From NCBI GenBank assembly GCA_024449915.1, contig JAMZAV010000067.1:372001-436000 (forward strand): DNA of 64,000 nucleotides, read 5' to 3'. Position numbers and translations under genes: made by a program. The notes under the pieces are model-generated. The model was not told where the DNA came from. It saw nothing but the letters and a program-made list of their open reading frames with translations, and searched no databases. Shown piece by piece: positions 1 to 64,000 of this stretch. Every line of letters begins with the position of its first letter. Position 1 is the stretch's first letter. Origin of the DNA: Sweltsa coloradensis (Eukaryota; Arthropoda; Insecta; Plecoptera; Chloroperlidae).

Positions 1-44
1 TTTATTGTTATTATCCATAAACAAAAGAAACCTACAAAACCATT

Positions 45-265
45 AACATTTCTATTAAAAATATAAAGGCCTTTCACCCGAAGATAAGTTTTATTATTTT
101 ATTTTTACCATTCATAAACGTTTCTATTTAAAATACAAAGAACTTTCACCCGAAAATAAAATTTATTAAATATTATTTTAATTTTTATAAACAAAAAACC
201 TACAAAACCTTTAACGTATCTATTTAAAATACTAAGGATTTTCCCCCGAAAAGGAGTTTCATTAA
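45..265. repeat. degenerate AT-rich tandem repeat
   Basis: Three imperfect copies of a block containing TTCTATTTAAAATACAAAG followed by CTTTCACCCGAA occur near positions 50, 120 and 217. The spacing is irregular, about 70 and 97 bp. No coding potential is seen; function unknown. Confidence 0.55.
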
Positions 266-300
266 TTATTATTATTCTGTTGTTTTAATAGAAAAACATA

Positions 301-2126
301 AGAATAGAATGTAAAAAATAACGCAACGACTGAAATTCGAACAATCGAACCCTCGTTTAAAAGTCTAACCCGCTACCATCCTGCCAACACCGCATCACGA
401 TCCGTCAGCCGCCTTGGGTGGTAGCGACGGTGGCCGCTGCAGCAGTCGGTAAGGAAATACACCGTCCACTGTCAACCATCTAGGCCCTATCCGATTACCG
501 ACGCAAAGGAACACCAATACGATCTAGCGGATAAAGAGCGCAGCTTATAATTTTAGTTGCCATTGGTTTCGCAAGCAGCACTGTAGCTAGAAAAATTGAA
601 GAACGTCCAGGGCCTTCTGGATTACCGCCTTCTTTTTTAACACAACATAGATGACCTGTGAAGATCACGCCACCGCGTGGACTAATACAAAGAGGTGGCT
701 CATTGCTAGCAGCCTAGCATACGTGCCTCCGGTCTCTGAACCCAATGAATAGTTGGCGATGTACATGAGTAGTGGTGCTGACAGTTACAATAATTATTGG
801 ATTGTTGAATATTGCGTTTTGATATATAACAATTTGTACAAAATGTTGTAAAAAACAAATGAAACTAAATAACTGAAAGAAAACTCAAACAAATACCAAA
901 TAAGGTCCTCACGTGTGTCTCACTTCGCTTTTCCCCTGATCCTTATCCTTAATATCATCTTATGTTTAAGTCCTCTCTTCTCTTGAGTATGGCAGATGAG
1001 TTGAATTCTCATTTTCATTTTCACTGAAAGCTGATCCGAAAGTTACTAATTTCTATATTTAGCTGTATCATATTTGATTAATTAGTTATCATATAATTGT
1101 ACAATATGATGGTTTGTTACTTTTTTAGACATACTTTTAAGTTTTTCATGTGTTTCACTAATTATAATCATTGTCAAATTATACAATTAAATTATATCTA
1201 CATCATACTATGTCAAGTTAAATAATTGAAATAATGGTTATTACTACACAATTAACATTCTTTGTACTAGAACTAGAAAGTAGAATAGTTTTTAGCTTTA
1301 GCTATAGTAATAATAAATTAATTAATAAAGACTACTATTGTAATAGGGTAACCACGAACAAGTATTTTCCTTATGTGGTTGCCCAACTTACGCGACAAAA
1401 AACATACCTTTTGAAAAATGTATCTATATGTGTCTTAATAAATTGAATTGAATTGAATTGAATTGAAATTGAATTCTCCAAATCCAAGTAACTTTGGAGC
1501 CTAGCGATGTAGATTATACAAGGCCTACTAAATGATGTAATTTGCCTTTACGGTCTTTGTGGCTATGAATATTCACAGTGCTGCTTGCGAATCAATCGGC
1601 AACAAAAAAAAAACAAAAAAAAACGCTATCTGGATTACCTTTGCATCGCGGTATGAGATTTCTGAAATAACTGTTGGTGTACAATTTTTTTTTTGTCAGA
1701 CGATACAAAAGTTGAAAAAAACTTGTAATGTACAGTTTGACAAAAACAAATCAATCACTTAATGTTATTCGAGAAATCTATTTGTCTTTATATTATAGCT
1801 GAAGCTGAAGCTAAAGGTGTTTAGAAACTTTATCGAGAAAAGCGATTCTCAAAATGTAATTTTGCATTAGATGTGCTGGATACAGTTTTGTAAAAAAATT
1901 TATATGTAATGGCCGATATTGAGTTCATGTCCCGCCCAATTTTTTTTACATTTTTTCCTGTTATATATAAAGTCCTTTTTCATTCAGAAAACTTTTCAGC
2001 CATGTTTCTTCGATTTTCAAATTATCGGCCAGAGGTGGATACATAGCCTGTTATAGATTGCAATAAGTTATGGGGATCCTCTTCCCCAATGTGATGAGCT
2101 AAGTATTGCACTTTACTTGTGTTAAC
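301..2126. other. gene-free stretch with a possible tRNA-like fragment
   Basis: No convincing gene is seen. Around 340-415 the minus strand carries an A-box-like GGATGGTAGCGG and a B-box-like GGGTTCGATTG, so this may be a tRNA-related SINE fragment (weak). A short AATTG repeat lies at about 1441-1470. Short open frames here have no recognisable domain. Confidence 0.4.
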
Positions 2127-3365
2127 CTATTCTCCCTGGAGTAAGACAATGACGTAAGTAGTCACAGCCCCCGCCATTCCGAGCAGGAGACCGAAGTCAA
2201 TTTCACAAAACCCGTATGCGGTGAAACTCAAATGAGTATTCAAAACCTGATAGCAGAACATACTTAATTCGTTAGAGAGTTTGCTACTCATTTTGCTTCT
2301 GTCAATTAATATATCTTGAATCAAAATGGCGGCCTTTGGATATTCTTCTCTCGTCCTTTGACAAGCATGTGCTAGGTAGAATGCGAAGAAGCAATAATCT
2401 ATTGCCCAGAAGAACGTACTTGCTATAGATATTAAAAACTTTTTAGAAAAGTTGTGCGATCCTTTGGTTATCAACATCAGAATAGCATAAAATCCCACAA
2501 CAATATTGGATAATGTACTAATCAGGGTAAGTACCAATGGCAATCCATATACATTGTTTACAGTTGCAGCTATTTTGTATATGCCGAAATGGCACTTTTG
2601 AAGGTTACGGATTGTAACTTGATCGTTTAACGAATCGACATTTTTGGGGGATTTTCTACTGTAACGTTCAGAAATGATACTGAATTTTTGACCGCCATTA
2701 TTCAATTGATCTATTGGAGAAATTTTATTGAAGGATTTTAAACGCGTTTTAATTTTAATAATTTCTTCATTGACTAGCGCTAGTCGTTCCCTTAGCAACA
2801 GTAATAAAACTGAAAACTGCAGATTGCCATAGTAAATGCAATATCGAGTGGTTGTAGATAATACATAATTTGCTGATCTCAGAAAACCAAATAATATTGC
2901 CGGGACAATCGCTTCAGAGGCGATTTGAATAAAAAGGACGAGCGAAATCAGTAGTGACCAGATGAAGATGGTTCGTGTTACTTGTTTATGGAACTGTATT
3001 GGATGTCGAATCAAATTAGTGTCAATTTTGACCAGAGAGTTGAATACCTCTACCAGTCTATGACGATGCCACACAAGGTTGATCACGTAAAAGTCATACG
3101 TTATGAAGAGAAGCATGTCGTTGAAGGAATATGATATGTCCATCAATGGAAACTGGTCATTGCGGGAAACTGGTACCTTAGCATAGTACATCAAACTAAC
3201 CACTAAACATGACAACACCAAGCATAATAAAACAGAGTAGGTGGTCACAAGAGGTGATGTGTGGAACTTCTGTGCTGACTTCTTGGGGTTGTAGCTGAAG
3301 GGAGCCAATCCCAGGGCTCGGAGAATGACGTAGAGGGGACGGAGAGGCGAGAAGAAGTCGGACAT
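2127..3365 (-). CDS. gustatory receptor (7tm_7 family), intronless
   Basis: A 412-residue membrane protein if it starts at the methionine beginning MSDFFSPLRPLY; an upstream in-frame Met at 3398 would add 11 residues. I prefer the internal Met because MSD followed by PLxxILRALGLAPF is the usual N-terminus of insect gustatory receptors. Hydrophobic segments are visible near residues 41-61, 82-98, 135-160, 172-195, 278-300, 315-335 and at the C-terminus. The last residues are TYVIVLLQGE, matching the family signature TYhhhhhQF, but with Gly instead of Phe after the Gln. Known family: ligand-gated cation channels of taste neurons, with the N-terminus inside the cell. The whole reading frame is one exon, which is uncommon for this family and may reflect intron loss or retroposition. 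No frameshift is seen, so it is likely functional. The ligand cannot be inferred. Confidence 0.85.
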   Translation of the reverse strand: MSDFFSPLRPLYVILRALGLAPFSYNPKKSAQKFHTSPLVTTYSVLLCLVLSCLVVSLMYYAKVPVSRNDQFPLMDISYSFNDMLLFITYDFYVINLVWHRHRLVEVFNSLVKIDTNLIRHPIQFHKQVTRTIFIWSLLISLVLFIQIASEAIVPAILFGFLRSANYVLSTTTRYCIYYGNLQFSVLLLLLRERLALVNEEIIKIKTRLKSFNKISPIDQLNNGGQKFSIISERYSRKSPKNVDSLNDQVTIRNLQKCHFGIYKIAATVNNVYGLPLVLTLISTLSNIVVGFYAILMLITKGSHNFSKKFLISIASTFFWAIDYCFFAFYLAHACQRTREEYPKAAILIQDILIDRSKMSSKLSNELSMFCYQVLNTHLSFTAYGFCEIDFGLLLGMAGAVTTYVIVLLQGE

Positions 3366-3551
3366 TGTGGGGGTCAAGATCTGTAAGAGGAGCAACATTT
3401 TGTTCTGCAGGATTTCTGCCCTCTAGAATCTAGACACGACGAGCTAGATTAAATGTTTGCTCTCTTAAAAAAGAAATTCCTTGAAAACTCTTTCTAATCA
3501 CAAATATTAGCGGAATGATTTGATATAATTTTGGAAGATTTCGACCCGTTT

Positions 3552-3927
3552 AGAGGAAGGATTACCGTCAATATTAAAACCACGTGAAATAACTTTATTT
3601 TAGTAATATCTCGCATAGCGCTACACAAAAACGAAAAAGTGGACACCAAGTCCCATGTGGTTTAGTAAGAACTATATCTGGCTTAAAACCTTTTACAAAT
3701 ATTGTAACCCGTAATGATTTTAATTAAGGTTTAAATTAAATCAATGTATACTGTAATTTAAAACGCAACTAATTACAACATTTGAATAATTCTTTATGCA
3801 GGGTGAAGTTCAAGTGAAACTACTTGAGACTGAGTAGCCCTTTTTTCGATTTTACGTACGGTTTGAGAGATATTTCTAAAATAATGATATTTTCTCGTGG
3901 TTTTAATATTGGTGGTGATCCTTGCTC
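3552..3927. mobile_element. MITE with inverted ends
   Basis: The left end (3557-3584) contains CAATATTAAAACCACG and the right end (3896-3923) its inverse; 25 of 28 bases match. There is no coding sequence. A truncated relative lies at about 30062-30399, keeping the right end but not the left. Confidence 0.6.
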
Positions 3928-5037
3928 TTAAGATATTAAATTAAACATAATATATCATTGGACAATTACTTTTTAAAACACAGTTGAGCCTTATGAGAAG
4001 TGCCACCTTTAAACCCTTAAATTTAGGGTAGGTTTATCTCCATTATACAATCCCTATGAGAATCAAAATGGAAATCGTTCTCCGTATAGTCACCTTCATT
4101 TAGTTCGTAATTTGTCTGTTACACGGTTTACACCCCACAGTTAAGCCATGTTCTGACTTTGTGTGTTTTTTTTTTTCTTTTTCTATTTTTAATTTGTTTT
4201 GCATGTTATTAACTTATTTTTATACAAGCTGATGTATTTGTATGTATAACAGATATTATGTTGATAAAAAAAAAGAACAGTTTATGTAAATATCTACGTA
4301 CCAGAATATTTTTTGCGATAGACTTTGCGATGGTCTTTGAGACAATCTATCTTTTGAAGTTCACCAACTGAATACCTGATGATTTCATTGTATCATAGAA
4401 TTTGTATACAACTTCAATTAGTTTACGTCAATAAATTATGGTGACAGACTCCATTGTCATCAAACTGATGTGGTGTTATTGATCTACTTCATCGTGGCTT
4501 TTAACTCAATTAGTAATACCATAATAAATTGAGAAGCTGACATGATAAATATTAAGAGGAAGACGTATTAAAACTAGAAATACAACATTATGTATTAGTT
4601 TTCCTCACGAACTTGGAGCTCCGGTTTTACCCTCCTGAATGGGAATACCTGTCATACATTTTCAAAAGTGGCAATGAGGGTATTTGTCGCTTCGGTTGAG
4701 GCCATGGCTCAAGCGGTACACCGAGTCCGTGACAGCTCAATCCATTACCTGCCGTGTTTCGTATTCGTTTTCCGTTGTATTCTGTCGAAGTTATGTTTTG
4801 TGTCTGCTCAGACCTTGTTTGATCACATCTAAGTGGGCGTGTCATTCTACGACAGTAGCGCTCCCGAGTGTTGACGGGACTTTACATAATTAAAAACTTC
4901 TTTTCTGAAATGAAACACAACTCGATGGGTTTATGGTTCAGAATCGAACCATTTTAATAAATAATAAATAAATATTTTTTATTTTTTATTTAATAGTTCA
5001 GAATCGAACCATTTAATTACCATTACATTTAAATAAA
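3928..5037. other. intergenic DNA without recognisable genes
   Basis: AT-rich, no gene seen. GTTCAGAATCGAACCATTT is repeated directly near 4931 and 4996, flanking an A/T-rich insert of about 45 bp. The opposing short open frames at 4627-4893 lack any domain and look like chance. Confidence 0.4.
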
Positions 5038-5741
5038 CTAGGAAACGCTCAGTTGGACGCGTTGATAAGCGAGCACGTGCTATAGCTAGACCCACAATGC
5101 ACATTTTTTTAAATTTTAAAATTTGCGACGTTCGCTGTCCACAGGGCCATGTTTCCGATATTATTTATTATTGCCAAGGTATTTGGGTAAACCCGTATGT
5201 AAATCTTTACTTTGTGGATAAAATCCACCGCCATCTAGAGGACCTTGACTCATTGGGAAAAATATTTAAACTCTTTGGTGACAAATAATAGACTGCTTCC
5301 TCGAAAGTATTTTGATTACTTCTAGGTGGCAGTGCATTAGAAACATCGCGCGTCTTTTCGTTGCCATGGCAACGTTACTTTTGTTATAATGTAATTTCTT
5401 TCTACACTACTTATCGGATCAAACTAAAATTAACATATTCGTGACCGGACGGACATTCTTATGATTTGGCTATCTCAGATTTTGTCGCCGGTTAGTTTGA
5501 AAAAAAAACTTTTGATTAATTACTTTAATGTAACTTTTTAACTTTTTGAACGATTTTGCCACAAAACTAATGGCATTCAATCGAGAACAAAGCTTGCGGA
5601 TGGTCAAAATTTTAACTCGATCCGAGCCTCCGTTCGAACGTTATGGCGAGACATACAAACAAAAAAAAACAAAAAAAAAACAAAACGAGTGACAAATTTT
5701 TCCGGCAGAGTCAAATGGAAACGCTCGCTTCGCTCGCTTAA
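5038..5741 (-). mobile_element. Helentron/Helitron-like non-autonomous element (copy 1)
   Basis: On the plus strand it begins CTAGGAAACGCTC and ends with a GAGCG-rich segment, so its CTAG-type 3' end is on the minus strand. Subterminal inverted pieces ATAAGCGAGC and GCTCGCTTA lie inside the ends. It shares a long internal block (CATCTACACTACTTATCGG and following) with the copy at 40497-41435. No transposase or helicase gene is present. Confidence 0.6.
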
Positions 5742-6322
5742 GTATTAATCTATTTATTTTATTTATTTATACAAAAACAAAAAATAACAAGAATAAATTT
5801 TTAGTTTTCTTATTAGACTTTGAAAAGAATAAATTGTAGTCGACAGTGAGTGCAGATATCATAAAGACCCGCTAGCAGAAAGATTTGATATTGTTTTCCC
5901 AACACAACAACTGTCACAGCTCTGTCCACGCTTATTTAGCGTAGAATTGCTGTTTTGGTGGTATCACCAAATCGATTATTTCTTCATTATTTATTTCAAA
6001 CCAGTAAGAAGGTGATTAGATAAATTCTAGAAACAGTTTTAAAGTTTAAGCGATGGGTAACACGATTTTGTCGATAATTCAAGCATGATTGATATATAGT
6101 ATGAAGAAGAAAATAATGGCAATACTTCTAGGAATCGTTTACCTTACCTCATTGATTGACAAAATCACTTTGACTAAAAGTATTTCATCACAAGTCACAA
6201 CACAAGTCTGACTGACGACAAGAACCAATAAATATCCGAAAGAAGAAATGACTATATCTTCCAATAATTATATTGTATGATTCAAACCAGAGAGAATGTT
6301 GAGATTGATAAATTTAAGTTCA
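5742..6322. other. intergenic DNA, nothing recognised
   Basis: AT-rich sequence without a supported gene, RNA or repeat. Confidence 0.4.
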
Positions 6323-6330
6323 GATATAAC

Positions 6331-6613
6331 CGGTGGCGTAATTACGGGTTGGGGGAAAGGAAAACTGACAGTGAAACTGAGCTCGAAAACTGACAATAAA
6401 ACGGAGCTCCACAATTTTAAAATCATCGACGAAACTTCACTATTTGTATATTTGTAAACTAAAAACTCAAACATTTTGAGGAGCTACGAGCGCCCCAGAC
6501 ACGTACTAGCTGGGGGGCATGCCCCCAGACCCGTTGTACCAGAACGTTTTTTTCTAAACAAGTTTCATGGGCAATGTTCGACCCCCAAAAAACAAGGACT
6601 AGTTACGCCACTG
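6331..6613. mobile_element. hAT-type MITE
   Basis: The left end reads CGGTGGCGTAATTAC and the right end is the inverse of CAGTGGCGTAACT, a typical hAT terminus. The flanking 8-mers GATATAAC (6323-6330) and GATATCAT (6614-6621) agree at 6 of 8 positions, as expected for an aged 8-bp target duplication. A related GGGGGCAT-containing sequence occurs near 55650-55740. No transposase is encoded. Confidence 0.65.
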
Positions 6614-6774
6614 GATATCATGATGGAACTGAGTCGTCCGCAGTGGCGAAAAACTTTACGGTGCTGGGGGTCTATTTACTAATTGTGACAACAGTCGACC
6701 GAAACCGACGGCGACAACTTTAGTGAGAAGAGCAAGTAAGAACTGCCACATCGATTTTTCATTAAACCAAATTA

Positions 6775-7110
6775 AATCTAGGTGCCCGTTAGGGCGCAGC
6801 AGCCAAGCCGCGGTGCGCTACACACTCAAGACCTTATACACCAAGCAGAGTTGGGGTGATTTCGAGGTGTTACCCAGCCGTCATGTAACGTGATGTGAAC
6901 TTGAAAACTATCACAATCGAGGGGATTTAGGTACCTGACAACACATGCCAAATTTTATTGGGGTACGATTATTCCTTCTTGGTGAAAAAATGGCTTGAAA
7001 CATGCTCAAAATCACTTTAAGGATGTTAGCTACTGCTACTGCCTACTACTGCCTACTACTGCTACTGCTAACATCTAATACGTCGGCCCGCGATTCTGAC
7101 CAGACGGGTG
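6775..7110 (+). repeat. fragment of a dispersed repeat shared with 30540-32360
   Basis: The segment from CTAGGTGCCCGTTAGGGCGC to the GATGTTAGCTACTGCTAC region is found inverted at 32090-32360 with high identity. Here CTACTGC units are locally expanded (7030-7070). No coding sequence. Confidence 0.7.
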
Positions 7111-10100
7111 GGACTACAATGTTCATATTTACATGGACATTAAGACCCAGTATCTTAGCCAGAGGTATTTCTTTCCTTCCTATCGTCGGTAAAGTTGATG
7201 GTCAAATCGACCGACATGGGGGCGGGTTCTTATGAAGCCTCTTACAAAAGAGCAGGCGACAGAGCTACTTCCGAGACCAGTCCGACCAAGACAGTCTTTG
7301 AGATGAATAGAAAGTGTACAAAAGAATCCCGAGTCGAGGAAAAGGGTCAGTTAGACCCTTCGCTCAGCAGGGTGGATTCATTCATCCATAAAAATATTCA
7401 GTCATTAAAATTAATTTGATATATTTTATAGTATAACATGAAATTGCAATTCCACGGGTCGTTTAATGTTGGATTTGAATAGTGCAAGTCCTGTACCCCC
7501 AAAAAGTGTTTTTAAATGTAATTTTATGTCTATTTTTGACATAACTAGGTGTTGGTCGTTACATTTTCGTTTATTATGTCATTTCAGTATAATGCAGTAA
7601 GAACTTATTTAGATATGCCTAAGTACATCGATGTAGAGCATTATTTTTATCCATCAATTATTCTTAACATTGCTGTGAGCATCGCGTAGCTAGCAGGTCT
7701 TATATTAGGTACGTCACCACCATGGTCTAACAATATTATTAGACTATACGTCACCACTACATCGGACAGAAGCTCAAACAAATATTCATTCTCAATGAAG
7801 ATATCACGTTACGGTTTGGGTGTTGGATTCCTACTGTACTTTATTAGATCGGAATCGTGTTATTATAGCTTGTATAAATTTGTTTGGTGATTTTGATTCA
7901 CCTGATTAAAAATATACCAAACTTTTGTTCAAAAACATAATTTCGATTAATTAATCGTTCTAAATTCAAAAATGCTTGTCAAAATTTAGCCAGAAACGCT
8001 AAATATAGTTTTCTGAAATTTGAATATTATTTCCACTCATAGCTAACAATTATTGTAAACACGGAAGCATGCGTTCGCAAACCCGTCTTCTATTGTTATA
8101 GTGGGTCCGCGAGCGATCTTTGTCTGTCCAGTTTTATTTACCTCCCACCAGGTAACATTTTAGAAACCCAGGGTTGAACCACCCGTTTGCGCTCGAGATA
8201 GGTTGGTGTCTACAAAGCTAAGAGCGCATCAATGAACAGCCATATCCATTCAATTGGAATGAAATTATTCATACAGTTTATGTTGCCAGGTGATAATTAT
8301 TTTACACCAGAAATTCGCTCATTGTTTATAACATTTTAGTCAACCAAACCAACAAGTTATGCATGTTACATAATTAGTATTTAGTGTACACACAGAAATA
8401 AATGCAGACAGTAGTAATTTTTATCAATACTAAAATGCAATTGATAAACACCACATGTAAAATTGATCAATATTCAATACCACGACCACTGGTGTTGGAG
8501 AATGTCCTGACATAAATCGTAGTGTTGCCAGTGATTAGATAAGTTTTTTTTATATAATCTGTATCTATTATCTAGATAAAATAAAGTTTATTTGATCTAA
8601 ACATTTTCAGCTTTTAGATAACATTTTTTAGATACAATAATAAACAATAATGAGCCCCAAATGTGCCCAAATGCGCATACGTAATGACAATTTGTCGAGT
8701 CTGACAAGTTTTACAAGAAAACTGTTGTAGGGGAAAAAAATATTTAAAAAAATGTCAATCTCAATAATTATTACCCTTCTCCAATCTAAATTAGATAATT
8801 ATTTGTATCTAGTATCTTGTATCTAGATAATTATTTACACCTTATCTTTTATATTATCTAGGTAACTTTTTGAAGAATTATCTAATTTATCTTTATCTTC
8901 ATCTAGATAAAAAAAAACTTTTTCTAGTCACAACACCGGCTTCAATCTAGGTGTAAGTCGTACAACATCCTTATACCCACGATGATATAAAGCTTGATAA
9001 TGATGTCAACTATTTTACTGCCAGCATAGAATCAAAACAAAACATTTCTAGGCCTAAATAGGATTGGATTATGTAGATTACTATCAACGAAATTCAATTC
9101 AAAGAAGTCAGAGTATATTTTAATCTTGACTCGTTTATGTGTAAGTTCCGACCCATTTGAATAATTGATGACTGTGAGCTGTGTGTTGTTTGAATTGAGT
9201 GTTGTCTCTACCGCTTTCGAAAATAAAATTCAAATGCGTTTTTTTTAGCTCTATAGGAATCCGATTCGCAGACCTTCCCAAAAATCACTCAAAGAAAAAA
9301 TAATTATAGAGATAAGTTATTATGGTATTATAGCTACTTGTAAAACACTAACAACCTATGCACACATGCACATATATAATAATATGTAGCATAGTTCTTT
9401 AGAATACAACAAATAACAATGTAAATGGGTCTCGGTCCGAGTCCCAATTGATTTGAAAGGATCGACAATGCCCTTTGAATATAATATAATATCCTCCTCG
9501 AGTTGAACAGTACCTACACAGTTTCTCGCTCCTGTCCTGGGTAATAAGAAGGCAAATCAGCGGCTACCATCTAACCAAATGGTAAGCACTCTCGCAACCT
9601 GACAATTCATTGATATGAATGAACCACACCTCAAACCAAAGCGGAAATAAACTAAATTTGAGGTGCAGGTTGGATTTAATTTGATTATTATACAAGACAA
9701 AAAGTATTTTTGCGATTGCTTCCCCCACCCCCCACCACTTCTTCTCCGTCATAATTAAAATGCTCCCCTATGACACACTATTGAAATCATTATTATCGTA
9801 GTCATCAATATTAATATTATATAATCATTTCGTTGACCTTGAGTTTTATATAATTATATAATTATTATGTTATTGTTATTATCATTTTAATCAGGCGAAA
9901 CAATCTACAATGATTTCGTTTGTTTTACTGAGTCCTGAAAATAAATTGAATTCGAAATCAGTTTCCCAAATGTTTATAAATCCTTCATGCGGGTGTGGCA
10001 ATCTGACTTCATAATACCTTCTTCAAAACCTTTCGAGCATAATCCAACCGAAAAAACCACCTCATTCTTCATAAACCCTGTCTGCAAACCTTCCTGACTC

Positions 10101-10619
10101 AGGTAACGAGACGAGACGATGAATGCACGCGAGAGAGAAGGAGCAACACTGAAGGAGTTGTTGAGGTTCTCGTGAGATAGAGCCACAATAGACCGTAATT
10201 TTTTTGAGTTGCTGGATTATGCAGCGTTGTACAGCAGCAATTACTGAGGCTTAACGAACACCTTCACATAATAATGTTCATAACCGAAATAACTATAGCA
10301 TGATGTGTTTTACATGAATGTCTTTTTATTTTTTCTCTCCGATGCTTCCTTCTCCTACAAGATGGTTGCAAAATGAGCACGGAAACGATAATATAGTAAC
10401 TATTTGTCACTGTATTGCTATAATTTCCCAAACCCATTTTAAAAAATCAAAAAGAGTGCAAGGTAAATGAAATATTCCTTTAAAAAATGAATGTTTGCCC
10501 GTGGTTGTATCTATCATAGTATTTGCTACAGAATAGCTGCTAGCTACCTCTGTTTCGCGCACGAAACCCGTCCTGGATACTGCCTCTTAAGGTTATAGAA
10601 ATATAGTCTCTTTTGAAAA
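7111..10619. other. gene-free AT-rich stretch
   Basis: No gene recognised. Contents include TATCTAGATAA-rich sequence (8540-8910), a block with a pyrimidine-rich minus strand near 9974-10186, and small unclassified open frames. Nothing else can be supported. Confidence 0.4.
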
Positions 10620-12290
10620 AAAAAGTTGAAAAAGTTTGTTGGAAGGCTTCCAAATAAAGGTTTTAAAATAAGCCTTAAACACTTGGCATACAATCAACAA
10701 GTAACCATAGTTACTTGACACTTGTTGACGGTATAAGCAGAGTTAGGCGGGAAAGTGCGATACGTAAACAAATAGCGGACATTTAAAATTTTTCTTCTTT
10801 GTGTGGAACGAGAAAAGGTGTCATTATACTCTCATAAAACAAATCAGAAACCGTCCCTGGCCTAAGCCCAGATGTGGAAAATTATTTATAATGCAAAAGT
10901 GTAGGTCTAAAGTTCCATTTGGCTATAGGACTAGTAAAATTCATACTTACATTACATGTTTGACAAGCCTAGCCAACCCTATGCCAGCACAACATTGTTC
11001 TGATATGAACTTGCTCATCTGTTTGTTTACATAATTGCAACAATCAAATCATTTCATACAACTTGTCTTTCGATTGGCCCGCGTTTATGAAGGCACTGCC
11101 ATCTAGAATAAATATAGAACTTTTTCGAGCTCTTTGCTATACGCAAATCTTTAAAGTGTTTGGATTTCGTGATACTCTTTCAACCATAGACATCCTATAT
11201 AATTGGCTAGACCAGCAGTCGGTGGTCCACTTCCGGTACAATTAGAAGCCATCTTAAAATGACAGTTTACATGTTAATCAAATGGGAGCGATTTGCGGCC
11301 AAATAGTTCTCAAGATTGCCGCCAGGTTGACAGGTAAGCATACTAGCCTTTAACACCAAATGATTACTAAATTCCCCTATGCAATCACTTCGTATTGTTT
11401 CTTTGTTTAATACCATGCTGCACAAGCTAAAACCATATCAAACAATCCAGTAAAATACTTTATTGCATTAAAAAAGCATAAATTAAAACACCAAATCGCC
11501 ATCTTGAAATGGGCCGGTTGAGTCTTCAATTTGCTACGCTCGCGCCTGTGCGGAGGTATAGGAGACTGCTAATCTAGCCTACTATAGGGGTTTAATATCA
11601 ATGCTTTCAACTCACAACCCATGACGTTTTCCACGATACCGTTCAAGAATACCAATTCCTTCGAAAACGACTTCGTTTTCAAATTGCGTTTTCAACTCAT
11701 CTCCCACGAACTCAAGAATTGGGGTCCAGTCCTTATACCGTCGTTATACCATGGTTATACCACCTATACCCAGGATGTACATGAATCCGGGTCTAGATAT
11801 TTTACATCCTATATTGTTACTGCTAATACCATAGAATTTAAATCAACTTTGATAAAAATATTATATTTTAGCAAATAATTTTGTAATGGAACTTGAAAAA
11901 GTAATGAGATCACACACATAACAAAAACTTGTAGAAACACAGCCAAACCTTACACACTCAAAAGGAATGAGATCTAAAAAAAGGGCCAAGCTCATCTACC
12001 CTTCCACATAAACGTACAGTGTCCCATATCAGCATCCTCGAAAAGCTTGGCAAAATAGAATTTGCATGTTATTACGTTTAAATTAATTAGAAAAAAAGAA
12101 CTTGGATAAACTATTACGTTAAATTAATAATCGCAAATTCTATTTTGCCAAGCTTTTCGAGGATGCTGTTATGGGACACTGTACGTTTATGTGGAAGGGT
12201 AGATGAGCTTGGCCCTTTTTTTAGATCTCATTCCTTTTGAGTGTGTAAGGTTTGGCTGTATTTCTACTAGTTTTTGTTATGTGTAGTAAT
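10620..12290 (+). repeat. long dispersed repeat, inverted copy at 30540-32060
   Basis: Most of this stretch recurs in reverse orientation at 30540-32060, for example GACGGTATAAGCAGAGTTAG near 10730 against its inverse near 31870, and the CCTTATACCGTCGTTATACC region near 11730 against 31100. It carries an internal palindrome (11917-12282). No transposase or RT domain is visible, so this is probably a non-autonomous element. Confidence 0.7.
11917..12282. repeat. palindromic MITE-like unit
   Basis: Arms of about 150 bp (11917-12066 and 12132-12282) are inverse copies, starting ACATAACAAAAACTTGTAG and containing AGATCTAAAAAAAGGGCC; the spacer is about 65 bp. The same unit is present at about 30535-30950. 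The DNA would fold into a long hairpin. Confidence 0.75.
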
Positions 12291-12423
12291 TACTTACGTT
12301 TGAAGTTTGTAGTTGTTTATTACGTTACGGGAACATTGGCAGAAGGCATTAAAAGTGTAAATGTGTAATTGTTGCCAATACACAGCTAATAAGATTGGAT
12401 AGCTGCAGTCGAATGCGTGACTA

Positions 12424-12532
12424 TGTTACTAAAGTTGTCATTTCGATCGACCGCTTGTCGCTGTAGATCGATTGTTTAAAGTTACTAAAGTTGTCATTTC
12501 GATCGACCGCTTGTCGCTGTAGATCGATTGTT
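12424..12532. repeat. two-copy tandem duplication
   Basis: A block of about 52 bp (GTTACTAAAGTTGTCATTTC to GATCGATTGTT) occurs twice in a row at 12424-12476 and 12480-12532, almost identical, so the duplication is recent. Confidence 0.85.
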
Positions 12533-12539
12533 GTTACAT

Positions 12540-12606
12540 AGTAGCTAGACTCCCTGGTATGAAGCGCATGGCTCAACAAGGTCGTGGGTTCGAATCCCGT
12601 ATTAAT
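12540..12606 (+). ncRNA. tRNA-like SINE head fragment
   Basis: GTGGGTTCGAATCCCG is a strong B-box / T-arm (12585-12600), preceded by a degraded A-box region. No full cloverleaf can be drawn. Likely the head of a tRNA-derived SINE rather than a tRNA gene. Confidence 0.4.
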
Positions 12607-12859
12607 CATGGTTTTTGTAATTATCCTTCATCGTCAAATATCACCACTCATCGTCTCGACTAGCCTTAGTGCATTAACTACTTGCACAAAGAACAAAAAT
12701 CACATAATGAAATAAATTTAAGATAGCGCTAAGGATTGCGGAATTGCTAGTAAATATTATATGTCATCAATAGCCCTAGATGTTGGATGTTACTTTATAA
12801 GAGTTGAGATCGTCTAATTTTTAGAACTAATTGGACGAAAGGAACCCTTCTTTAGTAAT

Positions 12860-13296
12860 ATGTATTTATTTATTTATTTATTTATTTATTATTGAATTGG
12901 CCACATATAGCATATTATGCCATTTTACAGTGACCAGTACAACAACTGATGATAACAACATTGAATGATAATAAATAAGGGAGGAGGGGAAACCCGGTAC
13001 CGGGTAGCCTACTCCTTTCGAAAAGTACCAAGGGACCAAAGGCTTTACATTCCATCTGAAAGGACGGTGTAACTTTGACAGTTATACAGGTTCCTCCACT
13101 TACCCGGACTGCCGAGCAGACGTCGAGGAGAACGAAGCCGTTACACTAGCTCTCGAACCCTCGTCTGCTCTAGCCAGCGGTATACGTGTGTTTCAGGGCA
13201 GAGCGTTCACCCACTCAACCCCTGACCACGCCCGATGTTGCTTAACTTCGGTGTTCGAGTGAGAACCGGTTAAACGACCGCGGCTAAATCGCTGGC
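12860..13296 (-). mobile_element. 5S-rRNA-derived SINE (SINE3-like)
   Basis: Read on the minus strand, about 107 bases from 13296 follow animal 5S rRNA: a GCCAGCG start, CCGGTTCTC, then ACCGAAGTTAAGCAACATCG, GGCGTGGTCAG and GAGTGGGTGA. These cover the 5S internal promoter (A and C boxes). The body then continues for about 330 bases of unrelated sequence and ends in an AATA repeat (12860-12890), a 3' tail typical of retroposition. A 5S head joined to a LINE-like tail is the definition of SINE3. A plain 5S pseudogene would not carry this body. No clear target duplication is seen. Confidence 0.7.
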
Positions 13297-13512
13297 TAAC
13301 TTAAGAATTATTAACTGTTTCTAATTTTATTGATGACGATAGAACAACTTTAAGTCAGAAATCAATAAAAATAACATATCTACAATACAATGTCCTGGGC
13401 ATTTATTTGAATAATTTGCTTTTAAGAATCTATTATTTCAATCAATAAGGATTTCAGCTTGTTTGAATACCACCTTCATTATAAATGGATGGGAGGTGGA
13501 AGACCATGGTAG

Positions 13513-14277
13513 TTGGATGAGCGAAGCGAAGACTTCAATTTCACTGATCCCCAAAAAATTTAGCTCGGGTGTTTTTTTTTTTTTTTTTTTTTTGTTTGTT
13601 TGTTTTTCTGTCTGTTTGTTAACTCTCTACCAGGCAAACGGCATATCCGATCTTGATGAAAATTGAAAGGGACCTTCGAAATCTCTGAACTTAGAGCTGT
13701 ATTGTTTTTGGGTACAATCGAAGAAATATTTCTCATAAATTAAAATTCGATTTTTTTCGATTTTTAGTGCGATATTTTCGTGTTGTTTGAGCAGATTCTG
13801 ATCAAACTGGTGGGGCTACAATGTTCATATTTCACATGGGCATTATAGTAATGGTGATGTAGTACCTTTTGCAAGAAAAAGTTGAAAAAATAAGCCAGAA
13901 TCCATAGAAATAGAGCTTTTAATATAAGTTTTTTGATTTTTTGTGCGATATTTCGTGCTATTTGGGCCAATTCTGACCAAACGGGTGGGGCTTCAACGTT
14001 CATATTATACATGGGCATTGAGGTTATGGTGATAAAAGTACCTTTTGAAAGAAAAAGTTGGAAAAGTTAGCCAGAATCCATAGAAATAAAGCTTTTAATA
14101 TAAGATTTTTACGGTAAATAATAACAAATTAACAAGAAACAATAGAAACTTGACAACAATCACCTACAATGCGTAGGCAGCAAAACAAAGCACTTGCAAA
14201 AGTAAAGATATCCTACGCAAACTAAAAACTTAAAAAAGCTCATCCATCAACGCGGCGGGACTTTAGCGTTTTCCTAG
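13513..14277 (+). mobile_element. Helentron/Helitron-like non-autonomous element (copy 2)
   Basis: Starts TTGGATGAGCGAAGCGAAG and ends AACGCGGCGGGACTTTAGCG followed by TTTTCCTAG. The start and the internal GCTCATCC are an inverted pair. AACGC and GCGTT just before the CTAG can form a small hairpin, as at Helitron 3' ends. An interior T run is followed by TTTGTTTGTCTG-type simple sequence, and the interior is duplicated (13790-13870 resembles 13930-14050). No protein is encoded. Confidence 0.65.
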
Positions 14278-14295
14278 TTTTAAAGAAAATTTTGT

Positions 14296-14500
14296 GCGGC
14301 TTGTTGGTCTTGTGGTCAGCGGCTCTGCTTCGAATGCAGAAGGTACAGGGTTCGATTCCCGCTTTAAGCAGAGTTTTTTAATTTCTGATATGGACTTAGG
14401 TTCATTAGTTCTTGGCATAGGAATGTGTAATCGGTGACTAAGAACTAAGAAGCAGTCCTAGAAACAAGGCACATAAAAAATTCAAGGGTTGTTCCGAATT
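14296..14500 (+). mobile_element. tRNA-derived SINE (copy 1)
   Basis: The head has an A box (TTGTGGTCAGCGG) and a B box (GGGTTCGATTCCC at 14348-14360) with tRNA spacing, then a body shared with 27420-27668 and with the minus strand of 35205-35592 (for example GGCACATAA and TTCTGATATGGAC). The SINE 3' portion (GGTGTCGGTGCCTTCAGGG) appears at 14895-14990, separated by other sequence including the TTC repeat. Confidence 0.75.
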
Positions 14501-14747
14501 ATACTGTGTCAAGGAGAAGAATGCAGCATGCTTGGTAGTGGTGGGGATGAAGAATGCCGGTAAATGGAATGCACCTTTGTGTATGAAAGAGAGTACCCTT
14601 TTACCAACGCAAGCAAACATATTGTGCTAGATCACAGAGTTCTCGTGGAGACCACCTGAGCTAGCTTTGAATAGAATTGACAATTTTTATGATGTGTAAA
14701 CAATTTCGAGCCACTCTGCATTCTTCTTGTTGACTCGCTTATACCCT

Positions 14748-14836
14748 TCTTCTTCTTCTTCTTCTTCTTCTTCTTCTTCTTCTTCTTCTTCTTCTTCTTC
14801 TTCTTCTTCTTCTCTTTCTTCTTCTTCTTCTTCTTC
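14748..14836. repeat. (TTC)n microsatellite
   Basis: About 29 TTC units with one interruption near 14813. The lysine-only open frame across it is an artefact of the repeat. Confidence 0.98.
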
Positions 14837-15643
14837 AAGTCAGTGTTTCCTACTTTAAAAGAAAAAGTTGTTGTAGTTGTTCATTGTTCATTCGTCGATG
14901 GTGTCGGTGCCTTCAGGGCTGGCTTTAATTACTGTCCCCCACAAAAATCAATTATGTGACTGAATGGGTAGGCTCTAAATACGATTTTTTACATTGTTAA
15001 ATATTGAGATATCTTTTGGGCATCCACTGTGGTTACGTAAACCAGTAGAGCTTAGGGCCCTAGATCACTGTCACTGTCACAACAGTAAATAGTATTATTT
15101 AAGCTATAAAGAAATTCCTTACCAGAGCCACTAGCAGCTAAGCAGCCACGAACCGAGTTCCCTTGACCATTGTGCAGCTTCTTCACTTGCAAACAAACAA
15201 CTATACTTGAAAGCAAATTTTTTTCAACATTGTATTGACAAAATAATTAACCACGAACTCCATTCTATCCTATTCTTTCAAGTATTTTGGTAGTATTTCG
15301 GTGTCCACTTCACTGTCAAGCGATGAAATTCAAGTGGCGATTTAATGTTACGTCCGTGTCACATTTTATCACTTTAAAGCAATCAAACCACGTTCTAACA
15401 AGGTTTTTGATAAATAAATTATTGTTACTGGACATTGCATCTTTTGACATTAAATGACATTAATCAATTTATTTAAGAGGGTATGCTGAGGCTAGAACGG
15501 AGGCGAGTTTAAGCGCTCAGCTTTCTGTTTTTTTCGAGGAAACGGTATTATAACACCATTATCAAATTTCACACTAACGTTAATAAAGAATAAATCTATG
15601 TTATCTATTTTGCGCATTCCTAAATTAATTCATTGATTTTGAA

Positions 15644-16242
15644 CTAGGAAAACGCTTTAGTCCCGCCGCGTTGTTGGATGAGCGTAATTGGTGTATTGAG
15701 CTGCCATGTGTTTTGCGGATTTTCTGTTGTTCTGTGAAAAAATCAGAACTTTGTTGAAATTTTTTTAAATTAATTCAAATTAAATAAAAAATAACTTAAT
15801 TTTTTTTAATTATCGTAATTTTACACGAATATATTAATTCTTAAAATTAAGGTTCTGTGAAAAAATCATTATAATCGGATAAAGCATGTAGGTGTTATAA
15901 GCAGAAGAAATTAAAAAAATCGTAAAATTGCGATTTTCATGAGAAATAATTATTTGATTACGCTCAAATTTCACACGAATATATCAATTCATAAAATTAA
16001 GGTTCTGTGAAAAAATCATTACAATCGGATAAAGCATGTAGGAGTTATAAGTCGAAGAAATTTTTTAAAAATCGAAAAAAAATCGTAAAATTGCGATTTT
16101 CATGAGAAATAATTTTTCGATTGCGCTCAAAAACGTGGCAGTTCTTAGTTCAGAGATTTCGAAGGCCTCCATAAAATTTCATCGCAATCGGAGTATCGGT
16201 TTAGCCGGAATCGTGTTAACAGACAGACAAAAATACAGAAAG

Positions 16243-16275
<33 letters not shown>

Positions 16276-16350
16276 ATTCCGGATTTTTTTCTCCAGTGTA
16301 GTGAAATGGAATCTTCGCTTCGCTCGCTTCGCTCGCTACGCTCATCCAAT
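15644..16350 (-). mobile_element. Helentron/Helitron-like non-autonomous element (copy 3)
   Basis: Plus-strand start CTAGGAAAACGCTTTAGTCC and end CGCTACGCTCATCCAA, the inverse of copy 2. It shares its interior with the copy at 54204-54984, including CAATCGGATAAAGCATG. A poly-A run of about 32 bases lies at 16241-16274. Confidence 0.7.
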
Positions 16351-18088
16351 TAAAATTTTAGTGAAATCACCAAAATTTACAAAATTTTGGTCAACTTTGG
16401 GAATTTATTCCAAGTGTACAGATTTTTTTTACTCAAATTTGCATAATGGATATCAACGTTTAAAACAATGTGAACGCGCAGTTTAATTTAGTTTTATTGT
16501 AAGATAAACGGTTTGGCGGAAATTTCCAGAATTGTAATCCATGTTTTGGATTTCCCATTTTTTCACGTTTTGGACTTATGTCTCGCAATGGATCTTTAAG
16601 TTCAGCAGAAATCATCAACACCTGTTTGCGCGCATTTGAGTTTGGGCCAAGGTAAGCGTACCCCGATAGAGGTTTTCAGGTTGGGTACTAAACTGGTTCG
16701 GGTTTTTTGGTCGGGTATGGAAAAGAGGGCCGTTATACTGCATGTTCGAATGGATCATGCAACCCTCTTGTGGAGAATTGTACATGAAGTTTTCCTCCCA
16801 ATTCATTTTCTAAGTTCTAGATTTTCATTCAATGGCATTTTTTGTATTATATACAGAAGATGAATAAAGATTGTCTGGACCGGCACCTCCACCATCCACC
16901 CAAAATAATTTTTTCACCTTTTTTTCACCTGGACAAAAGAACGTTTATTTCTTCAAAAGGTGTAAAAAGTGCAAAAGGTGTAAAAATTGGTGGACAAAAG
17001 AACATACCTTATATTTTTCATATGTACAACGATCGCAACATTAATTATACATATAAACACAATTATTCATTTATTAGTGGAAATATTTTTTGTAAATCAA
17101 ATACTCAAAAATAGTAGTCATCGATATGGTAGAAGAATATGATATTCTTTCTCATTGTTTTTATTATTTTTTTTTATTAAATTATCAAAACTAATTTACT
17201 GATGAGGTCCAAATTAAATAAAAACCAACATAACATTAACAAACACAAAACAATAACAGCGATTAAAAACAATTTTCGGTCCAATATAATATTACACCAA
17301 CAATGAACAAAATGAATTTTTTATAGTAAAAAATTGAACACTGAAAAAACACCTCTGAAAAACAGTTTTATAACTGAGTGGGTAGACTCTAAATACCATT
17401 TATTTATTTATTTATTTTACTTTATCATATGATTACACAGAATTTATTACCAGGATTAAAATATTAGTGAAATCCTAATGCACATTTTCAACACAAGCCC
17501 TACTCACCTTTGTTTTAAGTACAATATTTAATAAATTACCGGCATTACCAGCACCTACACTAATAAAATAAAAATTGATAAACTTCCATCAATTTAATTT
17601 CTAGTTTTCACACTTCCTTCACACCTTTTTTTCCCTTCACTTTGGCTTTGTTTAAAACTATATTGTGCCTATATACTACAACCTACAATTATCTCCAACG
17701 AAAAATTAAAAAAACAAATCATTAAAACTCGAAATAAAAATGTATTCCCTTATGCTTATTGGTTTAAAACTATAATGTGTTTGGTATTAGTATTATTTTG
17801 TTGTAACTGCCTTGTATCCATATGGTTAGTATGCAAGTGCAGCTAGTGCTTGCGACTCTGCAGTCGTTTATATAATATACATGTCATATTCTGTACTGTG
17901 CTTTTATTTGTAATTTAGGCTAATTTTAATTGTGATGTTGTAAAATGTATTATGTTTTGTATAATTTGTTTCTTGTTAGTAGTGTGTGCCAGTGCCACAT
18001 ATATAACTTATACAATGTGTTTGTAAGTTGGTGGAAAAAAATAAAAACCGTTTCATGTAATGGTTTGAAAATTCCGTTCACTTTTCTT
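16351..18088. other. gene-free stretch downstream of the chitin-binding gene
   Basis: No gene recognised. AATAAA-type signals on the minus strand (for example near 17903) could serve the 18089 gene as poly(A) sites. A fragment of SINE tail (GAGTGGGTAGACTCTAAATA) lies near 17380. Confidence 0.4.
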
Positions 18089-18757
18089 TTAGTCTTCATC
18101 TGGTTCTGTTGTCGTCATTAGTGTAGTTGTTGGTACTGGTGAGGTTGTAGATATAGTTCCCAAATTGACACAAATTCCATCTACGAAGACTTCGTCGTCA
18201 TCGTCACACCTCGCCAATATTGGCTGCAGAACTCCATCAATACTCACACACACATAATAGATGTTGGGGTTCTCAACTACAGCACCTGACTGACCGTCTG
18301 ACTTACACTTTGGAATTGGACCCTCTTTGCAAACCCTATGGTTTGGCGGTAAGAGACAATAACCAGATAGAGGATCAAACCCGTTTCTGATCTGGTCACA
18401 ATCGGTTTTCTGAACAACAATTGGTGGCTGAGGTATCGGATGTGGACACTCGAAGTATGAATGACAGTCGTATGGATTAGGCAATCTACCTCCAAGAATT
18501 CCGTGACACGTCATTAGATTCTGGTCTACCACGTTGCATCTTGTCAGATCAGGATTGCACGTTGCGTTGCTAGCGTCACACAAACTGTTAGCAGGACACT
18601 CTTCTAAAACTTCAATCCGACCATCTTCCAGACAAATTTCAACTTGCTTACAATCTGGCGAGCAAGATAAGGTCCCGAACTCGCAGTCTACATAAGGCTT
18701 AATCATGGACTTCAAGGACAGAACGTCCGGGATCTCAAATGTTCGACTTCCTACAAC
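18089..18757 (-). CDS. secreted chitin-binding (CBM14/peritrophin-A-like) protein, main exon
   Basis: Encodes 222 residues plus stop. The exon starts at a consensus acceptor (TTCCAG before GTTGTAGG) in phase 0; the in-frame Met at 18784 lies in the intron. Three Cys modules are visible. The middle one, with NPYDCHSYFEC, is the best match to the peritrophin-A pattern of six cysteines. The third contains VENPNIYYVCV, shared almost exactly with the 26001 gene. A Thr/Ser-rich tail of about 25 residues ends in EPDED. Joined to the exon at 21070-21117, the predicted secreted protein is 238 residues. Known role of the family: binding chitin in peritrophic matrix or cuticle; some members act in lumenal matrices. 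The substrate is not shown here. The 26001 gene is its paralog with the same exon structure. No defects seen. Confidence 0.85.
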   Translation of the reverse strand, partial: VVGSRTFEIPDVLSLKSMIKPYVDCEFGTLSCSPDCKQVEICLEDGRIEVLEECPANSLCDASNATCNPDLTRCNVVDQNLMTCHGILGGRLPNPYDCHSYFECPHPIPQPPIVVQKTDCDQIRNGFDPLSGYCLLPPNHRVCKEGPIPKCKSDGQSGAVVENPNIYYVCVSIDGVLQPILARCDDDDEVFVDGICVNLGTISTTSPVPTTTLMTTTEPDED

Positions 18758-19212
18758 CTGGAACATATACACAATAAAACACATGATTAATAACTTAATT
18801 CGTTATTTAATATTTTATTTTAATACAACCAATAAAATAAAACATCCAGACCAACTGAGTTTTGAACCAGGACCTTTTTTTTAGGTGATTGACAAAGTTA
18901 GTTAGACGCTGGATTTTGTAATTTCTGGATTGTATATGTGAACATTAAAAATTCTACTTACGGAATTGTTTTTCTACTTATCAAATCGGAAAATTCGTTA
19001 TTTGCAAATTCATTAAGGTTATGGTAGGGAATGGTTACAAAAGGAAGAGTTTTAAGAAGACGTTTTGCGTCCCACAGAACTGCTGAGACAAAATATGTAA
19101 ACTTAATTATTGAAATAAACACACCTTAGGAACAAAATTCATTATCGAAGACTTCTCTCATAAATATCGGAGCAAAATATAGCGTATCTTGGCGCCATTT
19201 ACCATTCGAGTG

Positions 19213-19919
19213 ATTGAGGGAACGTGTTATCCCGTCGCGTTGATGGATGAGCTTTTTCGGTTGACCTTATTTTCTTTCCAATGATAAGTTTTTTGTGTGC
19301 GTGGGATCTCATTACTTTTTCAAGTTCCATTGCAAAATTATTTTTGCTAAATTTGGATAATTTTTACAAATAAGTAATAATTGTTATGGTAATGCCAATT
19401 GTATTATAACGTTAAATATCTCGAGGCCCAATTCTTGCTTTTGATCGCATTAAAGGTGATAATTGTCAAATTTGAAGTATCTCTTTGTTAATTACTGTAA
19501 AAGGCTTATATTTAAACCTTTATTTATATCATTACTGGCTATCTATTTCATTTTTTTTTTCTTTCAAAAGGCACTACATCACTATAACCGACCGTATATG
19601 TACAAAATGAACATTGTAGCGCCATCTGTTTGGTAAGAATCGGCCCAAATATCACAAAGATCAAATATCGCAATAAAAACGAAAAAAAAGTAAAAGTACA
19701 ATATACACGAAAAATATTTCTTCGGTTGTACCCAAAAACTTGGCAGATCTAAGTTGACAGATTTCGAAGGTCCTCTCCTATTATCATCAAGATCGTTTAT
19801 GACGTTTGCTCGGTAGAGAGCGAAAAAACATACAAAACAGAAAAAAATAATTAAAAAAATATCCGAGCTATTTTTCTAGGGGTAAGTGAAATTGAAGTCT
19901 TCACTTCGCTCATCCAATT
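19213..19919 (-). mobile_element. Helentron/Helitron-like element (copy 4, left end decayed)
   Basis: Lies within the intron of the CBM14 gene. The left end keeps CCCGTCGCGTTGATGGATGAGC but the CTAG end is degraded. The right end is TTCACTTCGCTCATCCAA. The interior resembles copy 2 in reverse (GATTTCGAAGGTCC). Confidence 0.6.
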
Positions 19920-20394
19920 ACACGCAACGCATATTCACAGTATTCCGATTTTAAAAAATGACTTTAAAAGATAATAATTTATAATCCTTAATATAATGAT
20001 AACTGATTGATAAATGTCCAGAAATAGTTATAGATACCGTGACAAGTGTTTTAGTTTAGGCACAATCGACACTCATCTTTAAGGAAAGTGTAAAAACAAA
20101 AATAACATATTTTGATTACGTATAAGTATTTTGTAAATTTGTTAAATTTGAACATTTGGTTACGTTAATTAAGTTGTAAATTTTGCAATTTTGCTAAATA
20201 TTTAAATTTGTACATTGGCATTTTGTTAATAAAAAAAAATGCTGTATTGAAAAAGTGAAAAATAAAGAATAATCATAATAAGGAACTGTCCTTCATTATC
20301 AAATTTGAATATGTCCCTACTAATAACCTCAAATACCGACCAGTAAAGTTTTTTATGCGTCCGGCTTTTATTAGCGCTAACTGTGAGCGAGGAA

Positions 20395-20535
20395 AAATTT
20401 GAACCGGGCTTCGCGCCGGAAAACGGCCATGCGCCATTGCAGGTGGGCGTGACGTCATCTTGAGGTTCGCCGAGGCGGCGAGCTGACAGTTCTGCCAATC
20501 AGCTTCCCCTCCTCACCTCACGATGACGTCACAAC
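20395..20535. promoter_or_regulatory. GC-rich patch with two CRE palindromes and CCAAT
   Basis: Two perfect TGACGTCA sites (20450-20457 and 20524-20531) flank a CCAAT (20495-20499) in a locally CpG-rich segment inside otherwise AT-rich intronic DNA. A similar combination occurs at 36596-36626. It could be a promoter or enhancer, or part of a dispersed repeat; no transcript start can be assigned. Confidence 0.35.
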
Positions 20536-21069
20536 CAAAAGAGCGCGTACTTAATTCTTTGTGCGGGAAATCAAAACCCAGGAACTTTGAACATGCATAG
20601 AATCCACAGATTGTATTTTTTATAGTTTATTTTGATTGCGATGTTTATTAAATTGAAAATTACAAATTACTAAATACGTGTAAGATAAATTTGAAACCAA
20701 GGTCAGTTCCCTATACCACAGAACACGTTTGTCATTTTGATAAAATAGATTAATGTCACAACTAAATGGCTACTTAATAACAAAAAAGCTATGTGGGTTA
20801 TACAAAGTTCGAAGTTTCCTCGGTTCATGACTTCGTTTTCGTGTAGAGCGAGTAAGTGTTAGCAACTAAATAAACTTGAAACACTAATATTTCGTGGCCT
20901 CTGTGAATCACATTCATTCACCTTGACAAAAGGCGCAGATACCCCAAAACTTAAGTGTTTCAAGATAAGTTGGTTAAATTTACCTACACTTGGTCTACAC
21001 GGAAAAGCAATCAAGAACAAAGTTATGTTTTTGCTTGTAAGTCTTCAACAACTCCTCAGTGTTCCTTAC

Positions 21070-21117
21070 CAATGTAAGTGCTCCCAACAACACACCAGCC
21101 ACAAGCTGAAACTTCAT
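21070..21117 (-). CDS. signal-peptide exon of the 18089 chitin-binding gene
   Basis: Sixteen codons, MKFQLVAGVLLGALTL, followed directly by the donor GTAAGG in phase 0. Joined to the acceptor at 18757 this gives ...GALTL-VVGSRTFE..., a complete signal peptide with a plausible cleavage site after VVGS. The intron is about 2.3 kb. A TATA box lies 64 bases or more upstream (21181-21190). Too short for ORF finders; identified by signal-peptide character, splice phase and TATA spacing. Confidence 0.75.
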
Positions 21118-21180
21118 GTTGTCTGCGGTTCAACTTCTTCTCTTTCAACATTGGACGCACAGTGTTTAGGTGAAGCAGCC

Positions 21181-21190
21181 TTGTTTTATA
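21181..21190 (-). promoter_or_regulatory. TATA box of the first chitin-binding gene
   Basis: On the minus strand the sequence is TATAAAACAA. A start site about 30 bases downstream would fall near 21160, giving a 5' UTR of roughly 40 bases before the ATG at 21117. Confidence 0.6.
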
Positions 21191-21619
21191 GATGGCATCA
21201 CCTACTCTTGCTAAACCGTAGACATATCACAATCTTACTTGTGTTCTTATCGTACTAGTGTCTTGATTGATAACCTTAAACAGTTATATCCGACGTTGTA
21301 CTATCAACAGATTGATATATCATGCTTTCTCAACATGCTAGCCACATTAATTGATACATTGTTTTAATAAATCTCGACAATTCAATACGCCAATCTTGCC
21401 GTGGATAGTCATGTGGCAAGGCGTCCATAGTTTCCGGGGGGGGGGAAGGGGGGTACTTGCCCTCTCCCACTTCCTTAGACCAATTCGACCACTTTTTTTT
21501 TAATTAAAAAAAACTATTTTTTATGTCTATAATGTAATGCATTCTTAATTTATCCACATGATCAAATATTGCTTACCATATGTGATAAAGTTTAAATGTA
21601 TATATATATATATATATAT

Positions 21620-21813
21620 TGATTCATAGCAGTTGTCGAAAAAGTTTGCCCCGACTGGGGTTCGAACCCAGAACCTCCGGCTTAACGTGCCATAGCTCTA
21701 CCAATTAAGCTACCGGGACCACAGAACAAACCTTTAGGAAACTGCTATTTGTTGTGTGACTGTGGGTTCGAACCCCAGTCGGGGCAAACTTTTTCGACAA
21801 CTGCTATGAATCA
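21620..21813. repeat. perfect 51-bp inverted repeat enclosing a tRNA-like sequence
   Basis: Arms 21620-21670 and 21763-21813 are exact inverse copies; the spacer is 92 bp. Each arm contains a T-arm (GGGGTTCGAACCC with CCCCGACT). A TA microsatellite abuts the left side. Confidence 0.9.
21647..21719 (-). tRNA. tRNA-like sequence, anticodon GTT (Asn), possibly a pseudogene
   Basis: 73 nt fold as a cloverleaf: acceptor GTCCCGG/TCGGGGC (7 pairs, two G-U), D stem GCTT/GAGC, T stem CTGGG/CCCAG with loop TTCGAAC, discriminator A. The anticodon loop is ACGTTAA, so the anticodon would be GTT, but position 33 is C instead of the near-universal U, and pair 27-43 is A-G. These defects, and its place inside a palindrome, suggest a mobile tRNA-like repeat and not a working tRNA-Asn gene. 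Confidence 0.55.
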
Positions 21814-22025
21814 ATAACTATGTCCTTAAAGCGGGCTTATGCTTAAAAACCATATATTCATATATATATATATTTTTTTTAAATAAGTTTTTTGATCCTG
21901 ATATTTGCAAAAATTTGCGCTTTTGGAAATTTCTTAAATCGGCTTTTTATAACCTGCTAATGTTCAGTTCCACATAGATACTATCATCACTACTATCAGC
22001 ATCGCACCAATCTATAATAGCTCTA

Positions 22026-22205
22026 ACAACATCGTGTCTTACAACATCGTGTCTAACAACATCGTGTCTTACAACATCGTGTCTTACAACATCGTGTCTT
22101 ACAACATCGTGTCTTACAACATCGTGTCTTACAACATCGTGTCTTACAACATCGTGTCTTACAACATCGTGTCTTACAACATCGTGTCTTACAACATCGT
22201 GTCTT
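22026..22205. repeat. 15-bp minisatellite, about 12 units
   Basis: The unit ACAACATCGTGTCTT repeats nearly perfectly; one early unit has TCTA in place of TCTT. The 15-nt period keeps a frame open on the minus strand (repeating KTRCC), which is not evidence of a gene. Confidence 0.95.
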
Positions 22206-22244
22206 GTAGGTAACTGTGCACTTAATCAATATACACTCAAACAC

Positions 22245-23518
22245 GCAAAAATCTGAATTTCAAAATCACACTCCATCTTGGTAATCTTCATATTTTGACC
22301 AAATCACTTGCACAAATTACAAAACAAAATATATCAGATTTACAGGAAAGGCTGTCGAGTACGTCAATAATGACTGATATTTGTTGGATCAAAATCTTCC
22401 AAGGTCACGGGGCATAAATATCGTTCCCATGTTATGTCTTATGGGAGATTTTTGACGATGGAACCTAGCTCGAAAATTCCCAATTTTGACAATTATTTGA
22501 GGGGTAATGATGGATCCAATACATTTCCGTTACTTTCTTTTTTTAATAACTAGTTAGCTTGAATAAAATATTTTTAAGTTAAGCGGGTGAATACCCCATT
22601 AAATATTTCATTTCTGCCGTTTCCAGCTGACTGTTTTATTTAAGATTTTTAAATGTATTTCCCTGGACAAACAAGAAATAAAAAAGCTTATTTACAAACT
22701 GAAAGGTCTAGCTCTAAAACTTGACAAACAGGAGTGCAGTTTATTTTACGTTATAATGCAGCATTAACCCTTTCCAGCCCCATGACTCCAAATGGAATCA
22801 TTAACTTTCAAATTTTAATCCGGGTACATATTACTTTTTTCAATTTGAACCCATTTTTTAAATTAAAAAATAACCATTTTGCCCCATGCCAATGGGACAA
22901 AAGTGATTTTTTTAGAAAATAGTAAACATCTGCAAAAAGTCTGAAAATTGGAAAAAATTGCTTTTTTTCCCCGGAAATGTAATACATCTCTAGTATTGCT
23001 ATTTTTTGTTACAAAATGTGCAATATAATATTATGCAAAAAAAAATTAAATCTACTTTTAGGAATGTGTTTTAAATTTGAATTATAACTTAAAATGATAT
23101 CCGTTCAAAATCGTCAATTTCAAAAATTTTCTTTAAAAAAATGTTATTTTTTCTAAACACAATAAAAAGCATAGAAAAAAATTAAAAATTTGAATTAACT
23201 GCCTAAAATGACTTAATTTTGAAACTTGAAACTTGGACTGGAAAAGGTTAAGAAATTATGTAACCAATGTACCCTAGGATATTATCTAGAAGTGTGTCTT
23301 GAAAATTCAAAATTTTTAAATAATATAATATAGTTCATCTACAATTATTTTAGCACATGCCTCACACGAACCAAGAAAATGAGTAGTGTGATAGATTTTT
23401 TACTGACAATCATCATTGCAATGGCATTGATAGCAACTAGCAATGCGATTCCATCGAACTATTTCTTAGTATTATTATCACCTCATTGAACGCACCTCGA
23501 GTGACTAACAGACATGGT
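22245..23518. other. gene-free intronic/intergenic DNA
   Basis: AT-rich. The GCGGGTGAATACCCC block near 22580 is shared with 28810. No gene or RNA supported. Confidence 0.4.
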
Positions 23519-23527
23519 TATAAAAAG
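23519..23527 (+). promoter_or_regulatory. TATA box of an orphan plus-strand exon
   Basis: TATAAAAAG lies 49 bases before the ATG of the signal-peptide exon at 23576, with normal core-promoter geometry. Confidence 0.6.
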
Positions 23528-23575
23528 GTCGAGTAAGAAGACGAAGGTGCAGATGTCTGTGAGATATAAACAAAC

Positions 23576-23614
23576 ATGGCCAGTCTTACTCTATCAACAG
23601 TCGTTCTGCTGGCG
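23576..23614 (+). CDS. orphan signal-peptide first exon (partial gene)
   Basis: Thirteen codons, MASLTLSTVVLLA, followed by the consensus donor GTAAGTATG in phase 0. This is the layout of the two chitin-binding genes (TATA box, very short signal exon, phase 0), but on the opposite strand. No plus-strand exon with a Cys-rich module is visible downstream. It may be the start of a third family member whose main exon is outside the window or lost, or of an unrelated secreted protein. Confidence 0.5.
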
Positions 23615-23639
23615 GTAAGTATGTGTGCGTTTTGAAATT

Positions 23640-23860
23640 ATTGTCCTTCTTTGAACGGACAGGGTTGGCTCGATCCCCCACAATGTTTCTGCTGCTACTT
23701 CTTCCCGACACTCATCTCTCTCTTCAACATCATTCTTATTTGGTCCTCCCACTTCTCTCTTTCATCTACCAGATCTTCTAATGTTCATATCTCCACTTTC
23801 AAATTCTGCACTTGTTCATTCTTCTCACATGTCCATACCATCTGAATCTGTATCTAACTA
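23640..23860 (-). pseudogene. LINE reverse-transcriptase C-terminal remnant
   Basis: The minus strand reads RWYGHVRRMNK, the hallmark just after the RT domain of RTE/CR1-type LINEs, then a DREKWEDQ-like stretch with stop codons. It is an old fragment and lies directly behind the orphan exon. Confidence 0.6.
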
Positions 23861-24521
23861 TTTTAAACAATCATAAGCACGTCAACTTATTAAATTTATT
23901 TATAATGAATCAATATTTAATCCTATTTACAACTTTGAAGCCGGGTAGGAGCTGGAAGGGTCCCACCACATGATTTGCCTCTGGGTTTAGAGATGCCTAG
24001 CCATGCCTGACGCTAACTCAAATAGTATTTTTCTTCCTGCATCATCTACTTCACTTCCTTCCTCTTCACTTTCTGCTTCCTCTTGAAACTCTACCAGTTC
24101 TTGCCATAATTTATTTATCCCCAACATGTTTCCTGATTACCCCTTCCCAAGCTGTGTTTCTCTTTTTCAAATCCATCTCAGTCTGGAAAACAAACTGAGA
24201 AAAAGAGAGATCTTTTTCTCAGTTTGTTCCCTGCGTCTTATTCATTCTATATCTTCTGAATTATATGGCTTTCTACATTACTCTTGCATTGCATACGTAT
24301 ACACACATACATTTCAGGTTTATATTATTTTAAAAGTCCTATTTATGTTACTAATTTTATTTCGTATTGTAACATTATGTTTTGTTTTGTTACGTAATCT
24401 TATAAATTTCACTTATTTTTTGGGTAATTATGTCCTGTTGTAATGTGGCCACAATAAAACAAATGTGTCCAAACCACCGCAACCTTTCTAACACTAGATA
24501 TAATTTTATCTATTTAATTAA

Positions 24522-24541
24522 TTATTTATTTATTTACTTAC

Positions 24542-24632
<91 letters not shown>

Positions 24633-24700
24633 TTCATTTATTTATTTAACGTCTATTCAGTTACAAAAACTGATTTTTAAATAAAGGGAGGATAACAAAC
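24522..24700 (-). mobile_element. short copy of the (AAAT)n-tailed retroposon with a long TTTA microsatellite
   Basis: A long TTTA array (24522-24648) abuts TAACGTCTATTCAGTTA and the AAAACTGATTT segment. The same junction occurs at 27682-28066, 57749-58029, about 55450-55510 and, inverted, near 61010-61100. Confidence 0.65.
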
Positions 24701-24779
24701 TCTACTCCCAGTTCCTTCCTTTTCTTCGTTCTCATCATCTTATCAATTTTCGTAGCTCATTAAAAACTTTATTTCCACC

Positions 24780-25140
24780 GCTTGAATTTGTCTTTAATTT
24801 GTTGGGTAAAGTGGTGTTTCCACCATTTTTCTTGGGCATCACCGAATCAGCACTGGGCTTCCAAGCTCGGCACCTCATCTTCTTCCTCATTATCTTGTCC
24901 TAAAACCCGCTCTCTCCACTTTTTCCTGTCCTCCAACTCCAACCGTATTTCTCTCTCTTCAACCACTACCCACTCCTCTCCTATCTCCCTCACATCTGTC
25001 TGTACTTGATCTTACCATCTATCTCCAGGTCCACCCTTATCCTATCATTCTTAAACTCAAATGTTTGTCTTGGGATTCCATTCTTCTCCTTTCTTCTCAT
25101 ATGTCTGTTGTCCATACCATCGTAGTCGCTCCTTTCCCAT
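24780..25140 (-). pseudogene. second LINE C-terminal remnant
   Basis: The minus strand encodes a run with RSDYDGMDNRHMRR (a degraded WYGHVxR motif), then IPRQTFEFK and, further on, LEDRKKWRERV, as in RTE-type LINE C-termini. It is broken by stops and frameshifts. Confidence 0.55.
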
Positions 25141-25209
25141 TTCGAACAATATATGCACATTATCTTGTAATTCTGAAGAAAAAAAACTGTAACTTCAATT
25201 TGCCCCAAT

Positions 25210-25990
25210 TTTTCTTTCTTATTGAATGATGAATAAAATATATAAAATAAACATTATCAGTTATCTATGTTTTAACTTTTTTCACATTGTATGATTCTGT
25301 AACTCAGATTTCTCAAAGCAAAAGGGCAAAATACGAAAAATAGGTGTGGGTATGGGAAGGGGGGTGGGAAGCAAAAAGTGTTCAAGTTTTTACTTGTTCA
25401 TATAGCATTATCCTGAAAAATCTGACAAAAAATAAAAGAGTAAACCGAAAAAGGGCGCGGAGAGGGAAAAATGTGAAGGATCTAAGGTTTTAAATTGTAC
25501 ATTATAATATAATATAATATAATTCTTAATAAAACTTATTGTTAAACTTGTGTCTTGAAGTGTTTATGATGAATTTATGTCGAAAAATATTATAAGTTTA
25601 AAAAATGTATGTGTGCCACTTAATGACAAAATTAGTTATGTCTAGGTCTAGGTGAAGAACGCAGTCTAGCGATTAATTTATACAAATAATCAATAGAAAA
25701 GAATTAGTGTGCCTACGGTAACAACACATTTCGTTATACCAAGTTTCACAAAAAAATACTTGTATAGATATTTTTTTCTTTTCCAATTGTTTAATCCTTG
25801 TTTGTTGACGCTCATTCAATAAAAACCTTTCAGTCAGATATGAATGATATTGATAACCATGGTCTGGAGAAGTTTGCGTTTTCGTCAGGTTAAGGAACGA
25901 GACTTTTCTTTTAAGAACCTCGAGAAGAAGACGAATAAGAATTGGGAAAAGTAACAGAAATTATGTTGGGCCTAATAACAGTTCACAGTA
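25210..25990. other. gene-free stretch below the second chitin-binding gene
   Basis: AT-rich with purine-rich patches; TTTATT motifs could be minus-strand poly(A) signals for the 26001 gene. Nothing else recognised. Confidence 0.35.
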
Positions 25991-26000
25991 GACCTACAAT

Positions 26001-26735
26001 CTAGAAGTGATGTGTAGATAAGCTTGTCAGAAGAATAATAAACAGCAAAGAGTTGAATGGCTGATTCTGCATTCCTCCTCCTTTCGTCGTCACTGTCGTC
26101 ATCGTCGTCGTCGGGATCCTAACGAGACATTCCTTGGTGACGTCATCAAACACCTCGTTCGCCTTGTTACACCTGAACAACCAGGGCACAAGTACTTTAC
26201 TCTCGGGATCTTCAACGCAGATGTAATAGATGTTTGGGTTCTCCACCTGCGCGCCAGACTGCGCCGCAGTAGTGCACACAGGGACGGGGTTCTCGACGCA
26301 CACCCTGTCCCTCATCGTGAACGAGCAGGTGTTGAAGAGGGGGTCGTATCCGTACTCAGCTGGGTCGGTACCGGTGCACACCTGTTTGATCCCGTGGTCG
26401 CCGGTCGAGGTGCAGGCAAAGTACGAGCGGCAGTCGTAGGGGTTCGGGAAGAGACCTGTTGCGTGGCAGGGGAATCCCCCCTCTTCCGGGGCTCGCTCGC
26501 AGGTGGCGTTCACGGGGTGTAGACACTGGAGGGACTGTGAGTCACACATGCTGTAGTCGGGGGTCTCTGTGCAGTTCTTCACTATGGTTGTGTCGTAGTT
26601 GGCGAGACATAACAGAAGGAGGTCGCAACCGTCGCTACAGAAGAGCTCTCCAACTTGGCAGGTCTTGAATGGATCGACTGTTTCTGTCGAGTGTTCAGTC
26701 TGACTAGGTCTGACGTCACTGGAAGATGCTCCAGC
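26001..26735 (-). CDS. secreted chitin-binding (CBM14-like) protein with hydrophobic tail, main exon
   Basis: Encodes 244 residues plus stop, starting at the acceptor CTTTACAG before GCTGGAGC, phase 0. Three Cys-rich modules: an N-terminal one with FCSDGCDLLLLC, a central peritrophin-A-like one with NPYDCRSYFAC, and a third with VENPNIYYICV. After a Thr-rich linker (TTTMTTVTTKGGG) the protein ends in a hydrophobic stretch, NSLLFIILLTSL, followed by STHHF, which resembles a GPI-anchor signal; the 18089 paralog lacks this. With the exon at 35732-35776 the precursor is 259 residues. Likely role: chitin binding outside the cell, perhaps tethered to the membrane. The exon is GC-richer than its surroundings. 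No defects seen. Confidence 0.85.
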   Translation of the reverse strand, partial: AGASSSDVRPSQTEHSTETVDPFKTCQVGELFCSDGCDLLLLCLANYDTTIVKNCTETPDYSMCDSQSLQCLHPVNATCERAPEEGGFPCHATGLFPNPYDCRSYFACTSTGDHGIKQVCTGTDPAEYGYDPLFNTCSFTMRDRVCVENPVPVCTTAAQSGAQVENPNIYYICVEDPESKVLVPWLFRCNKANEVFDDVTKECLVRIPTTTMTTVTTKGGGMQNQPFNSLLFIILLTSLSTHHF

Positions 26736-26759
26736 CTGTAAAGAACAAAGCATGTTAAA

Positions 26760-27419
26760 GCTTGTTTAAGATGGTCTAGTGTTTCATCGAACCTCCTGAA
26801 TTCAAGGACAAAAGAGGATCAATTCACGATATAATCAAATTGAATGATGAATACCTTTCATTAATTCTATTTTGTCTTTGGGTTTACGAAGTTAAATGGA
26901 ATAATACACCTAAAACACACTTAGGTATACAGTACGTTTTAAACTGAACATTAAAACCAGAAATATATCCCGAATAACTGGAGTTAAAGATGAGATTAAA
27001 ATCGGTGGAACACCACCTCAGCAGCTCCTCTTACCCGTGGCTGGTTCTGACCAGCAAAAGCTCCCTCCTCCCCATATCCCTTAGGCTAGAGTGGTGCATT
27101 ATGACCTAACGGTTGACGCGTCCTTAATCCAAATAAAAAAAAAACTACGCTAGAGTGGTGCATTATGAACTAAGTTGCAGATATCTATATGAAAGTAGAG
27201 TTAAAAGTTTGGAGGAACAAGGGACACAGTGAAAGATGTATTACTTCCTTTTAAATGTTTACTAAGACATAACCTGAGCAAGTACAATACAATACAGTGA
27301 AATCGTTTTATTTCCATAGCATAAAATAAATATACAGTGTGTACATTGCCTTGACCCTTGTCATGCATGAGTAAGTGGAAAATTATTAAATTAAAACTAG
27401 TTTTATTAAACAATACACT
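26760..27419. other. intronic DNA without recognised elements
   Basis: Part of the 9-kb intron of the second chitin-binding gene. GCTAGAGTGGTGCATTATGA is repeated near 27086 and 27149. Nothing else supported. Confidence 0.4.
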
Positions 27420-27668
27420 GTGTGGCTCGTTGGTCTTGAGGTTAGCGTATCTTCTTCCAATGTAGAAGGTCCGGGGTTCGATTCCCGCCAAAGTCAGAAG
27501 TTTTTTAACTTCTGACTTGGACTTAAGTCCATCAGGTCGTTTCTTAGGAGTTTGTAAACGGTGACTTTGGAGCCGTCCTAGCAACGAAGCACATAATAAA
27601 TTCAGAGTTGTTCTGAATCGGCCTCGTTGATTCTGGCGTTGATTCGCGGGTGTTCGCACTGTCCATAC
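27420..27668 (+). mobile_element. tRNA-derived SINE (copy 2)
   Basis: A box TCTTGAGGTTAGCG and B box GGGGTTCGATTCCCG (27473-27487), then the palindrome TCAGAAGTTTTTTAACTTCTGA and the same body as the copy at 14296. A TTTTATTTTA tail follows. Confidence 0.8.
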
Positions 27669-27681
27669 CACTGATTTTATT

Positions 27682-28066
27682 TTATTTATTTTTATTTATT
27701 TATTTAACGTCTATCCTATTCAGTTATAAAAACTGATTTACAAAGGAGGACAACTAAATAAATCTAATTACATAGATGCAGACACAACAATGAACTACAT
27801 TTAAGTAAATATTTGAAATACTAGTAATATTACAACAATGCATTAAATATTCAACAAATTTGATAACAAATAAAAAGGATATTAAATGCAATTTATGAAT
27901 GAATCGAATATATAAAAAAGGGGGTGGGGAATGAAAAGAAAAAGAAAGAAAAGAAAAAAGAAAAAAGAAAAAAGGAAAGGAAAAAAAAGAAGAAAAGAAA
28001 GAAAAGAAAAAAGAAGAAGAAAATAAAAACATAAAAAAAAAAAAAAATTAAACGAAAAGAAAAAAA
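27682..28066 (-). mobile_element. (AAAT)n-tailed non-autonomous retroposon
   Basis: Between matching flanks ACTGATTTTATT (27670-27681) and ACTGATTTATT (28067-28077), which look like a target duplication. On the minus strand it runs from a long pyrimidine-rich start through AACTGAATAGGATAGACG to a TAAA-type tail. It matches 57749-58029 closely. No protein encoded. Confidence 0.7.
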
Positions 28067-28079
28067 CTGATTTATTAGA

Positions 28080-30060
28080 CGATCCCACTCAAACGAATAT
28101 GAGGTTTGCCAAAAATCAGGAACAGCAAATCAGGGAGTAATCAATCTTTCGCGGAAGAAACCACCGAACGCGAATCTTCATTCTTGTGTTCAACCATCAT
28201 TCTTGTGTTCAAATCTTGATAACAATTTAGTGCAAAAGATCTTGACTCTAATATATAATTATATCAGATATATAATTATTTAAAATTGTTCAAGTCAAAA
28301 ACTGATCACAGCAATGATACAGGACACCTAACTCAAGTTGCAAGTTCCACCAGTGGGCGGCAACCAGACAATCTAGGCAGAAAAATATCAATTGAAAATA
28401 CATTGAATACATCAAAATCAAAGCAATAATGAACAAACAAAGAGAACAGCAAAATCATGAATAAGAACATATGAAGATAAATTAACATTACATAAACACA
28501 GAGACAATGCCCCACAAATAAATAGTAAAAATCAATTCTTCTTTGTTCTTCGATTCATTGCTATATTTCCTATTAAAAATAACGATCTTTGGTTGGTTAT
28601 CGCTCACTCGCCGATTGCGTCGGGGCCTACAGGGTTGGCTTAGTCGCTTTGATTTCTTAATAGCACCAGAACTTGTTTTAACATTATTCACCGCAAGCGG
28701 CAAAGGGTGACAACACACAAGGAACGTTTAATATCGGGCACACTTCGGCGATCCTCATTCATAACATTAATTCCCTTTGTTGTTACTGCCGTTGTCAACA
28801 GCTTTAAAGGGGTATTCACCCGCTGCTAAACTCAAAACATATATTTATTTTCATTCAGAAAATCATCATCAAAACAATCCAGAAAAATACTTTAATCGCA
28901 TTTAAAATATAATGTAAAGCATAAATTGAAACTCCAAACCGTCTTCTTGCATAGGTCAGATTTACGCTTAAATTTGCTACGCTCGCGCCTGTGCGGACGT
29001 ATTGGAGACTGGGGATCTAGCCTACTATAAATGTTAATTATCATTGGGGTTCACCATGACCCGATAAAAAATTGTCAACCCTAATACTACATGAGCGGGT
29101 TCCCATCGATCTGCCATAAGAAATATGGGGACGATTACTCGTGAAAGAGCATTTTAATAAAAGCATATTAGACATTATTATTGACGTACTCGACAGCCCT
29201 TTCTGCAAATCCGCTTTATTTCGATTTGTACTTTGAGCAAATGGTTTGGTCAAAATATGCTGATTACGAAGAAGGAGTGTGATTTCTGGATACGTGTTTT
29301 TACGTGTTTAAGTGTTATTTGTGCAATTCTGAAGGGACATTATAGATTAGTACGATGCTCTAGCATTCTATCGGGAGCAAAATATTAGTGGGAATATAGC
29401 CGATCTAAGAAATCCCAAAAGTCCCAATTTTAACCAATATTTCAAGTCCAAAAAGCTTAAAATGTTCGTGTAATGTCACAGTTATGATTGTCATTTAAGT
29501 GCTTTATAATCTATATTTTATGTCGTAAAAATTATTGGACTTCAATTTCCCTATGTAATCTTTACACTGTTACCGAAAATAAGCAGTTAGCTCTAACATG
29601 ACAATATATTATATTTAAACACACATTGTTTAAATGATTATAATATATGTTTAATTTTCAGTTAACATAAAAATGTAATTCGAACATGATTAAATAAAAA
29701 CATAAATACGTAAACTAATGTGAGCTGAGATTAAACCTTCACAGTCAGATAACTGATTCACAGTTGGGGACTTTAATTGAATCTGGTTTGAAGGAACTGT
29801 CGTGTGTTCACGTTGACACTAAACATCAGAGATAAGATAAGGATGAGGACCACCACTCTGCATGATCCACCGACAGGTGACGATATCATCAACTAGGCTA
29901 TAGTTGAGAGCAACGGAAATAAAGAGTTTACTATGTGCATAGTACCAATGATATTTAACATTTAAAGAAGGCTAGATCGCCAGTCCCAATACGTTCGCAC
30001 AGGCGCTAGCGTTGCAAATTGATGCGTCAATCTGACCTATTCAAGATGGCGATTTGGCGC
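28080..30060. repeat. intron with dispersed non-coding repeats
   Basis: No gene. 28800-29040 contains GGGGTATTCACCCGCTGCTA, GCTACGCTCGCGCCTGTGCG and TCTAGCCTACTATA, also found around 11520-11600 and partly near 22580 and 29980. SINE-tail sequence (GTCGGGGCCTACAGGGTTGG) lies near 28620. Confidence 0.5.
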
Positions 30061-30061
30061 T

Positions 30062-30399
30062 TAATATCTTTATTTTAGTAATAACTCACATAACGCTACA
30101 TATAAACGAAAGAGTGGATAATAAGTCCCATATGGTTTAGTTAGAACTATATCTGGCATAAAACATTTTACAAATATTGTAACCAGTAATGATTTTAATC
30201 AAGGTTTAAATTAAATTAATGTATACCATAATTAAAAACGCTACTGATTACAATATTTGAATAATTTTTCATGCAGGGTGTAGTTCTAAAGAAAAACATG
30301 AGACTTATTAGCCTTTTTTCGATTTTACGTACGGTTTGAGAGATATTTCTAGATTATTTGGCGTGGTTTTAATATTGGGGGTGATCCTTGCTCTTAAGT
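30062..30399. mobile_element. truncated relative of the MITE at 3552
   Basis: Interior and right end match 3590-3927 (AGTCCCATATGGTTTAGTTA; GCGTGGTTTTAATATTGGGG). The left terminus is missing. Confidence 0.6.
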
Positions 30400-30539
30400 A
30401 TTTTTCTGGATTGTTTTGATATGGTTTTAGCTATTGCAGCATGGGAATGCACACACAGAAACAATAAGAAGTTATTGAATAAGGGAATTAAGTTATCATT
30501 TGGTGTTAATGGCTAATATGCTCCTGTCAACCTGACACA

Positions 30540-32360
30540 CACATAACAAAAACTTGTAGAAATACATCCAAACCTTACACACTCAAAAGAAATGAGATCT
30601 AAAAAAAGGGCCAAGCTCATCTACCCTTCCACATTTGCGCATTCTTATTCATTGACGTACAGTGTCCCATAACAGCATCCTTGAAAAGCTTGGCAAAATA
30701 GAATTTGCGATTATTAATTTAAACGTAATAGTTCAACCAAGTTCTTTTTTCTAATTAATTTAAACGTAATAACATGCAAATTTTATTTTGCCAAGCTTTT
30801 CGAGGATGCTGTTATGGGACACTGTACGTTTATGAATAAAGAATGCGCAAATGTGGAAGGGTAGATGAGCTTGGCCCTTTTTTTAGATCTCATTTCTTTT
30901 GAGTGTGTAAGGTTTGGCTGTATTTCTACAAGTTTTTGTTATCTGTGTGATCTCATTACTTTTTCAAGTTCCATTGTAAAATTATTTGTTAAAATATTAT
31001 AATTTTATCAAAGTTGATTTAATTTCTATGGTATTAGCAATAACAAAAGGATGTAAAATATCTAGACCCGGATTCATGTACATCCTGGGTATAGGTGGTA
31101 TAACCATGGTATAACGACGGTATAAGGACTGGACCCCAATTCTTGAGTTCGTGGGAGATGAGTTGAAAACGCAATTAGAAAACGAAGTCGTTTGTTTTCG
31201 AAGGAATTGGTATTCTTGAACGGTATCGTGGAAAACGTCATGGGCTGTTATTTACGTGGGGTGAGGTTCACGAAATCCAGACAAGAGCTCGAAAACGTTC
31301 TATATTTATTCTAGATGGCAGTGCCTTCATAAACGCGGGCCAATCGAAAGACGAGTTGCATGAAATGATTTTATTGTTGCAATTATGTAAACAAACAGAT
31401 GATCACGCTCATATTCGACACCTTGCTTCGACATTGTGTGTAGTAGCAAGCTGACTTTGATCATGGCTCAACATGGCTAAAAAGAAAAGAATATGTGTAT
31501 TATTTCGGAACATTTTTGTATAGCCTTGGTGGACAATCATACTATTGTTTATCTGCATTAGGCTTTTAGTAATCAAAACTAGTTATTTGTGCGGGAAGTG
31601 TGTCAGAACTATGTTGTGCTGGCCTAGGGTTGGCTAGGCTTGTCAAACATGTAATGTAAGTAATAATTATATCTAGTCCTATAGCCTAATGGAACTTTAG
31701 ACCTACACTGTTATATTATAAATAATTTTCTACATCTGGGCCTAGGTCAGGGACGGTTTCTGATTTGTTTTATGAGAGTATAATGACAACTTTTCTCATT
31801 TCACACATAGAAGCAAAATTTAAAATGTCCTCCATTTGTTTACGTATCGCACTTTCCCGCCTAACTCTGCTTATACCGTCAACAAGTGTCAAGTAACTAT
31901 GGTTACTTGTTGATTGTATGCCTAGTGTTTAAGGCTTATTTAAAACCTTTATTTGGAAGCCTTCCAGCAAACTTTTTCAACTTTTTTTTTCAAAAGAGAC
32001 TATATTACTATAACCTTAATGTCCATGTAAAATATGAACATTGTAGCCCCACCCGTCTGGTCAGAATCGCGGGCCGATTGAAACTGACGAATTAGATGTT
32101 AGCAGTAGCTAACATCCTTAAAGTGATTTTGAGCATGTTTCAAGCCATTTTTCACCAAGAAGGAATGGTCGTACCCCAATAAAATTTGGCATGTGTTGTC
32201 AGGTACCTTAATCCCTCGATTGTGATAGTTTTCAAGTTCACATCACGTTACATGACGGCTGGGTAACACCTCGAAATCACCCCAACTCTGCTTGGTGTAT
32301 AAGGTGCTTGAGTGTGTAGCGCACCGCGGCTTGGCTGCGGCGCCCTGACGGGCACCTAGA
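30540..32360 (-). repeat. long dispersed repeat, the most complete copy
   Basis: Inverse of 10620-12290 followed by inverse of 6775-7110, so it joins two fragments found apart elsewhere. It includes the 11917-type palindrome (about 30535-30950). No coding domains. Confidence 0.7.
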
Positions 32361-32369
32361 TAGCACGCA

Positions 32370-32982
32370 TGTAAAATATTTGGGCTACAAATCACTCCAA
32401 CTTCTTTAACATTATTATTTAATACAATCCAGAAAATTAAAAAAGTAAAAAATTGTTTTGATATGGTTTTAGCTCTTGCAGCATGGGAACTTATTCAAGA
32501 TGGCTTCTAATTGACACGCCAGTGAACCAATGACTGGGGATGTAGCCTACTATAGATGTTAAATATCATTGCATGGTACGGAACCAAAGTCATTTTATCA
32601 AAATATCGACCGAGTCATGTGAGTGTGCGTGTGCAATACAGATACTATTTTATTGCTATCAATACCTATAATTATCTTGTAATTCTCGATAAGATTATGA
32701 CGTATCTTTCGAGAAACGTTCATTTATAGATAAGAAGTCCTGGAACCAAAATAACCTACCTGCTCAAGAAATAGTAATTAACCAAGTATAAACGAGACAT
32801 TAGGGATGAAGAATGATAATAAATTCTTGTTTATTGATCGATTAACCTGCAAACTAATCTATCAATGTTCTTAGTTATTGATTAGTTTAGGCTCGTTCAT
32901 GCATGCCGTTGAAGGATCAGAAACTTCGACAATAACTAGCAGCCCTTTCTTCATAAAAATTATATATTTTTTTAAAATGATA
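32370..32982. other. intronic DNA, nothing new
   Basis: Contains another partial copy of the 28800/11500-type repeat near 32480-32580 (GGGGATGTAGCCTACTATAG). No gene supported. Confidence 0.35.
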
Positions 32983-35051
32983 ATAATTAATAATAATAAT
33001 AATAATAATGATAATAATAATAGTAATAATAATAATAATAATTTTTTGAAATTTTTTGAAGACAGTAATGGAGACATGGAGAAAAAACACTAAAACTAAA
33101 TATGAAAAACCAGCAGATAACTACAGATCCAATACAAATTAAAACGTGGCATTTTCCAAGGTGACTCATTAAGGCATTATGGTTTTGTCTGTCAATTAAA
33201 CCCACTGTCACATATGCTTAACGAATCGACATACGGATTTAAAATTAAGGACAATAATGTGGTATGTCACACAATTTCCCACCTATTCTACATGGATGAC
33301 CTAAAGTTGTATGCATCAAATTTTGCTCAACTAAACAGTCTAGTCAATACAACATTAGAATTTAGTCAAGATATCTGCATGGAGTTTGGAGTAGACAAAT
33401 GTAAGACGCTACATATCGAAAGGGTAAGGTTACACAAGCAGAAGAGTTCCAGCTAGATGATGGAAATAGGATTGGAATAATGGACGATAACGATGTATAC
33501 AAATATTTAGGATTCTCACAAGCTGCCAGAATTAAAACATAAAGTTATGAAAGCAAAATTGATAGATACATACAAGAAACGACTAAAGTCTATCCTCAAG
33601 ACGCAACTAAACGGTAAAAACAAGATCACAGCAATAAATACATATGCTGTACCAGTACTGACATATTCATTCGGAATCATTAAATGGACGCAGACAGACA
33701 TCCACGCGTTGGAAATATTAACTCGTACTACACTTACCAAACACAGAATACATCATCCTAAATCAGCAATAGAGAGATTGACACTTCCAAGAGAAAAAGG
33801 AGGACGGGGCCTAATTGATCTGACCAACTTATATTATAAACAAATAGACATTTTAAGAAAATACTTTTTTACAAAGAGCAACCAATCCACACTGCATAGG
33901 GCTGTGGTGCTAGCTGACAAATCATTAACTCCACTCAATCTAGCAAACGAAAATGTCAATCTACAAGGGAAACTCATAACTGACGCTTCAAAAGAGTTAC
34001 GTCTCTCAGAAAAGACCCTACACAAGAGACATTATGATGAACTACACAAAGGTCACGTAGATATTAAAGCATCATATAGGTGGTTAAAACAACGGGGAAC
34101 TATTTGGAGAAACAGAAGGTTTTATGATGGCTATTCAAGACAGAGTGATTGCGACGAACAATTATAAAAAAAAACATAATACAAGATGCGACAGTAAACG
34201 ATCAATGTAGAAAATGTAGTGCAAAGGGTGAAACAATCGAACACATCATATCCGGGTGCAAGTCACTATGTCAAACAGATTACCTCTACAGGGCATAACC
34301 AAGTAGCTAACATTATTCATCAAAAACTAGCAATCAAGTACAACCTCATGACACACACACACCTTACTACAAATACAAACCAGAGAAAGTACTAGATAGT
34401 AAAGATTACAAATTATATTACGACCGCACAGTTATAACAGACCAAACGATACATCACAACAGACCGGATTAAATAATAATTGACAAGAAGAAACAAGAAA
34501 CCCCCCAATGTGCCATAACGTCGAGACCACGTGGAAGAAAAAAATTGACAAGTATAGTGAACTTGCAATTGAGATCAAGAAGATGTGGAAACAAAAAAAG
34601 GTAAATACAATCCCATTCATTATATCAGCCAACGGCATCATACCGAAGAAGCTACATGAAAGCATTAAACAACTAGATCTTCAACCCAATGTATACATCG
34701 AGACTCAAAAGGCAGTAATACTCAACACGTGTAGAATAGTTCGTAAATTTCTAAACTAAGAATGATACTTCGAGATTTCGAGACAGCTTCATCCTGACAT
34801 GGTTTTCGTCTGTTTCCCATAGTCCGAAGAGCAAATGCTAGGATGGCGACGAGAAATCGGCCACGACCGTACACAGCAGAAAGAAAACATCATCTACAAA
34901 CAATATTACAATTTATAAATGACTTATTTTAGTTAGAGTTAAGACAAAAGTAATAATGTATGTAATAGGTACACATGGAAGTACTTGACGTAAGTCCGTA
35001 CAAACATGTTAGCTCCGGTTTAACCGAGTTTGTAACAAATACATCCAATAA

Positions 35052-35090
<39 letters not shown>

Positions 35091-35164
35091 TAATAATAAT
35101 AATAATAATAAATAATAATAATAATAATAATAATAATACAAAAAAATAAAATAATAATAATAAT
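32983..35164 (+). mobile_element. dead R4/Dong-like LINE flanked by TAA repeats
   Basis: A 5'-truncated non-LTR retrotransposon with frameshifts. In order: RT motif with GDSL (about 33150), RT catalytic YMDD (about 33289), YAVPVLTYSFGIIKW and HHPKSAIERL (33650-33790), GGRGLIDL, a CCHC knuckle C-x2-C-x8-H-x4-C (34206-34259), an endonuclease-region RPD interrupted by a stop (about 34459), then KYSELAIEIKKMW and NTCRIVRKFLN ending at 34759. This order (RT, zinc knuckle, restriction-like endonuclease) is that of R2/R4-group LINEs. TAA-type arrays flank it at 32983-33044 and 35049-35164; Dong-type R4 elements are known to target TAA repeats. It lies in the long intron of the second chitin-binding gene. 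Confidence 0.8.
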
Positions 35165-35204
35165 AAAATTAATTAATAAACAAACAAAAAAACACATTCT
35201 AATT

Positions 35205-35592
35205 TGGAGTCTACCCACAGATTTCCAGTGGGGGACAGTAAATTAAAGAAAATCAATCCAACCCTGTAGGCGCCGACATCATCAACGAGCGAACAATAAC
35301 CATCACTAAGAGACCAGTGATCAATCAAGCTGGACACGATTCGACCCACGGACAGCGCCAGAACCAACAAGGCCAATCCTGAACATCGTTAGAAAGTATT
35401 ATGTGCCTCGTTTCTGGGACGGCTCCAAAGTCACCGTTTCTACATTCCTAAACCAAGAACTGATCTACTTAAACTCCATATCAGAAGTTAAAACATCTTA
35501 AATTAGTGGGATTCGACCCCTAGACCTTCTGCATTGGAAGCCCGAAGCAGACTCTAACCACAAGATCAAGAAACGAAATGTATAGGCTCACT
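35205..35592 (-). mobile_element. tRNA-derived SINE (full-length copy)
   Basis: Reverse complement of the SINE at 14296 and 27420. The head with tRNA-like A and B boxes is at 35500-35590 (B box GGGGTCGAATCCC); the tail, GTCGGCGCCTACAGGGTTGG and CTGTGGGTAGACTCCAAAT, runs to 35205. Confidence 0.7.
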
Positions 35593-35731
35593 TTAAAGTG
35601 TAATAAATATATATCATACTGTTTCCTTTTACTTGCCTTTATTAACCTAGAACAAGAATTTGATATGGACGCAGACGAATATGTGTATTACTTCAGACAT
35701 TAAACATTATTAATCTTAACAGTGTACATAC

Positions 35732-35776
35732 CAGTGCTACAAGAAGCAAGGCGCGAAAACCACGAAACTCCAACAT
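35732..35776 (-). CDS. signal-peptide exon of the 26001 chitin-binding gene
   Basis: Fifteen codons, MLEFRGFRALLLVAL, followed by the donor GTATGT in phase 0. Joined to the acceptor at 26735 it gives ...LLLVAL-AGASSSDV..., a convincing signal peptide with cleavage after AGA or AGAS. The intron would be about 9.0 kb and holds the LINE, SINEs and the 30540 repeat. The same architecture as the neighbour gene supports the pairing. No clear TATA box is seen upstream. Confidence 0.7.
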
Positions 35777-35967
35777 TCTCGTCTTGAACCTCCGCTAATA
35801 GACTCAAGAGTAAAAGATAACGTTGCCTCTATCTCTATTATGCGGTTGCTGATAACACCTTGGGGAAACAAATATTGCATTGCGTATCGCAATCAGTCAC
35901 TAGTATTGATTAGATGACTGATGTTAATCTGTGCGTGTGCGTGTGCGTGTGCGTAGTACATACCTAA

Positions 35968-35989
35968 TTAAACGAGAGAGCGAAGCGAC

Positions 35990-36034
<45 letters not shown>

Positions 36035-36287
36035 GTCTGTCTGTCTATCTGTGTACGTCGAAAATCAGCCGAATCGCTGGACAGATTTCGCTGAAATTTT
36101 AAACAGACATCCGGTACCAGTTTACTGCGAACTGTTATCAAAATCAGCTAGATCCATTGCGATTTAAACCAACAATAAATAAAAATGTGATTTTTTTAAA
36201 ATATCAATAGCATTTGATTATATTTTTCATATGTACTCAACACATGACTCACTCACTCGTTTAACAACGACTTAGGCGTTTCCCTAG
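35968..36287 (+). mobile_element. Helentron/Helitron-like element (copy 5) with GTCT array
   Basis: Subterminal inverted pair TTAAACGAG (35968-35976) and CTCGTTTAA (36256-36264); start GAGAGCGAAGCGACTG, end CTTAGGCGTTTCCCTAG. The interior has about 14 GTCT/ATCT units (35990-36050), then CGAAAATCAGCCGAATCGC. Confidence 0.65.
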
Positions 36288-37396
36288 TTTAACAAAATGG
36301 CTAAAACTAACTTTTTCTCTCTAACTAAACACGATACTAAATTAAATGTAGGCCTAATATCAAATATTTAAAGCCTGTTACGTAAACAAATTCAGCAAAA
36401 ACAGCCCTTTAGGCACCCCTAGATATAACACTCACCACTTGCCAAATGTCCACAAATAGAATAATTCTCAAAATATATCACCCTTCCCTTATACCAATAA
36501 AAAAAATACTTTTTGTAAGAACCTGAAATAGGGCGCTACTTTGCCCTCTTCATGTGACTGCTAGGTATAGTTGTTCCAAAGCAAGTATGCATATGCTGAC
36601 GTCACCGGCGGGAGGATTGCAGCCAATCAGCGGTTCCCGATTTAAAATACGGATCGTTCATTGACCCGCCGAAACCGCGCGCATCTGCTTTCTTGCTTCG
36701 GAGCAACTATTAATGGAATTAGGACAATTGTGAAAGAATATCCGAGGGCTGTTAAAGAGGACTCAATCCCTTGCATTCGCATAAACGACAGAGGAAAACC
36801 TCGGAATAAACCTTCAGACAGGATTGACGGTCAAAACTGGATTTGAATCTGGTGCCTCCAGAATTAGAGTTGCGCGCTAGGCGCTCGAGACAACATTGTC
36901 GGATTTTAGTCTATAGTTTATTAGGTAATTAATACATTTAAAAGTAATATGGCATTGAGTGTATCAAGATACAGAAAAAATGACCTGCATTGGCCATATG
37001 ATTACTAAACTTACAGTTAAAGCTTAAAATAACAAATTTATTTAATTATTAAAATTTAGTCAGTATACATTACATGTAAATTGTGGCAGTCAAAAGAATA
37101 TAGGTCGACTGCTCTCAATAACAGAGTTTGACCTAGAGCAGTTTCCCAGGTTTATTGAACTGCTATATATAATGTCACTAGCCTAAGTGGTATAAATATA
37201 AATTATTTTAATAGTAATAAACACACATGTTTTATAAGCTGTTTTACGTTTAGATAACGATGGGGAAGAACATTCAAAGTTATTGGAGTGATATTAATTT
37301 GTTGATAATGAATTGATTCAAGAATACATTAATGTTTAAAATAAACAATATTGATAAGAATGATCAATAACTACCAAGGTCGAGATACGTACTAGA
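36288..37396. other. intergenic DNA with CRE/CCAAT patch and tRNA-like fragment
   Basis: 36596-36603 is a perfect TGACGTCA, followed by CCAAT at 36622-36626 in GC-rich DNA. At about 36835-36895 the minus strand carries a B-box-like AGATTCAAATCC with an A-box-like TCGAGCGCCTAGCG, probably a SINE head. No gene supported. Confidence 0.4.
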
Positions 37397-38373
37397 TAGC
37401 ATTAAGTAGCCTGAGCAATATCCAATTCACGATAGAAGTTGAGGAGAACGGCCAGCTACCATTCCTAGATATGTGCCTGATAAGAAGAGCTGATGGAAAC
37501 CTGGACCACACGGTTTACCGTAAACCTACGCACACAAACAGATACCTTAATACTGCATCTCATCATCATCCAGCCCAACTCAACTCGGTGGTGAACACAC
37601 TGACCACACGCTCTATACGACTATCAGATTCTGATCACTTAGCGTCGGAGAAGAAAACTCTGCGGGAGACCCTATGTGCTAATGGCTACTCACATTACAA
37701 CATAACTAAAGCATTCAAACGTCAACCTAAAGTCAGTGACAGAGGAGAAATAGAACAAGAAAAACACCGTGCAACAGCTTATCTGCCTTATATCAAAGGT
37801 ACAACAGATAAAGTCAGTAGACTGCTCAGGGCTCACAACATCAAGACCACTTTCAAAGCACATCGCAAAATCAACACCATGCTAAGAAGTGAAAAGCAGT
37901 CAATCCCTCTGGAGTCGCAAGGAGTCTACGAGGTCCCCTGTGGTTCGTGCCCCCAAGTCTATGTGGGCCTAACAAATAGGAGAATATCGGCTAGAGTGAA
38001 GGAACACGAACTCGCAGTAAGACAGGACAAAGCAACATCCGCATTAGCTCAGCATGTAAGGAAGGAAGGCCATTGGATAGACTTTGCCAACACTAGAACT
38101 CTAGCAGTAGCCCCTGTATATTACCCTCGTATCATACGCGAAGCCATCGAGATAGAAAAACGTCCCTGCAACATTAACAAGCGAGATGATGCCCAGAGAC
38201 TGGCAACAGCATGGAAACCAATCTTGGTCCAATACCAAGTGGTAAACAAACACATACCACCTTTAGACACAACAAAAGCTACTACACAAGAGCCTTCCTC
38301 GAGCAACACAGTACAAATCTCTGCATTCCCAATACAACCTCGCCGCCCCGCACCTATTTCCACCACAATATGA
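37397..38373 (+). pseudogene. Penelope-like element 1: RT tail plus GIY-YIG endonuclease
   Basis: Open from just after a TAG near 37395, through IQFTIEVEENGQLPFLD and YRKPTHTNRYLN (end of the RT region), to a GIY-YIG domain: GVYEVPCGSC, YVGLTNRRISARVKEH, LAQHVRKEGH and EAIEIEKRP. C-x2-C and the later H-x5-H form the CCHH zinc site typical of Penelope-like endonucleases. The RT catalytic core is missing, so it is 5'-truncated and non-autonomous, but the remaining ~325 codons are intact. It lies tail to tail with element 2. Confidence 0.85.
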
Positions 38374-38470
38374 GGCATGCAAAATCGATCGAGGACGCGC
38401 GCAGTTGGGTTGGAGACTTGTCAGTCGAGTGCGTGTTCTTGAAGAAGGAAGACGTACTAGTGAGTGACTC

Positions 38471-38504
38471 GTGATCATGCCAGATGCGATTCTGGCGAAA
38501 CGTC
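38471..38504 (+). ncRNA. hammerhead-like motif A, downstream of Penelope element 1
   Basis: Core GTGATCA, then T, a 6-bp stem GCCAGA/TCTGGC, then GAAACGTC; flanks ACTC and GAGT pair. It matches the hammerhead order core, stem II, GAAA, cleavage GTC. Relative to the consensus CTGANGA it has C3 to G and G8 to C together, which keeps the C3-G8 pair. A separate hairpin CTACAGAC-AAAG-GTCTGTAG follows at 38515-38534. Confidence 0.5.
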
Positions 38505-38623
38505 GAGTGCCAGGCTACAGACAAAGGTCTGTAGCAGCAAACTCATACAAGCGGCGGAATGTCCCAGAAGACAATTACAACATATATATATATTTTAATT
38601 TCAGATTTTCGCGGACATATATA

Positions 38624-38910
38624 AACATATTGTTTTTTACTGGGGCTTTTTCCCGCTAATAATTTATTAAAGAAGAGGGCACTGACTTACCCCTCCTCTC
38701 CTGACGTTTCGGGAAAGTCGCGTCTCCCATCCTAAGAGGCCTTCACTCCACTCGCGAGTGAGGAGCTCCAGGCAACACATCGTGGAGTGAAGGCCTCTGA
38801 GGATGGGAGATGCGACTTTCCCGAAACGTCAGGAGAGGAGGGGTAAGTCAGTGCCCTCTTCTTTAATAAATTATTCGCGGCAAAAAGCCCCAGTAAAAAA
38901 ACAATATGTT
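38624..38910. repeat. 129-bp inverted repeat carrying two hammerhead-like motifs (inverted pLTRs)
   Basis: Arms at about 38624-38752 and 38781-38910 are inverse copies (AGAAGAGGGCACTGACTTAC; TTTCCCGAAACGTC), with a 28-bp spacer. Inverted terminal repeats are usual in Penelope-like elements. Motif C (plus, 38797-38830) has the consensus core CTGAGGA. Motif B (minus, 38703-38736) has CTTAGGA, so G5 is mutated and it should be inactive. Confidence 0.6.
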
Positions 38911-39051
38911 TAATTATATATATAAACGTTGGAACTAATAATAAAACCACACGGTCTACCCGAAAATACATATATATATGATAAAAATAAGGATCTTGGG
39001 TAAAACCGCGTCGAAAATAAGATGAACCAGGGCAGAACCTGGGCGTCCACC

Positions 39052-39085
39052 GACGTTTCGTCTGTACTACGTCAGACATTTTCAA
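39052..39085 (-). ncRNA. hammerhead-like motif D, downstream of Penelope element 2
   Basis: On the minus strand: core TTGAAAA, T, stem GTCTG/CAGAC, then GAAACGTC; flanks ACC and GGT pair. Compared with the consensus, C3 is U and G8 is A, again a compatible pair. Spacing is the same 34 nt as motifs A-C. Confidence 0.45.
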
Positions 39086-39268
39086 GGTTGACTGTGACTC
39101 TACGGAGGTTGGAGTCACAGTGGTTGGCAAGCACGCAGCGCCCGCCTTATATAGCCTCGGCTGTAGGTGCGGGGCGGCGAGGTTATGTAGAACATAGGTG
39201 CGGGGCGGCGATGTCATATCGAAAAAATATATACGGATGGTGGCAATTGAGAAACAAAATAGCACAGC

Positions 39269-39975
39269 TTACTGTAGTGAAACCTTTTTAGTCCGGCTTC
39301 TTGTCATAGGGCCTGATTGGTTGTCTTTTGAAATGTTGTTCGTGCTTAGAATTATGGAATCTGAAATTTGCACCACCTCTGAGGGATTTGGCTGAATAGG
39401 TCTACGGACTACATTTCGAGGCATGAGTGCAGGTTTCCAAGCAAGAGGGAGGCTCTGGCTATCATCTCTTTTGTTCATGTTATTCGGCCGTTTCTCAATT
39501 TCCACAGATTCACGGATAATACGTGGCTTGAGCTGTTGTACAGGACAAATAGTTTTTGTTTTGTCAAAATCTATCACATGCGAGTAAGTTTCAGCATGTT
39601 GAGCCAGGGCTGATTTCTTGTAACCTGCTTTCACAGCATTAGAGTGTTCATTTATCCTCACTGCTATGCGTCTGCCTGTTTGGCCTATGTACGTTTGATC
39701 GCAGTCGCCACAGGGAACCTCATAAACCCCTCTTTCTTCCAGATGAACAGAGTCCTTAGCACTTCTCAAAAAGGAGCTGATTTTTCTGTCAGTGGCGAAA
39801 ATGGTTTCGATGTTCTTACGATTGAGGATTCTACCTATGACGTCTGTGGGAACCCTTGACATATGGAAGAAAAGCTTTAGACCGTGGTTTGTCCTTGTCC
39901 TCAGTATCATCCTCAGATTTCTTCAGTTCACGTTTAAACGCTCTGGTTATGTCTCGGTCTCGGTTATTTAAAGAT
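39269..39975 (-). pseudogene. Penelope-like element 2: GIY-YIG endonuclease remnant
   Basis: The minus strand encodes GVYEVPCGDC, YIGQTGRRIAVRINEH, LAQHAETYSH and ESVEIEKRPNNMNKRDD, the same domain as element 1 but clearly diverged, so from another subfamily. Upstream coding (TRAFKRELKKSEDD, KAFLPYVKG) is in a different frame, so a frameshift sits near 39860. The 5' part, including RT, is missing. Confidence 0.8.
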
Positions 39976-40102
39976 GGTAACACATACAAATAACCACGAA
40001 AACCTCAGAAATTATATATATATATATGTGTGTTTAAACTTGGTTTTATAGCAGTCGACTATGACGCTGTTATGTTATTACTTTAGACAGAAATTAAAAA
40101 AG

Positions 40103-40174
40103 TGACTACAACGGGGTTTGAACCCGGGACCTTAGCTTACCGGGCTATGCTCTTACCAACTGAGCTTTGCGGCC
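40103..40174 (-). tRNA. tRNA-like sequence (copy 1), probable pseudogene
   Basis: 72 nt with GGCCGCA/TGTAGTC-type acceptor (weak pairing; this copy has GTTGTAGTC), D arm GCTC-AGTTGGTAA-GAGC, T arm GGGTTCAAACCCC and loop CCGGTAA, giving anticodon GGT (Thr) with C at position 33. The anticodon stem is only four pairs. Confidence 0.4.
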
Positions 40175-40394
40175 ACCAATTTAAAACTGTCTTATTTTTG
40201 GTTTGTTTTGTACATTGTTAATAACGTGTTTAAACCAAGTTTAAACATCATATTTCCCAACTCTAGGGTTAAAGAGATGGTTTGTATTTCTCCTAGTTAA
40301 TTTCATGTGCAGTCTAATAGGCAGTGCAATCTGCTCTACACACGTTATTAACAATATACCAAACAGACAAAAAATTAGACAGTTTTAAATTGGT

Positions 40395-40466
40395 GGCCGC
40401 ATAGCTCAGTTGGTAAGAGCATTGCCCGGTAAGCTAAGGTCCCGGGTTCAAACCCCGGTGTAGTCA
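40395..40466 (+). tRNA. tRNA-like sequence (copy 2), probable pseudogene
   Basis: Inverse partner of the copy at 40103. Acceptor GGCCGCA/TGTAGTC pairs at 6 of 7; T arm CCGGG/CCCGG. Anticodon-stem mismatch TTGC/GCTA. Likely a mobile tRNA-like module. Confidence 0.4.
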
Positions 40467-40496
40467 CTTTTTTAATTTCTGTCTAAAGTACTTACA

Positions 40497-41435
40497 CTAG
40501 GAAAACGCTAAAGTCCCGTCGCGTTGTTGAGCGAGCACCGGTACGTGCAACAACGACCCGAGTACGACATTCCCATAATGTTACATACCAATAAGTCTTT
40601 AAGGTCTTGACCGATTTAGCTGAAAATTTGTAAAATAGGAGAGAATGGATAAAATTCACCGCCATCTCGAGGACCTTGACATCATTTCTTTGGGAAAACT
40701 ATTTTAACTCTTGATTACTTCTAGGTGGCAGTGCATAGTGACCATAATTCTCGTGCGAATTTTCGTTGCTATGGTAACGTTTCTTTTATTAAAATGTAAT
40801 TTCTATCTACACTACTTATCGGATCAAAATAAAATTAACATATTCGTGACCGGACGGACAATCTAAATGATTTGGCTACCTCAGATTTTGTCGCCGTTAA
40901 AAACTTTAGATTAACTTGAATGTAACTTTATAACTTTTTGAACGATTTTGCCACAAAACTAATGGCATTCAATCGGGAACGAAGCTTGCGGATGGTCAAA
41001 ATTTCAACTCGATCCGAGCCTCCGTTTGCCCGCTATCATGAGCCAAAAAAGCTGCGCGACTTTCCGTTGCCATGGTAACGGTACTTAGTTATAATGTAAT
41101 TTCCATCTACACTACTTATCGGATCAAAATAAAATTAACATATTCGTGACCGGATTGACATTCTAAATGATTTGGCCACCTCAGATTTTGTCGCCGTTTA
41201 GTTTGAAAAAAAAACTTTCGATTAACTTTAATGTAACTTTTTAACTTTTTGAACGATTTTGCCACAAAACTATACAGCAACCCGAATAGGTGGTATGTAC
41301 ATGTGTGCAAATTTTCAGGTCGATCAGAGAAACGGTGCGACCTGTATCGAAGCAGTAACAAAAAAAAAACAAACAAAAACAGACATTCGAGCCATACGAG
41401 TCATTAGTGGAGACGCTCGCTACGTTTGCTCAATA
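40497..41435 (-). mobile_element. Helentron/Helitron-like element (copy 6) with internal duplication
   Basis: Begins CTAGGAAAACGCTAAAGTCC, ends GCTACGTTTGCTCAA. A block of about 250-300 bp (CTACACTACTTATCGGATC onward) occurs twice, near 40800 and 41105. The paralogous inverse sequence at 40033-40100 lacks the element and marks its insertion point. Confidence 0.7.
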
Positions 41436-41575
41436 ACAGCGTCATAGTCGCCTGTAACTATAAAACCAAGTTTAAACATCATATTTCCCAACTCTAGGGT
41501 TAAAGAGATGCTTTGAATTTCTTCTAGTTAATTTCATGTGCAATCTGCTATACACACGTTATTAACAATGTACAA

Positions 41576-44500
41576 CCGTTGGGTGACTAGTGTTGTCAGA
41601 GTAATAGCTTTTACCGGCTTCAGCCTGCTCACTTGTGGGCTACCTACACGTTAGAGCGCGCTAGTTGTTAGCACTGATAGTCGCCCAACCTAGCAGACAA
41701 CTAGGGAGGTAATTGGTTGGGGTCACTTCTGTCAGTAACAATTCGACCAGCGCTTGCAGCGCTGCTTGTGTAACTACTTCAACATAATGACGCGAAAATT
41801 TTTTTGAATTTGTATTTGAAATAAAAAAAATTGTGTTTTGAAATTAAGATGCTTCTTTGTTTAAAAAATCCAAGCTAGGTAAAAAATATTGTTGCAATGT
41901 TTTTGTGCGCATTTTACGTTGTTTTTATTATAAATGTATTTCTTTTTTTACAGGATGTAGTTAGGTCTTATGAAACAAAAAAAATTGTTATACTAGCCCC
42001 CTTGGGCAACTTTTTATGTGATATGATTTTGGGTGAGGCATCAACATAGAAAAGCAAACAATAGTATTTAAACACTTCCGCATTTAGTTTTTTGGGGTTG
42101 TAGTTATTTATGTGCTATTAAAAAAAATTGCTGGGGACATTCGCCGCGCGAATTTTTTTGGTTGTGTTCACGTTTCACCCCAAAAGATGTGGACTATCCT
42201 CGGATAGGCTAATTAAATTAAAATGTCCAAATTAATTTAAATTAATTAAAATATGATAATACCCGGGTCTCAAAAGCCAAAAATTGGGGAAATTTATATC
42301 AAGTTATTATTTAGGTACGACACAGGATGGTAAAAAAAACTGTAAAATAAAGTTAAATGATTTCCCCCGAGATTATTTGGCATTAAAAATATTCTTTCCC
42401 TACCCAAAAGACTGTGCTGTGTTGTTGTTATTGTAACTCGAACACCCCTCCCACCACCTAGCTGTAATGTTAGTGGTTCGAGGGGGGATTGGACTTTTTC
42501 GAAGGACGGGGTTTTTTGGGCTGAAAACCTGGATACGGCAGCCGGGACTACAATTTGTATTTGTTTTACGATGATGGCTGGCTGCGTCGAGTAAAATATA
42601 AATTTGAGTAAAATGTAAAAATTAAAATTTTTTTTTTTGCAAAAAAACACATATGGCCCTAGGCATAACGTAAAAAAAAAAACCCCCCCCCCCGCCATTT
42701 TCCCTAAAGCTAAACTTCATCCCTTTGGGGATCAGTATTTACGTAAATATGGAGCAAACAAACCCATTTTAAAAAATAACCAAAAGAAGATTTCTTTGAA
42801 AAAACCCATAAAACGTTTCCCAAGTAAAATGGGGGGAAGGCCTTTTTTTACCCTTGTGGTGAAAAAAACCAAACTAAAAAGTTTAAAACAATTGTGGAAT
42901 TTGGAAACGGGGGGGAAAATGGTTTTTTCCCCATGTTGTTTTAAATTTTCAAAGGCCCTAATTATCGAAACATTGTTTTAGGTCCCCCGTCCGTGGTTCC
43001 CCAGGCCTTTGGGTTACAGCAATGGGGAGTTTCAACGGACTGTGGGGGGGGTTTTTGGGGGGGGGGAAGATCTCAAAGGCTTTTATTTTTAAAAATTTTT
43101 TTAGACAAAACACAGGAAAAAAAATTGATTTTCCCCTCTCTAATTTACCCATCCGGGGTTTTAACAGCCCTCGCCAAAAACTCCCGCGTGATGGGGACTT
43201 TTTTTGGGGGAAATCCTAAAAGGCTCCATTGTTCCCCAAAAAATGCCCAAAAAAAACAAGACAAATAACCATTCTTCCCTTCAAAATTTCCAAAGGGCAA
43301 ACGGACTTGCGATTTTTTTAAAGCCCCCTTAGGAGAGCTTTTTGGTTTTTTTTTTATTTGGGTTATTTTGGGCGCATTTTCTCATTTCCCTTAAACAGAC
43401 AAAATAAACCTGTTCCTTCAAAATCAGGCACCGATCGTTTTAAAAGCCCCCAAAACAGGGGCAAGTCGAAAAAAAATTTTTTATTATTTATTTTGAATCA
43501 TTTAACGAAAAAAACCCTTTATTCCAAAAACTCAGAAAAACATACAAAACCTTCCAAACGCGTTTTGGCAAAATAAAAATTTTTAATTTTAAACAAAAAT
43601 AAATTTAATAATTTTTATGTGCCTTTAATTTTCAAGGCGAAATTAACGAGTCTTTTTGGAAAACCGTTTGAAAGTCCAATTTCCCCCCTCCCCCGGGAAA
43701 AACCTTTTTTTCAAAAAATAATAAATTAAATTAAACCTTAAAAATGAACGGGAGGGGGGGGAATGAAAGGTCCCAACTAGTTGACTTGGAGGGGTGTTTT
43801 ATTCAAGGGTTTAAATTTTTAGGCCGGGGAAAGGGGGGGTAAAACGGGGTTTTTAAAAGCCAATCAAGTACGTAAAATTTTTAACCTTAATGAAAAAATT
43901 TTTTTTGGGGGGGAATTCCCATTTAAAACAAAAAAAAAAATTTTTTTAAAACCTCAAAGGGCTTGGGCAAATCTTTAACCCTTGATTAAAACCCCCAAAA
44001 AAACATCGATCGAGTGTGGGGCCTAAGTGTCAATTTAATATTAACCCCCAAAATTTACTGTTTCCCTAAAATATTGCGTGCAAATAATGCACATTGTCAC
44101 AACCACCTTACACTTTATTAATAATATAAAAAAATATAAAGAAATATTTCTTTATTGTTACTTAAGGACTGCCCGGGGCACAAAAACAGTTTTAAAAACA
44201 ACTAAAAATCAGTATTTTTCGAGTGGCCTAAAAACATCTTAAATAGTGTTTTTAGAAGGCAAAACTTTTTCTGAGCATTTCTGTCTAGCATACTCTCAAT
44301 ATTGCGGTTTTTTAAAAAGCTTTTTTGTAGATCTTTTTTATAAAAAGTATTGAGTTGGAGGCCAAATTTTTTTTACCATGAAATTACAATTACCCTGACT
44401 AAGAATTATGATTTTTTGAAGTGTTAGGCCTATCTCTAATATCTAGCCTACAATGATTTTTTTGGTTTTTCCGGTCGCTGAATTTTTTGTCCCGAAAAAA

Positions 44501-47500
44501 AAAAAAAAAAAGTACTTAAAGAAAGATTTTAAAGTAAACATTTCAAATTCACAGTCCTTGTTACGGAGGGGTAAGTTTTGAACTATGGAAAAAATTACCT
44601 ACCCAAACCGTATATTATTTTATAAAAAGAAAAAAAATGCTTGAAAAAGACGTCATACAGGGGAGTATGCATGCGAAAAAAAAGTTCGAAATAGTTAAAG
44701 GCTTCTCAAATGATAGGCCATTTATGATGTTCTTACCCAAAACTCCCTACTGTTTTATTTTTTATTTCGTAAAACTTGTTTTTGTGGCCGCACAGTCTAT
44801 ATTTATGTAAAAATGCGCACATCCCCAGCACCCCCACCTTATATAGATACATCGACGACCCTTTTTTTTGTTTTGCCCTCACATTTTATAACGAAGTTTT
44901 AATAATGTATTCACTTAATTCCCGTTCGTCCTGACGATTTTAGTTAATGCTGAAATTTATAGCGAAATATCCTGCTAGAAAAACAAATAATTTTGAATTT
45001 TCAGTGTAGTGAAAACTTTAAAAACTAAGTGCTAAATTTTCAATCTACAGTCCAAATGACAGCGTAAAAATATTGATTCCCGCCCTACCAAATGCAACAT
45101 ACTGCCAAAAACAATGCAACATGCGAACCGAAGTGAAGGGCAAGTCTCAGGTTGTCTAGGGTACGAACCCAAACACATGTCATTTTCTAAAATAAAAAAA
45201 GTGGTTTAGGAATCTACCAAAAATTTAAATTGACAGTTTCAAATTGAATGTATGGGAGTTTCCCTTTTTTGCCACTTTTTCATTCCTAGAAATATGTCAG
45301 TTTTTGTGTTTTTATATCCTAGACAAACCCGTGGCTTGCCCTCATTTCGGTTGCATTTGCATTGTTTTTGTAAACGTTTTACTTGCCCCATCACATTCAC
45401 AAGGCTGAGCATTGAGCAACCTTTCACAACTCGTTCGTCGACGTTCTCACCCATAAAAAATCTAGTTTAATAGTTGGCCCTATTTATAGGGAGAATTGCA
45501 GTAAAGTAACAAACGTCAATTTTATAATAATATGCTAAAAAGCAGACGTTTTCTGTGCGTACAAAACAGCTTTGACATTACACCACATTTCTTTCGTAGT
45601 AATCTCGTGTAATATCTTCCACTGTAAACACACGATATCAATTATATAAAACATATTATTATGATGAAAGGGGAACTGTCAACCTACAAAACTGTGCGTA
45701 CAAAACATGCTTCTGACATTACACCTACATACTTGCGTAAGTGTGTATCTTTAAAATCTTGCTTTAAGTACTTTTTTTTCTTTTTCCGGTACAAATAATC
45801 TCAGCGTACCGGAAAACGCAAAAAAAACATTGAGGCTAGATATTAAGATGGACCTACACACTTCAAAATGTCATAATTTTAGTCAGGGGGAATTGTAATT
45901 ACTATGGTAAAAAAAATCGGCCCTCCAAAACATATACTTTTTATTTAAAAAAGATCTACAAAAATGCTTTTTTTAAAACCCCCAATATTTAGAGATGCTA
46001 GACGAGAAAAATGCTCAGAAAAAGTTTTGGGCCCTTTTAAAAACACTATTTAAGATGTTTTTAGGGCCCCTTTGAAAAATACGATTTTTAGTTGTTTTGA
46101 AAACATTTTTCGTGCCCGGACAGTCTTAAGAAAAAAATAAAAAAATATTTTTATTTTTATTTTATATTTTTAATAATGTGTAAGGTGGTTTTGACAATGT
46201 GATTTTGTTGCACGCAATATTTTTGGTAAACGTAAAGGGGGCTATAATATTAAGTTGACACTTAGGGCCCCACTCGACATCGTTATTTTTGGGGGTTTAA
46301 TCAATAGGGTTAACGATTTGCCAAGCCCTATTGAGGATCTCCCCTCCCAAAAAAAAATTTCCCCCTCTACGGTCGGGAGTTTGAGTACTATGGGGGGGTT
46401 GACCCCGGGGATGGGGTTAAACTAGCGGGGGAAAAACCCCGGGAAATCAAATTTAAATTTAAAAACAGTAAGAAATAATAATATTCACGTACTAATAAAG
46501 TTATACAACTAGGGTTTAACCTTTCAAAATTTCACCCCCCCCTTCCCCGTGTCAGTAGACGTGTTATGCAACATCATCATGAATCCCAAAAAAAAGGCCG
46601 TCCGGGGAAGCCATCGAGATGAGTTGGGGCCTTTCATTCGTCTTTCCCCAGCGATCTCGTTATGCGGGTTAAAATTTTTTGAATGGCAACTTTTTAAATT
46701 TTTATTAATTATTTTTTGAAGAAAATTTTGTAGTTTTCCAAAACGCGTAGGAGATGTTTTCCGATAGTTGACTTTGACATGGGAGTGTTCCTGGAAATTT
46801 AAAAGGACTCGCGTCCAAATTTTCGCAACTTGCAAAAAACAATAAAGCGCAGGTCAGTAAACAAAGTCATTACAATGTTCGCGACTTTGCGGTAGTTAAA
46901 AATTAAAAAATTTAATTCGATTCGGTTGACGATGCGGGTTACTTTTGCGTTATAGAGACACGCTTTTGTATGTTTTGAGCATGTTTTAGTCAGGAATATA
47001 AGATGGGTTTTGGGGGGGGGGGGGTTTAAAATATACAAAAAAAAATAATTGCCCAAGGGCCCCCCCTGTTTCGGGTCTTTCGACTCGCATCGGTCGCCTG
47101 CATTGTTAAGGCAGAAATGGTTTATTTTTGCTCTTTTCTGATAATGCGACAATGACGACAAACAATGACGACACAAAAACTAACCTAGGATAAAAAAAAA
47201 CCAACCAAAAAGCTATCCATCAACCGCTGAAAAAAACGTTCGCGAAGTGGCCTAGTTTAGCCATTGTGAATGTGATAGAAAGGGAATATATACGAAGTTA
47301 TATTCACGATTGTTGTTTGGGGGTTTCATTTTTGGGTTAACAAGGGTATGCCTTTTTGGGATCTCTCCTTCCCAAAAAAAATTCCCCATCACAGTCGGGA
47401 GTTTGACGTACTGATGGGGTGTTAAAACCCCAAGGGTTAAATTCAGGCGACCCGGGGAAAACAAATTAATTTTAAAAACCCAAAGTACGGAAATAATAAT

Positions 47501-49150
47501 AAAGACTAAAAAAATTATACAACTAAACAGAAAACCCTTTTGATGTTCCACCCCCCGTTTTCCCCCCCCCCCCCCCCCACCCCCGCTAGTGTCACGGAGT
47601 AATGATGCAATCACTCACAGACTTAATCTCAAAAAAAGGCCGTCCGGGGGGAACCCTCTGAGACTGAGATGGGATTCCGACCGACGAGATGTTAGCGTCA
47701 CATTATGGCGCTGTTTCATTTTTGAATGGCAAAAATGGGACTTTGAGAGAGACCATTTGGCCCGCATTTCCCCAAAGGAAATTTTTCACCCAAATTTTTT
47801 GAAAGGCTTTTTTTAATGTTTTGGTTCTGTCACCACAAGGAAAAATAAGAGTGCTGACATTCAAACCCAATTTACTTATTGCGTGTTTTTTTAAAGTATT
47901 TATTGGCCTGTTTTAGCAAAGAAAACTTCTTTGAAGTTTGGGGTTTTTGAAAATGTGTTGTTGCGTCCAATTTTTCGTAAATACTGATCCCCCAAAGGGA
48001 TGAAGTTTAGCTTTGGGGAAAGGCTTTTTTTTTTTTTTTCGATTTGCTAGGGCCTATTAGTGTTTTTTGCAAAAAAAAAATTTATAATTTTTACATTTCA
48101 CTCAATTTTATTTTACCGACGCAGCCAAGTCCCCCATCGTAAAAAAAAACAAATTTAGTCCCGGCTGCCCTTTTGTCCAGGTTGCAGCAAAAACCACGTC
48201 CTTCGAAGAGTCCCAAACCGCCCCCGAACTATCTAACATTACGAGCTACGATGGTGGAGAGGGGGTGTCGAGTTACAAAAACAAAAACCCCAGCACAGTC
48301 TTTTGGCTAGGGGAACGAATATTAAGCCAAAAAATAACTCGGGAACCATTTAAATTTTTTTTCATTATTTACCACCTGTGTCTTTTCCTAAATAATAACT
48401 TGAATAAATCCCTAATTTTAGGTTTTGAGACCCGGGTATTAATATTTTTAAATTTAAATTTAATTAATTTGGACTTTTATTATTTAATTTTTGCCTATCC
48501 GAGGATAGTCCCCATACTTTGGGGCTGAAACGTGAACACAACCAAAAAATATTCGCGCGGCCCAAATGTCCCCACAAAATTTATTTTAATAGCACATAAA
48601 AAACTTACAACCCCAAAAAACATAAATGCGGAATGATGTTTAAATACTATTGTGTTGCTTTTCTATGTTGATGCTCTCACCCAACATCATATCACAGAAA
48701 TAGTTGCCCAAGGGAGGCTCAGTAGTAACAATTTAATTTTGTTTCATATAGACCTAACTATCATCCTGTAAAAAAAAGAAATACATTATATAATAATAAC
48801 AACGTGATAAATGCGCAGCAAATACATTGCAACAATAATTTTCACCTAGCTTGGATTTTAAGCAAAGAAGCATCTTAATTTCAAAACAGCAAGTTATCTG
48901 ATTTCAAATACAAATTCAAAATTTGCGCGTTCATTAGGTTGAAGTAGTTACACAAGCATGCGCTGCAAGCGCTAGGATCGAATTGTTGACTGAGCAGAAG
49001 TGACCGGCAACCAATTACCTCCCTAGTTGTCTGCTAGGTTGGGCGACTATCAGTGCTAACAACTAGCGCGCTCTAACGTGTAGGTAGCCCACAAGTGAGC
49101 AGCTGAAGCCGGTAAAAGCTATTACTCTGACAACACTAGTCACCCAACGG
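41576..49150. mobile_element. 7.6-kb foldback element with ~3-kb inverted arms
   Basis: Ends are inverse copies beginning CCGTTGGGTGACTAGTGTTG. The arms (about 41576-44530 and 45760-49150) surround a spacer of about 1.2 kb. Direct repeats TACAA flank it (41571-41575 and 49151-49155). The outer ~145 bp of the two arms are nearly identical; further in they differ by many single-base indels at homopolymers. Each arm holds an internal duplication of about 1 kb (for example 46260-46900 against 47280-47850). No transposase, integrase or polymerase domain is recognisable, and open frames inside are short and biased. Superfamily unknown; could be a giant foldback or a decayed element with long TIRs. 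Confidence 0.75.
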
Positions 49151-49187
49151 TACAAACAAGACCAAAATTAGACAGTTTTAAATTGGT

Positions 49188-49259
49188 GGCCGCATAGCTC
49201 AGTTGGTAAGAGCATAGCCCGGACAGCTAAGGTCCCGGGTTCAAATCCCGGTGTAGTCA
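49188..49259 (+). tRNA. tRNA-like sequence (copy 3), probable pseudogene
   Basis: Same module as at 40395, just outside the foldback right end. The anticodon loop is altered (CCGGACA). T arm GGGTTCAAATCCC is intact. Confidence 0.4.
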
Positions 49260-49462
49260 CTTTTAATTTCTATCTAAAGTACTAGGCTAACATATACATA
49301 GGAAAATAACAAAAATGTATGTTGCATTGAAACCGAAAAAACGAGTTAAATTCATATAAATTGGCAACGAAAATCCCAAAAATATTTATATATATTATAT
49401 AAAACCAATACAACTATTGATATTTGACTTTTGATAATCCGACAGTAACCAATTGTAGAACT

Positions 49463-49517
49463 TTCTTTCCTTCTTTATTTCTTTCTTTCTTTCTTTAACT
49501 TTCTTTCCTTCTTTATT

Positions 49518-49553
<36 letters not shown>

Positions 49554-49600
49554 TATTTCTTTATTTCCTGATTTCTTTTTTTATTTCCTTCTTTCCGATT
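49463..49600. repeat. (TTTC)n microsatellite
   Basis: Imperfect TTTC/CTTT array interrupted by TTTATTTC. Confidence 0.9.
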
Positions 49601-50730
49601 TAAACACAGTTGTGCAGTCATTTTACATTAAATCTTATAATAAATTTTTATTTTTATTTTTTATCTTGTTTTTTTCATGAAATATGCAAAGTATGTACAC
49701 AAACACAACACAATTAAATATATGTACATAATATATATAGAACAGAAAAGAATTATTATAATCTGGTTTATGAAGAAGCAAAGTGCAGTCAGAAATGTCC
49801 TGAAGTTGTGTGCAAAGATGTAAGATAGAGAAAAAATGTGGTAGACAGAAGTAGTTGGAAGGCGAAAGATTAGAGCACATTTTATGTTAGAGAGACGGAA
49901 GGTGGTGCAGTGGAAAAAGCTGCAGAGCCGCGTAGTTCAGAAAAGTATTTTAAACGAAAATAGAGACTCCAGGACATCAGACCTAATATAACTATTCGCA
50001 ATACGATTAAACAAAGGATATCCGAACTGAATCTACGAGAACTTTAATGTTGCAATATTGAGAAATCTCATTATTTTATGTTTTGTGGAATTTCCGAAGG
50101 TAAGCACTCGATATTATTTCACTATTGCAATAACAAATAAGACCACTCGGTCAAGCTGTTTGAGACAAGTGTCGGGGGCCATTGGCCATACAGGAGAGCA
50201 ATATTAAACAATCGGTTAGAAACATGCTGTGCTGTACGTTCTTAAAGCTAGAGGGTCTTTTATTTCCGTAAATCTATACAGAAAACCCATAATACTTAGT
50301 AAAATATAGAAAATACAATAGAAAACTACATAAAAAATACCAAAGTAAACAATACATAATTCAATAGTTCTAACTATAATAATCCAATTGTTATCCACTG
50401 AAAGTAAAGGGATATGGGAAAGTGAATCTATTACGTAGTATATAAGGAACAATTGCAGAAGAGAATAAGAAGTTGTCTTAGTCCAACCATCCATACACTC
50501 TACTATAAACTATCATGTCAGTGAGATTTGTTCTTTATAAGCATTGTCTTCTTGTTCATGTTAAGGTTATAATCTTGTGTTGATAGATCATGTGGCATCA
50601 GTGTTCAGAGGGTTCTGTAGCAACGGATACTTGCTCAAAGATTTACAGAGCTTCACTTGTTGGTAAAAGTTTTAAGAGTATTCACCATTTTGTAGGCAGC
50701 GTTCATAGCCTAGAACACAACTTTGCATTA
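49601..50730. other. gene-free stretch
   Basis: AT-rich; no gene or repeat firmly recognised. A minus-strand frame at 50216-50494 contains TTSYSLLQLF but does not fit an odorant-receptor last exon well (see rejected list). Confidence 0.35.
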
Positions 50731-51557
50731 TAGTACAGGAAAATTAGACTTTGACCCGGACATTTAATGTTCCTCAAATATTATTGCGGGAATACGTTCA
50801 GGGGATGTCCCTGAACAAAAAACTCAAGTTCCCAAAAAATCCCACTTGGGGAAAATCCGACATCTTGAAAAAACTCCGCCATGTTGTATTTCGCAGATTG
50901 TTTGCTCTAACAGGTGATCTAAGTGTCCAAAAGACTTGATTATTTTTCCATTGTTATTATTTGCAACCCCTATTGATAGAAATAATTAATTGTCATGGGA
51001 AAAAATCCGCCATCTTGAAAAAATTAAACCATTTTGAATTTTTGGTTTTTCTTTTAAAGCAGGCAATTTAAGTGACCTAAAGACATAACATAATTTTCTT
51101 TGTTAATATTAACAACCCCTATTGATAGAAATAATTAAATGTCATCTGCCCTCCTTCATAATAACCAGAATTTTTACTATATTGCAAATCAATACCACAA
51201 AAATAGCAACGGGCAAATTCAATGTTATTTTTGCAGTTAAGGTGAAAGATGAGTTGTCCCAGATCGCCGTGTTGGAGTTTCGTCGGTAAAGAAGGCGCCT
51301 ATAAAACTCGCAAAAGGGCCGGCTTCAAGTATTTTTCAGATTTTTCTCATTGGTTTCTATTGTAACTTGGTTTTTGGGGGGAGACCAATCTCGTTGGGAA
51401 GACTCACTTGTAGGTGCAAGTGGGGGTAAACTTTTGTTAGACTTTGGAGAGGATTTAGTCGTCTTTCAACCGTGTCCGAGGTAACTACCTGCCCTTTCAA
51501 AGGCCCAGCTCAAGCCGGAAAACAATGCACGTGGAGATTGGAAACCTTTTCCAATCT

Positions 51558-51893
51558 ATTGTGATCAAAGTAATTTATTCATCGGACATTTTTTTGAATC
51601 CTTACAATTAATTAATAACGTGGTTCAAATATGTAGCCTGAGTTATTAAATGCATTTTTTTGCTGATTGTCTACGATCAAAACTGACCGATTTATAGACA
51701 ATTGTTGTTATTGTAAGCCATATCAAATATCTACATTCAATAAAACATTGATCCGTATCTCGGTCAGTTCTGATCGTAGACGCTCGGCAAAAAAAACACA
51801 TTTCATAATTTGAGCTACATAATTTGAATCACGTTATTAACCTATTGTAGTGTAAAAAAAATTGTACGATGAATAAATTATTTTGAGACAACA
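51558..51893. repeat. palindromic MITE
   Basis: Arms near 51563-51691 and 51761-51890 are inverse (GTCTACGATCAAAACTGACC; TCGGTCAGTTCTGATCGTAG). No coding sequence. Confidence 0.65.
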
Positions 51894-52044
51894 GCTTGGA
51901 AATGGGTTTATAACAGGTATAAACTCCCAAGTTCACTCGTGTACACAATGAGAGCAATCCGTGTCCTCACTATCGGATGGAGAAGATCATGGATTGCAAA
52001 ACCCTTTCAGTCATCCTAGCGTCTTCGGCCTACCCATCCATTCA

Positions 52045-52398
52045 TGTCGCATTGTTCAAATGAACAAAAGAAACCGCAACGTTTATTACAGAGAGACTTT
52101 TTTATGATATGTTGATATTTTCTTTCCATTATTAATATGCGAATATTTCGATGTTCAAATCATTTTGATTTTTGTTCCTACGATAAAAATTACGGTAATA
52201 TCATAATAGAGATAAAATATTAGATCATTCTAGTGTAACACAATAGGCGTAATTTTTATCGTAGAGACAAAATCAAAATGCATACCACATAGAAATGTTC
52301 ACATTAAAATACTGCAAGTAAATAAATAAATAATATTATAAAAAAAGCTTTGCGTAAAAAGATTGTAGTTTCTTTTATGCGTTTGAACAATACGACAA
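52045..52398. repeat. second palindromic MITE
   Basis: Ends GTCGCATTGTTCAAATG and the inverse of GTCGTATTGTTCAAACG; an inner inverted pair TACGATAAAAATTACG and CGTAATTTTTATCGTA. Different family from the neighbour at 51558. A B-box-like GGTTCGAATCC lies just beyond, near 52577. Confidence 0.6.
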
Positions 52399-53333
52399 GG
52401 GTTGAAAGGCTGACAATTTGAAGACCCCTCGTGCAACTGGGTCCTAGCGCGGGGGGTGGGGGGGGGGGACAAGGATCCATACCTGTGATCAGAGATCAGG
52501 TTATCCTTTATTTACTTCAAAAGATGGTAATGCGATTTGCTAATGGAACAATATACACCACGAACCCTGCATTCCAGGTTCGAATCCTAGCTTGGGCAAG
52601 GATGTCGTGTTTATGATCTTCGTTTACGAATACATGAAATACGAATATACTCGCGAGGTTCTTATTCGAGACTCTAAATCGTCGGCCGATACCGCCATCG
52701 GCAATCCCGACTAAAGTATTTTTCCAATGATTTCCCCAGTCGTGAGCACCCCTCGCAAGTTCCTTTCAAACTACATCTACATATCGTTTCTTAGTTTTCC
52801 ATCTAAAGAGGTGCCAATCAGGAAAGAAGGAATGTGATCAAACAACCTAGAATTCTTACGAAATATTATTATTGCTCAGTGCCGTGCATTCGCGTGGTAT
52901 TCATCATAATATACCTACACCATTGCCAACATTCCTTGGTCTTTTGACGTTAGGATAGGCGAGAAGACAATCGCATTAAAAACACTAATAAATTGGTTTG
53001 ATCCCTCTTTATAGACACATCAAGTAGTGGTTTAGTTTATAAAATTCAGATAATAGTGAAACCAATTATCCAATCACAAATGCATGCATTGTCTGCTGTA
53101 TAATAGTCTATGTATATAACATTGTAACTACAATTAACCATCAACACAAAAATCATTAATTCTATTAGTTGTTCATTTACAATGTAGATAAAGATTAAAG
53201 AGTTTATGAAATATGTGTAATGATGACAGAATCATACATAATAAATTGTGTAATCTCTCTCTGTAGTCACAATAAAGTGAAATATTCACAGATATCACGC
53301 CGAATCGAACAGTACACAAATTGTTAGATGAGC

Positions 53334-53790
53334 GAAGCGAAGACTTCAATTTCACTTTCGTTTTTTTCCACTTCTGTTACCCCTGTTCTGTTATTGTAGA
53401 AAAATAGCTGGAGTGTTTTGTTTTTGTTAGTTTTTTTTTGTCTGTTTGTTTGTTCTCTCTCTACCGGGCGAACGGCATAAAATGCGTTCTTGATGAAAAT
53501 TGGAGGGGACCTTCGAAATCTCTGAACTTAGACCTGCCACGTTTTTGAGTATAATCGAAGAAATATTTCTTGTGATCATATATATATGATATTATATGAT
53601 TATACATAAAGTTGAAAAAGTTTGCCAGAATCCATAGAATAAAGGTTGAGTTTTTTTTAGGTATATAATAACAACAAGTAGCAATAGAAACTAGACAACA
53701 ATCATCTACAATGCGTTCAAAAAGCACTTGCAAAGTAAAGAGATCCCACGCAAACTAAAAACTTTAAAAAGCTCATCCATCATCGCGACT
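53334..53790 (+). mobile_element. Helentron/Helitron-like element (copy 7), 3' end lost
   Basis: Starts TTAGATGAGCGAAGCGAAG, ends at GCTCATCCATCATCGCGACT with no CTAG terminus. The interior matches copy 2 (CTACCGGGCGAACGGCATAA). Confidence 0.6.
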
Positions 53791-54203
53791 AAAAAAAGCA
53801 GCATCATAATGATTTATATTAAATCATAAATCTGAATAACGGTATGAAACTAAATATTATAATAACATAGGCCTAATAATAATTACAAGAAAACTAATAA
53901 TTTTGTTGTCACTCAGTCACTCACTCACTCACTCACTCACCCCCGCCAACCATCGTCCTCATCAAACATCAAGGTCAACTAGGGTGTGGGGTGGCACCAA
54001 TGTAGCTTTCCGTCTACGATGAGACAGGTCCGTATTTCCACATATTTTATCCCAGCCCAGGCATTTCGCAGGTAGTGTAAGGTCACGCTGTCCGGGTTCC
54101 CCTAACAGAAGTTCATTGCTGCTGCGACTTCAATAAACTTTGAATGTTTTTATTGTTATATTCAAAGAGAGCGATGTTTAGTGGCTAATGAGACAGACCA
54201 TTT

Positions 54204-54984
54204 ATTGGATGAGCGTAGCGAGCGTAGCGAGTGAAGCGAAGATTCCATTTCACTACACTGGAGAAAAAAATCCGGAATGTTTTTTTTTTTTTTTCTTCTT
54301 TCTTTTTTTTTTTTTTGTATTTTTGTCTGTTTGTCCACACGATTCCGGCTAAACCGATAATCCGATTGCGATGAAATTTTATGGAGGCCTTCGAAATCTC
54401 TGAACTTAGAACTGCCACGTTTTTGAGCGCAATCGGAAATTTTTTCTCATGAAAATCGCAATTTTACGATTTTTTTTCATTTTTTAAAAAATATCTTCGA
54501 CTTATAACACACATGCTTTATCCGATTGGAGTGATTTTTTCACAGAACCTTTTTTTTATGAATTTAGATATTTTTATGAAATTGAGCGCAATTGAAAAAA
54601 TATTTATCATAAAAATCGAAATTTTACAGGTTTTTTCTTTTTTAAACAACTCTTTGGCTTATAACACCTACATGCTTTATCCGATCGTAATCATTTTTTC
54701 GCAGAACCTTTATTTTATGAATTAATATATTAGTGTAAAATTGAGGCAATCGAGAAATTATTTCTTATGAAAATCGCAATTTTACGATTTTTTTAACAAT
54801 TACGATTAATTAAAAAAAATTTAAAAAATTAAGTTAATTTTTAATTTAATTTAATTTAATTTAAAAAATTTCAACTAAGTAATGATTTTGCCACAGAACA
54901 ACAGAAAATTCGCATAACACATGGCAGCTCAATGCACCAATTACGCTCATCCAACAACGCGGCGGGACTTAAGCGTTTTCCTAG
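54204..54984 (+). mobile_element. Helentron/Helitron-like element (copy 8)
   Basis: Starts TTGGATGAGCGTAGCGAGCG, ends ACTTAAGCGTTTTCCTAG. Close inverse relative of 15644-16350. The repeated internal block ATGCTTTATCCGATTGGAG/TGATTTTTTC occurs at least twice. Confidence 0.7.
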
Positions 54985-56425
54985 TTGTTTAAATTTGTAC
55001 TATACCTGAGTTACCTACGGGTATTGTCAACGCGTACCCAAGTGGTAAAAATTTGGTTTCGTCGTCACTAGCCGAAAAAATAATATAAATTATACTAGTA
55101 ACACTATACCTTATTTTAATGTATACTTACTTTTATATTGGATCTTGATATTAAAACTGGGTGCAATATAAGGTGTTGAAATAACAACTTTTTAATATAT
55201 GTTATTATATATTAACAACATTTAAATTTTAGAACATAGGTGTGGATACACACTAAACTTTTTATTAGTGAAAGTATGTTTTTGAATAATGTATATATCA
55301 TTATTACGTTATTTCAATTCAATTCAATACAATTAATAATGTATAGTTTCTATGCAAAATGATAGTTACGGGTTGTTATTTAACAGTGTTATAGTAAAAT
55401 ATATAACATTGGAGTTTCACTTATCATAAATTACAATAATTATCTTTACTCATTGTATTTATTTAATGTCTATCCTATTCAGTTACTGAAAACAAAGGAG
55501 TACAATATCATATCTGTCGTTTACTGGCTTACTTTACGTCCAGTCAATGTAATTGAGTAAATAATGTAAACAATTCATGAATTATCGATAAAAGCACTAT
55601 AAAAACTAGTAACGTGACACTTTGCAATGTAAAAATAAAAATAAAACTGGGGCTATGTGCCCCAGACTCGCATTAGCTGGGGGGCATCACCCAAGTCCAC
55701 TATTGTACCAGGATTCGGACTTTTCCCGAAATGATAGTTCCGTGGGTAGTTCTAGAAGTTTCTCATATAATCTCGTAATCCCCCCCCCCCCCCCCCCCCC
55801 CCCCACAAATTCCTGGCTATATGCCTCGACTATCTCACACAACAAATCGCTTCTCACATAACCAATAACTGCATTTTAGCAAAATAGCAAAATTACAATA
55901 AAACCCATTCTATATCTTCTCAACGTAAGCGTTTATTGGTGCTCCTAGCCCCATCGATAAACTATAAATCACGCATATTTTGAACAGAATCTGCAAAGGG
56001 ATTGTACCCTTTACATTTATACAGTAAAGGCTAAATGGGGCTCATATTTTTCTTAGAATATCGGTAAAAGAATAGAACACGCTTAATTTAAATATGATTT
56101 TTGGAATATAAAACAATATGAAGTACTAAATTTGTAGAAAATATCAACCTTGCGGGCCCTTCTTATATTTTTCTGTACACAGGGGAAAAAAACGGATTGA
56201 AATTGACGCAATAGTAGTCAGTATAATAAGGCACTGCAAACAAGCCAACTTTCTCTTCTTTGTTCTCAGGATATCGGTAAAACAATGGAACACGTAAAGT
56301 TTGGCAAATTTTTGTTAAAACTCGATCCCAATTTTTAATTTGCATCATGAATGAGATAAAGCGTTATTAGGAAAACTATAAGTTTGGCGGTGGCGGGAAT
56401 CGACTCCGCAACCCCCCTGAAGGGG
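54985..56425. other. gene-free stretch with a 25-base C run
   Basis: A run of 25 C lies at 55780-55804. 55640-55790 resembles the interior of the hAT-type MITE at 6331. A partial retroposon end (ATGTCTATCCTATTCAGTTA) is near 55468. No gene. Confidence 0.45.
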
Positions 56426-56791
56426 ATGGGATAGCGCGAAATTAAAACCACGCAAAATTATAGTTTTTTTCGTGATATATCGAGAACGATGCAAAGTATC
56501 TAAAATCTGATTCTAGACCGAATTATGGTTTTGTTAGAACAATATAAAATGCAAGAAAAAATATTTTAATGTGATGGCAATTAAGTTTTTTTATTACACT
56601 TTTATTTAATTAAAAGCATATCTTTGATACAAACCGCACAAATTATTATAATTGAATATTTTTTCTTGCATTATATTGTTCTAACAAACCACAATTCGGT
56701 CCTAGAATCAGTTTTTATATACTTTGCATCGTTCTCGAGATATCACGAAAAAATGTAATTTCACGTGGTTTTAATTTCGCCACTATCCCAT
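56426..56791. mobile_element. palindromic MITE, GGGATAG ends
   Basis: Left ATGGGATAGCGCGAAATTAA and right inverse TTAATTTCGCCACTATCCCAT; arms of about 130 bp match inverted (GAGAACGATGCAAAGTATCT). Non-coding. Confidence 0.75.
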
Positions 56792-57640
56792 CAAGTGTGT
56801 AGCACAACATCTGTTGTATGACTGTAATTCTTGTGTGGAAACACTCAATTAAAAATAACTAAAATCAAACGGTTTTGACAATATTATTGTATGACTAATG
56901 TTGATCTTCACAGCCCCCAACAGTCATAGGCCTAATATGTCATTGTGTGGACGGGGCCGCCTAGCCTACAAACTGACTGGGGTTGGTTTGATCTTCTTCT
57001 CGCTTACACGCGGAAGCCTCCAAGGCAGTAAAACCTGTCGCGCATACCAGCTCAGCCCACCGCGCAGGGGTGGAGCTTCACTGGCATTCACTGGTCACTT
57101 ACAGCCCTCGATCTATGCGTTCCAACTCACGCTCCTAGAGTGAAGCATATCACGGTGTCAATTTATGCGATATTACTCGACTTCTGACGGCTAAACTAAT
57201 GAAGTTTTCGAATTGAAATTTTAAATTTTGCTTATTTAGATCATGCTTAACGTAAGAACCAGAAAGATATTTTCAATTGGAAAGTTTTTATTTTTTATAT
57301 AAAAAAAAATATGAAGCACTTAAATTATCGAACATTTAAATCACCAGCTAATTTCTTACATATGTTTTCTGTACATTGCAAAAAACCGCATTGAAATTTA
57401 CGCAATAGTATAGTCAGAATCGGTTGAGTAAGCAAACAGGCCAACTCACCAGCCCTCTTAAACGTTGCCAACCAAGAAATGTCCCATTAAAAACGTTAAT
57501 ATAATAATGAAACTTTTTGAGCAGTAAAGCCTAAAGGTTAGTAATGTTTTGATTTATTTGGACTGTACACTGCACATGTAAATAAAGAAAACTATGTGAA
57601 ACAATATTTCTACAACTATTCGGTCGTCTTCAATGGGTAT
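56792..57640. other. intervening DNA, nothing recognised
   Basis: Short open frames only (for example 56898-57143) without domain similarity. Confidence 0.3.
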
Positions 57641-57748
57641 AATGACATTTGACCAAATAAATCATTACATTAATTACAAATGTATTGCGATATCAAGTTG
57701 TTTCAATTAAATGTTTCATAGAACATCACTCACTTAGTGGTTTCCCTT

Positions 57749-58029
57749 TATTTATTTATTTATTTATTTATTTGTTTGTTTAACGTCTATCCTATTCAGT
57801 TATAAAAACTGATTTACAAAGGAGGACAACTAAATAAATCTAATTACATAGATGCAGAAACAACAATAAACTACATTTAAGTAAATATTTGAAATAGTAG
57901 TATTACAACAACAATGCATTGAACACAACAATTTTGGTAACAAATAAAAATGATATAAAATGCATTTAATGAATTAATCAAATAAAAAAAGGGTGGGGAA
58001 TGAAAAGAAAAGAAAAGAAAAAGAAAGAA
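57749..58029 (-). mobile_element. (AAAT)n-tailed retroposon with 7-bp target duplication
   Basis: Exact flanks TTCCCTT (57742-57748 and 58030-58036). Sequence matches 27682-28066. It splits the left inverted end of the transposon at 50731-60304, so it is younger than that insertion. Confidence 0.8.
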
Positions 58030-58279
58030 TTCCCTTGAATTCACCATCATTCAGCAGTCACCGTTGTTCCATCGAAATGTCATACCAAGAGTTTTACAAA
58101 AAAAAGAAATAACTGCTGTTCCTAAAACACTTTTATCGCATTCCTTGTACTGTTACGTAAGTTACTAAACCATTTCCCCTACACATTTGTTCTTGCAATG
58201 AATTTAGGCGACGACGCCTCCTAACTGGTGACATAAGACTCTCGCTATCACTATCACTATCATTATCAATTTCACTGTC

Positions 58280-59460
58280 AAACTAATTTTGCGACATCAC
58301 GTCGTCTACAACGTTTTCGTCGTCTTCTAAAGTGGGAGCGCAGTTGAAACAACCATATCCCGTGCAGTAGCCACACATGCTGGAGCAAGTTAGTCCATTT
58401 TTTGGCCTTTACAAGTTGGGCGCTCACATCCCGTTTTACAGTTGCATGATACAATTCTGAGTAGTGTATCTGGTGCTGGAGCTTTAAGTGATGGGATTGG
58501 CGTCAGTGGTCCATTCTCAAGTTTCCACTCCCAATCAGCAGGATTGAAGGGAACCCCTATCCATTTAACAACGACATCTGCTGAAGATATCCATGGCATC
58601 GCCGGACATGCTTCGTGTCTTTTGTCGACGGATTCTGGTAGCCGTCAAATACCACCATGGTTTGAGCTTTAGTTTAGTTTTTTTTTTATTTTTTTTTTAG
58701 CTACAGTGACGTTTTACATACGACACATACTGTTGACATATCTGCCTGTACGTAGAGTGTCGTATCCACACAACGCGGCGCAACAAGTAACCCCCGTCGA
58801 TGGTGAATGCGGCTTCATTTGGGGGAAGGTCTTGTTCAGCTGGAGCAATTTCTTGCAGAGGCCTGAAGAGGGTGGACTTCGTCCCCTTGCGAAAAGATAA
58901 TTCATCAAAAAGTGTAGGTGGTCTTGCTGACAGTTCGTAGGTGAGATACTCTGCAAGCTCCTCCTCAGTCCGGATGATGCAAAAGATTTGGTGGAAGAGC
59001 TGCGTAGGATTGATGTGGACTACATCATTGCGGACCTGGATGCCATTTAAGACGGTTGCCATAAATTTAACATTCGCTTGCATTTTTAGATAAATTTGAC
59101 TAAACGGTTTCCCAACCATTGCCTTCATGGACTTAAATTCCACATCTCTAGCACAGTCGCAATTGACACTTGTCTGTTGTCACCACATCGTTTGAAAGAG
59201 ACACACGCAGAGGAGAGAGGTGCTGGAAGGGGCTGTGGAGATGTGGCCACTCTTGCATCTTTGTGGTGTCTTGGGTGTCTCGTCTTTGACGGGACATGCA
59301 CATCTCGACGTGCTGTTCGGATGTGGCTAGGATGACTCCACAGAACTCTTCCAAAAGATCTATAACCTTTGTCAATGCTGGCAAATTGGATGCACCCATT
59401 TGGCAAGGGTCGCTTCAGAAAGTCCCCGGCCATGGGTAAAGCCGCCAGGAGCCAATCGTA
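58280..59460 (-). pseudogene. broken transposon gene, Cys-rich C-terminus
   Basis: Minus strand, several frames. The N-terminal part (59433-59125) is frameshifted against the main block 59143-58697, which holds IYLKMQANVKFMATVLNG, FRKGTKSTLF, FTIDGGYLLRRVVW and HSTYRQICQQYVSYVK. After a T-rich insertion (58677-58700) FDGY and PSTKD follow in another frame, then a jump to WISSADVV and WEWKLENG, LLRIVSCNCKTGC, and a frame change into LTCSSMCGYCTGYGCFN. I recall similar multi-copy proteins in arthropod genomes with FDGY...STKD...H.RR and a Cys-rich end, but cannot name the family. Several hundred residues between PSTKD and the Cys-rich end appear deleted. It is not functional. Confidence 0.6.
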
Positions 59461-60304
59461 ACAAAGTGTGACAGTGAAAATGATAATGATGGCAAGAGTC
59501 TTATGTCGTTAGTTAAGAGGCGTCGTCGGCTTAATTAATTTCAAGGACAAATGGGGGAGGGGGGGGTTAATAATTTTAACAATTTACTTAATACTACAAG
59601 GACAGCAGTTATTTATTTTTCTGTAAAACTCTTGGTACGACATTTCGATGGAACAACAGTGACTGCTAAATGATGGTGAATTCAAGGGAAACCATTAAGT
59701 AAGTGATGTTCTATGAAACTTTTGATTGAAACTACTTGATACTCGCAATGAGTTTTTAATTGGTACATTTCTTGGTTGGAAACTTTTAACTGCAAATATA
59801 ACATTGAACTTGCTGGTTGCTAGTTTTGTGGGAATGGTTTGCAATATAGTATAAATTCTGGTTATTATGAAGGAAGGCAGATGAAATTTAATTATTTCTA
59901 TCAATAGGGGTTGTAAATAATAACAGAGGAAATTATGTTATGTCTTTAGGTCACTTGAATCGCCTGCTATAGCAGAAAACCAAAAATTTAAAATGGTGGA
60001 ATTTTTTCAAGATGGCGGATTTTTTCCCATGACAATTAATTATTTCTATCAATAGGGGTTGCAAATAATAACAACGGAAAAACAATCAAGTCATTTGGTC
60101 ACTTAGATCACCTGTTAGAGCAAACAGTCTGCGAAATACAACATGGCGGAGTTTTTTCAAGATGGCGGAGTTTCCCCAAGTGGGATTTTTTGGGAACTTG
60201 AGTTTTTTGATCAGGGACATCCCCTGAACATATTCCAGCAATAATATTTGAGGAACATTAAATGTCTGGGTTTTGCCCAAAAATTGTCTAACTGGCCTGT
60301 ACTA

Positions 60305-61154
60305 TTAATGAAATAGAAAGATATTTCAGTTATACACAGTATTAAAAAATAGCAGTGTTTAGAAGTTTAAACATTCAATTTTACAAATTCTGCCAAATGT
60401 TTTGTTATCTTAGCCAAATATTGTATAAACCTTACAAAAAATATTGCAGCATCAAAAGAACCATTTCGCTACAGCAGCAGAATATTCCTGTAGCATCACC
60501 ATTTTGCTAAATGCAATGTTTGGTAAATGTTTGCAAAACAAGTTAAGTGTTTCTGGCAGAATAAATCTTTACGTTTCTTTGCTCTTGATGCACAATTTGT
60601 GCTCTTTTTAGCAAGAATGTGGTAAGAAGTTTTCTCTGTGTCTTGTTCCTGACGATGCGGCGAGGAGGTTCAATGCTAAATTTAAGCTTAAAGTATTTAT
60701 TTATTTATAAAATTTAAAAACAAATGCTGTTCAATTATGTTGACCAATCAAGTGTTTGTTAAGACATGCCCTTCAAAAAAATAACTCTAATATTTTCACA
60801 ATTTCTAGGCAACATTTTGGATATTTATTCATGGATAAAATATGTCTTTATAAAACGCAACGGAAGTACCCTATAAGTCAACCAGCAGGCATTGTTATTA
60901 AAAATAAATGATATTGTCCAATAATGTTTAAGATAGTTGTAATATTTGGCAGTTTCTTTGTTTAGACATATCCAAAGACAATATTGCATCTTGTTTATGT
61001 TTTTATTATTATTATTTAAGTTGATGAATTTTGAAATTAAAACTTGCATAGTTGTCCTCCTTTGTAAATCAGTGTTTATATCTAAATAGGATAGACAAGA
61101 CAAGCAATCGGTTCAAAGCAGAAAATAAGCTCAAACACGAATTCACATAATCAC
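60305..61154. other. odorant-receptor intron
   Basis: Contains an inverted fragment of the (AAAT)n-tailed retroposon (about 61010-61100). No last receptor exon could be identified here. Confidence 0.4.
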
Positions 61155-61310
61155 CTGAGCAAAGTTCTTAAGAGAAAGAGGGTCTAGTCCAACAGGTTTT
61201 ACTTCAATGGGAACATTAGCTCTGCTCATGATGACCAGCATAGACTTCTTGAATCTAGGAGAGGCTTCCAGCCAATCACAGCTGTAGACTGAATCAGTAA
61301 CAGCATCGTG
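61155..61310 (-). CDS. odorant receptor, exon D (TM7 region start)
   Basis: 52 codons between acceptor TTTTTACAG and CAG/GTGATT: begins HDAVTDSVYSCDWLE, ends PVGLDPLSLKNFAQ. The Y-x-C-x-W and K-x-x-x-x-x-M-x-R-A motifs and the PLSLxxF end are the conserved odorant-receptor C-terminal signature. Phase 0 at both ends. The donor GTGATT is weak. The final short exon is not found. Confidence 0.85.
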
Positions 61311-61451
61311 CTGTAAAAATTGGTTTAAATCACATCATGAAAAAAATATTTCACGTAACATAACAAAAATAAAATACAATGAAACATATCGAGTAATAAT
61401 AAAAATTTGTCAGGTTTGAGCCAAAAGTGCTAAATTCAATTCGCAACTTAC

Positions 61452-61556
61452 CTCGTCTGAAATCCACTGTATCATCGCGTTACATACAAGGTACACCCCT
61501 GTAACAATCACTAAGATAATCCCACTTTGTATCTTATTAGAAGTTTCACCATCAGT
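61452..61556 (-). CDS. odorant receptor, exon C (TM6)
   Basis: 35 codons, starting TDGETSNKIQSG, with the hydrophobic IILVIVTGVYLVCNAMI and ending WISDE at the donor GTAAGT; acceptor CCAACAG. Phase 0 at both ends, joining exon B and exon D in frame. Confidence 0.85.
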
Positions 61557-62438
61557 CTGTTGGTAAAATTAATATTGATTAATTAATTGTAAATTTTTCC
61601 ACTTGTCAGGCAATGGGCAATGGGTATAACGCCAAAACTCAACTTCTTTAAAAATAAGTAAAATGTCGCAAACACAGGTTTTAATCTGAAATACGTTGAA
61701 GTTCAACTAAAATGGTTTCTGCTATTCCTCTCGTTAACACAAAAATAATTGTTTAAAAAAATTGAAGCATTATCGTTTATAAATAAAAATTTAAAATTTA
61801 CAATTTTATACTTATTTGGGAAAGAATATTAGGTGGTGAATCATTGTTCATTTACTATTTAAACAATCAGGTAAAAAGTAACATTACTTTTTTCAGTTCT
61901 TACAATGATCATAAGCTAACAATAAAGGTTTTCTCAATGTCAATTTGTTATTATGATGTTTTAAAATCGTGATGAAAGGTAAAGCCGTAATTTTTAATGC
62001 CTTTATCTTGCTCGCAGTGGTAAAATCAATTCAATAAAATCATAAATTACAAGGCCCGTAACTATAACTCCACGCATAAACTACATTGTAGATATCCAGG
62101 AGCCGTAATGCGGTAATTTTTTAATAAAGGCACCGTAAAAAGAAACCCTACAACATTGTTTCATAATACGAAGGAACCATATTTAATTTTAATCAGTTAC
62201 AATTTTTTTATTCAATTAATTACTGTTCCGTAATAAGAAGTTAAAACAATTTCGAGCACTCACAAGAATTCTCTATTGTCCAACGGGGAATAAGTCAGTG
62301 GTTATCACTTGTATGTCATGTTAAAATGCACAAGTATGCAACGTAATAATGCATCATTTGTCATGCTAGATTGCACCACTATGCCATGTGCCATGCCATG
62401 TTTTCTTACTTGCGTAAATTACACATCATTCATCTTAC

Positions 62439-62538
62439 CTTGGTAAATACTAGAGCCGTAACACCCAAAACCAATGTATTCACCACAAACAAGGACACCA
62501 TGGATTCATTTATAAAGTCGTTGATTTTGGACATATAT
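62439..62538 (-). CDS. odorant receptor, exon B (TM5)
   Basis: 100 nt: one base completing the Arg codon, then 33 codons beginning YMSKINDFINES, with the membrane segment SLFVVNTLVLGVTALVF, ending FTK at the donor GTAAGA; acceptor CTTTCAG. Joined to exon A it gives HTNLLR-YMSKIND, the family pattern H..LLRY...I..F. Confidence 0.85.
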
Positions 62539-62656
62539 CTGAAAGGATTGAAGAAATGATATTAAATTAATAACCAACACCATAACCACAACCATATCAA
62601 CAACCAAAACAATAACATTATATTGAATTTTTTTAAAAGAGTAATTTTCAAACAAC

Positions 62657-63502
62657 CTTAACAAATTCGTGTGAAGTACAACATCTTCTGCCATCACATC
62701 ATAAATTTTCAAATCAAGTTCTTGAGATGTAATTTTCAAGATATTATTTGATCCTTGATCGTCATCTACATTGACCCTTACTTGCATACTTGTTATCTCT
62801 GTGTTATTTCTTACAAGGTGGGAACAATGGAGACCGGGAGTTTGCATGCCATTATTTCCTCTCAACGTAGCTAGGTGACGTTCGTCACTAAGTGGTATGA
62901 ACAACCTCAAATTGTCGATCCTACTTCCAATGTTAACATTTCTTTGAGAACTGAAGGAACTGCTTTGCACAGGACCAGCTCGAGATCTTGAAATAACATA
63001 TTCAGCGTCATTCAGTGGTTTTAATAAGGTCAAGTCGGATAGTTTATTATCATTATAACTAGTCCTCCTTAGTTTTGACTGGTCACCATCTAACTTGGCT
63101 TCGATGGTCATGGAAACACTTGCATCGTCCTCATCAAGTTGATTCAACAAGTGCTCTATGATTATCCTTGTCTCATTTGCAACATCTAATCTGTCCCTCA
63201 ATGTTTGGTTCGTCGTACTAATACATTGACCGAGCTCATTCTGAACGGCCGGCTCTGGGTTCGCTACTGGACCAACAGATTGCTTTAGCTTCCTGGTCAT
63301 GATTCTATTCATTGAAATTTGACGAATGTTTACAAGTTTGTTGTTCAGAATCTTGAAATTCGATCGAGGCAAACTTAATGCAATGTATAATACTGGGATG
63401 CAAGTAAACAAAATCATGTTGCTTGTTATCACGTACACCAATCGATAAATAAGAGTTATTTCGAAAGCTGGCGATGAAGTAGTGTCCCATGGAAACCACT
63501 CT
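62657..63502 (-). CDS. odorant receptor (7tm_6), exon A with very long intracellular loop
   Basis: 846 nt: acceptor TTTGCAG, first base completes a codon, then 281 codons, and a final AG split codon before GTTGTT. It opens with EWFPWDTTSSPAFEI, the conserved extracellular motif before TM4, then TM4 (about residues 20-43). From SLPRSNF to the conserved HTNLLR there are about 230 residues; typical receptors have roughly 60-70 here. The loop is Ser/Asn/Asp-rich, without Cys pairs or domains. The frame is fully open, so a hidden intron is unlikely but not excluded. N-terminal exons (TM1-3) are not visible and may lie beyond 64000. With exons B-D about 400 residues are recovered. Known role: with Orco forms an odour-gated cation channel. 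It is not Orco itself, whose signature is absent. Confidence 0.8.
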
Positions 63503-64000
63503 CTGCAAATAAATGTACATATCAATAAATGGATTACAACGGACTGGAAATTGATAACTTACTATCATCAAGATTTAGAGTAATCTCTGTACTCACGATG
63601 AAAACGTATACTTGAATAACCAACTTTAAATTTTTATTTCCGATATTGGTTCTTAAAATATATTAAGTAATATTTGTATTTGCATTTATTTCTGCTACTC
63701 TACTATTAAATTCTTCGTATTGTTATACATTTTTTTTTAAATTCTAGATTTGTCACTTTTAAATTTTAATGATTTAAAGAGTTTAACCTTTATTGAGTTC
63801 GTAATTCACACATGTTTACTTCAAACCTAAAATCAACTTTGCCTGCAATAGCTGTTTTAAAAGTGAATTAAACCGCTATAAAAACAGACAACTAGTTTTG
63901 CATGACTATACTTAGTTAAGTTGACGAAGACGTTAATGACTCAGAAAGTACAAACTCCGGCTGCCAGTGGTTTGTGACGACTAGAATTCGTCGTTCCTTA
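63503..64000. other. odorant-receptor intron, possible distant upstream exon
   Basis: A donor-like CATCGTGAGTAC lies on the minus strand near 63597. The frame that would join exon A in phase has a stop close upstream, so no exon is called. Confidence 0.35.

Follow-up and report, generated by a model that had tools for sequence, protein, structure and literature searches.

Hammerhead-like motifs spanning the start codon of Penelope-like elements in Sweltsa coloradensis, with the core pair 3:8 kept in four Watson-Crick forms

The window, a 64,000-nucleotide stretch of Sweltsa coloradensis DNA (contig JAMZAV010000067.1), contains four 34-nt motifs that we regard, with a probability of roughly 85%, as minimal type I hammerhead ribozymes of Penelope-like retroelements (PLEs), located in the pseudo-LTR and holding the start codon of the element within their core. 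Sequence comparison across families shows compensatory change preserving both stems (I and II) and the core pair 3:8, and demonstrates a constraint on these parts at the RNA level, acting upstream of the start codon as well as over it. Knowledge of the 3:8 pair has come chiefly from crystal structures and engineered mutants, along with some natural U-A cases, and the core is usually called invariant. Thousands of matches in one genome, with all four pair types among 100 of them, provide comparative evidence for this pair of the catalytic core.

Motif A (38471-38504, + strand) has the core GTGATCA (G3-C8), a 6-bp stem II and the ending GAAACGTC, and motif C (38797-38830, + strand; ATG at 38803) has the consensus core CTGAGGA (C3-G8) and a 6-bp stem II that includes one G-U pair. 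On the minus strand, motif B (38703-38736; ATG at 38730) belongs to the family of C and reads CTTAGGA through a G5 to U change, and motif D (39052-39085; ATG at 39079) reads TTGAAAA (U3-A8). An earlier note had claimed four hammerhead-like motifs with a 6-nt stem II between 38471 and 39085; all four were confirmed at these positions, the stem II of D having 5 pairs rather than 6. Their common form is N-TGA-NN-A-T-stem II-GAAACGTC, with TTA for TGA in B and an extra U between A9 and G10.1. B and C are the two arms of an inverted repeat (38617-38919, 88.6% identity), so the four motifs represent three lineages; the earlier treatment of them as separate examples holds for A, D and the B/C family, but not for B against C. 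This repeat is interpreted as a pair of 3' ends from a single PLE family, placed head-to-head with their tails outwards. The hammerhead core comprises U4, G5, A6, A9, G12, A13, A14, the pair A15.1-U16.1 and H17, all of which were found in A, C and D. B departs from this list at G5, and is expected to be inactive through that change. Stem I flanks the motifs with 4 pairs in A, 3 each in B and C, and 3 + 3 around one mismatch in D. Cleavage of A is predicted after 38504. The stem III sequence consists of ACGU only, and a 4-bp helix would require two copies.

Four motifs spotted by eye could be chance look-alikes, and GAAACGTC alone is expected 1.34 times per window (sd 1.20). It occurs four times, one copy ending each motif, and at least four occurrences were obtained in 3 of 100 shuffles. 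A descriptor requiring the core NTGANNA, GAAANNUH and a minimum of 5 pairs in stem II and 3 in stem I matched A, C and D only, B being lost through G5 to U, and gave 2 matches in 150 block-shuffled windows vs 3 in the real one. These counts, together with the genome search described below, refute the chance reading. In the four-row alignment, 39 of 40 cells were paired, a share reached in 0/500 shuffles, and 7 of 10 pairs were changed on both sides, a count reached in 3/500. Unforced minimum-energy folding placed stems I and II of the hammerhead in the folds of A and D, though not in those of B and C. For the pair 3:8, the window-only null (that in A and in D both core changes fall on these two positions and pair) amounted to 0.001-0.003, conditional on two changes in each motif, and the evidence from the window alone is weak.

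The genome to which the window belongs (1,448,894,888 bases; 1.45 Gb) was searched with the pattern TGANNATG-N17-GAAACGTC and, as a control, with the same pattern reversed, which gave 4988 and 698 matches, respectively. Because the pattern prescribes U4, G5, A6 and the ATG, the matches cannot measure how frequent these are. Flanks were read for the first 100 of the 4988 matches in contig order (C1 to C27), and each distinct 113-nt context was counted once, leaving 84 contexts; the 4888 unlisted matches stand outside the 3:8 tally, save those recurring in the A-U and G-C listings. The 3:8 pair was Watson-Crick in 87 of these 100 matches. Among the 84 contexts, C-G was found in 42, U-A in 18, A-U in 6 and G-C in 5, so that 71 were Watson-Crick vs 32.7 expected, a number reached in 0/100000 permutations. 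The other 13 comprised U-G (4), A-A (3) and one each of G-U, C-A, C-U, G-G, A-G and U-U, five of them being U-G or G-U. The backwards control suggests that about 14% of the matches arose by chance, a proportion similar to that of the non-pairing contexts. The excess was also observed for contexts with a stem II of at least 5 pairs (57/62 Watson-Crick, 24.4 expected) and for one context per stem II sequence (20/24, 9.7 expected), each with 0/100000 permutations reaching it. The proposal that natural variants keep 3:8 by compensatory change was thereby supported, and the genome-wide covariation on which the earlier note had staked it was found, here by permutation on the first 100 of 4988 matches and not by R-scape. 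A3-U8 is a fourth combination, absent from that note; C-G, U-A, G-C and A-U are all natural here, the pair being kept while its identity varies.

An alignment of 36 rows was built with one row per family and 3:8 type, which deliberately over-represents non-pairs. In it 81.9% of the cells were paired vs 51.2% after shuffling (0/500 shuffles reached the real value), and sliding the rows by 1-3 columns lowered pairing to at most 44.4%. Stem I was paired in 68.5% of cells and stem II in 89.4%, and a standard pair stood at 3:8 in 28 of the 36 rows. Pairs changed on both sides numbered 9 in these rows, which is not above shuffles (365/500 reached 9). Covariation of stems I and II was found on the 4 rows and again on the 36 genome rows, in agreement with what had been claimed for stem II.

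Clustering of the contexts produced 30 families, of which 17 are single sites. Full genome counts were made for A-U and G-C only, giving 348 matches for G3-C8 (control 7) and 214 for A3-U8 (control 0). The hairpin was a variant of GTTACCCACAGAGGTAAC in 100/100 listed A-U rows (of 214) and of the motif A type in 99/100 listed G-C rows (of 348). The exceptional G-C row, G000:C249:325081-325114, has an A-U-type hairpin and is perhaps an independent switch. Since A-U and G-C each have about one hairpin kind among the listed rows, the 562 copies go back to few independent events. Such uniformity would suit hammerhead relics that were once active, in which G-C and A-U are founder haplotypes amplified with the element and the pair is not under selection, and insertion by an Anolis element in vitro did not need cleavage (PMC11167929). 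We nevertheless consider relics unlikely, since U-A occurs in 9 of the 30 clusters (one evidently split off from the family of D, and two with a weak stem II), the family with the hairpin of D has U-A (10) and C-G (3) together, and one match with an A-U hairpin has G-C (C249:325081). Moreover, when contexts are restricted to those having both stems (at least 4 pairs in stem II and at least 2 in stem I), 3:8 is Watson-Crick in 49 of 51, non-pairs thus making up 2/51 there vs 13/84 overall. Taken on its sequences, the U-A/C-G mix in the family of D is a compensatory double change within one family.

In each of the four window motifs, a PLE reading frame begins with an ATG made up of A9, the U that follows it and G10.1. 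The frame start on motif A covers 38477-38580 (+ strand; MPDAILAKRR...), and the peptides from the other ATGs begin MGDATFPKRQ (B and C) and MSDVVQTKRR (D). Because the ATG lies inside the motif, stem II and GAAACGTC are also coding, which raises the question of whether what is conserved is coding sequence together with the context of the start codon (an M-x6-K-R peptide and A at -3), with the hammerhead likeness a by-product. M......KR is encoded by each window motif, A6 lies at -3 relative to the ATG, and related peptides recur among the copies, the K-R frame being fixed by the search pattern. Yet positions 3 and 8 and the 5' strand of stem I are upstream of the ATG and still covary with their partners, the TGA-upstream-of-ATG pattern is seven times commoner than its reverse, and, when all codons are given equal weight, stem II and GAAACGT survive together in just 0.12-0.26% of synonymous codings. 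The coding explanation is already strained by these observations and appears very improbable. Among 65 public PLE proteins of at least 590 residues, many of which may be without their true N-terminus, M-x6-ETS was present near the N-terminus in 5 and absent in 60. Its Met is residue 1 in three of the five, an adjacent second Met in one and an inner Met in one, and ETS can be encoded as GAA-ACG-TCN, the same letters in another frame. One of the five, an Anolis carolinensis protein (P0177) that is presumably encoded by the Poseidon element PAc, would place the cut 26 nt past its start codon, provided that we infer its codons correctly, and a bee protein (P0160) shows the K-R form.

The elements that carry A and D are, by their encoded proteins, Penelope-like elements. 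The reading frame of copy A (37396-38373, + strand) is 5'-truncated and holds the end of the reverse transcriptase part together with a GIY-YIG-type endonuclease, and that of copy D (39269-39922, - strand) holds the endonuclease. The frame of A has 126 homologues, and the 120 listed include those of beetles, bees, an ant and lizards; PF26215 and PF00078 were detected in many and PF01541 in few of these best 120 of 126. A 20-row alignment showed invariant columns common to both window proteins, and a Pfam hmmscan of the two window frames (D as 39269-39910) gave no match. The joined reverse transcriptase and GIY-YIG endonuclease is visible in the homologues only, the window copies being 5'-truncated. 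An AT run starts 105 nt (A) and 100 nt (D) past the ATG, which fits PLE copies that have their 3' end some 110 nt into the ORF and lie at an AT-rich target. Around genome matches, a PLE protein was present in 24 and absent in 36 of 60 three-kb loci, some of which overlap; with the frames beside A and D, the proposed link to PLEs therefore holds. Neighbouring matches within 4 kb were in the order -,+ in 21 of 26 pairs at a spacing of 44-2922 bp (first 100 of 4988 matches), which is read as head-to-head PLE copies with tails outwards. PLE protein was confirmed neither in viral contigs nor in GTDB contigs. The pattern GTGANCA...GAAACGTC had at least 120 matches in viral contigs, which are presumed to be chance.

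A 19-nt element, CCTCGCCGCCCCGCACCTA, lies within the reading frame end 114 nt upstream of motif A (38338-38356, + strand), and two copies are located upstream of motif D on the - strand (39164-39182, exact, and 39195-39213, with one mismatch). The element is GC-rich, and an identical copy precedes both A and D, even though the proteins of the two show only 40% identity to each other. TATATAAG begins at 39153, 68 nt before motif D, and both elements are perhaps pLTR promoter parts. Elsewhere in the window, two tRNA matches, one on each strand, lie within an 82% inverted repeat at 40073-40496, with a related copy near 49188, and a chemosensory receptor (7tm_7) is found at 2127-3398 (- strand), its sole match being a cockroach protein of 23% identity.

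Rfam models identified no hammerhead in the whole window, and the Rfam check proposed earlier came out negative, no hammerhead family being among 7 matches up to E 10 in 38300-39300. A Murine norovirus 3'UTR match, below the cut-off, and miRNA matches fell on the palindrome and were taken as chance. The missing matches probably reflect a limit of the models for minimal hammerhead forms. RF00008 gave 0 matches in the genome, a test made uninformative by 14 controls that also gave 0. Searches with a fixed CUGANGA would be expected to miss these families.

If the motifs act as hammerheads, the RNA would be cut after C17, 25 nt past the start codon, with stem III formed by the ACGU of one copy paired with the ACGU of a second. 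Activity would then require two copies in one tandem transcript, two molecules, or the help of PLE protein. Head-to-head motifs lie on opposite strands and so cannot form a dimer within one transcript, which leaves tandem or trans pairing. Three tandem motifs with 52-nt spacing were observed at G000:C12:799501-799637 (- strand), their stem II looking weak, and such an array might form a dimer ribozyme. Cleavage would separate the start codon from the downstream frame, so that an RNA would be either mRNA or processed element RNA. Our further suggestion, which we hold tentatively and somewhat short of even odds, is that active natural hammerheads have G-C or A-U at 3:8 as the fixed state of multicopy families, and that cleavage is a built-in switch, mRNA off and processed RNA on. 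The 2'-OH of residue 8 has been proposed as the general acid (PMC6155905), so that the base would be free to vary if the pair is kept. If the suggestion is true, every one of the four Watson-Crick pairs has been tried in nature at this very site. The copies also make the role of PLE hammerheads that overlap the start codon testable.

Several components of this picture are already published: hammerheads in PLEs and their cleavage as dimers, U3-A8 in nature and, for one Anolis PLE, the overlap with the start codon. The interpretation offered in the earlier note is supported overall, its U3-A8 part having been reported before (PMC3088659). PLE hammerheads without helix III are thought to act as dimers (PMC7761336, PMC6466107); palindromic stem III loops and tandem copies are named in PMC6466107 with reference to Lunse et al. 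2017, whose title, as given in reference lists including that of PMC10085705, fits a stem III between two copies. The minimal PLE hammerheads of Cervera and de la Pena 2014 and Lunse et al. 2017 share the pseudo-LTR position and the absence of their own helix III with those described here, whereas the genome of the window has 3:8 in all four Watson-Crick forms, although those papers may list variants. C3 and G8 are known to pair, and natural or engineered swaps can be active (PMC3088659, PMC11167929). In the available parts of the literature searched, the 3:8 swaps encountered were U3-A8 in nature (PMC3088659) and an engineered one (PMC11167929); neither G3-C8 nor A3-U8 appeared there as a natural pair, and Cervera 2014, Lunse 2017 and Przybilski and Hammann 2007 may list such variants. 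Perreault et al. 2011 thus reported a compensated natural pair like that seen here, with U-A alone named in the accessible text, and G-C and A-U are added here, in PLEs.

Among insects, the hammerhead of the Dolichopoda cricket satellite pDo500 has compensatory changes in stems I and II, as here, but its C3 and G8 are highly conserved, with C3 changed in four and G8 in two of 198 sequences (PMC2837043), unlike in the present families. The Penelope families of Adineta vaga (PMC3846280) resemble the present elements in a pLTR that includes the first 12 ORF codons, a tail, head-to-head copies and a TATA box in the pLTR, and differ in that the word 'hammerhead' is absent from the available text of that paper. 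Another likeness is to PAc, whose frame starts at stem II and whose cut lies 26 bp past the start codon (PMC11167929). PAc shares with the window motifs the overlap of ATG and stem II and the position of C3 and G8 upstream of the start codon, and its 3' end lies 111-118 nt inside the ORF start, vs AT runs that begin at 105 (A) and 100 (D) nt here. The PAc ribozyme cut only with protein added and was dispensable for insertion in vitro (PMC11167929). Its single mutants C3G and G8C lost activity and the double mutant partly restored activity (PMC11167929); the C3G/G8C swap was engineered in PAc, whereas G3-C8 is natural in the genome of the window, with 348 matches.
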